The notes below the pieces were generated by a model. That model was not told where the DNA came from. It did no database searches and saw nothing but the letters and a program-made list of their open reading frames with translations. Below are positions 1-64,000 of a stretch of 64,000 nt of DNA, one piece after another. Location: the NCBI RefSeq assembly GCF_021611515.1, contig NZ_CP090960.1, positions 2,834,001 through 2,898,000 of the forward strand, in the 5' to 3' direction. Made by a program: the position numbers and the translations under genes. Source of the stretch: Mariluticola halotolerans (GTDB lineage Bacteria; Pseudomonadota; Alphaproteobacteria; Rhizobiales; Devosiaceae). Each line of letters begins with the position of its first letter. Positions within the stretch are counted from its first letter, which is position 1.

Positions 1-1
1 T

Positions 2-319
2 GTGATACAGAGCTGGTTCGTATCCGAAGATGATGTGACGCTTATTCCTGAGGGGGCGGAAGCCGCCGATGGATCGGAACCGAGCGGCCTGTTCACACCC
101 TTCGTGTTTGGCATTCTTGGCGCGACGCTGGCGGCCCTGCTGGTGATGCCGCTCATCGGATTTTTGGCGACCGCGCTGCTTTATACGTTTTCAATCGTAC
201 TTTTGGGTGGCGGGCGATTGCGGGCGGCGCTTGTTTTCAGCCCCATTGTCTCGCTGACGATCTATGCGCTATTTGCATTCGGGTTCAGGGTGCCGTTGCC
301 CCAGGGAATTTGGGGTTAG
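2..319 (+). CDS. tctB: TctB-like small membrane subunit of a tripartite tricarboxylate transporter (5' truncated by window edge)
   Basis: The visible 105 residues hold two or three hydrophobic segments (roughly residues 30-55, 57-75 and 80-98) separated by a short basic loop, as in the C-terminal half of TctB. The gene lies 3 bp upstream of a clear TctA permease, the usual tctB-tctA order. TctB is the small four-helix membrane subunit of secondary transporters that take up carboxylates delivered by a periplasmic TctC protein; tctC is not in the window and probably lies upstream. The reading frame is open to the left edge, so the real start is probably outside; the GTG at position 2 is not supported as a start. 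The identification rests on context and topology more than on motifs. Confidence 0.75.
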   Translation: MIQSWFVSEDDVTLIPEGAEAADGSEPSGLFTPFVFGILGATLAALLVMPLIGFLATALLYTFSIVLLGGGRLRAALVFSPIVSLTIYALFAFGFRVPLPQGIWG

Positions 320-322
320 ATC

Positions 323-1819
323 ATGGACGCATTTCTTCTGGCTATGGGGCTGGTCTTTAATGTCGAGACCCTGCTTGTTATTCTCGCGGCATCGATTTTT
401 GGGCTGTTCGTCGGTGCCTTGCCCGGCCTGACAGCAACCATGGCCACAGCGCTTTTGGTGCCGGTCACATTCTATATGGCGCCAATTCCCGCTATTGCAG
501 CGATCATTTCGTGCACCGCGATGGCGATCACAGCGGGTGATTTGCCCGGTGCATTGCTGCGCATTCCCGGTACGCCGGCTTCTGCCGCCTATGTTGAAGA
601 TTCCTATGGCATGGCGAAACAGGGCAAGGCGGGGCTTGCCATTGGTATTGGCGTTATCGGCTCGATGCTCGGCGGATTGTTCGGTTTTGTATTTCTGTTG
701 TTCACCGCACCCGCGCTGGCAAAATTTGCGCTCAGCTTTTCCAGCTTTGAGTATTTCTGGCTGGCGGTTCTGGGGCTGAGCTGTGCGGCGCTGATCTCAA
801 CCGGTGGTATGGCCAAGGGCGCCTTGTCGCTGTTGCTGGGGCTGTTTATTGCCCAGATCGGTGTAGACCCGCTCATGGGCGCGCAACGCTTTACCTTCGG
901 GTTCAGCGAGCTGTCGGGTGGTATCAGTTTCATTCCTGCAATGATCGGCATGTTCGCGCTGGCCGAGATCATGCGGGCGGGCCGCAACGGCACGAAAGCT
1001 GTCGCGCAAGCGAATGTCGGCAATCCGTTCAAGGGCACGCTGAAAGTGCTCTGGCAATATCGCAAGAACCATTTGCGCGGCTCAATGATTGGCAGCCTGT
1101 TGGGTGCATTGCCTGGCGTGGGCGGAGATCTCGCCGCCTGGGTGACCTATTCGCTGGCCAAGCGGACGTCCAAGACGCCAGAAAAATTCGGTACAGGTCA
1201 TCCTGAGGGGCTGGTTGAGGCGAGTGCGACCAATAACGCGGCTCTGAGCACATCCTGGATTCCGGCCATGGTGTTCGGTATTCCCGGTGATGCAGTCACG
1301 GCGATTGCCGTTGGCGTTCTGGTGATGAAAGGGCTGGATCCCGGACCGCAATTGCTGACCGTCAACCCGCAGAACTTTTATGCGGTGCTGTTGGTGTTCG
1401 TGGTTGCCAATATTTTGATGCTGCCCCTGGGATATGTGGCAGCGCGGTCGGCCCGCTGGATTTTCGAAGTGCCGCGCGCCCTGCTGAATGCGGCCATCCT
1501 GCTATTTTGTCTGGTCGGGTCGTTTTCGATCAACAACACGATGTTTGGTGTTGGCGTCATGCTGGCGCTGGGCATTATCGCCTATGTTCTTGAATCGCGG
1601 CGGTTTGCGATTGCACCGATCATTCTGGGCATTGTGCTTGGACCATTGGTCGAGGGGAATTTTACCACGTCGATGATTATCACAAGTGGCAATTTCCTTG
1701 GCTTTTTCGAGCGGCCCATTGCCGCTGTTCTGGGTATCGCGACCATCATCATCTGGGGCACGGCGATCGGGGGCACAATCCTGCGCGCCTATAAGGGACG
1801 ACAGTTGCGCCTGGCTTAA
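323..1819 (+). CDS. tctA: TctA-family tripartite tricarboxylate transporter permease
   Basis: A 498-aa integral membrane protein, the usual TctA length. It shows the family's Gly/Pro-rich segments: an N-terminal VGALPGLTATMATALLVP region (about residues 31-48), ITAGDLPGALLRIPGTPASA (about 70-89) and a second GALPGVGGDLAAW stretch near residue 262. TctA is the large permease that moves a carboxylate, classically citrate, with a cation across the inner membrane. The ATG lies 3 bp after the tctB stop, so the two are co-translated. A rho-independent terminator follows at 1859-1893, closing the unit. The substrate cannot be read from the sequence; the adjacent lyase and reductase genes hint at a keto- or imino-acid pathway but are separately transcribed. 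Confidence 0.93.
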   Translation: MDAFLLAMGLVFNVETLLVILAASIFGLFVGALPGLTATMATALLVPVTFYMAPIPAIAAIISCTAMAITAGDLPGALLRIPGTPASAAYVEDSYGMAKQGKAGLAIGIGVIGSMLGGLFGFVFLLFTAPALAKFALSFSSFEYFWLAVLGLSCAALISTGGMAKGALSLLLGLFIAQIGVDPLMGAQRFTFGFSELSGGISFIPAMIGMFALAEIMRAGRNGTKAVAQANVGNPFKGTLKVLWQYRKNHLRGSMIGSLLGALPGVGGDLAAWVTYSLAKRTSKTPEKFGTGHPEGLVEASATNNAALSTSWIPAMVFGIPGDAVTAIAVGVLVMKGLDPGPQLLTVNPQNFYAVLLVFVVANILMLPLGYVAARSARWIFEVPRALLNAAILLFCLVGSFSINNTMFGVGVMLALGIIAYVLESRRFAIAPIILGIVLGPLVEGNFTTSMIITSGNFLGFFERPIAAVLGIATIIIWGTAIGGTILRAYKGRQLRLA

Positions 1820-1858
1820 GGCCAGCAAAGGGGGCGTCGATCCCTAATGCGCAAAACT

Positions 1859-1893
1859 AATCCGGCAGGGCTTTCGCCTTGCCGGATTTTTTG
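1859..1893 (+). terminator. Rho-independent terminator after tctA
   Basis: Inverted repeat AATCCGGCA / TGCCGGATT with a 12-nt loop, followed by a run of T. It sits 40 bp after the tctA stop codon. Confidence 0.85.
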
Positions 1894-2071
1894 TATCGAC
1901 GATTATGTCACCCCATTGCATCGGCCTGACGGGCTGCACAACCTTGTCTCATTCACATCTGTTTCGAGCGCGGGCGCGGCCCGGTTTTCGGCTCATGTTC
2001 TGCGATGTCCCCGTTGTGCGTGGCATGGGCGGCTGCATGTTCTCAACGGGCTGTGCCTTGCGTTCAGAAAG

Positions 2072-2103
2072 TTGTCGACAATTAATATACGGAAGATATA
2101 TTA
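2072..2103. promoter_or_regulatory. Candidate operator upstream of the DHDPS-family gene
   Basis: Two adjacent palindromes: TTGTCGACAA (2072-2081, perfect) and TAATATA-N7-TATATTA (2083-2103, perfect arms). They lie about 90-120 bp before the start codon at 2192. TTGTnnACAA-like palindromes are typical of GntR-family operators, but no GntR gene is in the window, so the assignment is inference. Confidence 0.4.
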
Positions 2104-2191
2104 CAGACCTGCCCGATTTTATAATTGAGCGCTTGCGACCGATGAGGGTTGTGGCGGGCATCCGCAATGACGCGCTCTATAGGAGAGCTAA

Positions 2192-3145
2192 ATGACGACC
2201 AGTATTTTTTCCGGCACGATTCCGGCGCTGATGACGCCCTGCAAGGCGGACCGCACACCTGATTTTGAGGCGCTGGTGCGCAAGGCCAAGGAGTTGATTT
2301 CAGCTGGCATGTCGGCCGTGGTCTATTGCGGGTCGATGGGTGACTGGCCGCTTCTGACCGATGCGCAGCGCATGGAAGGTGTTGAGCGTCTGGTGCAGGC
2401 TGGCGTGCCGGTTATTGTGGGTACTGGTGCTGTCAACTCGGCAATGGCTGTGGCCCATGCCGCTCATGCGGCCAAGGTTGGGGCCAAGGGGTTGATGGTG
2501 ATCCCGCGGGTTTTGTCGCGCGGGTCATCGGTTGCGGCACAGAAGGCGCATTTCAAGGCTGTGCTTTCGGCCGCACCTGATTTGCCGGCAGTGATATATA
2601 ACAGCCCGCATTATGGTTTTGCGACGCGCGCTGAGCTGTTCTTTGAGTTGCGCGCAGCGCACAAGAACCTGATCGGGTTCAAGGAATTTGGCGGGCCGGC
2701 AGACATGACTTATGCCGCCGAGCATATCACCAGCCGCGACGACGCGGTGACACTGATGGTCGGTGTGGACACCGCGGTGGTGCACGGGTTTGTCAATTGC
2801 GGTGCGACCGGTGCCATTACCGGAATTGGTAATGTGTTGCCCAGGGAGGTGCTCAATCTGGTGGCCTTGTCTAAGGCTGCTGCCAGGGGCGATGCCATGG
2901 GGCGTCAACGGGCGCGGGAACTGGGTGACGCATTGCATGTGCTCTCAACCTTTGATGAGGGCACGGACCTCGTGCTTTTCTTCAAGCATATGATGGTGGT
3001 GAATGGTGACGCTGAATACACGCTGAATTTCTATGAGACCGATGCCTTGAGCGACAGTCAGCGCGGATTTGCGGAAAGCCAGCTGGCGCTGTTCAAGACC
3101 TGGTATGCGGACTGGTCCAAACTGCCCGGTGCCGTTGCGGCGTAA
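2192..3145 (+). CDS. Dihydrodipicolinate synthase / N-acetylneuraminate lyase family protein
   Basis: A 317-aa class I aldolase-type TIM barrel. The Schiff-base lysine is K164 in GFKEFGG and the conserved tyrosine is Y136 in AVIYNSPHYG. The family's GTTGE motif is altered to GSMGDW (residues 47-52), which argues against a true DapA. Family members make or break C-C bonds of pyruvate, or deaminate/dehydrate keto acids, as with the 1-pyrroline-4-hydroxy-2-carboxylate deaminase of hydroxyproline catabolism. An Ldh2-family reductase gene lies convergent just downstream, and such pairs occur in hydroxyproline and D-amino-acid gene clusters; the actual substrate here is unknown. A good Shine-Dalgarno (AGGAGAG) precedes the ATG. 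Family assignment is firm, function is not. Confidence 0.9.
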   Translation: MTTSIFSGTIPALMTPCKADRTPDFEALVRKAKELISAGMSAVVYCGSMGDWPLLTDAQRMEGVERLVQAGVPVIVGTGAVNSAMAVAHAAHAAKVGAKGLMVIPRVLSRGSSVAAQKAHFKAVLSAAPDLPAVIYNSPHYGFATRAELFFELRAAHKNLIGFKEFGGPADMTYAAEHITSRDDAVTLMVGVDTAVVHGFVNCGATGAITGIGNVLPREVLNLVALSKAAARGDAMGRQRARELGDALHVLSTFDEGTDLVLFFKHMMVVNGDAEYTLNFYETDALSDSQRGFAESQLALFKTWYADWSKLPGAVAA

Positions 3146-3169
3146 ACAGTCCGGAATTGAATCATTGCG

Positions 3170-3201
3170 AAAAGGCCCTCCATTTGAGAGGGCCTTTTTT
3201 T
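3170..3201. terminator. Bidirectional rho-independent terminator
   Basis: Stem AAGGCCCT / AGGGCCTT with a 9-nt loop, flanked by A-run on the left and T-run on the right. It lies between the convergent ends of the DHDPS-family and Ldh-family genes and can serve both. Confidence 0.85.
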
Positions 3202-3244
3202 GGGCATAGCGTTATTCAGGTTTTGCCAGAAGGCGCGAGACAGT

Positions 3245-4279
3245 CTAGCTGACGGCGGCCAGGCCTTCAGTGCGCAAGCGTTCAAGCTGTGCCATTTCCT
3301 CGGCGGTCAGGGTGATGCCATTGGTCAGAGCCTCAGCCCGTGCGGCGAAGCGGCGTTGCGAGGGCAGGCGTGCGCCTTGCCCCATGATGGCCTCGAATAG
3401 TACTTCCGCACGGTCAAAGGCGTTCTGGCCACGATTGGCCGCGAACTTTTCCGGGCTGAACGCAATGATCAGTTCGCCGTGACGCGGGGCGATGGTCGTG
3501 ACGCCGAGAAACTCCAGCGCTTCGGGGCTGGTCATGTCGCCGATCATTATACCGGCCAGCAGTTCAATCATCGTTGAAATCGCAGACCCCTTGTGACCAC
3601 CAAAGGTGAGCATGGCGCCGGCGAGCGCCGCTTCCGGGTCGGTTGTCGGCTGACCGTTTGCATCAAGCGCCCAACCTTCAGGCAAAGGCTTGCCTGCACG
3701 CCGGTACAACTCGATTTCTCCCCGAGCGGCGACACTGGTTGCGAAGTCAAATACATAGGGGTTTTTGCCTGGGCGCGGCCAGCCGAATGCCAGCGGATTG
3801 GTGCCCAGAAGTGGTTCGGTGCCGCCGGTGGGGGCGACGGTTGCATAGCTGGGACACATGGCGATGGCGGCGAGACCCTGATCAGTCAGAATTTCGATTT
3901 CCGGCCAAAGGGCAGAGAAATGCGAGCAGTCATTAATGACCATGGCTGCCAGCCCCAGTGCGCGGGCCCGCTCTGCAAGCACAGGCGCGCCCTGTTCGAA
4001 AGCAAGGTTGGCGAAGCCACCCTTGGCCTCGACGCGTACAATGGCGCTGTCGTCAGCGGTAACAACCGGTATGGCATCGGGTACGACTTTGCCCATTTTT
4101 AGCGTGCGCAGACACCCCTCGACCCGATAGACGCCGTGGGATTTGCAACCGTCGCGCTCACCTGAGACGATGACGCGTCCCAGCGCTGCAGCGTGGTCGG
4201 CACTGAAGCCGCCGGCACGAAAAACCTCTTCAACAACAAGGGTCAAAGCCTCTATCGTTAAAACCGTGCTCTGGCTCAT
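3245..4279 (-). CDS. Ldh2/malate-dehydrogenase-2 family NAD(P)H-dependent oxidoreductase
   Basis: A 344-aa member of the non-Rossmann malate/L-lactate dehydrogenase family. Visible signatures are SHGVYR near residue 47 with the conserved H48, H120 in the NDCSHFSALW segment, and the nucleotide-site GTNPLAFGWPRP. The family includes delta1-pyrroline-2-carboxylate / delta1-piperideine-2-carboxylate reductases, ureidoglycolate dehydrogenase and diketogulonate reductase. Given the DHDPS-family neighbour and the divergent dipeptide importer, an imine or keto-acid reductase in amino- or imino-acid catabolism is the best guess. It is transcribed divergently from dppA. Substrate assignment is inference. 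Confidence 0.88.
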   Translation of the reverse strand: MSQSTVLTIEALTLVVEEVFRAGGFSADHAAALGRVIVSGERDGCKSHGVYRVEGCLRTLKMGKVVPDAIPVVTADDSAIVRVEAKGGFANLAFEQGAPVLAERARALGLAAMVINDCSHFSALWPEIEILTDQGLAAIAMCPSYATVAPTGGTEPLLGTNPLAFGWPRPGKNPYVFDFATSVAARGEIELYRRAGKPLPEGWALDANGQPTTDPEAALAGAMLTFGGHKGSAISTMIELLAGIMIGDMTSPEALEFLGVTTIAPRHGELIIAFSPEKFAANRGQNAFDRAEVLFEAIMGQGARLPSQRRFAARAEALTNGITLTAEEMAQLERLRTEGLAAVS

Positions 4280-4582
4280 ATCGTCATTCCTTTACGTGGC
4301 CGGTTGTGTCCTTGAATACAACGTGTATGCGATATGCGTAGGGTGGGTGCAAGGCGCATCAGGTCGGTGCGTAAAGCCGCCGCATCCCTGCGTCAGTTGA
4401 CCCGGATTGATTGTGACAATTTTATATCCGGTTTTCTCGGTATGCGGGTGACGTATTGGTCAATACCGTTGACCAATTGGTCAAATTCCTTGTTGCACGT
4501 CAAAACAAAACAGGCTTTGTTGGCCTTCAGGTCGCCAGAATGTGTGTCTGGTGACATGAATTGTCAGGGAGACAGAAAAATC
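4280..4582. other. Divergent promoter region between the Ldh-family gene and dppA
   Basis: A 303-bp region serving two divergent genes. The only clear structure is a cluster of three 8-bp half-sites at 4456-4484. An upstream in-frame extension of dppA exists here but precedes a normal signal peptide and is not believed to be translated. Confidence 0.6.
4456..4484. promoter_or_regulatory. Triple half-site operator upstream of dppA
   Basis: Three perfect 8-bp half-sites in alternating orientation: TTGGTCAA (4456-4463), TTGACCAA (4469-4476) and TTGGTCAA (4477-4484). The last two form the perfect 16-bp palindrome TTGACCAATTGGTCAA; the first two form an inverted repeat with a 5-bp spacer. It lies about 100 bp before the dppA start. 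TGGTC/GACCA half-sites recall GntR/FadR-type operators; the cognate regulator is not in the window. Confidence 0.6.
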
Positions 4583-6178
4583 ATGCAAATGATGAAAACG
4601 TTGCTCGCCGCCACCGCGATCGTTTCGGTAATGGCCAGCGCAGCTTCTGCCAAAACACTCGTATATTGTTCGGAAGGTTCGCCAGAAGGCTTTGATCCGG
4701 CACCCTATACTGCCGGTACCACTTTTGATGCTTCTTCGCGCGCGATCTATAACCGCCTCGTGGAGTTTGAGCATGGCAAGACCAGCACAGTGCCGGGCCT
4801 TGCCGAGAGCTGGGAGATTTCCGAGGATGGTTTGGAATACACTTTCAAACTGCGTCCCGGTGTAAAATTCCAGACCACAGATTACTTCACCCCGACCCGC
4901 GATATGAACGCAGACGATGTGATCTTCTCGTTCGACCGTCAGCGTATTGCCGATAATCCCTGGTTTGAATATGCCACCGGTATTTCCTGGGAATATTTCA
5001 ACGGCATGTCGATGCCTGATCTGATCAGTGAAATCGTCAAGGTTGACGATATGACGGTCAAGTTCGTGCTCAACCGTCCAGAAGCGCCGATGATTGCCAA
5101 TCTGGCGATGGATTTTGCCTCGATCATGTCCAAGGAATATGCCGATCAGCTTGAAGCTGCGGGCACCAAGGAACTGCTCAACCAGCAGCCTGTCGGCACC
5201 GGGCCTTACCAGTTTGTTGCCTATCAGCAGGATGCGGTCATCCGTTACAAGGCCAATCCTGACTACTGGGCCGGCAAGCAGGCGATTGATGATCTCGTGT
5301 TTGCGATCACAACCGATGCTGCCGTGCGCCGTCAGAAGCTTGAAGCTGGCGAATGCCACATCATGCCTTATCCAGCACCGGCAGATATCGCCGCGTTGCA
5401 AGAGAATGACGACCTGACCGTTGGTGAGCAGGAAGGCCTCAACGTTGGCTATCTTGCTTACAACACGCAGATGGCCCCGTTTGACAATCCCAAGGTGCGC
5501 AAGGCGCTGAACATGGCCATCAGCAAGCAGGCCATTCTTGATGCCGTGTTCCAGGGTTCCGGCCAGGCTGCCAAAAACCCGATTCCGCCCACCATGTGGT
5601 CATATAACAACGCGGTTGAAGACGATGCCTTTGATCCTGAAGCTGCCAAGCAGATGCTGGCAGATGAGGGTGTGACGGATCTTTCCATGAAGATCTGGGC
5701 AATGCCTGTGCAGCGTCCATACAACCCGAATGCCCGTCGCATGGCCGAAGTCATGCAGGCTGACCTTGGCAATATCGGTGTGGACGTGGAAATCGTTTCC
5801 TATGAGTGGGGCGAATATCTGGCCCGTTCCTCGGAAGTCGATCGTGACGGCGCAGTACTGCTCGGCTGGACCGGTGATAATGGTGACCCGGACAACTTCC
5901 TTGCCGTACTGCTCGGCTGTGACGCGGTTGGCGGTTCCAACCGGGCACAATGGTGCAACGAGGAATTCGAAGCCCTGATCCAGAAGGCCAAGGTGACGTC
6001 CGACGTTGCAGAGCGCACCAAGCTTTATGAAGAGGCACAGGTTGTATTCAAGCGCGAAGCGCCCTGGAATACGATTGCCCATTCGAAAGTGTTCATGCCG
6101 ATGTCGAAGAAGGTCACCGGTTTTGTGATGGACCCGCTCGGCTATCATCGTTTCGATGATGTCGATATCGCTGAATAG
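4583..6178 (+). CDS. dppA: Periplasmic dipeptide-binding protein DppA
   Basis: A 531-aa SBP_bac_5 family solute-binding protein, close to E. coli DppA (535 aa). After a Sec signal peptide ending ASA-KT, the mature N-terminus begins KTLVYCSEGSPEGFDPAPY, followed by AIYNRLVEFEHG and ADDVIFSFDRQ, all hallmark DppA blocks. It delivers dipeptides (in E. coli also haem) to DppBCDF. I chose the ATG at 4583, with CAGGGAGAC 10-12 nt upstream and a proper signal peptide, over an upstream extension. A hairpin follows at 6191-6229, which could let binding-protein mRNA accumulate over the membrane components. Confidence 0.95.
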   Translation: MQMMKTLLAATAIVSVMASAASAKTLVYCSEGSPEGFDPAPYTAGTTFDASSRAIYNRLVEFEHGKTSTVPGLAESWEISEDGLEYTFKLRPGVKFQTTDYFTPTRDMNADDVIFSFDRQRIADNPWFEYATGISWEYFNGMSMPDLISEIVKVDDMTVKFVLNRPEAPMIANLAMDFASIMSKEYADQLEAAGTKELLNQQPVGTGPYQFVAYQQDAVIRYKANPDYWAGKQAIDDLVFAITTDAAVRRQKLEAGECHIMPYPAPADIAALQENDDLTVGEQEGLNVGYLAYNTQMAPFDNPKVRKALNMAISKQAILDAVFQGSGQAAKNPIPPTMWSYNNAVEDDAFDPEAAKQMLADEGVTDLSMKIWAMPVQRPYNPNARRMAEVMQADLGNIGVDVEIVSYEWGEYLARSSEVDRDGAVLLGWTGDNGDPDNFLAVLLGCDAVGGSNRAQWCNEEFEALIQKAKVTSDVAERTKLYEEAQVVFKREAPWNTIAHSKVFMPMSKKVTGFVMDPLGYHRFDDVDIAE

Positions 6179-6190
6179 TCAACAGGTTTG

Positions 6191-6229
6191 GGGGAGGGTG
6201 CCGCTGAGGTGGTGCTCTCCCTCATTTTT
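6191..6229 (+). terminator. Intercistronic hairpin between dppA and dppB (attenuator or mRNA-stabilising)
   Basis: GGGAG/CTCCC-based imperfect stem-loop followed by ATTTTTA directly before dppB. Position between the binding protein and the permease genes suggests partial termination or 3'-end protection rather than an operon end. Confidence 0.5.
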
Positions 6230-6237
6230 AAAAACAC

Positions 6238-7245
6238 ATGTTCCGATTTTTTCTTGGCAAGCTGGCGCTGATTATTCCGACCTTTATCGGGATCACAATC
6301 GTAGCGTTCGCCTTTGTACGCTTCCTTCCCGGCGACCCGGTGCTGCTTCTGGCCGGGGAACGCGGGATGGACCCCGACCGCTACAAGCAATTGCTGGTGC
6401 AGTTTGGCTATGATCGCCCGATCTGGGTGCAGTATTTCGACTATCTTCTGGGGCTGTTCCAGGGCGATTTCGGGGTATCTATCTCGACCAAGCGCCCGGT
6501 GTTTCAGGAATTCCTCACTCTGTTTCCGGCGACGCTGGAACTGGCAACATTCGCGATGGTCTTCGCCACGTTGCTGGGCATTCCCGCCGGCATTATTGCA
6601 GCGGTGAAACGTGGCTCCATGTTCGATCAGTTGACCATGGGCGCGGCGCTAACCGGTTATTCCATGCCGATTTTCTGGTGGGGCCTGCTGCTGATTATTC
6701 TGTTCTCCGGCATGCTCGGCTGGACGCCTGTGTCAGGGCGGATTTCGCTTTTGTATTTTTTCCCCAGCGTTACAGGGTTCATGACCATTGATGCGCTGTT
6801 GTCGGGGCAAAAGGGGGCGTTCACCTCGGCGGTGCAACATCTCATTTTGCCCACCATTGTGCTTGGGACCATTCCGCTGGCGGTGATTGCGCGGCAGACG
6901 CGCTCGGCCATGCTCGAAGTTCTGGGCGAGGATTATGTACGTACCGCGCGGGCCAAGGGGCTGAAACCCCGCCGCGTGATCGGCCTGCATGCCTTGCGCA
7001 ATGCGATGATCCCGGTGATCACCACTATCGGGTTGCAAATGGGCATGCTGATGGCCGGGGCCATCCTGACCGAGACGATCTTTTCCTGGCCGGGTATTGG
7101 CAAGTGGATGATCGACAGTATTTCGCGGCGCGACTATCCGGTGGTGCAGGGCGGGCTGGTGCTGGTGGCGGGTCTCGTCATGCTGGTCAATCTGATTATC
7201 GACGTGCTTTACGGCCTCATCAATCCGCGCATCCGGCGCCAATAG
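6238..7245 (+). CDS. dppB: Dipeptide ABC transporter permease DppB
   Basis: A 335-aa inner-membrane permease with six predicted helices. The family's N-terminal FVRFLPGDPV segment, PVSGRI insertion and EAA-type coupling loop (VRTARAKGLKPRRVIGLHALRNA) are present, as is the C-terminal IFSWPGIGKWMIDSI block. Length and the long periplasmic insertion after PVSGRI match E. coli DppB rather than OppB. It pairs with DppC to form the translocation pore. The ATG at 6238 has no obvious Shine-Dalgarno, so translation may depend on the hairpin context or be weak. Confidence 0.94.
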   Translation: MFRFFLGKLALIIPTFIGITIVAFAFVRFLPGDPVLLLAGERGMDPDRYKQLLVQFGYDRPIWVQYFDYLLGLFQGDFGVSISTKRPVFQEFLTLFPATLELATFAMVFATLLGIPAGIIAAVKRGSMFDQLTMGAALTGYSMPIFWWGLLLIILFSGMLGWTPVSGRISLLYFFPSVTGFMTIDALLSGQKGAFTSAVQHLILPTIVLGTIPLAVIARQTRSAMLEVLGEDYVRTARAKGLKPRRVIGLHALRNAMIPVITTIGLQMGMLMAGAILTETIFSWPGIGKWMIDSISRRDYPVVQGGLVLVAGLVMLVNLIIDVLYGLINPRIRRQ

Positions 7246-7255
7246 GGAGGGCGTG

Positions 7256-8167
7256 ATGACTGATCAAACCTCAACAACGCCCGCGGCACCGATGCCTGAT
7301 ACCCGCCTGCAAATGCTGGCTGAGTTCTGGCATTATTTCCGCCAGAACACTGGGGCGGTCATTGGCCTTGTCGTTTTTGTGCTTTTGGTGCTGGTGGCAA
7401 TTTTCGCGCCGGTTCTGGCCCCGCATGAACCCAACCAGCAATATCGTGATGCGCTGCTGACCCCGCCCTTCTGGGTTGAGGGGGGCAGTACCACATTCCT
7501 GCTCGGCACCGATGCTGTGGGGCGCGATATGCTGTCGCGGCTCATTCACGGCTCGCGCTATTCGCTGATGATCGGTCTGTTCGTGGTCTCGATTGCGCTG
7601 ATTTTTGGCATTGGTATTGGCCTGTTGGCGGGGTATTTCCGCGGCTGGGTCGATGTGATGATCATGCGGGTGATGGATGTCATTCTGGCGTTTCCGCCCT
7701 TGCTGCTGGCCCTGGTGCTGGTGGCTATTCTCGGGCCAGGCCTGTTCAACGCGATGATTGCCATTGCGCTGGTGTTACAGCCGCATTTTGCCCGTTTGAC
7801 CCGGGCCGCGGTAATGGGCGAAGGCAATCGTGATTATGTCACCTCGGCCAAGATGGCCGGGGCCGGGCACTTGCGGCTGATGTTTGTGACCATCCTGCCC
7901 AATTGTCTCGGGCCGTTGATCGTGCAGGCAACGCTTTCATTCTCCGGGGCCATTCTGGAAGCGGCAGCGCTTGGCTTTCTCGGCATGGGCGCGCAGCCGC
8001 CCACCCCTGAATGGGGCACGATGCTCGCTGAAGCGCGCGAATTCATTTTGCGGGCCTGGTGGGTTGTGACCTTCCCCGGCCTTGCCATCCTTATCACCGT
8101 GCTGGCGATCAATCTGGTCGGCGATGGTCTGCGCGATGCGCTTGACCCGAAGCTGAAACGGAGTTGA
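7256..8167 (+). CDS. dppC: Dipeptide ABC transporter permease DppC
   Basis: A 303-aa permease starting 10 bp after dppB. An N-terminal helix (about residues 35-55) precedes the LLGTDAVGRDMLSRLIHGSR block typical of DppC/OppC, then the BPD transport domain with the coupling loop DYVTSAKMAGAGHLRLMF and a C-terminal GDGLRDALDP motif. I prefer the ATG at 7256 over the GTG at 7253, because the AGGGAGG at 7244-7250 is then well spaced. It forms the heterodimeric pore with DppB. Confidence 0.94.
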   Translation: MTDQTSTTPAAPMPDTRLQMLAEFWHYFRQNTGAVIGLVVFVLLVLVAIFAPVLAPHEPNQQYRDALLTPPFWVEGGSTTFLLGTDAVGRDMLSRLIHGSRYSLMIGLFVVSIALIFGIGIGLLAGYFRGWVDVMIMRVMDVILAFPPLLLALVLVAILGPGLFNAMIAIALVLQPHFARLTRAAVMGEGNRDYVTSAKMAGAGHLRLMFVTILPNCLGPLIVQATLSFSGAILEAAALGFLGMGAQPPTPEWGTMLAEAREFILRAWWVVTFPGLAILITVLAINLVGDGLRDALDPKLKRS

Positions 8168-8169
8168 CC

Positions 8170-9015
8170 ATGCCTCTGCTTGAAATCGAAAACCTGACCG
8201 TTGCCTTTGATACCTCGGCGGGTCTGTTCACGGCCCTCAACAAGGTCTCCTATAGCGTCGAGAAGGGCGAAGTGCTGGCCATTGTCGGCGAGAGTGGCTC
8301 GGGCAAATCGGTGGCCATGCTGGCCGTGATGGGGCTGTTGCCCTCAACGGCCACCGTGACCGCCGACAAGATCAGCTTTGAAGGGCTTGATCTTATGGGG
8401 ATGAGTGCCAATGAGCGGCGCCGGATCATCGGCAAGGACATGGCGATGATTTTTCAGGAGCCGATTGCCAGTCTCAATCCCTGCTTCACCATCGGTTTCC
8501 AGATCGAGGAAGTGCTGGCCGAGCACCTCAAGCTCGACCGGCGCGCGCGGCGCAAACGCGCCATTGAGCTGTTGCATGCGGTGGGGATCGCTGATGGCGA
8601 GGAGCGGCTCGATGCCTATCCGCACCAGATGTCCGGCGGCCAGTGCCAGCGGGTGATGATTGCGATTGCGATTGCCTGCGAACCCAAACTGCTGATTGCC
8701 GATGAGCCGACCACGGCACTGGATGTGACCATCCAGAAACAGATCCTTGATCTGTTGGTGCAATTGCAGCTCGATACCGGCATGGGGCTGATCATGATCA
8801 CCCACGATATGGGTGTGGTGGCCGAAACCGCTGACCGGGTGGTGGTGCAATACAAGGGCCGCAAGATGGAAGAGGCCGGGGTGCTGGAATTGTTCGAGAA
8901 TCCGAAAAGCGGCTATACCCGCGCGCTGTTATCGGCGCTGCCGGAAAATGCCGTGGGTGACCGTTTGCCGGTGGTGGCGGATTTTGTGCCTGAAGACGAA
9001 GGAGCCTCCGCATGA
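8170..9015 (+). CDS. dppD: Dipeptide ABC transporter ATPase DppD (short form)
   Basis: A 281-aa ABC ATPase. Walker A is GESGSGKS, Q-loop IFQEP, signature MSGGQCQRV, Walker [14 protein letters not shown] and H-loop MITHDMG. It ends shortly after the TRALLSALP segment and lacks the C-terminal oligopeptide/dipeptide domain with the Cys cluster that E. coli DppD (about 327 aa) and the second transporter in this window (44269-45255) carry. The ATG at 8170 has GGAG 6 bp upstream and follows the dppC stop by 2 bp. It energises transport together with DppF. Confidence 0.92.
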
Positions 9016-9845
9016 GCGAAATCGTTCTCGATGTGCGCAATGTCACCCGTGACTATCATTCCAAGGGGACGATGTTCACCAAGCCGAAGGTCGTGCATGC
9101 GGTCAAGGGCGTCAGCTTTACCCTTGAAAAGGGCAAGACGCTGGCGATTGTGGGGGAAAGCGGCTGTGGCAAGTCGACCCTTGCGCGCATTCTGACCATG
9201 ATCGACGCGCCGACCTCGGGCGAGCTTTATATTGATGGCGACCGCATTGATATCGCCGATCAGGCGGTAACGCCGGCCCTCCGCCGCAAGGTACAGATCA
9301 TTTTTCAAAACCCCTATGGTTCGCTCAATCCGCGCCAGAAAATCGGTGATGTGCTGACCGAACCGGTTCTGCTCAATACCGATAAATCTGCCGCTGAACG
9401 GCGCGACATGGCCATGGCCATGCTGAAAAAAGTCGGCATGCTGCCGGAGCATTACAATCGCTATCCGCATATGTTTTCGGGCGGGCAACGCCAGCGCATC
9501 GCCATTGCGCGGGCGCTGATGCTCAACCCCTCGCTATTGGTGCTGGACGAGCCGGTCTCGGCGCTCGATCTCTCCGTGCAGGCGCAAATTCTCAACCTGC
9601 TGGCCGATCTGCAGGACGAGTTCGGACTGACCTATGTGTTTGTCAGCCACGATCTGTCGGTGGTCAAATATATCGCGGACGAGGTGATGGTGATGTATTT
9701 TGGCGAAGTGGTGGAATATGGCAGCCGCGACGCCGTGTTTGGCAATCCGCAGCACGACTATACCAAAACCCTGTTTGCAGCGACGCCGCGCGCCGACGTT
9801 GCCAGCATCAAGACACGGCTTGCGGCCAAGGCGGCGCTGGTCTGA
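9012..9845 (+). CDS. dppF: Dipeptide ABC transporter ATPase DppF (short form)
   Basis: A 277-aa ABC ATPase overlapping dppD by 4 bp (ATGA). Walker A GESGCGKS, Q-loop IFQNPYGSLNPR, signature FSGGQRQR, Walker B LLVLDEPVSALDLS and H-loop FVSHDLSVV are intact. As with DppD, the usual C-terminal Cys-rich peptide-transporter extension is missing; the protein stops about 20 residues after HDYTKTLFAATP. It is the last gene of the dpp operon; no terminator hairpin was found directly after it. Confidence 0.92.
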   Translation: MSEIVLDVRNVTRDYHSKGTMFTKPKVVHAVKGVSFTLEKGKTLAIVGESGCGKSTLARILTMIDAPTSGELYIDGDRIDIADQAVTPALRRKVQIIFQNPYGSLNPRQKIGDVLTEPVLLNTDKSAAERRDMAMAMLKKVGMLPEHYNRYPHMFSGGQRQRIAIARALMLNPSLLVLDEPVSALDLSVQAQILNLLADLQDEFGLTYVFVSHDLSVVKYIADEVMVMYFGEVVEYGSRDAVFGNPQHDYTKTLFAATPRADVASIKTRLAAKAALV

Positions 9846-10356
9846 ATTGTGTGCTCTGACTGAGTAGGCTCCCTTGCGTCCAATAGGCCATTGGTGCCAT
9901 CCCGGCTTTATCCTAAACTGCCGCTGATGTTGGTTTTCTTTTGCGGCATTCGCTGATGCACAGCATTGCAAAATTTTAATGAGCCGTTGTGTCAAAATTC
10001 GCCGACTCCCCAAAAAATCACTAAAAATCATGGATTTGGACGGTGTGGGGTCAATTTTGCACAGCTGTGCATTTTTTCTTGACAGCGCGTCATGGTTGGT
10101 GAAACCTTAAGCTCAGGATGCCGGTGTTGCCTTGACGTCCGGAAGAGATGTCAGGCGCGCTTTATGGCAGGAGGTTGGTGTTTGGGTGACAACGGTCGCC
10201 TGGCACCTTGAGTTGCGCCGCGTTCTTGGGGGCGGCCGCAGGAGGAGGACTGTCGATGATAATCTGTAGTGGCCCTGTCGTATTTTACGGGCTGTGTATG
10301 CCTGATGGTGGTGTTGGCCGGGTTTCGGGCACCGCTCTGCAGCGTGGTTTCATCGC
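9846..10356. other. Long leader upstream of the AfuABC-type operon
   Basis: This 511-bp region has no convincing gene. It carries a LacI-type operator (10057-10072) and, 6 bp after it, a good -35 box TTGACA (10079-10084) with only a weak -10 at the right distance. The remaining 250 bp to the permease ATG would be a long 5' leader if this promoter is used; I see no known riboswitch in it. Confidence 0.5.
10057..10072. promoter_or_regulatory. LacI-type operator, copy 1 (AfuB-type permease promoter)
   Basis: TTGCACAGCTGTGCAT, 15 of 16 positions identical to the perfect palindrome found at 16779-16794 and 21323-21338. It lies just upstream of a TTGACA -35 box and about 285 bp before the permease start. 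Assignment to the LacI protein at 20115-21134 is inferred from the third copy in front of that gene. Confidence 0.75.
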
Positions 10357-12204
10357 ATGAGCATTCTGACGAATAGCGAGTCTGATGCGCGCCGGGCCGA
10401 GTATATTCCCGCCACCCGGGGTCAGCGCCTGCGCTACCGGTTGAAAATTGCCATGCGCGAACCGACCACGGTTATCGGCATTATGGCCGCGCTGCTGTTC
10501 ACCTATCTCATTCTGGTGCCGATTTTATCAATTCTGACCGATGCGGTTCAGGTGCAGTTTGGCGACAGTCGCCGCACCGGTGCCGGGATTGGTGAGATGA
10601 CGGCCTATTATCTGCATCGCACATTCATGTCGCCGATTTCGCGCGATCTGTTCTGGGAGCCGTTGCAGAATACCATCTCTGTGGCCTTGGGGGCGATGGT
10701 TGTCTCACTGTCGGTGGGGGGTGTTCTCGCCTGGCTGTTGTGCCGGACCGATATGTTTGGCCGGCGCTGGTTCGCCACCGCCCTGATCGTGCCCTATATG
10801 CTGCCGGCCTGGACGTTTGCGCTCGCCTGGACGACCCTGTTCAAGAACCGTACCGTTGGTGGCCAGCAAGGCTGGTTTGAGGCGCTCGGGTTCACGCCGC
10901 CGGATTGGCTTGCTTATGGGCAGGTGCCGATTACGATCATTCTGGCGCTGCATTATACCCCTTTCATCATTCTGCTGTTCGGCAGTGCATTGCGCCGCTT
11001 TGATTCACAGCTGGAGGATTCCGCACGCATTCTGGGGGCCAAGCCGCACCATATTGCCTGGCAGATCATTCTGCCGTTGATGCGGCCCGCGCTGATGTCA
11101 GCCCTGATCCTGATCTTTGCCAAATGCCTTGGTGAATTCGGTGTGGCCTATGTGCTGGGCTTGCCGGTCAAGTTTGATGTGCTGGCAACCTCGCTTTACC
11201 GCAATATTGCCTCGCGCCAGACCGGTGTGGCCGGTGTGCTGGCCGGATCGATCATGCTGATCGGCATCACAACACTGATGATTGACGCATATCTGGTCAA
11301 GGAAGCCCGGCGGTTTGTGACCGTTGGTTCCAAAGGGTCGATGAACCGGCTCAGCCAACTGGGGCCGCTGCGTATGCCCGCGACGGGTCTTGCCGGGTTG
11401 ATGTTCCTTTTGAGCGTCGGGTTGCCGGTTCTCACGCTGTTCCTGTCAACGATCATGCATGTGCCGGCCCGTTTCAACTGGGATAATTTCACGCTTCAAT
11501 ACTGGATAGGGCAGAACCTCGACACGGTCGCCTTGCGAACGGGTATTTTGCTGACGCCTGACCTTTGGAAGGCCGCCTGGAATACATTATGGATCGTTGG
11601 TGTCGCGTCTCTGACCTCGGGCTTGTTGGGTCTGCTGGTCGGCTATGTTGTGGTGCGCACACCCTCGCGCGGTCTTTCCACCTATCTGCGGCAGATAACC
11701 TTTTTGCCTTATCTTGTGCCGGGCATTGCCTTTGCGGCCGCTTATCTGTCGCTGTTCGCTGTGCAACGGGGGCCGGTGCCTGCGCTTTATGGCACCGTCA
11801 TGATCCTGATGCTGGCGTTGATTGCCGATCAGATGCCCTATGCATCCCGGGCCGGTATTTCTGCGATGATGCAGTTGGGCAAGGAGCCTGAAGAGGCGGC
11901 GCAGATTTCTGGTTCCGGCTGGCTGCATCGCATGCTCTCAGTGGTCATTCCCATTCAAAAGGGATCGCTTGTGACAGGCATTTTGTTGCCCTTTATCTCA
12001 GGCATCAAAGGGCTAAGCTTGTTCGTTATTCTCGCCGTGCCAAGCACGGACGTGCTGACGACCTATTCGCTGCGTCTCATCGACTACAACTACACCCAGG
12101 CCGCCAACGCCGTCGTTCTGATCATTGCAGGCATTGCCTATTTCGGAACCGTCGCGGCCCAGAAACTCACCCGAACAAATCTTGCCGAAGGACTAGGTGG
12201 TTAG
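10357..12204 (+). CDS. Fused two-domain ABC permease, AfuB/FbpB type
   Basis: A 615-aa inner-membrane protein with two complete BPD-transport permease halves in one chain, about residues 90-320 and 385-605, plus an N-terminal helix near residues 38-62. Each half has a coupling loop: DSARILGAKPHHIAWQIILP in the first and EEAAQISGSGWLHRMLSVVIP in the second. Fused permeases of this kind serve ferric-iron, thiamine, phosphonate and, in AfuABC of Actinobacillus, hexose-phosphate importers. The binding proteins encoded downstream favour the AfuABC group. The ATG at 10357 has no strong Shine-Dalgarno. It heads the operon with the ATPase 2 bp downstream. Confidence 0.88.
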   Translation: MSILTNSESDARRAEYIPATRGQRLRYRLKIAMREPTTVIGIMAALLFTYLILVPILSILTDAVQVQFGDSRRTGAGIGEMTAYYLHRTFMSPISRDLFWEPLQNTISVALGAMVVSLSVGGVLAWLLCRTDMFGRRWFATALIVPYMLPAWTFALAWTTLFKNRTVGGQQGWFEALGFTPPDWLAYGQVPITIILALHYTPFIILLFGSALRRFDSQLEDSARILGAKPHHIAWQIILPLMRPALMSALILIFAKCLGEFGVAYVLGLPVKFDVLATSLYRNIASRQTGVAGVLAGSIMLIGITTLMIDAYLVKEARRFVTVGSKGSMNRLSQLGPLRMPATGLAGLMFLLSVGLPVLTLFLSTIMHVPARFNWDNFTLQYWIGQNLDTVALRTGILLTPDLWKAAWNTLWIVGVASLTSGLLGLLVGYVVVRTPSRGLSTYLRQITFLPYLVPGIAFAAAYLSLFAVQRGPVPALYGTVMILMLALIADQMPYASRAGISAMMQLGKEPEEAAQISGSGWLHRMLSVVIPIQKGSLVTGILLPFISGIKGLSLFVILAVPSTDVLTTYSLRLIDYNYTQAANAVVLIIAGIAYFGTVAAQKLTRTNLAEGLGG

Positions 12205-12205
12205 C

Positions 12206-13330
12206 ATGCCGACAATCAACCTGCGCGACGCGCAAAAAAACTACGGTGGAAATGCACCCAATGCCGTGTCTGATCTGGATCTTGAGATTGGCGATGGCGA
12301 GTTCATGTGTCTGCTGGGGCCCTCGGGTTGCGGCAAGACCACCACTCTCAGAATGATCGCAGGCCTTGAAAATCTCAGTGGCGGCGAAATCCAGATTGGT
12401 GATCGCGTCGTGGATTCCGTCAACGAGGGCAAGTTCATTGCGCCTGAGAACCGCGGCATGGGGCTGGTGTTTCAAAGTTACGCGCTTTGGCCGCACCTGA
12501 CGATTGAACGGAACACCGATTTCGGTCTGCGGTTGCGCAAAATGCCCAAAGCAGAGCGCGAAGCGCGGGTGACCGAGGTGATGCAGGCGCTCGGTATTGA
12601 GAAATACCGCGACCGGTATCCCTCCCAGCTTTCCGGTGGCCAGCAGCAGCGCGTTGCGCTGGCGCGTATGCTGGCGGTTAACCCAGGTGTTCTGCTGCTC
12701 GATGAGCCCTTGTCCAATCTTGATGCGCGTCTGCGTCTCGAGATGCGGGCGGAGCTGAAGCGCATTCACGAAACCTATAAAACCACGATCGTTTTTGTGA
12801 CCCATGATCAATGGGAAGCGATGACGCTGGCGACGACAATTGCCGTGATGAACGAGGGCACGCTGCAGCAAATGGGTACGCCCGACGACATTTATGAACG
12901 TCCGGCAAACCGGTTTGTGGCTGAGTTTGTGGGTAGCCCGCCGATCAACATTCTCGAATTTTCAGAAGCCCAGGCCGGTGGGCTGGCAGCGATTGCTGGC
13001 AAGTATTTTGCGGAAAAATATGCCGGTCTTGAGGCGATTGGCTCCATTGGCATCCGACCGGAATCGATCCGGTTGTTCAAAGGAGCCGGAGATGTACCAA
13101 AGCGGTATTTCTCCGCACCGGCGCGTATTACCGGTGTGCTGCCGACAGGCGGTAGCTGGATTGTCGAACTCGAATGCGCGGGTGAAACAGTTTTCATGAC
13201 AACCCATGAGGCGCCCACCGTTGCGGCGGGCGACAAGCTTCACCTTGGGGTGGCAGCCAAGGCGCTGCACGTGTTCGACAAGACGGGAGCCCGTTTGCTC
13301 GAAGCGGATAAAGCATTGGGTGTGCAATAG
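12206..13330 (+). CDS. ABC transporter ATPase, AfuC/PotA type
   Basis: A 374-aa ATPase of the carbohydrate/iron/polyamine class. Walker A GPSGCGKTT, Q-loop VFQSYALWPH, signature LSGGQQQRVAL, Walker B LLLDEPLSNLD and H-loop FVTHDQWEAM are intact; the last has W where most relatives have V, L or S. A C-terminal TOBE region follows from about residue 240, with IGIRPESIRL near residue 290. The ATG at 12206 is next to the permease stop; a GTG 9 bp upstream would overlap and is less likely. It powers the fused permease at 10357-12204. Confidence 0.92.
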   Translation: MPTINLRDAQKNYGGNAPNAVSDLDLEIGDGEFMCLLGPSGCGKTTTLRMIAGLENLSGGEIQIGDRVVDSVNEGKFIAPENRGMGLVFQSYALWPHLTIERNTDFGLRLRKMPKAEREARVTEVMQALGIEKYRDRYPSQLSGGQQQRVALARMLAVNPGVLLLDEPLSNLDARLRLEMRAELKRIHETYKTTIVFVTHDQWEAMTLATTIAVMNEGTLQQMGTPDDIYERPANRFVAEFVGSPPINILEFSEAQAGGLAAIAGKYFAEKYAGLEAIGSIGIRPESIRLFKGAGDVPKRYFSAPARITGVLPTGGSWIVELECAGETVFMTTHEAPTVAAGDKLHLGVAAKALHVFDKTGARLLEADKALGVQ

Positions 13331-13433
13331 AATTCCATTTGTGGCGGATCGCGGCACCGGCCCCCAGAAGGTTCGGGCCGCTGACCGTCATGAATGCATA
13401 AACGTCGAAAGTTAAACAAAGGGAGGATATCTT

Positions 13434-14573
13434 ATGAGTTTTGAGGACAAGAGCAGAGGACACGCCCGTTCGGTGGGTGCGCTGAGCGCCGTGCTTGCTG
13501 CCAGTTTGATGAGTAGCGTCGCTTTTGCTGACGATACGTTTGATCTGGACGCACTGATTGAAGCGGCAAAGGCGGAAGCGCCAATTCAGGTCTATGACAG
13601 CACCGGCAAGATTGTCGAAATGGCCGATAACTTTACCGCCAAATATGGCGTTGAGGCGGTCGGTACCAAGGTGAAAGCCCAGGCGCAGCTGGAGATGGTG
13701 ATCCGCGAGGCACAGGCTGGGAATGTTCAGGGTGATGTCACGATGATTTCGGATGCACCGGCCGTCATGGCACAATTGGTGCCACAGGGATTTGTCACAA
13801 GCTGGCTGTCGCCTGATCTCAAAGACAAGGTTGCGCCTCGTTATCAGGATCCGCTGGTTGTCGTTACGATGGCCAATGTCTGGGCCTATAACGCAGAACT
13901 CTCTGATAGTTGCCCGGTTTCCAATATCTGGGAGCTGACCGAACCGGCATGGCGCGGCAAAGTGGCAATGCAAGATCCGCTGAACAAATCGGTTTACACC
14001 GACTGGTTCAATCAAATGGAATCGCATGGCGATGCGGCGGTCGCTGAAGCCTATGAGGCTTATTTCGGCAAACCGCTGGAAACAGATGAGGCCAGCGCCA
14101 CGGCAGCCTGGATCAAGGCAATGGCTGCGAACGGTCCATTGCTGGGCAGTTCTGACAGTGCAGCTGCAGAAGCCGTTGGTGCGCCAGGACAGACAGAATC
14201 CTTCATGGGCCTGATGAGTTCAGCCAAATTCCGCGAAAATGCCGATAGCGGTTTCAAGCTTGGTCTGTGCACCAGCATGAAACCCTGGGTTGGATTTACC
14301 AATGCCGGTGTCGGGATGATTACGGCGGGCACGGACAGCCCGAACGCCTCCAAGCTGTTCATGCATTATGTCATGACAGAAGAGGGCATTGCCCCGCAGT
14401 CCGTCGACGGCAAGATGTCGACCAATAGCGATATCAAGCTGCCCGAAGATGAGCCTTCCGGTATCGGCGCGGTGCTTGACCAGGTGCTCGCCTATGACAT
14501 GTCGACGGCTCTGGATGACTGGGACATGCGTCAGGACTGGCAAGATTTCTGGCGGCTCAGCTACACCAAATAA
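13434..14573 (+). CDS. Periplasmic solute-binding protein, AfuA type (paralogue 1)
   Basis: A 379-aa class-II (Fbp-like) binding protein with a Sec signal peptide ending VAFA-DD. The mature chain has the blocks IQVYDSTGKIVEMADNF, AQLEMVIREAQAGNVQGDV and GTDSPNASKLFMHYVMTEEG that I recognise from AfuA, the sugar-phosphate-binding protein of Actinobacillus. The known family role is capture of phosphorylated sugars such as glucose- or fructose-6-phosphate. A GGGAGG sits upstream of the ATG. The next gene encodes a colinear paralogue. Ligand identity here is inference; iron or phosphonate binding is less likely but not excluded. Confidence 0.85.
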   Translation: MSFEDKSRGHARSVGALSAVLAASLMSSVAFADDTFDLDALIEAAKAEAPIQVYDSTGKIVEMADNFTAKYGVEAVGTKVKAQAQLEMVIREAQAGNVQGDVTMISDAPAVMAQLVPQGFVTSWLSPDLKDKVAPRYQDPLVVVTMANVWAYNAELSDSCPVSNIWELTEPAWRGKVAMQDPLNKSVYTDWFNQMESHGDAAVAEAYEAYFGKPLETDEASATAAWIKAMAANGPLLGSSDSAAAEAVGAPGQTESFMGLMSSAKFRENADSGFKLGLCTSMKPWVGFTNAGVGMITAGTDSPNASKLFMHYVMTEEGIAPQSVDGKMSTNSDIKLPEDEPSGIGAVLDQVLAYDMSTALDDWDMRQDWQDFWRLSYTK

Positions 14574-14619
14574 TTTGATTGGTTTGCAGCTTTCCGATTG
14601 TTCCAAAAGGAAGAGAAAA

Positions 14620-15750
14620 ATGACTTTTGCATATAGGGTGTCTGAATATTTCAGGCCATTCTCGTTGGCGGTGCTGTTTGGGCTGGCGACGGCTTTGCCA
14701 ATACAGGCCGCTGATTTTGATCTGGATGCGTTGATTGCGGCAGCAAAAGCCGAGCCCCCCATTACGGTTTATGACAGCACCGGCAAGATCGTCTCTATCG
14801 GTGAGAATTTCACCGCAAAATACGGCATTCAGGCCACAGGTCAGAAGGTGTCGGCCAAGGCTCAGCTGGAAATGATTATTCGCGAAGCTCAAGCGAATAA
14901 CGTCCAGGGTGATGTCGTCATGATCACTGACGCGCCGGCGGCAATCGCCCAGCTGATCCCGCAGGGATTTGTTGAAAGCTACCTGCCCGGCGATATGGTG
15001 GAGAAGATTGATGCGAGCTATCACAACCCACTGACGGTCACGACCAATGCCAATCTCTGGGTTTATAACAGCGAGGTCTACGATTCCTGTCCAGTCAGCA
15101 ACATGTGGGAGCTGACACAGCCGGAATGGAGCGGCCGTGTAGCGATCGTTGATCCTTTGCTCAAGGGTACTTATACGGACTGGTTCAGCCAGATGGCGGC
15201 ACATGGCGACGATGCGGTTGCCAATGCTTATGCTGATCACTTCGGTAAGCCGCTTGCGACGGATCAGGCCAGCGCGACGGCCGCATGGGTCAAGGCGTTT
15301 GGTGAAAACGGTCCTTTGGTGACTGAGGGCGATGATCAGGTGTCGGAGGCGGTCGGCGCAAAAGGTCAGGCGGAACCATTTTTCGGTCTGATGAGCTCTG
15401 CCAAATTCCGCGATATCGAGGGTAAGGATTATGCTCTTGCAGTCTGCAAGGACATGGCACCGTGGGTGGGTTGGACCTATAGCAAGCTCGGTCTGATCGC
15501 CTCGGGCACAGACAGCCCGAACGCGGCAAAATTGTTCATCCATTTTGTGCTGACCGAAGAAGGTATTGCCCCTCAGATGGCTGACGGCAAGGTGCCAACA
15601 AACAGCGATATCCAGATGCCGGATGATGAGCCCTCGGGGCTCGCATCGGTCGCTGACAAGCTGTTCTCTTACAATTCCGAGTCGGGACTTGAGGATTTCG
15701 ACACCCGTCAGGATTGGCAGGATTTCTGGCGGTTGAGCTATCGCCGCTAG
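14620..15750 (+). CDS. Periplasmic solute-binding protein, AfuA type (paralogue 2)
   Basis: A 376-aa paralogue of the preceding gene, colinear over its whole mature length: ITVYDSTGKIVSIGENF, AQLEMIIREAQANNVQGDV, CPVSNMWELTQPEW, GTDSPNAAKLFIHFVLTEEG and an almost identical C-terminus (RQDWQDFWRLSY). A different signal peptide, ending IQA-AD, shows that the N-termini have diverged. The start at 14620 follows AAGGAAGAG. Two binding proteins sharing one permease/ATPase pair suggest broadened or two-step ligand range. A strong hairpin follows at 15759-15795. Confidence 0.85.
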   Translation: MTFAYRVSEYFRPFSLAVLFGLATALPIQAADFDLDALIAAAKAEPPITVYDSTGKIVSIGENFTAKYGIQATGQKVSAKAQLEMIIREAQANNVQGDVVMITDAPAAIAQLIPQGFVESYLPGDMVEKIDASYHNPLTVTTNANLWVYNSEVYDSCPVSNMWELTQPEWSGRVAIVDPLLKGTYTDWFSQMAAHGDDAVANAYADHFGKPLATDQASATAAWVKAFGENGPLVTEGDDQVSEAVGAKGQAEPFFGLMSSAKFRDIEGKDYALAVCKDMAPWVGWTYSKLGLIASGTDSPNAAKLFIHFVLTEEGIAPQMADGKVPTNSDIQMPDDEPSGLASVADKLFSYNSESGLEDFDTRQDWQDFWRLSYRR

Positions 15751-15758
15751 TTGATGGA

Positions 15759-15795
15759 TGCCGGGCGGCGGCGACCTGCCGCCCGGCACATTTTT
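15759..15795 (+). terminator. Strong intercistronic hairpin after the binding-protein pair
   Basis: A perfect 11-bp GC-rich stem, TGCCGGGCGGC / GCCGCCCGGCA, with an 8-nt loop, followed by CATTTTTAT. It lies between the second binding protein and the first phosphatase, so it likely acts as a partial terminator or 3'-end stabiliser that uncouples transporter and enzyme levels. Confidence 0.8.
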
Positions 15796-15820
15796 ATGTT
15801 TCACGCCGATTGGATATCCC

Positions 15821-16711
15821 ATGACTTCTGATGACCGCATGTTCAGCCGCTTTCGCACGCCCGGTTCCCGTAACCAATCGAGCACGGAATTGCGCCTGAT
15901 TGCGCAGGATGCCGCGCTTGAGGTTCGGGCCGCGCTGTTGCAGGCGTTCCGGTCGGAAATGAAGATTGACTACAAGGTTGACCTGCATGATCTGGTGACG
16001 GTCCATGACCAGCAGACGGAGGTCAAGCTGCGCGAATTCCTTTTGTCGCATGTGCCGGATTCAACCTTTATGGGGGAAGAGGGCGGCAAGACCGGTGAGG
16101 GCCCGGTGCACTGGTATGTTGATCCGATTGACGGCACATCGAACTTTGCCAGCGGTTTGGCTTTTTGGTGTGTCTCTATCGGGGCGGTGTTTGAAGGCGA
16201 GATCGTTGCCGGGGTTGTTTATGACCCGGTGGCAAACAACATGTTCTCAGCCGATTTGGGCGGCGCTTATCTCAATGGCAAGCCGATGCGTTCGAAAGCT
16301 GCCGCGGAGGAAACACGGGCGACGCTGATCACTGGCTATCCGGTGGCACGCGATTTCCGCCTTGATGGACGGCAACAATCGCTTGAGGATTTCGGGGAGC
16401 TGGCCAATACGTTCTCGACGCTGCGGCGTCCGGGCAGCGCGGCATTGAGTATCTGCCATATTGCTGCCGGCTGGTCGGATGCGGCGGCGGGGTTCGGGGT
16501 TAACCCCTGGGATGTGACGGCCTCTATTCTCATTCTTGAGAAGGCGGGAGGCAGTTACAAGCCGCTGACACTTGGCAAGGTGGCGGCAGGCAGTCCCAAC
16601 TTCATGTGCCCCGGCTATGTCGCCCTGGGGCACGGCGCGAATTATCCCACATTAATGCGCGTTGCAAATCGCATTTCAGAGCGGCGCGACAAGGTCGCGA
16701 TGACAGCGTGA
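15821..16711 (+). CDS. Inositol monophosphatase family phosphatase (copy 1)
   Basis: A 296-aa member of the Mg2+-dependent, Li+-sensitive phosphatase family (IMPase, FBPase, CysQ/HisN). Metal ligands are visible: E86/E87 in MGEEGG, D101 and D104 in YVDPIDGTSNFA, and the C-terminal NPWDVTA aspartate. Known members hydrolyse inositol-1-phosphate, histidinol-phosphate, PAP or sugar phosphates; AccG of the agrocinopine pathway is a sugar-phosphate phosphatase of this family. Downstream of an AfuABC-type importer it probably strips phosphate from the imported substrate. The ATG at 15821 starts the conserved region sensibly, though the ribosome site is weak. Confidence 0.9.
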   Translation: MTSDDRMFSRFRTPGSRNQSSTELRLIAQDAALEVRAALLQAFRSEMKIDYKVDLHDLVTVHDQQTEVKLREFLLSHVPDSTFMGEEGGKTGEGPVHWYVDPIDGTSNFASGLAFWCVSIGAVFEGEIVAGVVYDPVANNMFSADLGGAYLNGKPMRSKAAAEETRATLITGYPVARDFRLDGRQQSLEDFGELANTFSTLRRPGSAALSICHIAAGWSDAAAGFGVNPWDVTASILILEKAGGSYKPLTLGKVAAGSPNFMCPGYVALGHGANYPTLMRVANRISERRDKVAMTA

Positions 16712-16778
16712 TCCCCCGTATCCCGGGCTGAGAGGAAGCGGCGGATGGCCGCGATAGTCGCGGAATCTATTGACCAAA

Positions 16779-16794
16779 TTGCACAGCTGTGCAA
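16779..16794. promoter_or_regulatory. LacI-type operator, copy 2 (second phosphatase promoter)
   Basis: Perfect 16-bp palindrome TTGCACAGCTGTGCAA. It begins 4 bp after a TTGACC -35-like hexamer (16770-16775) and fills the spacer, a classic repressor-occlusion position, though no good -10 is evident. The next start codon is at 16827. It defines a second transcription start within the cluster. Confidence 0.85.
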
Positions 16795-16826
16795 CTAGCA
16801 TTTTTGATACGAACGGAGACCGAATA

Positions 16827-17705
16827 ATGACCGCAAGTACGGCACATAACCGGACCATAGATCAGGCCGGAATGGAGCTGCGCGCCAAGCTGTGCCGGGA
16901 GATGGCATTGAGCGCGGGGCAAGTGGCCATGGAGGGGTTTGCCCGCCGGGACGGTTCGTCGATCGGCATGAAAGGTCCGCAAGATTTTCTGACCGAGACC
17001 GATTCTGCTGTGGAGCGTCACATCAAGGCGCGTATTGCGGAAGTGTTTCCCGAAGACGGGTTTCTGGGTGAGGAAACCGGCATTGGTGGCGACGTAACCG
17101 GCAATGTCTGGGTGGTTGATCCGATTGATGGCACTGCCAATTTTGCCCGTGATATACCGCATTTCTGCATTTCGATTGCTTTTGTGGTTGATGGGCAGGT
17201 GGTGCTGGGTGCGATCAACAACCCAAGCCTGAATGAACTGTATTTCGCCCGGCGTGGCCGGGGGGCGTGGCGCAATGAGGTGCAATTGCAAGTCGCCAAA
17301 ACGGATGAATATTCGGCGGCATGTGTTGAACTTGGCTGGTCCAACCGTCGGCCGTTGGGCACTTATATCGATGTTTTGACCAATATACTGGAACGGGGAG
17401 CCAATGTGCGCCGCTCTGCATCCGGGGCCTTGGGATTGGCATTCGTGGCCGATGGGCGCTCTGATGCCTATCTCGAATTGCACATGCATGCCTGGGATTG
17501 CCTTGCAGGTTTGTTGCTGGTGCAGGAAGCTGGTGGCGTTGTGGTGCCGTTTCTTGAGAATGGCGGTTTGTTGAACGGCGGGCCTGTGCTCGCAGCGGTC
17601 CCTGCAATTGCAGAAGATCTCTGCATCGCTTCGGGCATTGCGATGCATGTCGAGAGTGACCGGGATACGGCGAAGCCTAGAAGTTCAGTGCCGGTGGCGG
17701 GATAA
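16827..17705 (+). CDS. Inositol monophosphatase family phosphatase (copy 2)
   Basis: A 292-aa second member of the IMPase family, with E82/E83 in LGEETG, D98 and D101 in VVDPIDGTANFA, and HAWDCLAG carrying the C-terminal metal-binding aspartate. It is clearly diverged from copy 1 and closer in style to SuhB/HisN-type proteins. The start at 16827 follows GGAG and lies 33 bp downstream of the perfect LacI-type operator, so it heads its own repressible unit with the CX5R protein and phosphoesterase. The two copies may act on different phosphate esters, or on successive intermediates. Confidence 0.9.
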   Translation: MTASTAHNRTIDQAGMELRAKLCREMALSAGQVAMEGFARRDGSSIGMKGPQDFLTETDSAVERHIKARIAEVFPEDGFLGEETGIGGDVTGNVWVVDPIDGTANFARDIPHFCISIAFVVDGQVVLGAINNPSLNELYFARRGRGAWRNEVQLQVAKTDEYSAACVELGWSNRRPLGTYIDVLTNILERGANVRRSASGALGLAFVADGRSDAYLELHMHAWDCLAGLLLVQEAGGVVVPFLENGGLLNGGPVLAAVPAIAEDLCIASGIAMHVESDRDTAKPRSSVPVAG

Positions 17706-17730
17706 AAGACGCGCAAGCCGCCTGTACCTG

Positions 17731-18405
17731 ATGAGTGAATCACCAACAGTTTTACGAGAGTGGAGAGAAGTATTGAGCCATCCAATCCCAAGATATGAGC
17801 GTCCAGATATCAGCCTGATCGAGGAGAATGTGACGCCTTACGGTGTTTCGCTCTATATCGCGGGCAGTAAGGGGGCGAGCAATCTCGATCTTTTGCGGGA
17901 GCATGGTATTACAACGGTTGTGAATTGTGCGGTGAACCTCGATTTCAATTTCGTGCGCGATGAAGATGATCAGCGCGAACCCGGTGAGAATGCGGTTCCG
18001 AACGGGGCGGGCGCCGTTCGGTATTACAAGCTGGGTCTTGTTGATGGTCATGGGAACCCCGAGACGATGATGCTGGCAGGGTATTATTTGCTGCGCAGTG
18101 CGCTCAATCAGGAGTTGCCTGAACGCGCCAGCTACCCACGGCGCGAGCGTGGCAATGTCTTGGTAAACTGCCGGGGCGGACGCAGTCGCTCGGTGGCGCT
18201 CGCGGGCTTGTTTTTGCATCAAAGCATGCCCGACAAATATCCAACGCTTGACGACGCTTTGCAGCATGTCCGGGTTCAGCGCCAGCTGCGGCCGGATGAA
18301 TGGATTGAGGCGCCGAAGCCCATGTTGGTCAATGCCGCGCTGCAGGCATCAAAATGGATCGAATATATCGGCCATGATGAGCCTACCCGGGCCAATGCTT
18401 CTTGA
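17731..18405 (+). CDS. CX5R (dual-specificity/PTP-fold) phosphatase-like protein
   Basis: A 224-aa cytoplasmic protein with the cysteine-phosphatase P-loop NCRGGRSRS (C147, R153) and an upstream aspartate in LVDGHG (D105) that could be the general acid. The residue before the catalytic cysteine is Asn rather than the usual His. Fold relatives dephosphorylate proteins, phosphoinositides or small phosphate esters. The preceding text (YIAGSKGASNLDLLREHGITTVVNC) matches the N-terminal pattern of dual-specificity phosphatases. The ATG at 17731 lacks a ribosome site; a TTG at 17773 with GGAG 7 bp upstream is a real alternative that would give 210 residues. Context suggests metabolism of the imported phosphate compound. 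Confidence 0.8.
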   Translation: MSESPTVLREWREVLSHPIPRYERPDISLIEENVTPYGVSLYIAGSKGASNLDLLREHGITTVVNCAVNLDFNFVRDEDDQREPGENAVPNGAGAVRYYKLGLVDGHGNPETMMLAGYYLLRSALNQELPERASYPRRERGNVLVNCRGGRSRSVALAGLFLHQSMPDKYPTLDDALQHVRVQRQLRPDEWIEAPKPMLVNAALQASKWIEYIGHDEPTRANAS

Positions 18406-18454
18406 ATTCTGACACAGGATCGCGCACAAACCGGCGCGTTCCAGGAGGCCCTTG

Positions 18455-20167
18455 ATGGCAAGCAAACGTGTTGCGGTGATCGCGGATCCACATTTTCATG
18501 ATGTGTATTTTGGCCGGTCTCGGGCGCAGGAAGCCCCTGAATTTGTGCGAACTTTGGCTGATACGCTCGCGTCCACGCGTGTGTTCAATGAAAGCGAACT
18601 GGCGTTCCGCTCTGTGCTCGATGAGATTGCGGCACGGGGCATTCGTCTCGTGGTTTTGGCCGGCGATCTGACCGATGACGGACAGCGGGCAAACTGGCGT
18701 GCTGTTGATGCACTGCTGCAGGAATATGCCCAGCGATATGGGATGCGGTTTTTCGCGACGCCGGGCAATCATGATCAATTCGCCGAAGATGGCTGTCATC
18801 TCGCCAAGCGTTTCGCCAATGCTGATGGTAGCTTTGACCTGGTCGCCAGCAATGCAGCCACCAGCAAACATGCCCGGCAAAACGTGGTGCTTGAGGACAT
18901 GTATTGCGTGGGGTATGCCGACGCGCTTGATCGTAATGTCAGCCTTGGATATTTCCGCACGCCGGGCGATGTGCACTGGGAAAGCCCTTTTGGTTTCGAT
19001 GACGCGCTTGCGGGGCGGTGGTATGAAATTGCGGCAGGCAGTGACATGCCACCCCTACGCATTACCGATGCGTCTTATCTGGTGGAACCTGTTGAGGGGC
19101 TCTGGGTTCTGTCGCTCGACGCCAATGTTTACGTCGCGGAAGCCGGTGTAGTTTCCGCCGACAGGAGCGGTGAAGGCTGGAACGCCGTGCTGGCCAGCCG
19201 CCCCTATTTGCTGGACTGGGTAAAAGATGTGGCGGATCGCGCGCGGCGTCTGGGCAAGCAATTGCTGACCTTTTCGCATTATCCGATAGTGGATGTGGTC
19301 AATGGCACGCATGAGCCGGCTTTCCGGTTTGACCATCAAGAAGGCGGCAAAAAGCGCGAAATGCCGAACCCTGAGGTGATGAGGGCATTCGCTGGGGCGG
19401 GCATCGGGGCGCATTTCAGCGGGCATTGGCACGTGAACAATACCGGGTGTTTTCACGAGGATGGTGATTTTCTGGTCAATGTGGCTGTGCCATCGCCGGT
19501 GGGGTTTCCCGGGGGGTTCAAGGTCGTCACACTGACCGATGGGCAATTACATATCGAGACCGTGCCGCTTGGTGCGTTGCCTTTGCCGCCTGCGATAGGC
19601 GCGCGCTATCAGGCAGAGAGGGGCACTGCCGATGACGGGGATATTCCCGTGCATTCCTATAAGGAATTTCTGGCGTTTCACCTTTCAAAGCGCGTCCGGG
19701 GAAAATATCTGTCGCGCGACTGGCCGGAGGGCTTTGCAATCCTTGCGGCTGAGTTCTCGCTGGCTGATGTTCATCAGTTCGCCAATGTCCCGGCAGCTCT
19801 GGACTATGCCGATCTGGCCAGGTCGGTCAACAGGGAGCCGCTGGCGGCCAATTTGCCTGATCTGTCGTTTGAAGCGGTGTTGATCGATTTCCACCGTCTG
19901 ATAATGGCCGGGGACCCTGTGCTTGCTGGTGTCGGGCCGGAGCGGTTGGCAGCTTATGCGGCGCTGGCAGCAGCTTATGAAAATGGAGATTGGCCTGCGG
20001 GCAGTGTGCAGAGTGATCTAGCCAAGTTTGCAGGGATGATGCAGCGCACGCTTGAAAGCGCGCCTGCCATGAATTTCGTGATCGATACCGCGGCGAAAAC
20101 TGTACGGGCGACGCCTATCGCGGCCGCACCGAGCGCCGCCAGACAGGTTGAACCTCAAACACCTTGA
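18455..20167 (+). CDS. Calcineurin-like metallophosphoesterase
   Basis: A 570-aa protein with the full dinuclear-metal motif set: ADPHFHD (D11, H13), AGDLTDDG, PGNHDQF, FSHYP and SGHWH. Family members include phosphodiesterases (GpdQ, cAMP phosphodiesterase), nucleotidases and exonucleases; no signal peptide is seen, so it is probably cytoplasmic. The C-terminal 200 residues form an extra region I do not recognise. AGGAGG 6 bp before the ATG at 18455 fixes the start. As the last gene of the operator-2 unit it may cleave a phosphodiester before the IMPase-family enzymes remove the remaining phosphate. Its 3' end overlaps the convergent lacI gene by 53 bp. Confidence 0.88.
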   Translation: MASKRVAVIADPHFHDVYFGRSRAQEAPEFVRTLADTLASTRVFNESELAFRSVLDEIAARGIRLVVLAGDLTDDGQRANWRAVDALLQEYAQRYGMRFFATPGNHDQFAEDGCHLAKRFANADGSFDLVASNAATSKHARQNVVLEDMYCVGYADALDRNVSLGYFRTPGDVHWESPFGFDDALAGRWYEIAAGSDMPPLRITDASYLVEPVEGLWVLSLDANVYVAEAGVVSADRSGEGWNAVLASRPYLLDWVKDVADRARRLGKQLLTFSHYPIVDVVNGTHEPAFRFDHQEGGKKREMPNPEVMRAFAGAGIGAHFSGHWHVNNTGCFHEDGDFLVNVAVPSPVGFPGGFKVVTLTDGQLHIETVPLGALPLPPAIGARYQAERGTADDGDIPVHSYKEFLAFHLSKRVRGKYLSRDWPEGFAILAAEFSLADVHQFANVPAALDYADLARSVNREPLAANLPDLSFEAVLIDFHRLIMAGDPVLAGVGPERLAAYAALAAAYENGDWPAGSVQSDLAKFAGMMQRTLESAPAMNFVIDTAAKTVRATPIAAAPSAARQVEPQTP

Positions 20168-21134
20168 TTTCCTCTTGCGGCGTTAAAGCATTCACGTCGG
20201 TGAGCAAGCTGACAATGTGGTCGGCCATTTGTTCGACGGGTTGCTTGAAGGTTGTCAGATTGTACGATTCCCAACCCGCCTGTTCGATGTCATCGAACCC
20301 GATGACGCAAAGATCTTGAGGAATTGACAGTCCGAACTCGTGCCTTGCGGCATCCATAAATCCCAAGGCCAGCAGATCAGTTACGCAAAATGCGGCGTCG
20401 GGGCGCTCGCTGCGGCTTAACAGCAGACGCGCGGCATCAATGCCGGATTGGTAAGTGGTGGGTCCCGCCCGCGTTACCGTTGCCTCAATGCCGCCGGCCC
20501 GGGCCGCATTAAGGAACGCATCCTCACGTCCGACGAGGCTCGAGGTGCCGGCTTGTGAGGAAATAATCGCCAGACGTTTGCACCCGGCCCGACGCAATAG
20601 TGCAAAGGCTTCCTTGCCGGCAGCATCGTTGTTGACGATGACTTTTTTGACGCCCTCGAACTGTTCATTGCGATTGATCAGAATGACGTTCTGGCCATTG
20701 GCCAAACAGGTGTCGATCAGGGAGATTGCCGGGCTGCCAGAGAGGACGACGGTTGCGTCGGCGCGATAATGCAGGGTCTGGCGCAGGGCATTGGAGACAC
20801 TTTCGCTTTCGCCGCCAGTGTTGATAACCAGCGATACTTTTTCGAGTATTTGCAGCTTGTCCGTGAGTAATTCCAGCATGCGGGACTGGAACGGGTGCGC
20901 CATGTCGGCTGCGACGATGCAAACGATATTGCTTTGCTCGTTGATCAGGCCGCGTGCCAGATGATTGACATGATAGCCCAGTTCTTCGGCGGCCTTGAGC
21001 ACCTTGATGCGGGTGGTCTCGGAAACGCTGGCGCCGTCGGTAAATGTGCGTGAAACGGCGGAGCGGGAGACGCCGGCGCGTTCGGCAACCCGTTGCGCGC
21101 TGACATAGGATCGATTGCGACTAGGTTCAGTCAT
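20115..21134 (-). CDS. LacI-family transcriptional regulator
   Basis: A 339-aa repressor. The N-terminal helix-turn-helix is VSAQRVAERAGVSRSAVSRTF, followed by the hinge NHLARGL, then a periplasmic-binding-protein-like effector domain containing the family blocks VILINRNEQ, VTDLLALGFMDAA and DLCVIGFDDIEQAG. The start at 21134 has TCCTCC (GGAGGA on the coding strand) 7 bp upstream, so the long upstream extension is rejected. It points toward and overlaps the phosphoesterase gene. A perfect palindrome (21323-21338) lies about 190 bp upstream and recurs at 10057 and 16779, which makes autoregulation and control of the whole 10-23 kb locus likely. The effector is probably the imported compound or a metabolite of it. 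Confidence 0.93.
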   Translation of the reverse strand: MTEPSRNRSYVSAQRVAERAGVSRSAVSRTFTDGASVSETTRIKVLKAAEELGYHVNHLARGLINEQSNIVCIVAADMAHPFQSRMLELLTDKLQILEKVSLVINTGGESESVSNALRQTLHYRADATVVLSGSPAISLIDTCLANGQNVILINRNEQFEGVKKVIVNNDAAGKEAFALLRRAGCKRLAIISSQAGTSSLVGREDAFLNAARAGGIEATVTRAGPTTYQSGIDAARLLLSRSERPDAAFCVTDLLALGFMDAARHEFGLSIPQDLCVIGFDDIEQAGWESYNLTTFKQPVEQMADHIVSLLTDVNALTPQEEIKVFEVQPVWRRSVRPR

Positions 21135-21322
21135 CAATAAATCCTCCTGCGACAACCTTTGCATGCTTGTGTGCATGAATTCTGTTCTGTTGGAAATAGA
21201 CGGGTGGGTGTCTGTTTTCAATAACTCTCTGTTTTTTGCCTGTATATCCCCGCACGGTCGTTGCGGGCCCCGTTTACGCGATGACGGTTGCAATTCGCAG
21301 ACAGTACTATAAATTCCAAATT

Positions 21323-21338
21323 TTGCACAGCTGTGCAA
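21323..21338. promoter_or_regulatory. LacI-type operator, copy 3 (lacI / Na-Pi cotransporter divergent promoter)
   Basis: Perfect palindrome TTGCACAGCTGTGCAA in the region between the divergent lacI-family gene and the Na/Pi cotransporter gene. A TATAGT -10-like box for the lacI direction lies 12 bp away (complement of 21306-21311). It can affect either or both genes. Confidence 0.85.
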
Positions 21339-21399
21339 TATGATTTTGCCGTTTGCGACACCTAGTGGTCGACCGGCATTGGGGAAGGGTTGTCCGGGA

Positions 21400-23085
21400 A
21401 TGGAATCGACGGTTCATCTGATAGACCTGCTTGGTGCTGGCGCGCTGATTATCTGGGGCCTGCGATTGATCAAGACAGGCATTCTGCGTGCGTTTGGTTC
21501 CAGCTTGCGCTTATGGATTGCCAAGGGTACCGGCAATCGTTTCACGTCGGCTCTATCGGGGCTGATGGCGACGCTTGCGGTACAGTCGAGTACCGCAACG
21601 GCTGTGATTACCGCATCTTTTACGGCGCGTGAAATCATCAATCCGCGGATGGCACAGGCGGTCATGCTGGGGGCGAATGTGGGCACCGCGATTGCCGCGG
21701 TCATTCTGTCGTTTGATCTCCACTGGCTATCGCCCGCGCTGATCCTTGTCGGTGTCATTACCTATTCGCGGAGCAAGCAGACACGCGGACGCGGCGTTGG
21801 TCGCGCCCTGCTGGGGCTTGGGTTGATGTTGCTGGCCTTGCAGCTGCTGGCAGGTGTGACCGATCCCTTGCGCTCCTCTGAGGTCATCGCAACGGTATTG
21901 CAGGGCATGAGCGACGCGCCGGTTTTTGCGCTGGCTTTCGCCATGGGGCTGGCCTTTCTGGCTTCATCCAGTCTCGCTGTCGTCCTGCTGATTGCCCTTT
22001 TGGCCCAGTCGGGGTTGATCGATGCAACTTTGGCGGTGGTTTTGGTCGGGGGTGCAAATCTGGGGGGTGCCATCCCGCCTTTGCTGGCTGTGGCGCGCGA
22101 GGGTGTTGCCGCGCAGCGTCTGGCCGTGAGCAATCTGCTGGTAAGGGCGCTGGGGGCGCTGGCGTTTGTTTTGTGCGCGCCGTTGATCGCCGAGGGATTG
22201 CTGATGGTCCTGACCAATTCATCGCATTTGACGATCGCGACGCATCTGGGTTTCAATATCCTTTTGCTGGTCGTGTTCTTGCCCTTGCTGGGTATGATTG
22301 CCGGGCTTGCGGCCCTGTTGGTGCCAGCTGCGGAAGACGCCGAGCATGACATCAACTATCTTGATGAAGGGGTGCTGGAGACGCCGGCATTGGCACTGGC
22401 AGGTGCTGCACGGGAGACGCTGCGTGTCGGAGACCTGGTGCGGGAGATGCTGGAGCGCAATCTGAGAGCGCTGGAGCAGGGCGATACAACCGCCTCGGAG
22501 GCAATCGCCCAACTGGATGATGCCGTGGATGCGCGTCAGCACGGGGTCAAACTCTATCTTGCCAAACTTAAACGGACCGAACTGGGCGAAGAAGACCGGA
22601 AACGCTGTAGCGAGATCACGTCCTATGCGATCAATCTTGAGCATATAGGCGACATTATCGATCGTGACCTGATGCGGATGGCGGTCAAGAAAGTGCAGCG
22701 TCAGGTGCGTTTTTCAAGCGAGGGGCTGGCCGAGATTACCGAGATGTATCGCAAAACTATCGTCAATATGCAGCTGGCCCAGTCCGTTTTTTTTACCCGG
22801 GCACCTGAACTGGCGCATCAACTTATCGCCGCAAAGGTTGATATAAGGCATTTGGAGGCACGTTCCGCTGAGCGTCATTTGGCCCGTGTTGAAGACCAGC
22901 GTTCTGAAACGCTTGATACGAGCGCGCTCCATCTCGATATACTGCGCGACCTGAAGCGTCTGAATGCACATCTTGCGTCGGCAGCCTATCCGATACTCGA
23001 AGAGATCGGGGCCTTGCGTGAGAGCCGCGTACGTTCACCCAGGAAGTCTGTTGATCTGGCCAGCGCGCAGCCGGAAAAAAGCTAG
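21400..23085 (+). CDS. Na/Pi cotransporter family protein with PhoU-like domain
   Basis: A 561-aa membrane protein with two Na/Pi-cotransporter repeats: the first carries the QSSTAT signature near residue 64, the second ASSSLAVV near residue 190. A cytoplasmic PhoU-like helical domain follows from about residue 345 to 540. E. coli YjbB, of this architecture, exports phosphate; NptA-type relatives import it. The gene shares the intergenic region and operator with lacI. Since the neighbours appear to release phosphate inside the cell, an exporter role fits. The start at 21400 is chosen by homology-like N-terminus and GAAGGG; an upstream ATG at 21340 begins 2 bp after the operator and is less likely. 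Confidence 0.87.
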   Translation: MESTVHLIDLLGAGALIIWGLRLIKTGILRAFGSSLRLWIAKGTGNRFTSALSGLMATLAVQSSTATAVITASFTAREIINPRMAQAVMLGANVGTAIAAVILSFDLHWLSPALILVGVITYSRSKQTRGRGVGRALLGLGLMLLALQLLAGVTDPLRSSEVIATVLQGMSDAPVFALAFAMGLAFLASSSLAVVLLIALLAQSGLIDATLAVVLVGGANLGGAIPPLLAVAREGVAAQRLAVSNLLVRALGALAFVLCAPLIAEGLLMVLTNSSHLTIATHLGFNILLLVVFLPLLGMIAGLAALLVPAAEDAEHDINYLDEGVLETPALALAGAARETLRVGDLVREMLERNLRALEQGDTTASEAIAQLDDAVDARQHGVKLYLAKLKRTELGEEDRKRCSEITSYAINLEHIGDIIDRDLMRMAVKKVQRQVRFSSEGLAEITEMYRKTIVNMQLAQSVFFTRAPELAHQLIAAKVDIRHLEARSAERHLARVEDQRSETLDTSALHLDILRDLKRLNAHLASAAYPILEEIGALRESRVRSPRKSVDLASAQPEKS

Positions 23086-23119
23086 GCAGGATTTTGTGGG
23101 GTTGGCCGTAAGAGGCCCG

Positions 23120-23518
23120 CTACTTGTCGCGCGCGCCGGCCTTGGCCCATAATTCGTTTACATGATCGGTCAATGTCATCGGGTCGAAAGGCTTGACGAT
23201 AACGCCGATGGCACCCAGCCCGAGATAGGTCTGCTGTTCATGGGTCTGGGCTTTGGCGGTCATGAAAATGACGGGCAAATTCTGCATATCCGGGAGTTGG
23301 CGAATCCGGTTGAGGGTTTCCGGTCCGTCCATGCCGGGCATCATCACGTCCATCAGCACCAGCTGCGGGGCGTAGGCAACAATGGTGTCCAGCGCCTGTT
23401 GGCCACTGCTACAATGTTTGACCTCGAAGCCGCCCAAATCCTGCAAGGTCATCAAGACGATTTCGGCAATGCTTTCGTCATCTTCGACATAAAGCAGTTT
23501 TTGAAGTGTCTCAGGCAT
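23120..23518 (-). CDS. Single-domain response regulator (CheY/DivK-like)
   Basis: A 132-aa REC-only protein. Acidic residues in YVEDDES, phospho-acceptor D57 in LVLMDVMMPG, the Thr in FMTAKA and the Lys in IVKPFDP are all present. It has no output domain, so it should act by protein contact, as a phosphate sink or as a phosphorelay intermediate. The start at 23518 removes an unlikely upstream extension. It lies convergent with the Na/Pi gene and divergent from the REC-GGDEF-PilZ gene, next to an Hpt protein and a hybrid kinase that could be its partners. Confidence 0.9.
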   Translation of the reverse strand: MPETLQKLLYVEDDESIAEIVLMTLQDLGGFEVKHCSSGQQALDTIVAYAPQLVLMDVMMPGMDGPETLNRIRQLPDMQNLPVIFMTAKAQTHEQQTYLGLGAIGVIVKPFDPMTLTDHVNELWAKAGARDK

Positions 23519-23788
23519 GGGTTGTGCTCTTGGTGGTCTGGTGACGGGAAAATCCCCTTGGTGCCAGATACACTGTTTGCTAAGCGGATGCTCGTCAATG
23601 GGAAAACCAAAATGCGCCGGTTGTGATGCGCGCACGTATCCGAGCGAAAAAAAGCCTGAGATCGCGGGAGGGGGGTGGATTTATCCCTGGTTAACCCTGT
23701 CTCGATTTTGCAGCGAGCATGAACCTTCAGTTTATAAGTAGCCACTAACGTTTGTTGTTTGGCATCTGTTCGTCAGGGATTTGAAAAC

Positions 23789-24985
23789 ATGGATGGGAAG
23801 CGCATTGCTGTTGTGGACGACGATCCACTTTTTCTCGAACATGTTACCGCTATTCTAGCACAGCATGGTGGCATGCGTGCCGTCCCGCTGGAGAATGACG
23901 AAGAGTTGTTCCGTGCCCTTGATTCACAGGACCTGTCCTGCATCGTGCTGGATTATGATATGGGCAACCAGACCGGGCTGGCGCTTGGACAGGCGATCAA
24001 GCAAAAATATGCAGATGCGCCGCCTATCGTCATGTTGACAGGGCAAGGCAGCGAGCGCACGGCAACCAAAGCGTTTCGCATCGGTTTCAGCGATTATATT
24101 TCCAAGCGCAATCTCGACCCCAAGGAATTGATTTTGGCCATTCGCGGGGCGATTGCCCAGCGCGAAGCCGAACAGGCACGTCAGCGGGAAACCGAACGTT
24201 TGCGGCGTCACCAGCGTCAGGACAGCCTGACGGGTTTATATTCGAGCTCCTATGTCCGGGCGCGGCTTGATGAGATTGCGGCGAGCCAGTCAGGCAACGG
24301 CTTTACCCTTTTCACTATCCGGGTCAGAAATCTGACCGAGTTGCGGATGCGGGTGGGGCATGCGGCCTCCGAACGGGTATTTCGCGATTTTGCCAGCCGC
24401 CTTGGTGACGTGCGCCTGGATGACGGCTTTATCGGTCATTTGGGATCATATGATCTTGCATGTGTTTTTGAGCGCGTGATGGCACCTGAGGCTATTGCGG
24501 ATGTGCAGCAGCGCCTTATGGAGAAATCCAGGTTTACAGCAGACTACGAAGGCTCCCGTATTGATGTTTCGGTAGCGATCGGCTCGGCTTGTTTCCCGGA
24601 AGACGGTGATGATCCGCAAGAAGTGATCAATGCGGCGATGGAAGGCATGAAGCCTGACGCGATGCCAGGAAACCCGGAAGAAGACCGGCGCCAGGATGAT
24701 CTGCCTCCCTTGTCAGGGGATGACCTGCGGGAGCAGAAGCGCCGCGCCGAGCAGCGCTTCCGCGTGCTGAAAAAGGGTAAGATCATTATCAACGGGCTGA
24801 ACACGGTCCTTGATTGCAGTGTGCGCAATATTTCCGAGTCCGGTGCCTATATTCGCGTTGATGGATATTTTGCGGCGCCCACCCGGTTTCAACTCCAGAT
24901 TAGCGGCGATGACCCGAGATGGGTTTCGACCCGTTGGCAGGTGGGCGGCGATATTGGCGTTGAATATCAGGAGGGCGCACAATGA
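23789..24985 (+). CDS. REC - degenerate GGDEF - PilZ protein
   Basis: A 398-aa three-domain protein. REC (about 1-125) has the acidic pocket VVDDDP, acceptor D55 (IVLDYDMGN), MLTGQG and a Lys followed by Arg instead of Pro (ISKRN). The GGDEF-like domain (about 145-290) begins DSLTGLYS, but the active-site motif reads GSYDL, so cyclase activity should be lost. The C-terminus (about 310-398) has PilZ features: EQRFRV and NISESGAYI, close to the RxxxR and [D/N]xSxxG c-di-GMP-binding motifs. It is therefore more likely a c-di-GMP receptor than a synthase. The start at 23789 is preferred over an upstream TTG. It overlaps the hpt gene by 4 bp. Confidence 0.88.
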   Translation: MDGKRIAVVDDDPLFLEHVTAILAQHGGMRAVPLENDEELFRALDSQDLSCIVLDYDMGNQTGLALGQAIKQKYADAPPIVMLTGQGSERTATKAFRIGFSDYISKRNLDPKELILAIRGAIAQREAEQARQRETERLRRHQRQDSLTGLYSSSYVRARLDEIAASQSGNGFTLFTIRVRNLTELRMRVGHAASERVFRDFASRLGDVRLDDGFIGHLGSYDLACVFERVMAPEAIADVQQRLMEKSRFTADYEGSRIDVSVAIGSACFPEDGDDPQEVINAAMEGMKPDAMPGNPEEDRRQDDLPPLSGDDLREQKRRAEQRFRVLKKGKIIINGLNTVLDCSVRNISESGAYIRVDGYFAAPTRFQLQISGDDPRWVSTRWQVGGDIGVEYQEGAQ

Positions 24986-25335
24986 GCGCGACAGAGGCCG
25001 CCTTTTCTGCCCGGCATGCGCTGCTTAAGGAAAAATTTGCACTGCGCACCTGCGCAGAGGCCGAAAGATTAAGCGTGCTGATTATGGATCTGGATGTGTC
25101 AGCGCCTGAGCCGGCTTTTGCTGAAATTCACCACATTGCGCACCGGCTCGCAGGTGGCGCTGGTGTCTTTGGCCTTAACGAGTTGACGCAACCCGCAATG
25201 CAGGTCGAAGACCTGATCACCGCCAGGGCCATGCCTGACGCCGTCGCGAAAGCGACGATGGCCCTTGTTGAACATATCAAACAGGTGACTGCTCCCTTGG
25301 TGGCCGCCGCAGGAACACAAGAGGGTTCCGATTAG
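24982..25335 (+). CDS. Hpt (histidine phosphotransfer) protein
   Basis: A 117-aa all-helical protein with the Hpt signature HHIAHRLAGGAGVFGL; H54 is the likely phosphorylation site. Hpt proteins shuttle phosphate between the REC domain of a hybrid kinase and downstream regulators. Its ATG overlaps the upstream REC/PilZ gene (ATGA), and a diguanylate cyclase and a hybrid kinase with C-terminal REC follow, giving every component of a phosphorelay in a row. Confidence 0.88.
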   Translation: MSATEAAFSARHALLKEKFALRTCAEAERLSVLIMDLDVSAPEPAFAEIHHIAHRLAGGAGVFGLNELTQPAMQVEDLITARAMPDAVAKATMALVEHIKQVTAPLVAAAGTQEGSD

Positions 25336-25349
25336 TCAGGAGACTGTCG

Positions 25350-26642
25350 ATGGCATTGCCGCGTACCGCAGAGCATGACAACGAAACGAGCAGGCATGAA
25401 CCTGGAGAGGCGCTGGTTGTGGCCGATACCCGCATCAGGACTGTCTCGGTTATTGACGCCGATGCCGTGTTGGGGGATCTGAGCAAGAAGCTTTCAGGAT
25501 TGGGCTATCACGTTGTGGATGGTCGTTTCGCTGAGCCGCCCGAGGATTGTGTCGCTGTCATCATGAATATTGCGATGGATCCGGATCTTGTTCTCACCCG
25601 GTCGCTGGCGCAGAAGCACCGTATCGTGTTGATCGCAGAAAACCGGGACTTTGATTTCAGATTGCAGGCCGCACGGGCCGGAGTGGAGGCGGTGCTCTGG
25701 TCCCCGCTTGATCTCGTGGATCTTGGTGCCTGGCTGGCCGATTTTGATGACGCCGAAAAAGAAGCCTATACCATCCTGATCGTGGACGATGACGAACTGG
25801 CGGCAGAAACCTATGCGCTGACGCTGGAGGCGGCGGGCATGCATGTGCATGTTGTCACGGATGCGACCCTGGCGACCGAAGCCGTTGGTCAGGTGATGCC
25901 GGATCTGGTGTTGATGGACTTGCAAATGCCGGGCGCGAGCGGGCTGGAGATAGCCAGGGTTATCCGCCAGTCGCGGCAACATCTTTCCTTGCCGATTGTC
26001 TTTCTTTCGGCTGAACGGGATCCCGAACGGCAGCATATGGCCCGCAAGGTGGGTGGCGACGATTTTATCGTCAAGCCGGTCAATCTGGAGAATCTCGCCG
26101 GCCTTGTTGGCATTCGTGCCGAGCGGGCGCAGGCCCTTCGCCAGGTGATGGAGCGTGACAGCCTCACGGGATTGCTCAACCATGCCCGTTTCAAGGATCG
26201 TCTTGCGGCAGAGTTTGAGCGTTCAAGGCGCACGCAGTCGCCGCTGGCAGTTTGCCTGCTCGATCTCGATCACTTCAAACGCGTGAATGACACTTATGGT
26301 CATCAGGCAGGTGACCGGGTTTTGCAGACGCTGGCCCATTCTCTTGCCGGTGCCTTGCGCCGCACTGATGTGGTTGCCCGGTATGGTGGCGAAGAATTTG
26401 CCATATTGCTGCTGGACACGCCGGTGGAGGATGCCTTCCGAGTGATGGAAAAAATTCGCACAGGGTTCGGCAACATCGTTTTTGATTCTGAAAGCGGGCC
26501 CTATTCGGTGACGCTGAGTGTGGGGATCTGCAACGATCTGGACGCGGTTTCGACGGAAAGCATGGTACGGCGCGCAGATGAAGCGCTTTACGCCGCAAAA
26601 CGCAATGGCCGGAACCAGGTAAAGGTCGCGGATCGTGAATAA
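25350..26642 (+). CDS. PleD-like REC-REC-GGDEF diguanylate cyclase
   Basis: A 430-aa protein. The first REC-like domain (about 31-135) appears degenerate. The second (about 140-255) is intact, with D190 in LVLMDLQMPG and K242 in FIVKPV. The GGDEF domain (about 270-425) has the active GGEEF motif at 346-350 and an RxxD product-inhibition site (RRTD, 337-340) five residues before it. This matches PleD, which makes c-di-GMP upon phosphorylation and dimerisation. CAGGAG precedes the ATG at 25350. Its 3' end overlaps the hybrid kinase start by 8 bp, so the two are probably translated together. Confidence 0.93.
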   Translation: MALPRTAEHDNETSRHEPGEALVVADTRIRTVSVIDADAVLGDLSKKLSGLGYHVVDGRFAEPPEDCVAVIMNIAMDPDLVLTRSLAQKHRIVLIAENRDFDFRLQAARAGVEAVLWSPLDLVDLGAWLADFDDAEKEAYTILIVDDDELAAETYALTLEAAGMHVHVVTDATLATEAVGQVMPDLVLMDLQMPGASGLEIARVIRQSRQHLSLPIVFLSAERDPERQHMARKVGGDDFIVKPVNLENLAGLVGIRAERAQALRQVMERDSLTGLLNHARFKDRLAAEFERSRRTQSPLAVCLLDLDHFKRVNDTYGHQAGDRVLQTLAHSLAGALRRTDVVARYGGEEFAILLLDTPVEDAFRVMEKIRTGFGNIVFDSESGPYSVTLSVGICNDLDAVSTESMVRRADEALYAAKRNGRNQVKVADRE

Positions 26643-29600
26643 TAACCTGCAAGATTTGAAACCCGCGCGGCACAATGCGATCAGGGTCGCCAGTTTGTCC
26701 CTGCTGCTGGCTGTCCTTTATGTTGCGTTTGGCTGGCTGGGTTTGCAATTGGCTGTGCCGCCTGGCTATGCCACCACGGTCTGGCCGGCTTCAGGCATCG
26801 CTGTGGCTGGCTTGCTGTTCTTCGGCGGGGGGTTGGCATCGGGTGTGTTTGTTGGCTCATTTCTGCTTAATGCCTATGTCAGCGGAGCTGTTGGATCCGA
26901 CGGCTTGAATGCAGGTGCGCTGGCAATCGCCTTGGCCATTGCATCGGGATCAACTTTGCAGGCGTTGTTTGCGGCGTTGGTGCTCCGCCGAATTTTTGGC
27001 GTTCCGGTTGCGTTGAAAAAAGTGGCAGATATCGTTGTGTTTGCGTTGCTGGCGGGGCCGGTTCCTGCAGTTATTGCGGCTTCGGTCGGTGTGTCGACGC
27101 TTTTTGTAGCAGGCGTGTTGCCTCAGACGGCCATCGTCGACAACTGGCTCACCTGGTGGACCGGTGATCTTGTCGGCATCGCGGTTTTCCTGCCGATTGC
27201 CTTGTTCAGCCCCTGGCGCCCCTGGGACGTACAATGGTCGGGACGTTCTCTTGCAGGTTTGCAAACGGCTTCTCTGGTTGCCTTGCTGATCCCGGTGGGC
27301 GTGACCTTTTACGCCTGGAAGGTCTCCAGTGAGATTTCGTTCTCCCGCAATCAGGCTGCGTTCGCAGCTATAGCTGAAGATAGCGAACGGGCATTGAGCT
27401 ACCGCATTCAATCCTACACCCAGGGGCTGGATGGCATGGCCGGGCTGATTGGGGCATCCGAGCATGTGACCCTCCAGGAATGGCGCGCCTATGTCGAGGT
27501 GCTTGATGTCGAAGAAACCTTGCCGGGCATCAATGGTATCGGCTTTATCGAGCAGGTGACTGCGGGGCGGCTGGATGATTTCGCCAGGGAAGCGCTGGCC
27601 GATGGTGTTGAGGACCTTGTCATCCATCCTGATACGCCGGCTCCGGCGAATTTTATCATTCGCTACATTGAACCGCTTGCACAGAACAGGCAGGCGGTCG
27701 GGCTGAATATCGCTTTTGAAAGCAACCGTTACAACGCGGCAGCGCGCGCGCGCGATACCGGCGAGCCGACGATTACAAAACGTATATTTCTCGTGCAGGA
27801 TTCAGAGAAAAATGCGGGGTTCTTGTTGTTGCGCCCGGTCTATGCGGCTAACCGGTTGACCGGCACCGTAGAACAGCGCCAGGCTGCGTTCCGCGGTTGG
27901 GTTTATGCGCCGTTTATCAGTAACCGGTTTATGAACAATCTCACTGTCAGTCAGGGCGTGGGGCTCAACCTGAGTGTTTATGATGGGCCAAGCGCTGACC
28001 CGGACCAATTGATTTATTCGAGCACCGGGGTTGCAGAACCGGATGTTGATGCGCGGTTCTCGGTTGAGAAAACCCTCGATGAATTTGGCGAACAATGGAC
28101 GATCGTCTGGACAAGTACGCCGGGCTTCGAGGCGAGCGTTGGCACGAATGAGGCCACCTTGGTGTTGTCGGGTGGATTGTTGCTGTCGGCGCTTTTCGGC
28201 ATCTACCTTCAGTCCTTTGCGCGGCGCGAAAATGCGATCAGGCGCATTGTGGAACAAAAAACCCGCGAGATCGCTGCGCGCGAAGAGCAGACAAGCTCGA
28301 TTGTCGATACGGCGGTTGTTGCGATTTTGCTGTTTGATGCGCAGGGGCGGGTGTTGACCGCGAACAAGGCTGCCGAACAGATCTTCGGCTATCAGGGGGT
28401 TGGTTTTAACGACACAAGCATTGACCAATTGCTGGGGCAGGCGGATGGAGAGCGTGGTCCACACCTGTTGCAGAAACTGACAGGGCGGGCGCCCGCCAGC
28501 GGCCATCAGGGCGCATTGGCTGCGCGGCGCCTTGATGGGGCCGAGCTGTTTGTCGACTTGCAATTGAATAGCTGGAAGACGGAAACCGGCGAGAGCCGAT
28601 ATACGGCAATCGTTCGCGATGTCAGTCTGCACCGGCAGGTCACCATTGCCCTCGAAGAAGCTGAGGAACGCTGGAGCACAGCGCTAAAGGGCGCCAATAT
28701 CGGCGTGTTCGATATTGACTTGACCACAGGGGCATCGATTGTTTCCGACACGTGGTGGCAGATGCTTGGTCTTCAGCCGGATTCTGATGCGAACCCGCAG
28801 GTAGAGTGGCAGAGCCGGGTGCATGAGCAGGATCTGCCGTATATTCAGAAGGCAGACCAGGCCTGTCTTGAGGGCCGGGCCGAGCGTTCAGAGACGGAAT
28901 ACCGAATAAAACATACCAATGGCAGCTGGATCTGGCTGAGGTCGGATGCCAGCGTTACTGCGCGGGACAGCAAAGGCAAGGCGCTGCGGCTGGTGGGTAC
29001 CCAGACCGACATTACCGATCTGAAAGTTGCCGAATCTGCTGTGCGCGCCAGCGAGGAACGTTTCCGCTCGGCCATTGAGAATGCGCCTATCGGCATGGCA
29101 CTGCTTGACCTGCATGGGCGCTGGCTGAAGGTCAATGACGCGCTTTGCAAGTTCATTGGCTATACGCATGATGAATTGCTGCAATCCGATTTCCGGACCC
29201 TTACGCATCCGGATGACCTGGAAACCGATCTGGCCCTTGTGAACGAACTGATAGACGGCAAAATCGAGACCTATCAGCTTGAGAAGCGTTATATTCACAA
29301 GGATGGCCATGCTATCTGGGGATTGCTCAGCGTCTCTATTGCCCGCGATGAGGATGGCAACCCCGCCTATTTCATCTCGCAGATACAGGATATCACGCAC
29401 CGCAAGGAAATGGATCGGCTCAAGAGCGAGTTCATTTCCAGTGTCAGCCATGAGTTGCGCACGCCCTTGACGTCCATTCGTGGCTCCCTTGGCCTGATCG
29501 TGGGGGCGATGGCCAATGATGTGCCTGAGAAAGTGATGCGACTGCTCAATATTGCCCATAAGAACAGTGAGCGCCTGATCCTTTTGATCAACGATATTCT

Positions 29601-30501
29601 CGATATGGAGAAGCTGACGGCCGGCAAGGTGCGGTTCGAAATGAAACACGAAAACCTCGGCGATGAAGTGCGCCAGATCGTGGAAGCCAATCAGGGATAT
29701 GCCGAGCAGTTTGATGTCACTTATGACCTGAACCTGCCGGATGAGCCACTGGTGGCAAATATCGACCAGGCCAGATTTCAGCAGGTTCTGACGAACCTGT
29801 TGTCAAACGCCACAAAGTTTTCGCCCCAGGGCGGGCGGGTGCAGGTGAGCCTGACGCGCAACGGAAACACGGCGCGTATCTCGATCAGCGATAATGGCAG
29901 TGGTATCCCCGCCAGTTTTCACGGATCCATTTTCGAGCCGTTCTCTCAGGCGGATGGGTCTGCGACACGGCAGGAAGGTGGCACCGGGCTTGGATTGCAC
30001 ATTTCCAAGCAGATGGTGGAACGCATGGGCGGTGCCATCGACTATGAGAGTGTCGAGGGAGAAGGGGCGACATTCTGGGTCGATCTGCCACTGATTGACG
30101 AAGGTGCAGCGGTAAAGCTGGTGGCCCGCGATGATTTTGACGGATTGCGCGCATTGCATATCGAAGATGATCTCGATTTCAGTGCCTTTCTGTCGGCGGC
30201 GCTCAAGGACGAGATGCTTTTGGTCAATGCGCCCACACTTGCCGATGGCCGGAAGCATCTGGCGGCGGAATCCTTTGATCTGGTGATTATCGACATTCAG
30301 TTGCCGGACGGCGACGGGTTGAGCGTTCTTGATGGTATTCCCCCTGAGTGGAACAAGCCGGTGATCGTGCTGACCGCTACAGAAATGGTGACGCCCGATC
30401 CACGGGTCAATCTGGTCATCGTCAAGTCAAAGACCCCCGAGGAGAAAATTGTCGAAGCCATTGTGACAGCGGCGCACGAAAAGCGGGCCCAGCCGGCCTA
30501 G
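26635..30501 (+). CDS. MASE1-CHASE-PAS hybrid sensor histidine kinase
   Basis: A 1288-aa membrane kinase. Order: MASE1 multi-helix sensor (about 15-205), a further helix, a periplasmic CHASE domain (about 235-440), a helix near 505-525, three PAS domains (about 545-665, 675-800, 805-925), HisKA with H939 in SVSHELRTPLTS, HATPase with N-box NLLSNATKF near 1055 and GGTGLGLHISKQM, and a C-terminal REC with acceptor D1220 (VIIDIQLPDGDG). MASE1 plus CHASE suggests sensing of both membrane and small extracellular signals. The start is GTG at 26635, inside the end of the cyclase gene. It is the likely phosphate source for the Hpt and REC proteins upstream. Confidence 0.93.
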   Translation: MNNNLQDLKPARHNAIRVASLSLLLAVLYVAFGWLGLQLAVPPGYATTVWPASGIAVAGLLFFGGGLASGVFVGSFLLNAYVSGAVGSDGLNAGALAIALAIASGSTLQALFAALVLRRIFGVPVALKKVADIVVFALLAGPVPAVIAASVGVSTLFVAGVLPQTAIVDNWLTWWTGDLVGIAVFLPIALFSPWRPWDVQWSGRSLAGLQTASLVALLIPVGVTFYAWKVSSEISFSRNQAAFAAIAEDSERALSYRIQSYTQGLDGMAGLIGASEHVTLQEWRAYVEVLDVEETLPGINGIGFIEQVTAGRLDDFAREALADGVEDLVIHPDTPAPANFIIRYIEPLAQNRQAVGLNIAFESNRYNAAARARDTGEPTITKRIFLVQDSEKNAGFLLLRPVYAANRLTGTVEQRQAAFRGWVYAPFISNRFMNNLTVSQGVGLNLSVYDGPSADPDQLIYSSTGVAEPDVDARFSVEKTLDEFGEQWTIVWTSTPGFEASVGTNEATLVLSGGLLLSALFGIYLQSFARRENAIRRIVEQKTREIAAREEQTSSIVDTAVVAILLFDAQGRVLTANKAAEQIFGYQGVGFNDTSIDQLLGQADGERGPHLLQKLTGRAPASGHQGALAARRLDGAELFVDLQLNSWKTETGESRYTAIVRDVSLHRQVTIALEEAEERWSTALKGANIGVFDIDLTTGASIVSDTWWQMLGLQPDSDANPQVEWQSRVHEQDLPYIQKADQACLEGRAERSETEYRIKHTNGSWIWLRSDASVTARDSKGKALRLVGTQTDITDLKVAESAVRASEERFRSAIENAPIGMALLDLHGRWLKVNDALCKFIGYTHDELLQSDFRTLTHPDDLETDLALVNELIDGKIETYQLEKRYIHKDGHAIWGLLSVSIARDEDGNPAYFISQIQDITHRKEMDRLKSEFISSVSHELRTPLTSIRGSLGLIVGAMANDVPEKVMRLLNIAHKNSERLILLINDILDMEKLTAGKVRFEMKHENLGDEVRQIVEANQGYAEQFDVTYDLNLPDEPLVANIDQARFQQVLTNLLSNATKFSPQGGRVQVSLTRNGNTARISISDNGSGIPASFHGSIFEPFSQADGSATRQEGGTGLGLHISKQMVERMGGAIDYESVEGEGATFWVDLPLIDEGAAVKLVARDDFDGLRALHIEDDLDFSAFLSAALKDEMLLVNAPTLADGRKHLAAESFDLVIIDIQLPDGDGLSVLDGIPPEWNKPVIVLTATEMVTPDPRVNLVIVKSKTPEEKIVEAIVTAAHEKRAQPA

Positions 30502-30613
30502 GTGTGTAGCCGCAAACCTGTGCGGCAATTGATCCCGGTCAAGGTGTGGTTCGCCGATCGGGCGCATAAAGGACATGTATTTTAGCCTTTTCTAAACAAA
30601 AAAGGAGAAAAGC

Positions 30614-31906
30614 ATGTCGCATATTGTCATTATTGGCGCGGGTCTCGGCGGGGTCATCATGGCCTATGAGATGAAGGCGAAAATGCGCCCAGAGGACACG
30701 CTGACGGTTGTCAATCTGGGCGCGGTTTACTCTTTTGTGCCGTCCAACCCCTGGGTGGCCATCGGCTGGCGCGACCGCAAGGATACCAGTGTCGATCTGA
30801 CGGATATCTTCAGGCAGCATAATATCGGCTTGCGTACCGAGGGGGCCAAAAGGGTTCGTCCGGACAAGAACCAGGTGGAGCTGAACGGCGGTGATGTTCT
30901 CGAATATGACTATCTGATCATCTCGACCGGACCGGATCTGGCCTTTGATGAAGTACCGGGTCTCGGGCCTGCGGCCAATACCCAGTCTGTTTGTCATGTG
31001 GATCATGCGGTGGAAGCCAAAAAGGCGTTTGACCAATTGGTGAAAAAGCCGGGGCCGGTGGTGATCGGTGCCGTGCAGGGCGCTTCCTGTTTCGGGCCGG
31101 CATATGAATTTGCTTTCATGCTTGATACCGCGCTGCGGCGGGCCGGCATTCGCGATCAGGTGCCCATCACCTATGTCTCGCCGGAGCCCTATGTCGGCCA
31201 TCTCGGGCTCGATGGGGTGGGGGATACCAAGGGATTGCTGGAAAGCGCCATGCGCGAGCGGCATATCAAATGGATCACCAATGCGCGCGTGACCAATGTC
31301 GATCCGGAAACCATGCATGTGGAACAGCTCAACGAGGATGGTACGGTCAAGGCCGAACACGATCTGGCGTTCAACTATGCCATGCTGCTGCCAGCGTTCC
31401 GCGGGGTTGCGGCGGTGCTCGGCATTGAGGGGCTGACCAATCCGCGCGGTTTCATCACCATCGACAAATATCAGCGCAATGCCGCCTTCCCCAATGTGTT
31501 CGGGATCGGGGTTTGCGTCGCCATTCCGCCGGTCGGCAAAACTGCCCTGCCGGTTGGGGTGCCCAAGACCGGGTTCATGATTGAATCGATGGTCACAGCG
31601 ACGGCTGAAAATATCGGCGCGCTGTTGCGGGGCGAAGAACCTCAGGCTGTGGCGACCTGGAATGCGGTTTGCCTTGCCGATTTTGGCGACGAGGGAATTG
31701 CCTTTGTGGCGCAGCCGCAAATTCCACCGCGCAATGTCAACTGGTCCTCACAGGGCAAATGGGTGCATCTCGCCAAGATCGGATTCGAGAAATATTTTCT
31801 CGGCAAGGTCAGAAGCGGCAAGAGCGAGACTTTTTACGAGAATCTGGCGCTCGACATTCTGGGGATCAAAAAGCTCAAGGAAATCCATATCGAGCCGGAT
31901 GAATAG
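30614..31906 (+). CDS. Sulfide:quinone oxidoreductase-like flavoprotein
   Basis: A 430-aa two-dinucleotide-fold flavoprotein with an N-terminal FAD motif IVIIGAGLGGVIMAYEM. Three cysteines sit where SQR enzymes have their catalytic cysteines: C127 (QSVCHVDHA), C159 (GASCFGPAYEF) and C301 (GIGVCVAIPP). SQR oxidises sulfide, passes electrons to quinone and forms polysulfide or sulfane sulfur at the membrane. AAAGGAGAAAAGC precedes the ATG. It is flanked by the signalling island and by the convergent merR-fadD unit; no other sulfur genes are seen, so detoxification rather than lithotrophy is the simplest role. Other type II NADH dehydrogenase-like functions seem less likely given the cysteines. 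Confidence 0.88.
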   Translation: MSHIVIIGAGLGGVIMAYEMKAKMRPEDTLTVVNLGAVYSFVPSNPWVAIGWRDRKDTSVDLTDIFRQHNIGLRTEGAKRVRPDKNQVELNGGDVLEYDYLIISTGPDLAFDEVPGLGPAANTQSVCHVDHAVEAKKAFDQLVKKPGPVVIGAVQGASCFGPAYEFAFMLDTALRRAGIRDQVPITYVSPEPYVGHLGLDGVGDTKGLLESAMRERHIKWITNARVTNVDPETMHVEQLNEDGTVKAEHDLAFNYAMLLPAFRGVAAVLGIEGLTNPRGFITIDKYQRNAAFPNVFGIGVCVAIPPVGKTALPVGVPKTGFMIESMVTATAENIGALLRGEEPQAVATWNAVCLADFGDEGIAFVAQPQIPPRNVNWSSQGKWVHLAKIGFEKYFLGKVRSGKSETFYENLALDILGIKKLKEIHIEPDE

Positions 31907-31929
31907 TCGGTCGCTGATGCAATAAATGC

Positions 31930-32337
31930 TCAGGTATTTGCGGCTTCGCGGCCAAGCCGTTCAGCGGCCAGCTTCCGGATTTCTGTGAGTTCAGCCATCG
32001 TCGTTTTCAGGTCTTCGAGCTGACCGGCCAGAAGTTCCATGCGCGCATCGACCATTTCCACCAGCTTGGCCACCTGGGCGGTGTGGGTGCGGTCGGCGTC
32101 GTAAAGGGAAAGGTATTCGTGGATGTCCTTGAGACTGAAGCCCAGCCGCTTGCCGCGCAGGATAAGGATCAGCCGGGCACGGTCACGGCGGCGGAACACG
32201 CGGGTGCCCCCGACCCGCTCTGGTCTGAGCAGGCCTTTGGATTCGTAAAAGCGTATGGCTCTTGTCGATATGTCGAACTCCCGGGCGAGATCGGCAATTG
32301 CATAGAGGTCATGGCTTTCGGGGTCGGGCCGGTTCAC
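31930..32337 (-). CDS. MerR-family regulator (LiuR-like) of beta-oxidation
   Basis: A 135-aa regulator with the MerR winged helix: YAIADLAREFDISTRAIRFYESKGLLRP, then a dimerisation coiled coil ending in a basic tail. No cysteine metal-binding motif is present, which fits the LiuR group controlling branched-chain and fatty acid degradation rather than metal-responsive MerR. Its GTG start overlaps the fadD stop (GTGA), so it is co-expressed with fadD. Conserved boxes in the divergent fadD/fadE promoters and in the oppA leader are its probable targets. The effector is presumably an acyl-CoA; this is inference. Confidence 0.9.
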   Translation of the reverse strand: MNRPDPESHDLYAIADLAREFDISTRAIRFYESKGLLRPERVGGTRVFRRRDRARLILILRGKRLGFSLKDIHEYLSLYDADRTHTAQVAKLVEMVDARMELLAGQLEDLKTTMAELTEIRKLAAERLGREAANT

Positions 32338-34253
32338 TTTTTCGACTCTTTCATTTTTGCATATTCCTCGCGCAGCTCATTTTTGGAAAGCTTGCCGACG
32401 AGGGTTTTGGGTAGTTCGTCCTTAAAGATGATATCGCGCGGCATTTCCAGTTTGGAAATCTGCCCGCTGAGGAATTTTGTAATTTCCGGCGCACTGGCTT
32501 CCATGCCGGGTTTGAGCTTGACGAAGGCTATCGGGGCCTCCCCGCGATACTCGTCCTCGACACCAATAACGTTACATTCATCCACGGCGGGAAATTTGTA
32601 GATCGCTTCCTCGATGGTACGTGGATAGATGTTGAACCCCGAGGAGATGATCAGGTCCTTGATGCGGTCCACAAGGAATACGTAACCTTCCTCGTCGACA
32701 TAGCCGACATCGCCGGTGCGGAACCAACCGTCGACAAAGGCAGATTCGGAGGCTTCCGGATTGTTGAAATAGCCGAGCATGACCTGCGGACCCTTGATCT
32801 GCAATTCGCCGCGTTCGCCCTGGGCTACCGGTTTGTCCGGATGTTCAATATCGGCAAAACGCACATCGGTGCCCGGTATCGGCTGCCCAATGGACATGTG
32901 CTTTGAGGGCACGCGCAGCGCGGAACAGCAAACGACTGGCGAGCATTCGGTCAGGCCATAGCCTTCAGCCAGAAGGGCGTCGGCGACAGTGGCGAATTCT
33001 TTGCGGGTTTCCTCAGGCAATGCCGCACCGCCAGAGATGATAACCTCCAGATTTTTGAGGTGTTCCTTGCGGGTTTGTCTTGCGGTGGCCAGAGCGTGGG
33101 TGAGGGTGGGCACGGCGGGCAGGACATTCGCCTTGGTGCGCACCAGCAGGTCCAGCAGCGACTTCACGTCGAACCGGGGGAGCATGACCACGCCTGCGCC
33201 ATTGACCAGCGGCACGTTCATGCAAACCGTCATCGCAAAGATATGGAAGAAGGGGAGTACAGCGACCACTTTGGTGGGCGGGTAGAACAGGCCGCAGCCC
33301 CATGCATCGATCTGGTCAACATTGGCGGCAATATTGGCGTGGCTGAGCATTGCGCCTTTCGGGATGCCCGTTGTGCCGCCGGTATATTGTTGTACGGCGA
33401 CATCTTTCTGGAAATCGACCTTCACCGGCTTGGGTTTATGGCCCTTTGCGACCATTGAACCAAAATCTGAAATACTGCTGGCGATGGGCGAGTGGATGGT
33501 GTTGGCGATATCGCCCCGTTTGGCTAAACGGAACAGGAGCGATTTCACCATTGGCAGGGCACTGGTGAACTTGCAGACAATAACTTTCTTGATCGGTCCC
33601 TCGTTGCTCAGCGCTTCCGCCTTTTCAAAAATCTGCTTGAGATCGAGGGTAATCATCAGTTCCGCACCGGCGTCGTCGACGATGTGATGCAGTTCGTTAA
33701 GAGAATAGAGCGGGTTGCAATTGACCACGATGCCGCCCGCCATGTGCACGGCATAATAGGCAATCGGATAATAGGGGGTATTGGGCAGCATCAGGGCAAC
33801 GCGGGTCCCCTTCTTGACGCCGAATTCCGCCTGCAGGGCACCGGCAAAGGCGCGGATCTGTTCGCCAAAGCTTTTGAAACTGGTTTCCGCGCCGAGAAAA
33901 TCGAGGGCGATCTTGTCACCATGCTGGTCGCAGGCGTTCAGAACACGCTCAAATATCGGTGTCTGATCGAGCTTGCATTCCCAGGAGATGTTGTCGGGAT
34001 AATGGTCTATCCAGGGACGGGTGTGGGTTTTTGGTGCGGCCTTGCGCGTTGACTTGCTGGCGGCGGGCTTTTTTGTGGCCGGCTTTTTTACAGACGGTTT
34101 TTTGGCTGCCGCTTTTGTCGCGCTTGCAGCTTTTGATGTCGATGCCGGTTTGGGTGACGCTGCTTTTTTAGAGGTGGTGGCCCTTTTTACCGGTGCTTTT
34201 TTATCGGTCGCGGCCTTCGTGCCAGCAGTTTTTTTATCTTCCGCCTTGGTCAA
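32334..34253 (-). CDS. fadD: Long-chain acyl-CoA synthetase FadD with histone-H1-like N-terminal tail
   Basis: A 639-aa protein. Residues 1 to about 77 are almost only Lys, Ala, Pro, Ser and Thr, resembling histone H1/AlgP tails. The remaining 560 residues are a normal AMP-forming acyl-CoA ligase, with P-loop YTGGTTGIPKGAM, EGYGLTECSP, WFRTGDVGYVD and a C-terminal KTLVGKLSKNELR. It activates fatty acids with ATP and CoA for beta-oxidation. The start is TTG at 34253, supported by a near-perfect GGGAGGA six bases upstream; this start includes the whole basic tail. The first gene of fadD-merR, divergent from fadE. The tail is unusual for FadD and is matched by tails on FadE and PntAA in this window. 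Confidence 0.94.
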   Translation of the reverse strand: MTKAEDKKTAGTKAATDKKAPVKRATTSKKAASPKPASTSKAASATKAAAKKPSVKKPATKKPAASKSTRKAAPKTHTRPWIDHYPDNISWECKLDQTPIFERVLNACDQHGDKIALDFLGAETSFKSFGEQIRAFAGALQAEFGVKKGTRVALMLPNTPYYPIAYYAVHMAGGIVVNCNPLYSLNELHHIVDDAGAELMITLDLKQIFEKAEALSNEGPIKKVIVCKFTSALPMVKSLLFRLAKRGDIANTIHSPIASSISDFGSMVAKGHKPKPVKVDFQKDVAVQQYTGGTTGIPKGAMLSHANIAANVDQIDAWGCGLFYPPTKVVAVLPFFHIFAMTVCMNVPLVNGAGVVMLPRFDVKSLLDLLVRTKANVLPAVPTLTHALATARQTRKEHLKNLEVIISGGAALPEETRKEFATVADALLAEGYGLTECSPVVCCSALRVPSKHMSIGQPIPGTDVRFADIEHPDKPVAQGERGELQIKGPQVMLGYFNNPEASESAFVDGWFRTGDVGYVDEEGYVFLVDRIKDLIISSGFNIYPRTIEEAIYKFPAVDECNVIGVEDEYRGEAPIAFVKLKPGMEASAPEITKFLSGQISKLEMPRDIIFKDELPKTLVGKLSKNELREEYAKMKESKK

Positions 34254-34291
34254 TCTATTCCTCCCGACGCTTTACGCGTTCATACAGATCA

Positions 34292-34320
34292 ATCATCCCA
34301 CCAATTTACGTAAGCGTCAA
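34292..34320 (-). promoter_or_regulatory. fadD promoter with putative MerR (LiuR-type) box
   Basis: On the minus strand, TTGACG (34320-34315), 17-bp spacer, GATGAT (34297-34292). The box TTTACGTAAGCGTCAA (34305-34320, plus strand) overlaps the -35. It matches the box in the fadE promoter at most positions when one is reverse-complemented. Confidence 0.65.
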
Positions 34321-34452
34321 TCTGGTGCCCTATGGATAGTTCAGAACTGGCAGGTCGTTGGCCACTTTTTAGGGTTTGCCGGATATGACATGCTTGACGG
34401 GCATCCTTGCATGATTCCCCGACCGGCATATATTGACTTAATAGGCGTCTGG

Positions 34453-34480
34453 TTGACGTTAACGTATAGCGCACTATGCT
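34453..34480 (+). promoter_or_regulatory. fadE promoter with putative MerR (LiuR-type) box
   Basis: TTGACG (34453-34458), 16-bp spacer, TATGCT (34475-34480). The box TTGACGTTAACGTATA (34453-34468) overlaps the -35; its reverse complement is TATACGTTAACGTCAA, close to the fadD box. The layout mirrors the fadD promoter. Confidence 0.65.
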
Positions 34481-34546
34481 AGGCACAGCAGATGTTGGCG
34501 GACCGCTATTGTGCGGGTTTGCACGACCATATTGAGAGAGGCCCAA

Positions 34547-37153
34547 ATGTCCCTGTTTCTCATCGTCCTTGGACTGATTGTTTTCTTTGTTCTCGCCTTG
34601 CGCTTGTCACCCCTGTGGCAATGGGCTGTCGCAGCCCTTGCACTCGGCGTGCTCGGTCAGTTGGTGACGGGTGGCGGCGGCTGGTTCTGGGCTTTGTTGC
34701 CCGGCGTTGTGCTGGGTGTGTTCACACTGGCACCGGTCCGCCGGACCGTGATCACCGGACCTGCCTATAAAATGGTCAAGTCGATCTTGCCGCGTGTCAG
34801 CCGCACCGAACAGGAAGCGCTGGATGCGGGCACGGTGGGCTGGGACGCTGATCTGTTTTCGGGCCGCCCGGTCTGGGGCAATCTTTTGGGCGTGCGCAAG
34901 CTAACGCTGACCAAGGAAGAGCAGGCGTTTCTCGACGGGCCGACTGAAGAAGTCTGCAAGATGATCGATGATTGGGACACGCGCAGCCGCGCTGACATGT
35001 CCCCCGAGGTCTGGCAGTTTTTGAAGGACAAGGGCTTTTTGGGCATGCTGATCGCCAAGAAATATGGCGGTCTTGGATTTTCGGCGCAGGCGCAATCGAT
35101 GGTGGTCTCCAAAGTGGCCAGCCGTTCTGTTGCCGCCGGTATTACGGTGATGGTGCCCAACTCGCTCGGGCCAGGTGAATTGCTGGAAAAATACGGCACC
35201 GAGGCGCAAAAGGATCAATATCTGCGGCGGCTGGCGACAGGCAAGGAAGTGCCCTGTTTCGCGCTGACCGGCCCGCATGCGGGCTCGGATGCGGCCAGCA
35301 TGCGCGATGTGGGCGTTGTGAAATACGGTACCTACAAGGGCAAGAAAGTGCTCGGCGTCGAGCTGAGCTGGGACAAGCGCTATATCACGCTGGCCCCGGT
35401 GGCGACGCTATTGGGCCTCGCGGTCAATCTGTTTGATCCCGACAATCACTTGGGCAAGGGCGAAGATGTCGGCATCACGCTGGCGCTGGTGCCCGCTGAT
35501 TTCCCGGGGGTTGAAATCGGCCGCCGGCATTATCCAGCTCATTCCGCTTTCATGAACGGGCCGACCAAAGGCGACAAGGTTTTTGTGCCGATGGATTTCC
35601 TGATTGGCGGTACCGAATATGCCGGGCAGGGCTGGCGCATGCTGATGGAGTGCCTCTCGACCGGGCGCGCCATCTCGTTGCCGGCCATCGGCACGGTCTC
35701 GATCAAGCATGCATTGCGCACCACGTCGGCTTATGCGCGCATCCGCCGCCAGTTCGGCATTCCCATCGGTCTTATGGAAGGCGTTGCCGAGCCGCTTGGG
35801 CGCCTGGTCAAATCCGCCTATACGTTTGAGGCGTCCCGCGCCCTGACCGCATCCATGGTGGACGAGGGCCAAAAGCCATCGGTTATTTCGGCGCTGCTGA
35901 AATATCGCACCACGGAAGCCATGCGTGACCGGGTCAATGACGCGATGGATATTCATGGTGGCCGGGCCATTCAGGATGGTCCCTCGAACTATCTGTTCTC
36001 TGGCTATGCCAATGTGCCGGTGGCGATTACCGTTGAAGGCGCCAATATTCTCACCCGTACGCTGATTACCTTCGCGCAAGGTACGCTGCGGGCCCATCCT
36101 TATCTCTACAAGGAGATTGAGGCGGCGCAGAACGCGGACAAGCGTGCCGGTCTCAATAGTTTTGATTCAGCCTTTTCCGGCCATGTGAAATTCATGCTCG
36201 GCAATGTTACCGGTTCGTTCTGGCATGCGCTTACCTTCGGCAAGTTCGCCTCGTCGCCCGTCGACCATCACATGGCGATCTGGTTTCGCCAATTGCACCG
36301 CTATGCGCAGAGTTTTGCGCTGGTGGGCGATTGGACCGTGGCGTTTCTGGGTGGCGATTTGAAGCGCAAACAGCGTATTTCCGGACGGATGGCCGATATC
36401 CTTTCCGATCTTTACCTGCTCTCCGCCGTGCTCAAACGCTATGAGGATGAGGGGCGGCTGGAAGAAGACGCGGCGGTGGTGGATGCCATTGCCCGTGACC
36501 GGATTGTGGCCATCGAGAAAAGCTTCATCGAGGTGTTCAACAATTTCCCCAATCCCGTTCTGGCTGTGCTGATGCGCTTTCTGGTGTTTCCGCTGGGTGC
36601 CCGCGCGTCAGGCTCGACCGATCGCGAGAATTTCCGTCTGGCCAAATCGGTGTTGCAGCCTTCAGAATTCCGTGACCGGCTAACAACCGGGATCTATACG
36701 ACAATGGATCCTGATGACAGTACCGGCCTTCTGGAGGATGCTTTAGTCAAGGTTGTGGCGGTTGAGGAAATCGAGAAACGCTTTATCCGTGCTCTGAAAA
36801 AGGGCGTTATTGACCGCCGCCTTGATCGGGACGCGATTGATGACGCTGTCGCAGCTGACGTGTTGACGGCTGAAGAAGCGAGACAGTTACGCGCGGCGGA
36901 TCTCGCTACAGATGAGGCGATCAAGGTGGATGATTTTGCGCCGGGCGAGTTGGGTGGTTTGTCGCGCAGAGTGCCGGCAAAGCCGGCGGCCAGTGCCAAA
37001 CCTGCACGGACCAAGGCGGCACCGGCCAAGACTGCACCGGCGAAGAAGGCGGCAGTCAAGGCTTCCGCGCCCGGGAAACCGGCGACAAAAAAGCCCGCTG
37101 CGCGTAAAGCTGGTGCATCCAAATCCGCTGCAGTACGTTCAACATCTAAATAG
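34547..37153 (+). CDS. fadE: Acyl-CoA dehydrogenase FadE with Lys/Ala/Pro-rich C-terminal tail
   Basis: An 868-aa member of the large FadE-type acyl-CoA dehydrogenases (E. coli 814 aa). Two N-terminal hydrophobic segments (about 1-60) suggest membrane association. The FAD/acyl-CoA dehydrogenase core follows from about residue 120, with CFALTGPHAGSDAASM, YARIRRQFGIPIG and DAMDIHGGRAIQDGPSNYL, then a DUF1974-type C-terminal region. The last 60 residues (about 809-868) are a Lys/Ala/Pro/Thr tail like that of FadD's N-terminus. The enzyme makes trans-2-enoyl-CoA. The start at 34547 follows GAGAGAGG. It leads the fadE-fadB/J-fadA/I operon. Confidence 0.95.
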   Translation: MSLFLIVLGLIVFFVLALRLSPLWQWAVAALALGVLGQLVTGGGGWFWALLPGVVLGVFTLAPVRRTVITGPAYKMVKSILPRVSRTEQEALDAGTVGWDADLFSGRPVWGNLLGVRKLTLTKEEQAFLDGPTEEVCKMIDDWDTRSRADMSPEVWQFLKDKGFLGMLIAKKYGGLGFSAQAQSMVVSKVASRSVAAGITVMVPNSLGPGELLEKYGTEAQKDQYLRRLATGKEVPCFALTGPHAGSDAASMRDVGVVKYGTYKGKKVLGVELSWDKRYITLAPVATLLGLAVNLFDPDNHLGKGEDVGITLALVPADFPGVEIGRRHYPAHSAFMNGPTKGDKVFVPMDFLIGGTEYAGQGWRMLMECLSTGRAISLPAIGTVSIKHALRTTSAYARIRRQFGIPIGLMEGVAEPLGRLVKSAYTFEASRALTASMVDEGQKPSVISALLKYRTTEAMRDRVNDAMDIHGGRAIQDGPSNYLFSGYANVPVAITVEGANILTRTLITFAQGTLRAHPYLYKEIEAAQNADKRAGLNSFDSAFSGHVKFMLGNVTGSFWHALTFGKFASSPVDHHMAIWFRQLHRYAQSFALVGDWTVAFLGGDLKRKQRISGRMADILSDLYLLSAVLKRYEDEGRLEEDAAVVDAIARDRIVAIEKSFIEVFNNFPNPVLAVLMRFLVFPLGARASGSTDRENFRLAKSVLQPSEFRDRLTTGIYTTMDPDDSTGLLEDALVKVVAVEEIEKRFIRALKKGVIDRRLDRDAIDDAVAADVLTAEEARQLRAADLATDEAIKVDDFAPGELGGLSRRVPAKPAASAKPARTKAAPAKTAPAKKAAVKASAPGKPATKKPAARKAGASKSAAVRSTSK

Positions 37154-37180
37154 CGATACGCTTTTGAGGAGGAGTGGTTG

Positions 37181-39166
37181 ATGGCTAAAGCCCAGCCCCG
37201 CAAGCTGACCATGCCCAAGACCAAGCATTGGACGTTCGAGATCGATTTCGAGAAAATCGGCTGGTTGACCATTGATACCCCGAAAGCCCCGGTCAATGTG
37301 CTCAGCCGTGAAAGTCTGACAGAACTCAAGCAGCTGGTTGACCGGTTCGAGGATCTGATTGCCTCCGATGAGTTGGCGGGCATTGTATTGCTGTCTTCAA
37401 AGCCGAGTGGGTTCATCGCCGGAGCCGATGTGACCGAATTCGACGACATGGCCGATTATGCGGTGTTGCCCAAGGCGCTGGAACAGACCCATGCCCTGTT
37501 CCGGCAGATCGAAAAGCTCAAGGCACCTGTGGTTGTGGGTGTGCAGGGCTTTTGTCTCGGTGGCGGGCTGGAACTGGCGCTGGCCTGTCATTACCGCATC
37601 GCGGTCAATGACGAGAAAACCCGCATTGGCTTCCCCGAAGTCAAACTGGGGATTTTCCCCGGCTTTGGCGGCACGGGTCGCTCGATCCGGCAGGCGGGGC
37701 CGGTTGATGCCATGCAGATCATGCTGACCGGTCGCTATTTGCGGGCCGGCGCGGCGCGCGGCATGAACCTCGTCGACAAACTGGTCAGCCATCGCGACCA
37801 GCTGCGCTGGGAAGCGCGCAAGGCGGTGATGCAGAAGCGCCAGTCGAAACCGGCACCATTCCTCAAATCGGTGATGGCGAAAGCGCCGATCCGCGGCATG
37901 ATTGCCAAGAAAATGCGCGAAGAAGCAGCCAAGAAAGCACGGCCTGAACATTATCCGGCGCCATTCTCGCTGATCGATTTGTTTGAAGAGCATGGCGATG
38001 ACTGGCTGGCGATGTCCAATGGCGAGATCGAGCGGTTCACCCCGCTTCTTCTGTCTGACACCTCAGCCAATCTGCGCCGGGTATTCTTCTTGTCCGAGGG
38101 GCTGAAAAAGCAGGGGCTGCGCGGGGCCAAGAAACCATCCTTTGCGCGGGTCCATGTGATTGGCGGCGGGGTGATGGGCGGCGATATTGCGGCCTGGTGT
38201 GCCTTGCGCGGTCTGTCGGTGACACTGCAGGATCTTGATATGGACCGGATCAGTCCGGCGCTGCAGCGGGCGAAGAAACTGTTCCAGAAGCGGCTGAAAA
38301 AGCCACAGGCGGTCAAGGCGGCTATGGCGCGGCTGGAGGCCGATGTTGAAGGCAAGGGCATTGCCCGGGCCGATGTGATCATTGAAGCGGTGGTTGAAAA
38401 GCTCGAGATCAAGCAGACGATTTTCAAAAATGCCGAAGCAAGTATGAAGCCCGGTGCGATTTTGGCGACCAATACATCGTCAATCGAACTGGAAAAAATC
38501 GCCAGTGTTTTGAAGGACAAGTCACGCCTGATCGGGCTGCATTTCTTCAATCCGGTGGCGCAATTGCCGCTGGTTGAGGTGATCCGCTCCAAATACAATT
38601 CCGATGAGGCGGCAGCGCTTGGCGCTAGTTTTGCGCTGGCCATTGGCAAGTCGCCGGTGATCGTCAAATCCGAAACCGGCTTCCTCGTGAACCGGGTTTT
38701 GATGCCCTATATGCTGGGCGCTGTTGAGCGCGTGGAAAAGGGCGAAGCCAAGGAAGTGATCGATGCGGCAGCGCTCGCCTTCGGCATGCCGATGGGGCCG
38801 ATTGAACTGATGGATACGGTTGGGCTCGATGTCGGCAAATCGGTTGCTGAAGAGCTCGGACATCCGGTGGCCGACGACACGCAATTTGCCAAATTACTGG
38901 CGGCCAAAAAGCTGGGGCGCAAGACTGGCGAGGGCTTTTACGTCTGGGAAAAAGGCAAGGCGCAAAAGGGTGAGACACCCGCGCATGCTGATCTCGCCGG
39001 GCTGGGCCGGGAGCTGGTGCAGCCACTGGTCGATGAATGCGAGAAATGCGTGGCCGAGGGCATTGTTGCCAATGTGGACCTCGCCGATATCGGGGTGATT
39101 TTTGGCACCGGGTTTGCACCTTTCCTCGGCGGGCCGTTGAAAGCCCGGCGCGACGGCAAGGTATAA
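37181..39166 (+). CDS. Bifunctional enoyl-CoA hydratase / 3-hydroxyacyl-CoA dehydrogenase (FadB/FadJ alpha subunit)
   Basis: A 661-aa fusion. The N-terminal crotonase domain (about 20-280) has the catalytic glutamates in CLGGGLELALACHYR and GFPEVKLGIFPGFGG. The NAD-binding 3-hydroxyacyl-CoA dehydrogenase domain starts near residue 324 (HVIGGGVMGGDIAAW) and is followed by HFFNPVAQLPLVEV and GFLVNRVLMPY. It is shorter than E. coli FadB/FadJ (729/714 aa) but complete in motifs. It hydrates enoyl-CoA and oxidises the hydroxyacyl-CoA, partnering the thiolase encoded next. GAGGAGGAG supports the ATG at 37181. FadB and FadJ cannot be told apart by reading alone. Confidence 0.94.
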   Translation: MAKAQPRKLTMPKTKHWTFEIDFEKIGWLTIDTPKAPVNVLSRESLTELKQLVDRFEDLIASDELAGIVLLSSKPSGFIAGADVTEFDDMADYAVLPKALEQTHALFRQIEKLKAPVVVGVQGFCLGGGLELALACHYRIAVNDEKTRIGFPEVKLGIFPGFGGTGRSIRQAGPVDAMQIMLTGRYLRAGAARGMNLVDKLVSHRDQLRWEARKAVMQKRQSKPAPFLKSVMAKAPIRGMIAKKMREEAAKKARPEHYPAPFSLIDLFEEHGDDWLAMSNGEIERFTPLLLSDTSANLRRVFFLSEGLKKQGLRGAKKPSFARVHVIGGGVMGGDIAAWCALRGLSVTLQDLDMDRISPALQRAKKLFQKRLKKPQAVKAAMARLEADVEGKGIARADVIIEAVVEKLEIKQTIFKNAEASMKPGAILATNTSSIELEKIASVLKDKSRLIGLHFFNPVAQLPLVEVIRSKYNSDEAAALGASFALAIGKSPVIVKSETGFLVNRVLMPYMLGAVERVEKGEAKEVIDAAALAFGMPMGPIELMDTVGLDVGKSVAEELGHPVADDTQFAKLLAAKKLGRKTGEGFYVWEKGKAQKGETPAHADLAGLGRELVQPLVDECEKCVAEGIVANVDLADIGVIFGTGFAPFLGGPLKARRDGKV

Positions 39167-39178
39167 GGGAGAGACGAG

Positions 39179-40462
39179 ATGGCCAAAGAGATGCGCAGAG
39201 TCGCAATCGTCGGGGGTGCCCGCATCCCGTTCTGCCGTGCCTATACCGGCTATGCGGACGAAACCAATATGTCGATGCTGACCGCCGCGCTTGGCGGGCT
39301 GGCGGACAAATATGGTCTGCGTGGTGAAAAGATCGACGAGGTGATGGCGGGAGCGGTGCTCAACCATGCCAAGGATTTCAATCTGGCGCGGGAGGCAACG
39401 CTCAATGCCGGATTCTCGCCCTTCACACCCGGCACGACAATCCAGATCGCGTGCGGCACCAGCCTGCAGGCTGCTTTGACGCTGGGCGCCAAGATTGCCT
39501 CGGGTGAGATTGAGAGCGGGATTGCTGCGGGGGCGGATTCGATTTCAGATTCCCCAATCGTCTTCGGCGCGAAATTTGCCAAGCGGATGATCAATCTTTC
39601 CCGGGCGCGTTCGTTCGGGGAAAAGCTCGGGGCGTTCAAGGGCTTCAGTTTTGGCGAGGTCGTGCCGCAGGCACCCAATGTCAACGAGCCGCGCACCGGG
39701 CTTTCCATGGGGCAGCATTGCGAATTGATGGCGCGTGAATGGGGTATTACCCGCGCGGCACAGGACAAACTGGCGCTCAAAAGCCATCAGAATGCGGCAC
39801 AGGCCTATGATGAGGGTTTTCATGATGATCTGGTGGTGCCTGCCGCCGGGATCGTGCGCGACAACAATATCCGGACCGATACAAGCCTTGCCAAAATGGC
39901 GGAGATGAAACCCGCCTTTGACCGCAAGTCGGGCCATGGCACGCTGACCGCTGCCAATTCCACACCGCTGACCGATGGTGCTTCTGCAGTCTTGCTGGCC
40001 AGCGAAGAGTGGGCGAACGAACGTGGTCTGCCCATCCTTGGCTTTTTGACCATGGGACAGGTAGCGGCCAATAATTTTGCGGCTGGCGATGGGCTGTTGA
40101 TGGCGCCGACAATTGCGGTTTCGGACATGCTGAACCGCGCGGGGCTGGGTTTTGAGGAAATCGATCTGTTCGAAATCCATGAAGCTTTTGCCGCGCAGGT
40201 TTTGTGCACCCTTAAAGCCTGGACCGATCGCAAATACTGTCGAGACGTCCTTGGACGCGACAAGGTGATGGGCAAGATCGATCCTGACAAAATCAATGTC
40301 AAAGGGTCGAGCCTTGCCTATGGCCATCCATTTGCCGCCACTGGTGCGCGCATTCTGGGTACAACCGCCAAACTGCTTGGCACGACCGACGCCGAGCGGG
40401 CTCTGATCTCGGTTTGTACGGCAGGTGGCATGGGTGTTGCAGCGCTCGTTGAGCGCGCCTGA
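39179..40462 (+). CDS. Acetyl-CoA C-acyltransferase (FadA/FadI-type thiolase)
   Basis: A 427-aa thiolase, closest in length to FadI (436 aa). The nucleophilic Cys is C92 (IACGTSLQAA); EIHEAFAAQ and GHPFAATGAR carry the active-site histidines; C413 in SVCTAGGMGV is the second catalytic cysteine. It cleaves 3-ketoacyl-CoA with CoA, the last step of beta-oxidation, in complex with the preceding alpha subunit. The start codon lies 12 bp after the upstream stop, with GGGAGAG ahead. A weak stem-loop at 40496-40527 may end the operon. Confidence 0.95.
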   Translation: MAKEMRRVAIVGGARIPFCRAYTGYADETNMSMLTAALGGLADKYGLRGEKIDEVMAGAVLNHAKDFNLAREATLNAGFSPFTPGTTIQIACGTSLQAALTLGAKIASGEIESGIAAGADSISDSPIVFGAKFAKRMINLSRARSFGEKLGAFKGFSFGEVVPQAPNVNEPRTGLSMGQHCELMAREWGITRAAQDKLALKSHQNAAQAYDEGFHDDLVVPAAGIVRDNNIRTDTSLAKMAEMKPAFDRKSGHGTLTAANSTPLTDGASAVLLASEEWANERGLPILGFLTMGQVAANNFAAGDGLLMAPTIAVSDMLNRAGLGFEEIDLFEIHEAFAAQVLCTLKAWTDRKYCRDVLGRDKVMGKIDPDKINVKGSSLAYGHPFAATGARILGTTAKLLGTTDAERALISVCTAGGMGVAALVERA

Positions 40463-40495
40463 TCACCATTTAAAATACCGGAAAGAACGCAAATG

Positions 40496-40527
40496 CCAGC
40501 CGCATCCGTAAAGGAAGCGGCTGGTTT
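40496..40527 (+). terminator. Possible terminator after the fad operon
   Basis: Perfect 8-bp stem CCAGCCGC / GCGGCTGG with a 13-nt loop, but only a short T run (TTT) follows. Position 34 bp after the thiolase stop fits an operon end. Confidence 0.5.
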
Positions 40528-40595
40528 AATGCGCTTTTGCGGCTGCTGGTTATCCAGTGTTTTACCCACAGAACCTTCTGTCAGCATCTGTCAGG

Positions 40596-40646
40596 TGAAC
40601 GTAAACGTAAAGCCTCTTGCCAAGACGTTAACGGCGAGGCTAGGCT
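40596..40646 (+). promoter_or_regulatory. oppA promoter region with putative MerR (LiuR-type) boxes
   Basis: TGAACGTAAACGTAAA (40596-40611) is close to the fadD and fadE boxes. A second partial box, GACGTTAACG (40624-40633), is identical to the fadE core and lies in the spacer of a plausible promoter TTGCCA (40617-40622), 18 bp, TAGGCT (40641-40646). This links the peptide transporter to the beta-oxidation regulator, by inference. Confidence 0.5.
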
Positions 40647-40693
40647 TTAGAAATCTTGACCAGCGGGTCAATTCTTGCTGGCCATAAGGAGGA

Positions 40694-40717
40694 CCCCCGG
40701 GGGGCTTTCACCCCGGG
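40694..40717 (+). other. GC-rich leader hairpin before oppA
   Basis: CCCGGGG / CCCCGGG stem with an 8-nt loop, followed by CAAAAATTC, 32 bp before the oppA start. The transcript would carry it in its 5' leader; it could stabilise the mRNA or act as an attenuator. Confidence 0.4.
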
Positions 40718-40749
40718 CAAAAATTCTCATTCAGAGGAGACGGGACAAC

Positions 40750-42339
40750 ATGAAATTCATACCGGCCCTTAAGGCGATTGCCCTTGCCGGGGCATTCAGC
40801 CTGGCACTCGGGGGCGCTGCGTCGGCGGCAACCCTGCATATGCATAATGGCGGCGAACCGGGGTCAATCGATCCACACAAGGTTTCCGGTGACTGGGAAA
40901 ACCGTGTCGTTGGCGATTATCTCGAAGGCCTGATGACCGAAGACGAGAATGCCGAGGCCATTCTGGGCCAGGCAGCGTCCTATACGGTTTCCGAGGATGG
41001 CCTGGTCTACACATTCAAGCTGCGCGATGATGCCGTCTGGAGCGATGGCGAGCCGGTGGTTGCGCATGACTTCGTTGCTGCGTTCCAGCGTCTTATGGAT
41101 CCGGCGACCGCTGCTGAATACGCCTATTTGCAGTACCCGATCAAGAATGCGGCGGCGATCAATGGTGGTGATATCACCGATCTTAACGAACTGGGCGTCA
41201 AGGAAATCGACGAGAAGACTGTCGAAATCACCCTTGAGAATCCAACCCCGTTCTTTTTGCAGGCGCTGACCCATTACACCGCCTATCCGATCCCCACACA
41301 TCTGTTCGATGAGGTTGGCGACAGCTGGACCAAGATGGAGAACATCGTTGCCAATGGTCCGTTCAAACTGGTCGAGTGGCTCCCGGGTTCGCATTTGAAG
41401 TCGGTCAGAAACGAGACCTATTACGATGCAGCCAATGTGTCGCTGGATGAAGTGTATTACTACATTCAGGACGATCTGCAGGCCGCCTTGCAGCGGTATC
41501 GTTCCGGCGAATTCGACATCATGACGGATTTCCCCTCGGATCAGTACGGCTTGCTGGAATCGCAATATCCCGGTGAGGCACGTGTCGATCCGTTCCTTGG
41601 CGTTTATTATTACGTGATGAACCAGGACAATCCCAAGCTGCAGGACGTCAATGTGCGCAAGGCGTTGTCCATTGCCATCAACCGCAAGGTGATCGGCCCG
41701 GACATTCTGGGCACGGGCGAATTGCCGGCCTATGGCTGGGTGCCGCCGGGTGCTGCCAATTATGAGGGCGAGACCTATAATCCGGCCTGGGCTGATCAGG
41801 ATTATGGCGAGCGCGTGGCCGAGGCGAAGGCGTTGATGGAAGCGGCAGGCTATACCGCGGACACACCGCTAACCCTGCAATTGCGTTACAATACCAATGA
41901 CAACCACCAGCGCATTGCGGTGGCCGTTGCCGCCATGTGGAAGGAAATCGGGGTCAATGTTGAATTATTCAACTCCGAGGTTGCCGTTCACTATGACGCG
42001 CTGCGGGCTGGTGATTTCGAGATCGGTCGGGCAGGCTGGCTGATGGATTACAATGATCCCATCAACATGCTTGATCTGTTGAAGACCGGCGTGGACAACA
42101 ATTATGGCCGCTACAGCAATGCGGAATATGATGCCTTGCTGGACCAGTCCAATGCCACGCTTGATCTGGTTGAACGGGCCGGGTTGATGCACCAGGCCGA
42201 GGCGATTGCCATGGACGAGTTCGGTGTTATTCCGATCTACTACTATGTCGCCAAAAACGTTGTCTCACCGAAGATTTCGGGCTTTGTCGACAACGCAGCC
42301 GACATCCATCGTAACCGCTGGATTTCCAAATCCGAGTAA
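40750..42339 (+). CDS. oppA: Oligopeptide-binding protein, OppA/MppA-like (SBP_bac_5)
   Basis: A 529-aa periplasmic binding protein with signal peptide ending ASA-AT. Blocks typical of OppA are NGGEPGSIDPHKVSGDWEN, DGLVYTFKLRDDAVWSDGEP and FFLQALTHYTAYPIP. OppA delivers oligopeptides (or murein peptides for MppA) to OppBCDF. GAGGAGACGGG precedes the ATG at 40750. It is the first gene of a complete opp operon and is distinct from the DppA-type protein at 4583-6178. The leader holds putative MerR boxes and a hairpin. Confidence 0.93.
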   Translation: MKFIPALKAIALAGAFSLALGGAASAATLHMHNGGEPGSIDPHKVSGDWENRVVGDYLEGLMTEDENAEAILGQAASYTVSEDGLVYTFKLRDDAVWSDGEPVVAHDFVAAFQRLMDPATAAEYAYLQYPIKNAAAINGGDITDLNELGVKEIDEKTVEITLENPTPFFLQALTHYTAYPIPTHLFDEVGDSWTKMENIVANGPFKLVEWLPGSHLKSVRNETYYDAANVSLDEVYYYIQDDLQAALQRYRSGEFDIMTDFPSDQYGLLESQYPGEARVDPFLGVYYYVMNQDNPKLQDVNVRKALSIAINRKVIGPDILGTGELPAYGWVPPGAANYEGETYNPAWADQDYGERVAEAKALMEAAGYTADTPLTLQLRYNTNDNHQRIAVAVAAMWKEIGVNVELFNSEVAVHYDALRAGDFEIGRAGWLMDYNDPINMLDLLKTGVDNNYGRYSNAEYDALLDQSNATLDLVERAGLMHQAEAIAMDEFGVIPIYYYVAKNVVSPKISGFVDNAADIHRNRWISKSE

Positions 42340-42423
42340 CGTGACCGCTACGGGGCCGCAGCTTTCAGGGCTGTGGTCCCGTCGCCATCTGGTTTTTCGC
42401 GTTACAACAAAGGGTACGAACCG

Positions 42424-43347
42424 ATGCTCGGATACGCTTTCCGGCGCGTGCTCTCGGCCTTGCCGATTGCTTTGATCGCCATCACGATTGCATTCTTTAT
42501 TCTCAGGCTGGCGCCGGGCGGTCCCTTTGATGGCGAGCGTGCCCTGCCGCCCGATGTGCTGGCGAATCTGAGGGCACATTACAATCTGGATCAACCGATC
42601 TGGGTTCAGTATTTCATCTATGTCAAAGGCGTGCTCACGGGTGATCTTGGCCCCTCCATGGTGGTTGAGGATTTCACTGTCTCGCAACTGATTGCCATCG
42701 GCCTGCCGTTTACGCTGATGCTCGGTCTGACCGCTTTTGTGTCAGCCACGGCCATTGGCATGCTGGCGGGTGTTGTGGCGGCGGTGAACCAGAATAAATG
42801 GCCCGATTATGCGCTGGTGCTGATTGTCATGCTCGGCGTGGTCATCCCGAATTTTTTGATGGGCGGGCTCTTGCAGCTCGTCTTCGGTGTCTATCTCAAA
42901 TGGTTGCCAGCGGGGGGCTGGGTCAATGGCTCACTGCCGCATCTGGTCTTACCGGTCACGGTGCTGGCCTGGCCGCATGCAGCGCGGATTTCGCGGCTGA
43001 TGCGCGGCTCAATGATCGAGGTGCTCGGCACCAATTTCATCCGTACCGCTAAATCCAAGGGCATTGGCGAACGGCTGATGCTGACGCGACATGCGCTGAA
43101 ACCGGCGCTCATTCCCGTCGTTTCCTATCTGGGGCCGGGCTTGTCCTATCTGCTCACCGGCTCGCTGGTGGTGGAGAATATTTTCGGGCTGCCGGGGATC
43201 GGCAAATATTTTGTCACCGCCGCACTGAACCGGGATTACGGGCTGGTTCTGGGCACGACGATTTTTTATGTGGCGCTCATTCTGGTGCTCAATCTGCTGG
43301 TTGATCTGCTTTATGCGTGGCTCGATCCAAGGGTGAGGTTCCGCTGA
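42424..43347 (+). CDS. oppB: Oligopeptide ABC transporter permease OppB
   Basis: A 307-aa permease, the usual OppB length (E. coli 306). It shows FILRLAPGGPFDGERALPP, the coupling loop NFIRTAKSKGIGERLMLTRHA and the C-terminal VVENIFGLPGIGKYFV block. The start at 42424 begins a standard N-terminal helix (LGYAFRRVLSALPIALIAI); a longer version from 42373 is rejected. It overlaps oppC at the stop/start junction. Confidence 0.94.
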   Translation: MLGYAFRRVLSALPIALIAITIAFFILRLAPGGPFDGERALPPDVLANLRAHYNLDQPIWVQYFIYVKGVLTGDLGPSMVVEDFTVSQLIAIGLPFTLMLGLTAFVSATAIGMLAGVVAAVNQNKWPDYALVLIVMLGVVIPNFLMGGLLQLVFGVYLKWLPAGGWVNGSLPHLVLPVTVLAWPHAARISRLMRGSMIEVLGTNFIRTAKSKGIGERLMLTRHALKPALIPVVSYLGPGLSYLLTGSLVVENIFGLPGIGKYFVTAALNRDYGLVLGTTIFYVALILVLNLLVDLLYAWLDPRVRFR

Positions 43348-44267
43348 TGGCCGGGTTGACCAAAAAAGACGCCGTGCTGACGGCTTATGCGGAAAAGCTG
43401 GAACAGCTTGATGCGCCCCAGGGCCGCTCGCTGACCCAGGACGCATTTCGACGCCTCAAGGCAAACCGGGCCGCCATGGTCTCGATCTTTGTCTTGGGCT
43501 TTATCATTCTGGCGGCTCTGATAGGTCCCTTCTTTGTGCCATGGGATGGGGGCACGGTGGACTGGAGTGCAATCCGCAAGCCACCCGATTTCGAAAAAGG
43601 GCATTTCTTCGGGACAGATCAGAACGGGCGCGACTTGCTGGCCCGCTTGCTGCAAGGTACGCAGATGTCGTTGATGGTGGCGCTGGTTGCCACTCTGGTC
43701 TCGGTATTTATCGGGGTGATCTACGGTGCCGTCTCAGGCTATTTCGGCGGCCGGGTCGATGCATTGATGATGCGCTTTGTCGATATCATGTATGCGCTGC
43801 CCTATATCCTGTTCGTCATCATTCTGGTGGTGATTTTTGGGCGCTCGCCAGTCTTGCTGTTCGTGGGCATTGGTGCGCTGGAATGGCTGACCATGGCGCG
43901 GATTGTGCGCGGGCAGACCCTTAGCCTCAAGGAAAAGGAATTCGTGGAAGCTGCTCGCGCCGGCGGGGCCAAGCCCTGGACCATTATCATCCGGCATATC
44001 GTGCCCAATCTGACCGGTCCGGTGGTGATCTATGCCACGCTGACCGTGCCTGAGATCATCATCACCGAGAGTTTCCTCTCTTATCTGGGGCTTGGGGTGC
44101 AGGAGCCGCTGACCTCGCTCGGCACGCTGATCTCCAATGGCACGCCGGTGGCGGAAGTCATGCCCTGGCTGCTGATCTTCCCGGCCATCGTTCTGGTGGC
44201 GATGCTGATGTGTCTCACCTATATCGGCGACGGGCTGCGCGACGCGCTCGACCCAAAGGATCATTGA
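43347..44267 (+). CDS. oppC: Oligopeptide ABC transporter permease OppC
   Basis: A 306-aa permease. After an N-terminal helix (about 52-75) it has the FFGTDQNGRDLLARLLQGTQ block of OppC/DppC, the coupling loop EFVEAARAGGAKPWTIIIRH and a C-terminal GDGLRDALDPKDH. The ATG at 43347 overlaps the oppB stop by one base (TGATG), with GGTGAGG eight bases upstream. It forms the pore with OppB. Confidence 0.94.
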   Translation: MAGLTKKDAVLTAYAEKLEQLDAPQGRSLTQDAFRRLKANRAAMVSIFVLGFIILAALIGPFFVPWDGGTVDWSAIRKPPDFEKGHFFGTDQNGRDLLARLLQGTQMSLMVALVATLVSVFIGVIYGAVSGYFGGRVDALMMRFVDIMYALPYILFVIILVVIFGRSPVLLFVGIGALEWLTMARIVRGQTLSLKEKEFVEAARAGGAKPWTIIIRHIVPNLTGPVVIYATLTVPEIIITESFLSYLGLGVQEPLTSLGTLISNGTPVAEVMPWLLIFPAIVLVAMLMCLTYIGDGLRDALDPKDH

Positions 44268-44268
44268 T

Positions 44269-45255
44269 ATGGCTGATGTTCTCACCGTTGACGATCTCAA
44301 TGTCACCTTTGCGCTGCATGAGGCGGAAGTGCATGCCGTGCGTGACCTCAGTTTCACCCTGCGGGAGGGGGAAACCTTGGCTGTCGTGGGCGAAAGTGGA
44401 TCGGGCAAGAGCCAGGCCTTTCTCTCGATCATGGGGCTGTTGGCGCGCAATGGGCGCGCCAGCGGGCAGGCGATGTTCAACGGGGTCAACCTGCTCGCGT
44501 TGAAACCGGAAAAGCTCGATCTTTATCGCGGCAAGGATGTTGCGATGATCTTTCAGGACCCCATGACCTCGCTCAACCCCAGCCTCAAGATCAAAAAGCA
44601 GCTGGCCGAGGTGCTGATCCGTCACAAGGGCGCTGACAATGCCAGTGCCGTGCGGGCGGCAACGGCAATGCTAGAGCGGGTGGGTATTCCCGAACCGTCC
44701 AAGCGCGCCAATGCCTATCCGCATGAACTCTCGGGCGGCATGCGCCAGCGGGTGATGATCGCGATGGCGCTCCTGTGCGAACCCAAGGTTCTGATCGCCG
44801 ACGAACCCACCACGGCGCTTGATGTGACAGTGCAGGCGCAGATGCTTGAGCTGTTCAAATCGCTGACCGATGATTTTGGCACGGCGCTGGTGATGATTAC
44901 CCATGACCTGGGCGTGGTTGCGGGTCTGGCTGATCGGATGATGGTGATGTATGGCGGACGTGCGGTGGAGAAGGGGCCGGTTGATGACCTGTTCTATGAC
45001 CCGCGTCATCCCTATACCTTTGGCCTGTTGCATTCGACACCGCATGTTGGTGCACGGGCGCAGCGGCTGATGCCGATCGAGGGATTGCCGCCCAGCCTTG
45101 AGCAACTGCCGGCCGGTTGCGCTTTCAATCCGCGCTGCAAATTTCGCATGGAGCAATGTCTTGTGGAACGGCCACCGCTGGTGGGTGCACGAGGAGGGCG
45201 TTCCCGCGCCTGTTTTTACGAGGGCAAGCTGGCCTATGAGGAGGTGGACGCATGA
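44269..45255 (+). CDS. oppD: Oligopeptide ABC transporter ATPase OppD
   Basis: A 328-aa ATPase with Walker [10 protein letters not shown]-loop [11 protein letters not shown], signature [10 protein letters not shown], Walker [14 protein letters not shown] and H-loop MITHDLG. The C-terminal peptide-transporter domain with the Cys cluster ([15 protein letters not shown]...SRACF) is present, unlike in the DppD of this window. It starts 1 bp after oppC ends and overlaps oppF by 4 bp. Confidence 0.95.
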
Positions 45256-46259
45256 GCGCGCAAACACTGCTCAGCATTGAGGGGCTGAAGAAAACCTTTG
45301 CCGTTTCCAGCGGCCTTTTTGGCCGTTCGCTGACCCTGACCGCGCTTGAGGATATTACCTTTTCGGTCAGCCGGGGCGAAACCCTCGGGATTGTGGGTGA
45401 AAGCGGGTGCGGCAAGTCTACGCTGGGCCGATGCATCCTGCAGCTATTGACGCCGGATACCGGCAAGGTGGTCTGGCTGGGCAATGATCTTACCCAGGCG
45501 CCTGCAGAAGAAATGCGCCGGCACAGGCGTGACCTGCAGATTATTTTCCAGGATCCGCTGGCCTCGCTCAACCCACGCATGACCGTGGGCGATATCATCG
45601 CTGATCCCTTGCGGACATTGATGCCTGAGCTTCCGGTGCGTGAGCGGCGGGCGCGCGTGTTGCGGATGATGGAGGCGGTGGGGCTATTGCCCGAAATGAT
45701 CAATCGTTATCCGCACGAATTCTCCGGCGGGCAGGCCCAGCGCATCGGCATTGCCCGGGCATTGATCACCGAGCCGAAGCTGATCGTGTGCGATGAGCCG
45801 GTGTCGGCGCTTGACGTCTCCATCCAGGCGCAGATTCTCAACCTGCTCAGTGAATTGAAGGATGAATTCGGGCTGACGCTGGTGTTCATCAGCCATGACC
45901 TGTCGGTCGTGCGCCATGTCAGCGACCGTATCATGGTGCTTTATCTGGGACGTATCGTTGAACTGGCGGCGGGTGATGTGCTGTATCAGGCCCCGCGGCA
46001 CCCCTATACCCAGACCCTTTTGAGCGCTGTGCCGATTCCCGATCCGGTGAAAGCGCGCGCGCGCGACATTGAAGCGCTCACCGGTGAAATTCCCTCACCG
46101 ATCAACCCGCCATCGGGCTGCACGTTCCGGACCCGGTGCCGTCATGCGCGGGATATCTGTGCCGAGCTCAGACCGCCGCTGACCAATGCTTCAGGTGATC
46201 ATCAGATCGCGTGTCATCGCTGGGAAGAGATTGCCGGACTTGTCGATACGTCCGGCTGA
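45252..46259 (+). CDS. oppF: Oligopeptide ABC transporter ATPase OppF
   Basis: A 335-aa ATPase, Walker A GESGCGKS, Q-loop IFQDPLASLNPR, signature FSGGQAQRIG, Walker B LIVCDEPVSALDVS and H-loop FISHDLSVV. The C-terminal Cys cluster is present (GCTFRTRCRHARDIC and a final IACHRW). It overlaps oppD by ATGA and closes the opp operon; its stop is 8 bp from the convergent response-regulator gene with no visible terminator between. Confidence 0.95.
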   Translation: MSAQTLLSIEGLKKTFAVSSGLFGRSLTLTALEDITFSVSRGETLGIVGESGCGKSTLGRCILQLLTPDTGKVVWLGNDLTQAPAEEMRRHRRDLQIIFQDPLASLNPRMTVGDIIADPLRTLMPELPVRERRARVLRMMEAVGLLPEMINRYPHEFSGGQAQRIGIARALITEPKLIVCDEPVSALDVSIQAQILNLLSELKDEFGLTLVFISHDLSVVRHVSDRIMVLYLGRIVELAAGDVLYQAPRHPYTQTLLSAVPIPDPVKARARDIEALTGEIPSPINPPSGCTFRTRCRHARDICAELRPPLTNASGDHQIACHRWEEIAGLVDTSG

Positions 46260-46267
46260 TACCTTGC

Positions 46268-46792
46268 TCAGATGGCTTCGTTCTCAGCGGGCTGGCTGGC
46301 TTGTGGTGCGCGCTTGCGTTTTTCCTGCTCGGGCGGTGCATCCTGCACGCGCCGGCGACGATCGGGCCCCGCATAACCCTCCTCGGCAATAAAATCCCGG
46401 GGGTTTTGCAATATGGCTTGCAGCCGCTGTTGCACGATCTGTCCCGTCACCGGTTTGCGAATGAATTCGGTTACTCCTGCGTCCCGGGCCTTTTCGATAT
46501 AGTCTACCGAGGCCTTGCCGGCGATGAGAATGACCGGGGTGCGCTGGTTGGGGGTATAATCGGTTGCACGCAACTTGCGGGTCACGCCGACGCCACCATG
46601 AGGGGCGAGGTCGTCGGTAATCAGCACAGCATCAAATTCGCGCCGCTTCAGTTCCATGAGCGCATCAATACTGCTGCGTGCAGAGGTGATTTCACGAATG
46701 CCGATACCATGCAGGATCGAATGCATGACGCTGAGCATGTGGGGATCATTGTCGGTGACGAGTATGCGTAACTTCGCTAGTGAATTGGTCAT
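46268..46792 (-). CDS. Stand-alone REC-domain protein with basic C-terminal tail
   Basis: A 174-aa protein whose first 125 residues form a REC domain: acidic residues in VTDNDP, acceptor D60 in LITDDLAP and Lys in FIRKPV. The conserved Thr/Ser of the switch is replaced by Ala (ILIAGKA). The remaining 50 residues include GPDRRRR and a charged, probably disordered end. No DNA-binding output domain is visible. The start at 46792 begins the domain naturally; a longer upstream frame is rejected. Proteins of this layout are common in alphaproteobacteria, but I know no assigned function. Confidence 0.82.
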   Translation of the reverse strand: MTNSLAKLRILVTDNDPHMLSVMHSILHGIGIREITSARSSIDALMELKRREFDAVLITDDLAPHGGVGVTRKLRATDYTPNQRTPVILIAGKASVDYIEKARDAGVTEFIRKPVTGQIVQQRLQAILQNPRDFIAEEGYAGPDRRRRVQDAPPEQEKRKRAPQASQPAENEAI

Positions 46793-46975
46793 ATTGAGTT
46801 GTCCTTCAACACAGCGCGTCCTGCTTAACAAACACAACATAGTCGAATAAGTTAAAATCCGGCTTAAGGCCCTGATCACAATGTCAACCACATGCGAAAT
46901 GGTGCTTTGTGCAATCCCGAAACGGCACATTGACAGCGTGCGGCGTTGGTCCTATGTTCCGCCCCAATTGGAACA

Positions 46976-46995
46976 GGCGCGCGGCGCCTTTTTTG
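46976..46995 (+). terminator. Small hairpin with T-run upstream of rpmJ
   Basis: GGCGC-GCG-GCGCC followed by TTTTTTGTTT, 20-40 bp before the rpmJ start. It could be a terminator of an antisense or leader RNA, or an attenuator for rpmJ; no gene ends just upstream on this strand. Confidence 0.4.
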
Positions 46996-47015
46996 TTTGA
47001 CTTGAGGAAATAGAG

Positions 47016-47141
47016 ATGAAGATCCGGAATTCGCTCAAGGCACTGATGGCTCGTCACCGCGACAACAAGCTGGTGCGCCGCCGGGGCCGTACATATATCA
47101 TCAACAAGGTGAACAAGCGCTTCAAAGCCCGTCAGGGTTAA
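47016..47141 (+). CDS. rpmJ: 50S ribosomal protein L36
   Basis: A 41-aa, very basic protein: [18 protein letters not shown] followed by [13 protein letters not shown] and [10 protein letters not shown]. Length and sequence match the longer, zinc-ligand-free L36 of alphaproteobacteria. L36 is a small component of the large ribosomal subunit. TTGAGG precedes the ATG, and a strong terminator follows 28 bp after the stop, so it is a monocistronic gene, as usual in this class. Confidence 0.95.
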
Positions 47142-47169
47142 GCGTCACCGCCAGTTGATGGCAGATTTC

Positions 47170-47203
47170 AAAAAGCCCCGCTTCGCAAGAAGCGGGGCTT
47201 TTT
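47170..47203 (+). terminator. Rho-independent terminator of rpmJ
   Basis: Perfect 15-bp stem AAAAAGCCCCGCTTC / GAAGCGGGGCTTTTT with a GCAA tetraloop and flanking A and T runs. Confidence 0.95.
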
Positions 47204-47220
47204 GCGTGTCGTGTGTCGCG

Positions 47221-47465
47221 CTGGATTGCCGCGCGGCGGTGCCGCTCGCAATGATGGCTGAGAGTTTTAGAACCTGTCACACCCACCACGTCATTCCCGC
47301 GCAGGCGGGAATCCAGTGCGCCGTGTCGACGGCGCGAAAGACGTTTTATGCGGGCGGGGCTGCCCGCGCTGGATTCCCGTTTTCACGGGAATGACGATGC
47401 GGGTGGGGATCATTTGTGCAGTAAGAACGCGTCATTGCGAGCGGCGAAGGCGCGCGGCAATCCAG
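47221..47465. repeat. Nested inverted-repeat (REP-like) cluster
   Basis: Outer arms of 34 nt, 47221-47254 and 47432-47465, are inverted copies beginning CTGGATTGCCGCGCG and ending CCGCTCGCAATGA, differing only in a 6-nt centre. Each arm is itself loosely palindromic. Between them sits a second, unrelated repeat pair (47289-47396). The motif CATTGCGAGC...CAATCCAG is a dispersed repeat type I know from many alphaproteobacterial chromosomes. Confidence 0.85.
47289..47396. repeat. Inner palindromic repeat (CGTCATTCCCG...CGGGAATGACG)
   Basis: Two inverted units: left CGTCATTCCCG-cgcagg-CGGGAATCCAG (47289-47316) and right CTGGATTCCCG-ttttca-CGGGAATGACG (47369-47396). Each unit forms its own hairpin and the two together form a 108-bp palindrome. 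GTCATTCCCGC...GGGAATCCAG is a widespread proteobacterial dispersed repeat. Confidence 0.85.
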
Positions 47466-47491
47466 AGCGGCGGGCACGGAGAGTGCCCTCT

Positions 47492-48886
47492 TCAGCCGCC
47501 AAAACCTGCCAGCACCCGTACCCAGGAGCGGATGCCCTTGTGGTAGCTGGTGAGGTTGTATTTCTCATTGGGGCTATGAATATTGTCGGTCGGCAGGGCA
47601 AAGCCGATCAAAAGCGTGTCCATGCCCAGCCGATGTTTGAATTCGCCCACCACGGGGATGGAGCCGCCCGAACCGGTCAGAATGGTTTCGCGACCCCATT
47701 CATTGCTGAGGGCCGTGCGGGCCGCGGCGAGGAACGGGCCATCAACCGGCACAGTGATGGCCGGGCTGCCGCCATGCTCGTGGAATGTCACCGAGCAATC
47801 CTTGGGCACGCGGGCGCGGACATGGGCGCGAAAGGCGGCGCGGATTTTTGCCGGGTCCTGATTGGAGACGAGGCGGAAGGAAATCTTGGCTTTCGCCTTG
47901 GCGGGAATGACCGTCTTGAAGCCCTCGCCGGTATAGCCGCCGATCATGCCATTGATTTCGCAGGTGGGGCGCGAGGTGATCTGTTCCATCACCGAACGGC
48001 CCTGTTCGCCAGCCGGGATTTTCAGCCCGGCTTCGCCGAGATAGGCAGCGCCATCAAAATCGAGGCCGCGCCACATCTCGGCGACTTCCTCGGGCAGTTC
48101 TTCAACATCATCGTAAAAGCCTTCAACCGCGACGCTGCCATCGGCATTGCGCAGGCTGGCAACGATCTCGCTGAGCACCTGCAGCGGGTTGCGGGCGGCA
48201 TTGCCATACATGCCCGAATGCAGGTCACGATTGGCGCAGGTGATTTCAATTTCTTCGCCGACAAGCCCGCGCAGCATGGTGGTAATGCCCGGGGTGCGCT
48301 CGTCATACATGTCGGTATCGCAGACAAGGGCGATATCGGCTTTCAGCTCATCCTTGGCGCTTTCAAGGAAAGGGGCAAGATTGGTGCTGCCGGATTCTTC
48401 CTCGCCTTCAAGCAATATGGTGACCTTGGCGGGCAGGGTGCCATTGGCGGCCTTGAGCGCACGGCAGGCCTCGATAAAGGTCAGCAATTGTCCTTTGTCG
48501 TCGGAGGCACCACGGGCAACGATGATTTTTTCGCCATCGGGACCAGTCTTGATTTCGGCCTCGAAGGGATCGGAATGCCAAAGGTTGAGCGGATCGACCG
48601 GCTGCACGTCATAGTGGCCGTAAAACAAGACATGCGGACCGTTTGCACTCTGGTCATGAGCGACGACCATCGGATGGCCGGGGGTTGGGCGCGCGCTGGC
48701 GTCAAACCCCAGTTCTGTCAGTTCGTGAACCAGCCAATCAGCCGCTTTCGCACAATCGGCCTTGTTGGCCGGATCGGTGGAAATCGAGGGGATGCGCAAC
48801 AGGTCTTTCAGCCGGGTCAGGCTGGTTTCAAGCCCGTCATCAACGGCCGCCAGGGCGGCTGTGAGGTCGGTATCTGAAAGCGCCAT
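47492..48886 (-). CDS. M20-family dipeptidase (peptidase M20/CNDP-like)
   Basis: A 464-aa cytoplasmic metallopeptidase. Zinc-site motifs are visible: H91 in YGHYDVQPVDP, D129/D130 in GASDDKGQ, E162/E163 in EGEEESGS, CDTDMYD and a C-terminal IHSPNEKYNL. Architecture matches the carnosinase/DapE-type dipeptidases with an inserted dimerisation domain. It hydrolyses dipeptides, so it may process what the Dpp/Opp importers in this window bring in, though it is transcribed separately. GAGAGGA lies upstream of the ATG. It follows pyk on the same strand by 56 bp. Confidence 0.93.
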   Translation of the reverse strand: MALSDTDLTAALAAVDDGLETSLTRLKDLLRIPSISTDPANKADCAKAADWLVHELTELGFDASARPTPGHPMVVAHDQSANGPHVLFYGHYDVQPVDPLNLWHSDPFEAEIKTGPDGEKIIVARGASDDKGQLLTFIEACRALKAANGTLPAKVTILLEGEEESGSTNLAPFLESAKDELKADIALVCDTDMYDERTPGITTMLRGLVGEEIEITCANRDLHSGMYGNAARNPLQVLSEIVASLRNADGSVAVEGFYDDVEELPEEVAEMWRGLDFDGAAYLGEAGLKIPAGEQGRSVMEQITSRPTCEINGMIGGYTGEGFKTVIPAKAKAKISFRLVSNQDPAKIRAAFRAHVRARVPKDCSVTFHEHGGSPAITVPVDGPFLAAARTALSNEWGRETILTGSGGSIPVVGEFKHRLGMDTLLIGFALPTDNIHSPNEKYNLTSYHKGIRSWVRVLAGFGG

Positions 48887-48942
48887 AATGCTTATCCTCT
48901 CGTTTGCTGTTCTCCTTTAGGGGGGGGCAGTCAGCAGCGTTT

Positions 48943-50379
48943 TTACGAGCTGCCGGTGCCGTCCTGCCCGACAAAGGCGATGCGTAGCATATTGGTGGCG
49001 CCGGGGGTGCCCAGCGGCACGCCGGCGGTGATTGCAACGCGATCACCCGGCTTGGCAAAGCCTTCCTTGAAGGCAATGTTGCAGGCCTGATCGACCATGG
49101 CTTCAAGATTGGAGGCTTCCGCTGTTTGCACGCAGTGCAGGCCCCAGACCAGCGCCAGCCGGCGGACGGTCTTGAGGTTGGGTGAGACGGCGATGATCGG
49201 TTTGGAAGGCCGCTCGCGGGCAGCGCGAATGCCCGTCGATCCTGAAGAGGTATAGGTGACGATCGCCGACAAATCGAGGGTTTCAGCGGTCTGGCGGGTG
49301 GCCGCGGAAATAGCGTCTGCAGCGGTTGCTTCCGGCTCGGTTGCCTGGGAGCGAATGATGGCGGGATAATTGCTGTCATTCTCTACCGAGACGGCAACCT
49401 TGTTCATCATTTCCACGGCTTCAACCGGGTAATCGCCCGAGGCACTTTCCGCTGAGAGCATGATGGCGTCGGCGCCTTCGAAAACGGCGATCGAGACGTC
49501 GGAAACCTCGGCACGGGTCGGCATGGGCGAGGTAATCATCGATTCCAGCATCTGGGTGGCGACGACCACCGGCTTGCCATAACGGCGAGCGATACGGATC
49601 ATACGCTTTTGCAGCCCCGGCACGGTCTCGATGGGCATTTCCACGCCAAGGTCACCACGGGCAATCATGAAGGCGTCGCAGAGTTTGATGATTTCCTCAA
49701 GCCGGTCGATGGCCTGGGGCTTTTCAATCTTGGCGAGCACGCCGGCGCGGCCCTGAACGAGCTTGCGCACTTCAACAATGTCCTCGGGGCGCTGCACAAA
49801 GCTGAGCGCAATCCAGTCAGCCTCGTTCTTCAAGGCTTCGTCGAGGTCCAGGCGATCCTTTTCCGTCAGCGCGCCAACCGGCAGCAGCGTGTCGGGCAGG
49901 GATACGCCCTTTTTGTTGGAAAGCTTGCCGCCATAGACAACTTCAGTTTCAATCGTGTCGTCGTCGACCCGTGTGGCCTTGAGCTGGATCTTGCCATCGT
50001 CGAGCAAGAGGCGGTGCCCGGCTTCCACAGACTGGAAAATTTCGGGATGTGGCAGGTGCACGCGGCTCTGGTCGCCTTCAGCCTCGGAGGTGTCGAGAAT
50101 GAATTTTGCGCCCTGTTCCAGCATGACCGCGCCATCCTTGAACATGCCGACGCGCAGTTTGGGGCCTTGCAGATCGACGAGGATACCGATCGGGTGACCG
50201 GTTTTTTCCTCCACCTTGCGGATGCGGGAAACGGTCCGGGCCAGCACTTCATGGCTGGCATGGCTCATGTTGATGCGGAACACGTCGGCACCGGCACGGG
50301 CCAGTTTTTCGATGGTCGCTTCGTCATCGGAAGCGGGGCCAAGCGTTGCGAGAATCTTTACACGTCTCATGCGTTTCAT
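48943..50379 (-). CDS. pyk: Pyruvate kinase
   Basis: A 478-aa glycolytic enzyme converting PEP and ADP to pyruvate and ATP. Signatures: VKILATLGPAS, FRINMSHAS, ILVDLQGPKLRVG, the active-site IEKPQAIDRLEEI, MIARGDLGVEMP and the C-terminal regulatory domain with TSSGSTGIRAA. The ATG at 50379 overlaps the upstream DUF1036 stop (ATGA); an ATG 9 bp further in is an alternative start. Co-transcription with DUF1036 is a known alphaproteobacterial arrangement. Confidence 0.96.
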   Translation of the reverse strand: MKRMRRVKILATLGPASDDEATIEKLARAGADVFRINMSHASHEVLARTVSRIRKVEEKTGHPIGILVDLQGPKLRVGMFKDGAVMLEQGAKFILDTSEAEGDQSRVHLPHPEIFQSVEAGHRLLLDDGKIQLKATRVDDDTIETEVVYGGKLSNKKGVSLPDTLLPVGALTEKDRLDLDEALKNEADWIALSFVQRPEDIVEVRKLVQGRAGVLAKIEKPQAIDRLEEIIKLCDAFMIARGDLGVEMPIETVPGLQKRMIRIARRYGKPVVVATQMLESMITSPMPTRAEVSDVSIAVFEGADAIMLSAESASGDYPVEAVEMMNKVAVSVENDSNYPAIIRSQATEPEATAADAISAATRQTAETLDLSAIVTYTSSGSTGIRAARERPSKPIIAVSPNLKTVRRLALVWGLHCVQTAEASNLEAMVDQACNIAFKEGFAKPGDRVAITAGVPLGTPGATNMLRIAFVGQDGTGSS

Positions 50380-50834
50380 TGTGTTTCCGGACCTGTCGAA
50401 TCTTGTTCTGTGAGCTGGAGAGTCCAGTCACTTCGGTTCTGGGTATCGACCTCGAAAAAGCCCGTGCGCTCATAGCCGCGTGCCAGGCAATCCTCGACGC
50501 CAAAAATTGTAAACGTCTCATCGCGGGTACAAAGATAAACGCCACCACCCCAGGCACCACCGCCGACATCATCTGCCGCGAACAGATAATAGAAGCGGGC
50601 ATTCAGGTCGCCCTGAAACACGATGGCACAATCATCCGGTCCGGCAAGCCACCAGCCTTCAGATTGCCAGCCGCGTTCCGCACGGTAGCCAAGAGCGATG
50701 TTTAGCGGATTTCGCGTCTGATTGCACACCCGCAAATCCGCTTGCGCCGGTTGTGCCATAAAGGCTGCCGGTAACAGCAGTGTGAATAGGATCAGTGTGG
50801 TGCGGAGGGCTGAATACAATCGGTATGGTCGCAT
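50376..50834 (-). CDS. DUF1036-family secreted protein
   Basis: A 152-aa protein with a signal peptide (TTLILFTLLLPAAFMAQPAQA) and a mature domain with four cysteines: RVCNQT, DDCAIVF, YLCTRDE and EDCLARGYER, plus the WQSEGWW and AWGGGVYLCT blocks I associate with DUF1036. Probably periplasmic or envelope-associated; function unknown. The start at 50834 gives a normal signal peptide; a TTG at 50876 would add 14 residues without a ribosome site. Its stop overlaps the pyk start codon. Confidence 0.82.
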   Translation of the reverse strand: MRPYRLYSALRTTLILFTLLLPAAFMAQPAQADLRVCNQTRNPLNIALGYRAERGWQSEGWWLAGPDDCAIVFQGDLNARFYYLFAADDVGGGAWGGGVYLCTRDETFTIFGVEDCLARGYERTGFFEVDTQNRSDWTLQLTEQDSTGPETQ

Positions 50835-51063
50835 TGGTTTGACTAGGCTCTGTTCATGCAAAAGGGGAGTGCTCAAGTCAATGTCTAAGGGGGTGATTGG
50901 GCGAAATTAGAACGAATTTCGGTAAAAGAGACAAGTGTTTGTCGACGCTTTGCCGTCATATGGACCTATAGTGCGCACAGCGTCGTGGATAGCGGTGCCA
51001 AACCGCTTGAACCTGGGGCCTGAGTAAGGTTGATACGGGACACGTTAACAAAGAGGCAGTGCC

Positions 51064-51333
51064 ATGGCAGACCACGGAGTAGCGCGCGATCAATTGCGTG
51101 CATTTGTAGAGCGTATCGAACGGCTGGAAGAAGAAAAGAAAGCCATCGCCGAAGATATCAAGGAAGTCTATGCCGAGGCCAAGGGCAACGGGTTCGACAC
51201 CAAGGTGTTGCGGCAGGTTGTGCGCATCCGCAAGCAGGACAAGTCCGAGCGCATGGAACAGGAAGCCATTCTTGATCTTTACATGCATGCCCTGGGCATG
51301 GTGCCGGATACGAGCGGCGACGACGAAGAATAG
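51064..51333 (+). CDS. gapR: GapR nucleoid-associated protein (DUF2312)
   Basis: An 89-aa coiled-coil protein: [34 protein letters not shown] and [15 protein letters not shown] are the DUF2312/GapR core. In Caulobacter GapR clamps overtwisted, AT-rich DNA ahead of replication and transcription and is essential or important for growth. AAGAGG precedes the ATG. The gene is divergent from DUF1036-pyk and ends in a strong terminator (51391-51427) shared with the convergent dxs. Confidence 0.95.
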
Positions 51334-51390
51334 GTTTGCTTGTGCCGGGCCGTGTGGTCCGGCATCAGGGCCATCTTGTGCCATTTTGAG

Positions 51391-51427
51391 GGATCACCCG
51401 TTTGCTTGGCGGGTGATCCTTTTTTTG
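51391..51427. terminator. Terminator after gapR (convergent with dxs)
   Basis: Perfect 10-bp stem GGATCACCCG / CGGGTGATCC with a 9-nt loop and a run of seven T. Confidence 0.93.
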
Positions 51428-51452
51428 CGCCGTGTTGAGAGATATCGAGAGA

Positions 51453-53399
51453 TCAGAGCGGGGCTTTGTCCCGGCCCATGGCTGCCATCACCCGCCCGGC
51501 ATCGGCTTCCGTGCCGATGGCCTGCATGGTCGCCGCGATAATGCCGGCGCGATCGAGTCCGGCGGCGGCATACATATTGGCCTGGCTGGAATGCTCATCA
51601 AAACGGTCCGGGATCATCAAGGGGCGGAATTTCAGCTTGCCGTCGAGCAGGCCATTCTGGGCCAGCCATGTGGCCACGTGTGAGCCGAAGCCGCCAAGGC
51701 CACCTTCTTCAAGTGTCAGCAGCAATTCATGGTTGCGCGCCAGATTGGCAATCATGTCGGTGTCGAGCGGTTTCATGAAACGGGCATCGGCAACGGTTGT
51801 GGAAAGACCGAACCCGGCCAGCGCTTCTGCCGCCGCCATGCATTCGTCAAGGTGCGCGCCATAAGAGAGAATGGCGACCGTGCTGCCTTCGCGCACGATC
51901 CGGCCCTTGCCGATTTCAAGCACCTTGCCATGCTCGGGCATATCGACGCCGGTGCCCTCGCCACGGGGGTAACGGAAGGTAATCGGGCCTTCATCAAAGG
52001 CTGTGGCTGTTGCCACCATATGGCGCAATTCGGCCTCATCGGCAGCGGCCATGAGCACCATGCCTGGGATGGCACCGAGATAGGCATTGTCGTAATTGCC
52101 TGCATGGGTTGGGCCATCGGCACCAACGAAACCGGCGCGATCTATGGCGAAGCGTACGGGCAGGCGCTGAATGGCCACATCGTGGATGACCTGGTCATAG
52201 GCGCGTTGCAAAAAGGTGGAATAGATGGCGCAGAACGGCTTCATGCCCTCAACGGCAAGCCCGGCGGCAAAGGTGACCGCATGCTGTTCGGCAATACCCA
52301 CATCGAAAATGCGTTTGGGGTAGAGCTCGGCGAATTTATCCAGCCCGGTGCCCGAGGGCATGGCGGCTGTGATGGCGACAATCTTGTCGTCTCGCGCGGC
52401 TTCGTCAATCAGTGAGGAGGCAAAGACCGAGGTATAGCTTGGGGCATTGGAGGGCGCTTTTGTCTGGGCACCGGTGACCACGTTGAACTTTGAGACGCCA
52501 TGATATTTGTCGCTGGAGGCCTCGGCCGGGGCGTAGCCCTTACCCTTCTGGGTGATCGCATGCACCAGAATCGGGCCGCTCTCGGAATCGCGGACATTGC
52601 GCAGGACCGGCAAAAGATGATCGAGATTGTGCCCGTCGATGGGGCCGACATAAAAGAAGCCCAGTTCTTCGAACAAGGTGCCGCCCGTCCAGAAACCGCG
52701 GGCAAATTCTTCCGTCTTTCTGGCTTTCTCATGGATGAATGAGGGCAGGCGCTCGGTGATATTCTTGGCGGTTTCGCGCAAACCCCGATAGGTGGGGCCG
52801 GAGACCAGTTTGGCCAGATAGGCGCTCATCGCCCCGGTCGGCGGGGCAATCGACATGTCGTTATCATTGAGAATAACGATCAGGCGCGCATCCATCGCGC
52901 CGGCATTGTTCATCGCCTCGTAAGCCATGCCCGCTGACATGGCGCCATCGCCGATGACGGCGATAACATTGCGTTTTTCGCCCTTCATTTCCGAGCCGAC
53001 CGCCATGCCGAGACCGGCGGAAATGGAGGTGGAGGAGTGGCCTGCACCAAACGGGTCATAGGGGCTTTCCATCCGGCGGGTGAAGCCGGAAAGGCCGTCA
53101 GTCTGCCTCAATGTGCGAATGCGGTCGCGGCGCCCGGTCAGGATCTTGTGGGGATAGGCCTGATGGCCCACGTCCCAGATCAGCTTGTCATCGGGGGTAT
53201 TGAAGATGGCATGCAGCGCCACTGTCAGTTCAACCACGCCGAGGCCCGCGCCGAGATGGCCGCCGGTGACCGAAACAGCGTCAATCATTTCCGCCCGCAA
53301 TTCATCTGCGAGCTGTCGCAATTGCTCGCGGCTGAAATCACGAATTCCGGCGGGCTCGTTTACGCTGTCGAGCAGGGGTGTTTGCGGCTTCTCGCTCAA
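51453..53399 (-). CDS. dxs: 1-deoxy-D-xylulose-5-phosphate synthase
   Basis: A 648-aa thiamine-diphosphate enzyme that condenses pyruvate and glyceraldehyde-3-phosphate, the first step of the MEP isoprenoid pathway. Signatures: [36 protein letters not shown] (ThDP motif), [13 protein letters not shown] and [14 protein letters not shown]. Length is typical. A single-gene unit here; the gene upstream on the same strand (DUF882) is 143 bp away. Confidence 0.97.
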
Positions 53400-53542
53400 A
53401 CTTCGAGTCCTCGCCTCAAGTCAGATCACAATAATGGATCTGGTTTAGCAGATGAATATGGCTTTGTAACGCACTTGCCGGTGATGTGACGATTCACATC
53501 AGGGGGCTTATGGGAAATTGTTCCAGCGGGGGCAAGTGTTTG

Positions 53543-55225
53543 TTAGCGGGAGGCAACCAGAAGCGGCGGCTTGGGCAGGAAGCGATGGCTATCGAGCCCC
53601 CAGGCAGTATCCGCGTCAAAGCTGGCCTTGTTGGTCTGGCGACCGATTTCGGTGGCCGGGTCAAAATCGGCCTCATCATGCTCGAAGATGACCGCATAGC
53701 GCTGGCTCGACATGGGGGCCGGATCAGCGAAAATCTCGGTCACATGGTCAAGGTCCGGGGCATGGAACACGCCTTGGCGGGTTTCGATCGGCAATTGCAC
53801 AGCTTTAGCCTGGGCAAGCATTTTGGGCGCGCCGTTTTGCGTGACAGCAGTCCAGGTGCTTTCGATCAAGCTGCCCAGCGCGTCAAATTCGCCCGAGTTG
53901 GCAACCGAGGCGGTGCGGATCGCATCGGTGCTGGCCGGGCGCGCGATGGCGGGCTGTTTCGCATTCGCACTCGTTGCGGGAACAGCGCTGTTCCGCTCGA
54001 TCAGTGCCTGCACAGCCTGCTGGGCGTCCAGCACAGGGGCATTGGCCGGTGCATAGGCGGCGACAAGCGAATTGGCGCGTTCAGCCGGCTGCGACATCAA
54101 TGTGCGCGGTGCCGGGGCATCCTGCAGTGAGGCCACGGCGATTGTGCCCGCCGCACCATTATACTCGGCAGGTGCCGGTGTGGTTGTAAACAGGCCGCGT
54201 GGGCGGGCCGCAGGGAAAGGTGCGTCGGCGACAAGTGTGCCGGCGAAAAGGGGACGGGAGGCGGGAACCGGTGCGCTGGCCGGAATGCTTTTGGCCACTG
54301 TACGGGCAGGGGCGCTGGCAACGGCGGTTACCACATTGCCTTCTTCTTCGCCCTCGTCCTCGTCATTGCCGAACATCCAGCCCAGCAGGGTCTGTTTGGG
54401 CTTGCCGTCATCCTTGTCGTTGGCGCTGGCGAGGCGAATGCTGCTGCCGCTGCGGCCGTTACAGGGAACGGTGCGGCACTTTATCCATTGTGCCTTGGCA
54501 AACTGATAGCCCGAATTGGAGAGCGGCACGCCGTTTGTGGGAATGTGCAGGGTCTTGCCATCGGGAAAGATTTTTTCCAGCTGCGCTTTGGTCATGCGCG
54601 GCCATGCGCGCACATTGCCGGTGTCGAGATGCACGAAGGGGCTACCTGATGTCGGGTAATAACCCACGCCACCGACCTGCTTTTTCATGGCGATCTGGCG
54701 GAGCTTGCTAATGGAGACGCCGGGAATGAAGAAATCCATGGCCTGACCATGGGTGTGCTGGGAATTCTTGGCGACAGCGCTGGATTTGGAGCGCAGCATT
54801 TCGTTGGTTGCCGGGGCGCGATAGGCCGACACCACGTTAATGGGCTTTGTGGCCCCCGATTCCTGATAGACTTCCCAGACAAGATCGAACAATGCCGGAT
54901 CCATCTTGGTCGGCTCGTTGCGGCGCCAGTCGCGCAGGAACTGGTTGAGCTGGGCGAGGCCCTTACTGTCATAGCGTCCATTGCGCTTGAAAGTAATTTT
55001 GGCCGTTTCTCTTGTGTGGGTATAGTAGAGATAGAGTGTGCGGTCGCCTGAGGCGGCGCTGGCAGGGATGCTCGCGGGCGGGAATACGGCTGCTATGGTG
55101 ACGGAAAACGCCAGCAGGGCACGCAGAAAACGCTGCCAATATGTGTTGGTTTTTGTTCGCACGCCTGATGTAGCCCGATTGCCCAATGATCCCCGGTAGA
55201 AGACGCAAGATAGCATAAACTTCAT
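53543..55225 (-). CDS. DUF882/M15-like peptidoglycan peptidase with long C-terminal extension
   Basis: A 560-aa exported protein. After an N-terminal signal/anchor (about 33-58, ending ASA-AS) comes a YcbK/DUF882 domain (about 62-235) with the zinc-site pattern of M15 peptidases, SQHTHGQAMDFFIPG and SPFVHLDTGNVRAW. The remaining 320 residues are Ala/Pro/Glu-rich and low-complexity, apparently without a fold. The domain is expected to cut or bind peptidoglycan peptides. No Shine-Dalgarno is evident before the ATG at 55225. Together with the L,D-transpeptidase nearby it suggests a wall-remodelling neighbourhood. Confidence 0.85.
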   Translation of the reverse strand: MKFMLSCVFYRGSLGNRATSGVRTKTNTYWQRFLRALLAFSVTIAAVFPPASIPASAASGDRTLYLYYTHTRETAKITFKRNGRYDSKGLAQLNQFLRDWRRNEPTKMDPALFDLVWEVYQESGATKPINVVSAYRAPATNEMLRSKSSAVAKNSQHTHGQAMDFFIPGVSISKLRQIAMKKQVGGVGYYPTSGSPFVHLDTGNVRAWPRMTKAQLEKIFPDGKTLHIPTNGVPLSNSGYQFAKAQWIKCRTVPCNGRSGSSIRLASANDKDDGKPKQTLLGWMFGNDEDEGEEEGNVVTAVASAPARTVAKSIPASAPVPASRPLFAGTLVADAPFPAARPRGLFTTTPAPAEYNGAAGTIAVASLQDAPAPRTLMSQPAERANSLVAAYAPANAPVLDAQQAVQALIERNSAVPATSANAKQPAIARPASTDAIRTASVANSGEFDALGSLIESTWTAVTQNGAPKMLAQAKAVQLPIETRQGVFHAPDLDHVTEIFADPAPMSSQRYAVIFEHDEADFDPATEIGRQTNKASFDADTAWGLDSHRFLPKPPLLVASR

Positions 55226-55329
55226 TAGATTTTGTTAATGCTAACTGCGTGTCTATCCCGTTGATATATAGTTTAAAGCGGGCATAACCAAGGCATAAAT
55301 CTTAACAAGCGTTAACGACTGATTGTTGG

Positions 55330-55767
55330 TTAACAAAAGGTTGCGTCACTAACTGTCTTGCTGCGCAGGCTGGCCAGTATTGTTTCCGGCATGGGGTGGG
55401 AACGTCTTGTCGTTCTGTTGGTCAGCACAATCGTGCTGGTGGCGCGGGCAACACATTGGCCGTTCTGGAACAGGGCCTGGGTGAACTGCACCGAACTGCG
55501 ACCGATCCGGGCTATGCCGGTGCCGATATCCACCTGACCGGGCCAGAGTATCTCGCCAATAAAATCAATAGAGATATGGGCGAGCACAAAACCGAAGCCA
55601 TCCTCCACCGGTACGGGGTTGTCCTGGTAGAGCAGGGTGACCCGGCCGGTCTCGAACAGTGTGGAGAAGACCGCATTGTTGACATGGCCAACGCTGTCGG
55701 TGTCGCCAAAACGCAATTTGTCGAAGGTGCGCCCGGGGAAGTCCGCGAGCGTTGGGAGTTCGCCCAT
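55330..55767 (-). CDS. Hotdog-fold acyl-CoA thioesterase (4HBT/YbgC type)
   Basis: A 145-aa single hotdog domain with the YbgC/4-hydroxybenzoyl-CoA thioesterase signature FGDTDSVGHVNNAVFSTLFE, in which the aspartate of DTDSVGHVNN is the catalytic residue. It hydrolyses acyl-CoA, substrate unknown. The gene lies 16 bp downstream of the L,D-transpeptidase stop on the same strand and 104 bp from the DUF882 gene, so it may share a transcript with the former. Confidence 0.88.
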   Translation of the reverse strand: MGELPTLADFPGRTFDKLRFGDTDSVGHVNNAVFSTLFETGRVTLLYQDNPVPVEDGFGFVLAHISIDFIGEILWPGQVDIGTGIARIGRSSVQFTQALFQNGQCVARATSTIVLTNRTTRRSHPMPETILASLRSKTVSDATFC

Positions 55768-55783
55768 TGAATAGCTGCCGGGA

Positions 55784-57430
55784 TTAAACGCCCAGCAGGT
55801 CCTTCAGTTTTTTGTTGTGACCATAAACATCGCCATAGGAGCGGATCGAGCCGTCCATGTCGACGCGCAGGGTGAAATAGGTGAGATGCACCGGTATCTT
55901 GCGTTCCAGATTGTTCCAGCGCTCGCTCGGCCCCCGCTGGGATTCAAGGCTGGCCAGGGTCACCTTGGGTTCATGACGCAAAAGGGCTTCGGCGAATTCC
56001 CAGGGGTTTTGAACCCGCACGCAGCCATGGCTGAACGCCCGGAAGGAGCGCGAGAACAGCGATTTGGACGGGGTGTCGTGCAAATAGACATTGTGTGAAT
56101 TGGGGAACAGGAATTTCACCGAACCCAGCGCATTGCTGCTGCCGGGGCGCTGCCTGATCCGGAAATTGTTCACATTGGTCGCTGACCAGTCGAATGCTGC
56201 CGCATCCACCACCTTGTTGCCGAACAGCAATTCCATATTGTTGCCGGCAATATAGCCCGGGTTTGAAACGAGTTGCGGGGCAATCTCATTGCTGGCGATG
56301 GACGGGGGGACGTTCCAGTAGGGATTGACCACGATATGCTTGATCATGTCCGAGAAAATCGGCGTCTTGTGCTTGGCTGTTCCCACAACGACGCGCGTTG
56401 TGTGAACGGGGGTATCGCCCTGCATCACCGCCAGGCGGAATTCAGGAATATTGACCATAACGCGGAAGTCGCCGATATCCTGGGGCATCCAGCGCCAGCG
56501 CTCCATATTGGCGATGATGTCGCCCTTTGAAGTGGCGCTGCCGCCATTGAGCGCCGCAATAGTTGCCGGCCCGGCAACACCGTCGACCTGCAATCCAAGA
56601 TCGTCCTGGAAGGTCTCAATCGCTGCAACGATTTCGTCATCGTAAGTGATGTCGTCGGCATTAACGGGCAGGGGCAGGCCAAGGCGGGCGCGCATCAGGG
56701 GGACGCGCGCATCCTGCATGCCCAAACGCAAGGTTTTTCCGTCCGGGATAACGACCGGTTCCTTGGCGGTGCCGTCATAAAATCCGGCAAGTGCCTTTTT
56801 CAGCGCCAGAAATTCGCGATGGGTCGGCTCGAGCGAAGTCAGAAAAGCTGCCGGGTCGGCGCTTTCTGCCAGTTGCATGAGCAGATCGGATTCATCCAGC
56901 CGGTCCGGCTTGATGCTGATATCGCTGGCCACTCGGCGCGGATCAATGCGGCCGCTATGGGTATCGTTTGCGAAACGGATGGCGGCGGCGGAGAAGGCCG
57001 TCTCCAGCGCCGCAAGGCTTTCAGGATCGGTGCCTGCATTTCGCAGGTCGATGGCATCGGTGAGGTAATCGGCCGGATTAAGCCCGGTCAGTTCGGCCTG
57101 TTTGAAAACCGCGATGATTTTCTCGGCATTGTCCGAAAAGGCGATTTTGCCATTGGTGGTCTCGGTCAGCCAGAGCGGCTCGAAATGGCGGGCGCCATAG
57201 AAATAATAGAGTTTTTGCGCGTCCTTATAGGCGGCGCTGTCCTGACGGGCGGTGTAATAGGCATCGGCAAGGCCGGCCTTGATGGTTTTGGAAATCGCAT
57301 TCTGTGGCGGCGCGATGACGACCCGGGTGGCTTCAATGCCAGCGACTGTTATTTTTTCCTGTGCCAGGCCAATCGGACCGGTTGCCAGAAATACAAATCC
57401 GGCAAAAATACCGGCCACCATCTTGCTCAT
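55784..57430 (-). CDS. L,D-transpeptidase (YcbB/LdtD-like, PG-binding plus YkuD domain)
   Basis: A 548-aa exported enzyme. Signal peptide residues 1-24 (ending GLAQ-EK) are followed by an N-terminal scaffold, a peptidoglycan-binding domain (about 265-305, with IETFQDDLGLQVDGVAGPAT) and a YkuD catalytic domain (about 320-500) with HDTPSKSLFSRSFRAFSHG and the nucleophilic Cys in SHGCVRVQNP. YcbB-type enzymes make 3-3 crosslinks in peptidoglycan and resist beta-lactams. GGAG sits 6 bases before the ATG at 57430; a 12-residue longer N-terminus is rejected. Followed at 16 bp by the thioesterase. Confidence 0.93.
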   Translation of the reverse strand: MSKMVAGIFAGFVFLATGPIGLAQEKITVAGIEATRVVIAPPQNAISKTIKAGLADAYYTARQDSAAYKDAQKLYYFYGARHFEPLWLTETTNGKIAFSDNAEKIIAVFKQAELTGLNPADYLTDAIDLRNAGTDPESLAALETAFSAAAIRFANDTHSGRIDPRRVASDISIKPDRLDESDLLMQLAESADPAAFLTSLEPTHREFLALKKALAGFYDGTAKEPVVIPDGKTLRLGMQDARVPLMRARLGLPLPVNADDITYDDEIVAAIETFQDDLGLQVDGVAGPATIAALNGGSATSKGDIIANMERWRWMPQDIGDFRVMVNIPEFRLAVMQGDTPVHTTRVVVGTAKHKTPIFSDMIKHIVVNPYWNVPPSIASNEIAPQLVSNPGYIAGNNMELLFGNKVVDAAAFDWSATNVNNFRIRQRPGSSNALGSVKFLFPNSHNVYLHDTPSKSLFSRSFRAFSHGCVRVQNPWEFAEALLRHEPKVTLASLESQRGPSERWNNLERKIPVHLTYFTLRVDMDGSIRSYGDVYGHNKKLKDLLGV

Positions 57431-57588
57431 GTGTGCTCCACGCCCGAACCACGAATAGTCGAACACCTATCCAATAATGATAGGTTTATGTCCGTTCGCA
57501 TACTCTTCTATACGAGTAGCGTGAAGAATTGGTTCAAACAATCTGGTCGCGGCAATGTGACGAAAAATTGTTGCTTTGGTGCAACTAA

Positions 57589-59073
57589 TCAGGCCGCGTC
57601 CTGTGTCATGCTCTCTTCAATCCCGTATTCCTTGAGCTTGCGATAAAGCGTTGAGCGGCCAATGCCGAGCGCGCGGGCGACCTGTGACATGTGGCCGTTA
57701 TGGTGTTCGAGCGCGAAGATGATGAGGTCGCGTTCGAGCGCTGCAATGGAGGAAACCTCGCCCTCAGGGGTCAGAAAACGGTCGGTTGCCGGGGCAATGG
57801 CATCGCTTGCCTTGAGGATCAATGGCGCATCATCGATATGCACGGGCGTATTCTGCTGCGCGGTGAGCCGGGTGCGTGTCAGGGCATCCTCGCGGCCGGA
57901 TATCTGTGCAAGAACCTGTGGAAAATCCTCGGCCTGCAGATAGGAATCCTCGGCCAGAACGATGGCACGGAACAGGGCGTTTTCAAGCTGGCGGATATTG
58001 CCCGGCCAGTTATAGCTTTTCAGCATGTCGAGCGCGTCGGGCGCTATGCCGTGAATGCGGCGGCTGGCTTCCGCGCCCAGTTTGGCAATGAAATGATCAA
58101 CGAGGGCGGGCACATCGCCCATACGCTCGCGCAAGGGCGGCACATAGACGGGAAAGACATTGAGCCGGTAATAAAGGTCTTCGCGGAATGTGCCCTCACG
58201 CGCCATGTTGAGCAGGCGGCGATTGGTGGCCGAGATCAGGCGCACATTGACCCGTTTGGATTTTGCTGCCCCCACCGGCTCGATCTCGCCGTCCTGGATG
58301 GCGCGCAGTAGTTTGACCTGGGTTTCGGGCGCGAGTTCGCCAACCTCATCAAGAAACAGTGTACCGCCATTGGCCTCTTCGAACTTGCCGGCATGATCGG
58401 CATGGGCACCGGTAAAGGCACCTTTGACATGGCCGAACAGGGTGGATTCCACCAAATGGGCGGGCAGGGCGCCGCAATTGACGGTGATGAAGGGTTTTGA
58501 GGCGCGTTCGCCCATGCCCTGGATGGCGCGCGCGATCAGCTCCTTGCCGGTGCCGCTTTCGCCTTCGATCAGCACGGGAATGGTGCTTTTGGCCGCCTTT
58601 TGTACCAGTTCAAGGGTGCGGGCCATGGCCGGGCTGCCGGTGATGATGTCGTTGAGGCCGACCGTGCCGTCGCGGCGGGCACGGGCAGTGCGCACCGCGT
58701 TTTCCAGATGGTCGAGTTTCAAGGCGTTGCGCAGCGAAATGGTCAGGCGTTCCGGGGCGACGGGTTTGACAAAAAAGTCAGACGCGCCGTGGCGCATGGC
58801 GGAGACAATTGTTTCAAGCGATGAACTGGCGGTCTGGATGATGACGGGGACCGCAATGTTTTCGCGGCGCATGGCTTCGAGCACGCCCATGCCGTCGAGT
58901 TCGGGCATGACAAGATCGAGAATCATGACGCCAATCGCGCTGTCCGTGCGCAGCAGCGACAGGGCTTCCTGGCCGTTTTGTGCGGTAAGCGCGTCAAAGC
59001 CGGCGCGCGCTGCGACTTCGGCTGTCAGCCGAAGCTGTACGGGTTCATCATCGACAATAAGAACTTTGGTCAT
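57589..59073 (-). CDS. NtrC-family sigma-54 response regulator (orphan)
   Basis: A 494-aa activator. REC (about 1-125) has D53 in MILDLVMPEL and K in FFVKPV. The AAA+ domain (about 145-380) has Walker A EGESGTGKE, the sigma-54 loop GAFTGA, Walker B GGTLFLDEVGEL and the R-finger region. A FIS-type helix-turn-helix closes the protein (ALEHHNGHMSQVARALGIGR). It should activate sigma-54 promoters on phosphorylation. No histidine kinase lies next to it; the target genes are unknown. It is divergent from pepF. Confidence 0.93.
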   Translation of the reverse strand: MTKVLIVDDEPVQLRLTAEVAARAGFDALTAQNGQEALSLLRTDSAIGVMILDLVMPELDGMGVLEAMRRENIAVPVIIQTASSSLETIVSAMRHGASDFFVKPVAPERLTISLRNALKLDHLENAVRTARARRDGTVGLNDIITGSPAMARTLELVQKAAKSTIPVLIEGESGTGKELIARAIQGMGERASKPFITVNCGALPAHLVESTLFGHVKGAFTGAHADHAGKFEEANGGTLFLDEVGELAPETQVKLLRAIQDGEIEPVGAAKSKRVNVRLISATNRRLLNMAREGTFREDLYYRLNVFPVYVPPLRERMGDVPALVDHFIAKLGAEASRRIHGIAPDALDMLKSYNWPGNIRQLENALFRAIVLAEDSYLQAEDFPQVLAQISGREDALTRTRLTAQQNTPVHIDDAPLILKASDAIAPATDRFLTPEGEVSSIAALERDLIIFALEHHNGHMSQVARALGIGRSTLYRKLKEYGIEESMTQDAA

Positions 59074-59329
59074 CGCACCACTAAACTAGTACCCACACAC
59101 TCTACACACCGCATTTTCGCAAGAATCGCGATGTGTCGTTTTGGGGCACAATAGGCTCGGGCGCTTAACAGGGTTTTAATCACGTTGATCAGTTTGCAGC
59201 GGGTTGGCAGCGTCCGGGGCTGTGATAAGGTCGCGCCCGCCGGAGCCATATGTGTTTTGATCCTCTCAATGCCGATGCTCTGCCTGAAATTACGACATGA
59301 CGAAGACCGCAGCCGACCGGAGAAAACGA

Positions 59330-61156
59330 ATGAATGACCTGCCACGCGCCCCAGAGGCGTCCGCGCAAAAAGGGCACAACAGTTTTGGCAATTTGCCGGA
59401 ATGGGATCTCAGCGACCTCTATCCGGGGATGGATTCGCCGGAGCTGAAGGCAGGGATCAGCCAGGCCGAGGATGATGCCACAGCTTTTGAAGCGACCTTC
59501 AAGGGCAAGCTTGAAGCGCTGGCGAAGGATGGTGGGCTGGTCAATGCGGTTACCGCCTATGAAACGCTTGGCGACCTGACCGGGCGCATCGCTTCATTTG
59601 CCTATCTCAATTATGCGCAGAACACGGCCGATGCGGATCGCGCCAAATTTCTCGGTGATGTGCAGGAAGCGCTGACCAATCTTTCCTCCAAGCTGATTTT
59701 CTTTTCGCTGGAGATGAACCGGATTGATGATGGCGTGCTTGAAAAGGCGTTTGAAAAAGATGCCGCGCTGAAGCGTTACAAGCCCTGGTTTGATGAATTG
59801 CGCAAGGCCAAGCCCTATCAGCTGGAAGACCGGGTGGAGGAATTGTTCCACGACAAGTCCGTCACCGGGCGGGGTGCCTGGAACCGGTTGTTCGACGAGA
59901 CCATGGCCAGCCTCAAGTTCAATCTGGAAGGCGAGACGGTTGGGCTGGAAACCATCCTGACGCAATTGACCGATCGCGAAGAGAAAAAGCGCGAGCCGGC
60001 TTTCCACGAACTCTCTTCGGTTTTGACCGAGAACAAGCGGCTGTTCACCCACATCACCAATGTGCTGGCCAAGGACAAGGAAATATCCGACCGCTGGCGC
60101 AAGTTCGAGGATATTGCCGATAGCCGCCATCTGGCCAATTCGGTTGAGCGTGAAGTGGTCGATGCGCTGGAGAATTCCGTGCGCGCCGCCTATCCGCGTC
60201 TGTCGCACCGCTATTATGCGATGAAGGCGAAGTGGTTCGGCAAGGATCAGCTCAATGCCTGGGACCGCAATGCGCCGCTGCCGACCAGCGATGAGCGGAT
60301 TTTTGACTGGGAAACAGCGAAATCCACAGTTCTTGATGCCTATGGCAAATTCTCACCCAAACTGGTGGAAATCGCCGAGCCGTTTTTCGATTCCGGCTGG
60401 ATCGATGCGCCGGTCAAGCCGGGCAAGTCGCCGGGTGCTTTCGCCCATCCCACCGTGCCGAGCGCGCATCCCTATTTGATGCTCAATTATCTCGGCAAGG
60501 CGCGGGATGTGATGACGCTGGCCCATGAACTGGGGCATGGGGTGCACCAGCGCCTGGCCGCCGCGCAGGGCCCCTTGATGGCCTCAACGCCGTTGACACT
60601 GGCTGAAACTGCCAGTGTTTTCGGGGAAATGCTGACATTCCGTTCGCTACTGGCGGCAGCTGAATCGCCCAAGCATCGCTTTGCCATGCTGTCCCAGAAA
60701 GTGGAGGACATGCTCAACACCGTGGTTCGGCAGATCGCGTTCTATTCATTCGAGCGCAAGGTGCACACGGCGCGGCGCAAGGGTGAACTCAAGACCGAAG
60801 AACTCAATGAAATGTGGCTGGAGGTCTCGCGGGAAAGTCTTGGGCCGGCAATCAAGCTCAATGACGGTTATGAGATTTTCTGGGCCTATATTCCGCATTT
60901 TATTCACTCACCCTTCTACGTTTATGCATACGCATTCGGTGACTGCCTTGTGAACTCGCTTTATGCACAGTATGAGAAGGCGAATGACGGGTTTGCCGAA
61001 CGATATTTCGATCTGCTCAAGGCGGGTGGATCGCAGCATCACTCGGAATTGCTCAAGCCATTCGGGCTTGATGCGCGTGATCCCGATTTCTGGTCGCTCG
61101 GCCTCTCGATGATCGAGGGCCTGATCGACGAACTTGAGGCGACACAGCCTCAATAA
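59330..61156 (+). CDS. pepF: M3-family oligoendopeptidase PepF
   Basis: A 608-aa cytoplasmic zinc peptidase with the HExxH motif in MTLAHELGHGVHQ, the PepF N-terminal domain (WDLSDLYPGMDSPEL...), and the C-terminal YIPHFIHSPFYVYAYAFGD block seen in M3B enzymes. It degrades oligopeptides of about 7 to 17 residues. The ATG at 59330 follows GGAG by 7 bases; an upstream ATG would add 11 residues. The 223-bp gap to the divergent sigma-54 activator holds the promoters, with no clear box. Confidence 0.92.
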   Translation: MNDLPRAPEASAQKGHNSFGNLPEWDLSDLYPGMDSPELKAGISQAEDDATAFEATFKGKLEALAKDGGLVNAVTAYETLGDLTGRIASFAYLNYAQNTADADRAKFLGDVQEALTNLSSKLIFFSLEMNRIDDGVLEKAFEKDAALKRYKPWFDELRKAKPYQLEDRVEELFHDKSVTGRGAWNRLFDETMASLKFNLEGETVGLETILTQLTDREEKKREPAFHELSSVLTENKRLFTHITNVLAKDKEISDRWRKFEDIADSRHLANSVEREVVDALENSVRAAYPRLSHRYYAMKAKWFGKDQLNAWDRNAPLPTSDERIFDWETAKSTVLDAYGKFSPKLVEIAEPFFDSGWIDAPVKPGKSPGAFAHPTVPSAHPYLMLNYLGKARDVMTLAHELGHGVHQRLAAAQGPLMASTPLTLAETASVFGEMLTFRSLLAAAESPKHRFAMLSQKVEDMLNTVVRQIAFYSFERKVHTARRKGELKTEELNEMWLEVSRESLGPAIKLNDGYEIFWAYIPHFIHSPFYVYAYAFGDCLVNSLYAQYEKANDGFAERYFDLLKAGGSQHHSELLKPFGLDARDPDFWSLGLSMIEGLIDELEATQPQ

Positions 61157-61284
61157 AGCGGTTCCGGCTACCGGAGCTGTGATTGGTCAAGACCCGGAGC
61201 TCCGGTTTCATTCCTTGTGAAGCCGGGTTTCCGGACGGGTGTTTTCACCCGGTAGATGAAGTGCATATTCGCCAGGGGGATTTG

Positions 61285-61419
61285 ATGGCACGAAAACCAA
61301 CCGCCGACGACTTCAAGGAACATGAACGCACCTATGACGGGTTTATCCGCTTCGGCAAATGGTCCGTTGTGGCGCTCGCGATCATGATGGTTGCCTTGTA
61401 TTTTCTCATCAATCCCTGA
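61285..61419 (+). CDS. aa3-type cytochrome c oxidase subunit IV peptide
   Basis: A 44-aa peptide with a cytoplasmic N-terminus containing ADDFKEHERTYDGFIRFGKW and one hydrophobic helix, SVVALAIMMVALYFLI. This matches the small bacterial aa3 oxidase subunit IV seen in Paracoccus. Such genes often lie immediately upstream of pntA in alphaproteobacteria, as here (65 bp). AGGGGGA precedes the ATG. It is easily missed because of its size. The rest of the oxidase genes are not in the window. Confidence 0.88.
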   Translation: MARKPTADDFKEHERTYDGFIRFGKWSVVALAIMMVALYFLINP

Positions 61420-61484
61420 TCTGGGGCTGAGAGACGGACGTTTGGCCGCATCATGGGGTCAATCCAGATCAGCAGGAGACATTT

Positions 61485-62813
61485 ATGAAGATAGCGATTT
61501 CGCGGGAGCGGTTTGCGGGGGAAACCCGGGTTGCCGCCACGCCGGAGACCGTGGCTAAACTGGTTGCTTTGGGCGCTAGTGTCACTGTCGAGAAGGGCGC
61601 AGGTGCCAGTTCGCGCATTCTTGACGCAGAGTATAAGGCGGCAGGCGCGAGCATTGCAGCCACAGCGGCCGCGACCGTCAAGGGTGCCGATGTGGTGCTG
61701 GCCGTGCGCCGGCCGACACCGGCCGCCGTGTCCGGTGTTGCCAAGGGTGCGCTGGTGATCGGTGCCATGGACCCTTATGGCAATGAGAAGGATATTGCCG
61801 CGCTGGCCAAGGCCGGTGTCACTGCCGTGGCGATGGAATTCATGCCGCGCATTACCCGTGCGCAGGTGATGGATATATTGTCCTCGCAGGCCAATCTCGC
61901 CGGCTATCAGGCGGTGATTGAAGCGGCCACAGCCTTTGAGCGCGCCATGCCGATGATGATGACGGCGGCGGGCACTGTGCGCCCGGCCAAGGCGTTCGTG
62001 ATGGGGGCCGGTGTTGCCGGTCTGCAGGCGATCGCCACAGCCAAACGGCTGGGTGCTGTTGTCTCGGCGACCGATGTGCGCCCGGCCTCCAAAGAACAGG
62101 TTGAATCGCTTGGCGGCAAGTTTGTTGCGGTTGAGGATGAAGAGTTCAAGCAGGCGGAAACCGCCGGCGGCTATGCCAAGGAAATGAGCAAGGCATATCA
62201 GGCCAAACAGGCCGAGCTCGTGGCCAGTCATATCGCCAAGCAGGATATCGTCATCACCACGGCGCTGATCCCGGGCCGTCCGGCACCGCGCCTCATCACC
62301 AAACAAATGGTTGAATCGATGGCACCGGGCTCGATCATTGTCGATCTCGCGGCAGAGCGGGGCGGCAATTGTGAGATGACGCAGCCGGACAAGATCGTCA
62401 CCCACAAGGATGTGACGATTATCGGCTTTACCAATATGGCGGGGCGTATCGCGACCTCGGCTTCCAATCTTTATGCGCGCAATCTGGTCGCCTTCCTTGA
62501 GACCCTTGTGGACAAGGAAAAAAAGGCGCTCAAGATTGACTGGGAAGACGAGCTGGTCAAAGCGACCGTTCTGACCCGTGATGGCGCTGTTGTGCATCCG
62601 GGCCTTCTGGCGGCCAAGCCGGCACCGGCTGCAGCAAAGAAGCCTGCGGCTAAAAAGGCGGCCCCGGCTGCCAAGCCTGCAGCGAAGAAAGCGGCGGCAA
62701 AGCCTGCAGCAAAACCCGCTGCAGCCAAAAAGCCAGCGGCGAAAAAGGCTGCTCCGGCAAAGACCGCCCCTGCAGCGAAAACCGCCCCCGCGGCCAAGAC
62801 CGGAGACAAGTAA
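61485..62813 (+). CDS. pntAA: NAD(P) transhydrogenase subunit alpha part 1 (PntAA) with Lys/Ala/Pro C-terminal tail
   Basis: A 442-aa soluble NAD(H)-binding domain I of proton-translocating transhydrogenase, here a separate chain as in Rhodospirillum rubrum (384 aa). Motifs include KIAISRERFAGETRVAATP, GAGVAGLQAIATAKRLGA and DLAAERGGNCE. Residues 378-442 are an added tail of Lys, Ala and Pro (repeating PAAKKA-like units) not needed for domain I. The complete enzyme uses the proton gradient to reduce NADP+ with NADH. CAGGAGA precedes the ATG. It is followed directly by pntAB. Confidence 0.95.
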   Translation: MKIAISRERFAGETRVAATPETVAKLVALGASVTVEKGAGASSRILDAEYKAAGASIAATAAATVKGADVVLAVRRPTPAAVSGVAKGALVIGAMDPYGNEKDIAALAKAGVTAVAMEFMPRITRAQVMDILSSQANLAGYQAVIEAATAFERAMPMMMTAAGTVRPAKAFVMGAGVAGLQAIATAKRLGAVVSATDVRPASKEQVESLGGKFVAVEDEEFKQAETAGGYAKEMSKAYQAKQAELVASHIAKQDIVITTALIPGRPAPRLITKQMVESMAPGSIIVDLAAERGGNCEMTQPDKIVTHKDVTIIGFTNMAGRIATSASNLYARNLVAFLETLVDKEKKALKIDWEDELVKATVLTRDGAVVHPGLLAAKPAPAAAKKPAAKKAAPAAKPAAKKAAAKPAAKPAAAKKPAAKKAAPAKTAPAAKTAPAAKTGDK

Positions 62814-63176
62814 ATGGAACAGAGTTCGGAACAGGCAATCGACCTGATGAGCGCGGCCGCCCATGCGGCTTCGGGCGGGGCAATCGACCCGTTTATCTTC
62901 CGGCTGGCAATTTTTGTGCTGGCGATCTTTGTGGGCTATTTCGTTGTGTGGTCGGTAACCCCGGCGCTGCACACCCCGCTGATGAGCGTGACCAATGCGA
63001 TCTCCTCGGTGATCGTTGTCGGTGCGCTTTTGGCGGTTGGCGTACACTTGGCGGCAGACGGCAACTGGATTTCCAAATTGTTTGGCTTTCTGGCGCTGAT
63101 CTTTGCCTCGGTAAATATCTTTGGCGGATTCCTCGTCACCCAGCGCATGCTGGCCATGTACAAGAAGAAGGGCTAG
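62814..63176 (+). CDS. pntAB: NAD(P) transhydrogenase subunit alpha part 2 (PntAB)
   Basis: A 120-aa membrane protein with about three to four helices ([52 protein letters not shown]), corresponding to the N-terminal membrane part of domain II. Its ATG abuts the pntAA stop, and pntB starts 4 bp later. It anchors PntAA and forms the proton channel with PntB. Confidence 0.95.
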
Positions 63177-63180
63177 CACC

Positions 63181-64000
63181 ATGATTTCTGCAAATATTGC
63201 GGCCGTTCTCTATCTCGTTGCCGGCGTATTGTTCATTATGGCCCTGCGCGGCCTTTCCAGCCCGTCAACCGCCCGTCGCGGCAATACCTATGGCATGGTC
63301 GGCATGACCATTGCGGTGTTGACGACCCTTGCGGTTGCCAACCCCTCGGACATGCTCAGCTGGGCCCTGATCGTTGGCGGTATCGCCATTGGTGGCGGCA
63401 TTGGCGCTGTCATGGCAAAACGTATCGCCATGACCGACATGCCGCAGCTGGTTGCAGCCTTCCACTCGCTGGTGGGTCTTGCGGCTGTGTTTGTGGCGGC
63501 GGCAGCGCTTTATGCGCCTGACGCCTTCGGCATTGCCACCGATGGGCATATTCACGCCCAGGCGCTGGTGGAAATGAGCATTGGTGTTGCCATTGGTGCC
63601 TTTACCTTTACCGGTTCGGTCATCGCCTTTGCCAAGCTCAACGGCAATATGTCGGGTCGTCCGATCATCCTGCCGGCACGCCATGTCATCCATATTGTGA
63701 TGGGTCTGGTACTGCTGGCGCTGGTCTGGCAGTTCACGATCACCGCTGATCCGGTCCTGTTCTGGGCGATTACCGTTCTGGCACTGGTGCTGGGTGGGTT
63801 GATGATCATCCCGATTGGCGGCGCTGACATGCCGGTTGTGGTCTCGATGCTCAATTCCTATTCGGGTTGGGCGGCGGCGGGCATCGGCTTTACGCTGGGC
63901 AATACCGCGCTGATCATCACCGGTGCGCTGGTGGGGTCCTCGGGTGCCATTCTCTCCTACATCATGTGCAAGGCGATGAACCGTTCGTTCATCTCGGTCA
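63181..64000 (+). CDS. pntB: NAD(P) transhydrogenase subunit beta PntB (3' truncated by window edge)
   Basis: The first 273 codons of PntB are visible, open to the right edge. The protein starts MISANIAAVLYLVAGVLFIM and has the helices typical of the domain II membrane half, with GLSSPSTARRGN and SYSGWAAAGIGF among conserved blocks. The NADP-binding domain III lies beyond the window. With PntAA and PntAB it forms the proton-pumping transhydrogenase. Confidence 0.95.
   Translation, partial: MISANIAAVLYLVAGVLFIMALRGLSSPSTARRGNTYGMVGMTIAVLTTLAVANPSDMLSWALIVGGIAIGGGIGAVMAKRIAMTDMPQLVAAFHSLVGLAAVFVAAAALYAPDAFGIATDGHIHAQALVEMSIGVAIGAFTFTGSVIAFAKLNGNMSGRPIILPARHVIHIVMGLVLLALVWQFTITADPVLFWAITVLALVLGGLMIIPIGGADMPVVVSMLNSYSGWAAAGIGFTLGNTALIITGALVGSSGAILSYIMCKAMNRSFISV

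Follow-up and report, generated by a model that had tools for sequence, protein, structure and literature searches.

The region analysed here is a 64,000-nucleotide stretch of the Mariluticola halotolerans genome (family Devosiaceae, contig NZ_CP090960.1), referred to below as the window, which represents 2.83–2.90 Mb of the 3.45 Mb genome. On its minus strand the long-chain acyl-CoA ligase gene fadD (32334..34253, NCBIfam) is followed by merR (31930..32337), which shares 4 bases with the end of fadD and codes for a LiuR-type regulator of 135 amino acids, containing the Pfam domains MerR_1 and MerR-DNA-bind and no cysteine. On the plus strand there are fadE (34547..37153, acyl-CoA dehydrogenase, NCBIfam PRK09463, above cut-off), a gene for the fadB/fadJ-type beta-oxidation alpha subunit (37181..39166, NCBIfam) and one for the fadA/fadI-type thiolase (39179..40462, NCBIfam PRK09268, above cut-off). 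Behind them lie oppA (40750..42339), encoding an oligopeptide-binding protein whose best NCBIfam family is OppA, and oppB, oppC, oppD and oppF (42373..46259), of which oppB was assigned by NCBIfam, oppD by Pfam, and oppC and oppF from gene order and tblastn synteny. The listed open reading frame of fadE starts at 34511, and the ATG at 34547 was judged likelier from the sequence; that of oppA starts at 40675, and its ATG at 40750 is preceded by GAGGAG. Fold analysis revealed stable stem-loops 3' of fadA, and the whole fadA-oppA leader (40463-40750) folds far above its shuffled copies (z -4.4), with several stem-loops, one of them just before the oppA start.

The first-pass annotation regarded three sites, at fadD, fadE and opp, as variants of one box. 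For an independent scan we used a symmetric weight matrix made of 33 distinct fadD/fadE boxes from 35 relatives' loci, namely those whose fadD-fadE interval shows two clear boxes, the window's genome being left out. The consensus of these boxes is TTGACGtwwrCGTCAA, with a nearly invariant ACG/CGT core. The same three sites took the first three ranks in the window: box 1 at fadD (34305..34320, minus strand, TTTACGTAAGCGTCAA) scored 24.95, box 2 at fadE (34453..34468, plus strand, TTGACGTTAACGTATA) 23.51, and box 3 in the fadA-oppA interval (40596..40611, plus strand, TGAACGTAAACGTAAA) 19.41, while the fourth hit reached 11.4. The box sites seen in the window are those at fad and opp genes. The opp box departs from the fad consensus at two outer positions. 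Among 665,166 background positions in relatives 3 score at least 12 and none reaches 19.41, a value attained in 3 of 5000 resamplings of the opp leader of the window itself. Counting of the strict pattern ACGTNNACGT (2 occurrences, fadE and opp, against 0.38 expected) was dropped as evidence, being too weak alone, since 4 of 100 shuffles also reach 2. Elsewhere in the genome there is a site of 19.7 in the pst operon and there are sites of 17.7 near gatA-like and clpX-like genes (names read from translations). Scores of this height thus occur by chance, and the score by itself does not set the opp site apart; it is convincing by its position and conservation, not by its strength. The fourth-ranking site (4448-4463, score 11.4) was rejected as a regulon member; together with 4469-4484 it resembles another operator before a different binding-protein operon. 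These palindrome-like sequences, GTGACGTATTGGTCAA and TTGACCAATTGGTCAA (4448-4484), stand before another family-5 binding-protein operon and are probably operators of a different regulator.

The boxes at fadD and fadE were also said to overlap the -35 elements of promoters, and this proved correct. In the promoter scan, TTGACG-17-GATGAT runs from 34320 to 34292 before fadD-merR and TTGACG-16-TATGCT from 34453 to 34480 before fadE, with box 1 and box 2, respectively, overlying the -35. These boxes begin with TTGACG, which is the -35, and in the window as well as in relatives they have a -10-like element at a distance of 16-18 bases downstream. Because merR overlaps the fadD end, box 1 would place the regulator under its own control. 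The generic scan by itself was not accepted as evidence (5 promoters found, 2.3 expected). The opp promoter, absent from the scan list, was proposed by reading the sequence together with the leaders of relatives, so that its ends are predicted rather than mapped: TTGCCA-18-TAGGCT on the plus strand (40617..40646), with the -35 at 40617-40622 and the -10 at 40641-40646. It resembles TTGTCA-18-TAGGCT in leader L063 of genus g16 (genera and loci are given by handles, the window's genus being g1). In relatives' opp leaders TTGTCA lies 17-18 bases before TAGGGT, TACCGT or TAGGCT, and it is kept even where the box is absent (L063, L091), L091 having retained the promoter with the box gone; in g15 and g11 a conserved block spans the box to the -10.

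Box 3 ends 5 bases before the TTGCCA -35 and is not placed on it. The window, L060 and genera g11 and g15 have the box 5-8 bases ahead of the -35, this spacing being 2 to 8 bases among lineages; in g7, as read from the alignment, the box sequence may provide the -35 (TTGACG-17-TACGGT). Since the opp box is situated just upstream of the -35, unlike those of fadD and fadE, opp could be controlled with the same sign as fad or with the opposite one; from this position a repressor is plausible, and an activator also. A weak second box (40622..40637, plus strand, AAGACGTTAACGGCGA, score 7.5) falls inside the spacer of the opp promoter, with no counterpart seen in relatives. Most of g15 (e.g. L080) carries a TGGACGG-N12-CCGTCCA inverted repeat over the proposed opp -10, a possible second operator or start-site hairpin.

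Of 61 family genomes, 57 have an orthologue of the regulator (E<=2.6e-42). Its nearest named relatives belong to Devosia and Pelagibacterium (Devosiaceae), and further ones, at 43-58% identity, to other alphaproteobacteria and to gammaproteobacteria. The features of the LiuR group are present: a MerR DNA-binding domain with a short C-terminus and no metal-binding cysteines (Pfam, alignment; 15 of 15 aligned orthologues lack cysteine altogether), and a palindromic operator of ACGTnnACGT type before targets and/or the own gene. Identity, gene neighbourhood and phylogeny all point to orthology with the LiuR found beside gammaproteobacterial liu genes. Shewanella proteins are 45-50% identical to the regulator, and in Shewanella locus L144 the regulator gene is preceded by the box and followed by a liu-like set of acyl-CoA dehydrogenase, carboxyltransferase, gamma-carboxygeranoyl-CoA-hydratase-like and biotin carboxylase genes; in the tree, which had no paralogue outgroup, a branch supported at 89/83 separates the alphaproteobacterial sequences from the rest. 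Owing to the orthologue beside liu-type genes and the box in Shewanella, the window's MerR is placed by sequence kinship in the LiuR orthologue group. The earlier suggestion of a LiuR-type MerR as binder is thereby strengthened: with its gene in the fadD operon, and with Shewanella orthologues beside liu-type genes and a like box, this protein is the likely one. The genome gave two further MerR-type matches, of which the one listed is 37% identical over part, and no second close relative was found among the matches listed.

Conservation was followed in 40 long stretches around the MerR orthologue, from 40 of the 57 family genomes having it, with fadD, merR, fadE, fadB, fadA and opp genes located by tblastn. 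The fadD-merR pair is kept in all 40. Of 38 loci holding fadA, 35 have the opp set behind it (not L057, L070 and L090), on the same strand and in most loci at a distance of 119-572 bases; in genomes with no opp behind fadA (G002, G013, G052), no OppA of this kind was detected elsewhere at E<=1e-60. Junction counts omit L056, whose stretch lacks fadE, and L058, whose contig stops short of fadA. Boxes at fadD and fadE are present in nearly all of 39 family loci. An opp-leader box, counted at a score of at least 13, occurs in 24 of 39 fadA-opp junctions: 20 among the 35 family loci, that of the window and 3/3 further ones, which came from 10 genomes picked for missing, short or odd context. Depending on the genus, it is found in 10/11 (g11, where opp boxes equal the fad consensus), 10/11 (g15), 2/2 (g7), 1/1 (g1, the window), 1/8 (g16), 0/4 (g6), 0/1 (g2) and 0/1 (g5) junctions. 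None of 2000 column-permuted matrices reached the observed 20 leaders (mean 0.10), and first-order resampled leaders gave a mean of 0.08 and at most 2 of 36; the L060 box was partly outside the cut leader in this control run, hence 20/36 there corresponds to 21/36 otherwise. Four changes of opp-box presence are needed on the FadE + FadB + FadA tree. As 15 of the 39 junctions are without a box, mainly those of g16 (7/8) and g6 (4/4), co-control of fad and opp is not general. In L248 (g10) opp, which was not observed next to fadA, is on another contig than the regulator, and a palindromic site of score 15 lies about 107 bases before the oppA match; this genome appears AT-rich, so the site counts little. 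Outside the family, none of 12 FadA loci showed fadA-opp linkage (the sequence covered after fadA being about 1.5 kb in 11 of them and about 0.3 kb in the other), and opp did not stand beside fadA in any of 14 MerR loci, not all of which include fadA; some outside-family loci keep the box at fadE.

Judging from its sequence, the importer is of the OppABCDF oligopeptide type. OppA fits the OppA family best, yet below the equivalog cut-off (405.7 vs 947, NCBIfam), and it matches OppA of the PDB at E 7e-108. The residues taken to hold the peptide ends, R413 and D419 in the solved OppA chain, correspond in the alignment to R452 and D458 of the window's protein (listed ORF numbering). The OppA behind fadA is either of type I (60-69% to the window's) or of type II (36-40%), and the window's protein and two type II proteins tested were all closest to OppA profiles. 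Only one OppA type per genome was noticed in 10/10 tested genomes, G005 having two type II proteins and G014 one further distant protein. On the FadE/FadB/FadA tree the OppA type switched at least 7 times, often with the box kept; for instance, L085 differs in type from its close relatives L080 and L082, and the box is present in all three. OppD and OppF types vary independently of OppA. Across loci L061-L095, OppA/OppB and OppD/OppF types switch separately between close relatives, and the place, often also the box, stays, which has the look of a fixed slot whose occupants were repeatedly replaced.

Boxes, their conservation, their place relative to the proposed promoters, synteny and LiuR kinship were computed, and from these we infer binding, sign, ligand and physiology. 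The LiuR-group MerR would bind the 16-bp palindrome TTGACGtwwrCGTCAA as a dimer. Without signal, which is probably acyl-CoA or a related intermediate, it would occupy the -35 at both the fadD-merR and the fadEBA promoter and so repress them, its own gene included. It would also bind the box beside the opp promoter, bringing the importer behind fadA into its regulon; opp expression, too, would most likely be lowered, as the protein covers the upstream margin of the promoter, with fatty acids relieving both fad and opp. Repression of fadD-merR and fadEBA through the boxes, with similar and most likely repressing control of opp, is in our judgement the probable arrangement. Membership of opp, which had been proposed before, gained ground from the box conserved at the same place in relatives, and opp very probably belongs to the regulon both in Mariluticola halotolerans and in several genera of Devosiaceae.

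The main alternative to repression at opp is activation from its box: MerR would be a repressor on the -35 of fadD and fadE and an activator upstream of the opp -35, so that fatty acids would switch fad on and opp off. The difference in box placement described above speaks for such opposite signs, and MerR-family proteins are often activators. Against it are the inconstant spacing between box and opp -35 across genera and the g7 box, which may itself be the -35. LiuR is, moreover, described as a repressor (PMC3223726). We consider opposite signs unlikely. It is less probable still that the window's opp box, arisen by chance or decayed, regulates nothing and that opp stands beside fad for other reasons; the junctions lacking a box and the comparable scores elsewhere in the genome would suit this, but the box occupies the same place before the same promoter in g7, g11 and g15, and so few resampled leaders attain its score. 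Another possibility is that opp is governed mainly by read-through from fadEBA, the box being secondary. The common strand and mostly short gap would permit it, but the stem-loops after fadA in the window and the proposed conserved opp promoter make it rather improbable. A different regulator that recognises a similar palindrome, for which the two further MerR-type matches could be candidates, is hardly likely to act at the opp box, since one matrix finds both fad and opp boxes of the window, g11 opp boxes equal the fad consensus and no second close MerR relative appeared among the matches listed.

Shared control of fad and opp would extend an earlier prediction. LiuR orthologues were reportedly predicted by Kazakov and co-workers in 2009 to control fatty-acid degradation in alphaproteobacteria. 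The fad part is thus already known, and the opp part is the addition; in general, the first-pass observation was confirmed and its interpretation partly supported. In the literature searched, neither LiuR nor fad control was connected with opp; an opp listing in Kazakov 2009, in supplements or in RegPrecise tables is possible. LiuR regulates branched-chain amino acid use (PMC5343134, PMC3223726, PMC7238569), and the Shewanella regulon is described as such, with gltBD, thrABC and aceBA as extras (PMC3223726). The orthologous regulator, the near-identical palindrome and the acyl-CoA catabolic targets are common to these systems and the present one, whereas the oligopeptide transporter as a member was seen only in Devosiaceae. 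FadR, PsrA and FadP likewise exert local fad control but belong to the GntR and TetR families, and the accounts of them in PMC5343134 do not name opp. Many opp and dpp genes of Devosia genomes are reported as a peptide transporter expansion (PMC6981132), in whose main text no word beginning with 'fad' occurs and a link of opp to beta-oxidation was not found.

In case of this bacterium and many relatives, the box at opp predicts joint control of fat and oligopeptide use, with one regulator and one box serving three promoters in two geometries. Only tentatively, and with considerable doubt, do we propose that in Devosiaceae the beta-oxidation regulon acquired an opp importer and retained it despite repeated subunit replacement, so that the regulatory and positional slot behind fadA would be constant and not the transporter. 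If true, this suggests that a substrate of the importer, e.g. acylated peptides or peptides freed with lipids from dead cells, is used alongside fatty acids. The system would offer a testable case of a transporter swapped within a fixed regulatory slot.

In a genome-wide search with up to 3 mismatches the pattern gave 45+38 sites versus 176+196 for the reversed control, and a second count gave 225 versus 302 per strand; lack of enrichment over the reversed control indicates a small regulon, in fact a very small one, accompanied by chance sites of similar strength. For no other high-scoring site of the window's genome was a counterpart noticed in relatives, so these sites were set aside as probably fortuitous. 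In g11 a MaoC-type hydratase tandem locus has the box at most 7 bases from the start in all six loci picked (L201-L206), and in two g16 loci (L210, L211) the box lies 137 bases upstream of citrate synthase. Both kinds of site fit acyl-CoA use, with opp as the odd member, a nutrient importer joining a catabolic regulon otherwise of acyl-CoA enzymes. Another palindrome, TTGACGCAACCGTCAA, was noticed in 4/6 g11 genomes searched; in L212 and L213 it stands before a gene whose product, as read from the sequence, is cystathionine beta-lyase-like.
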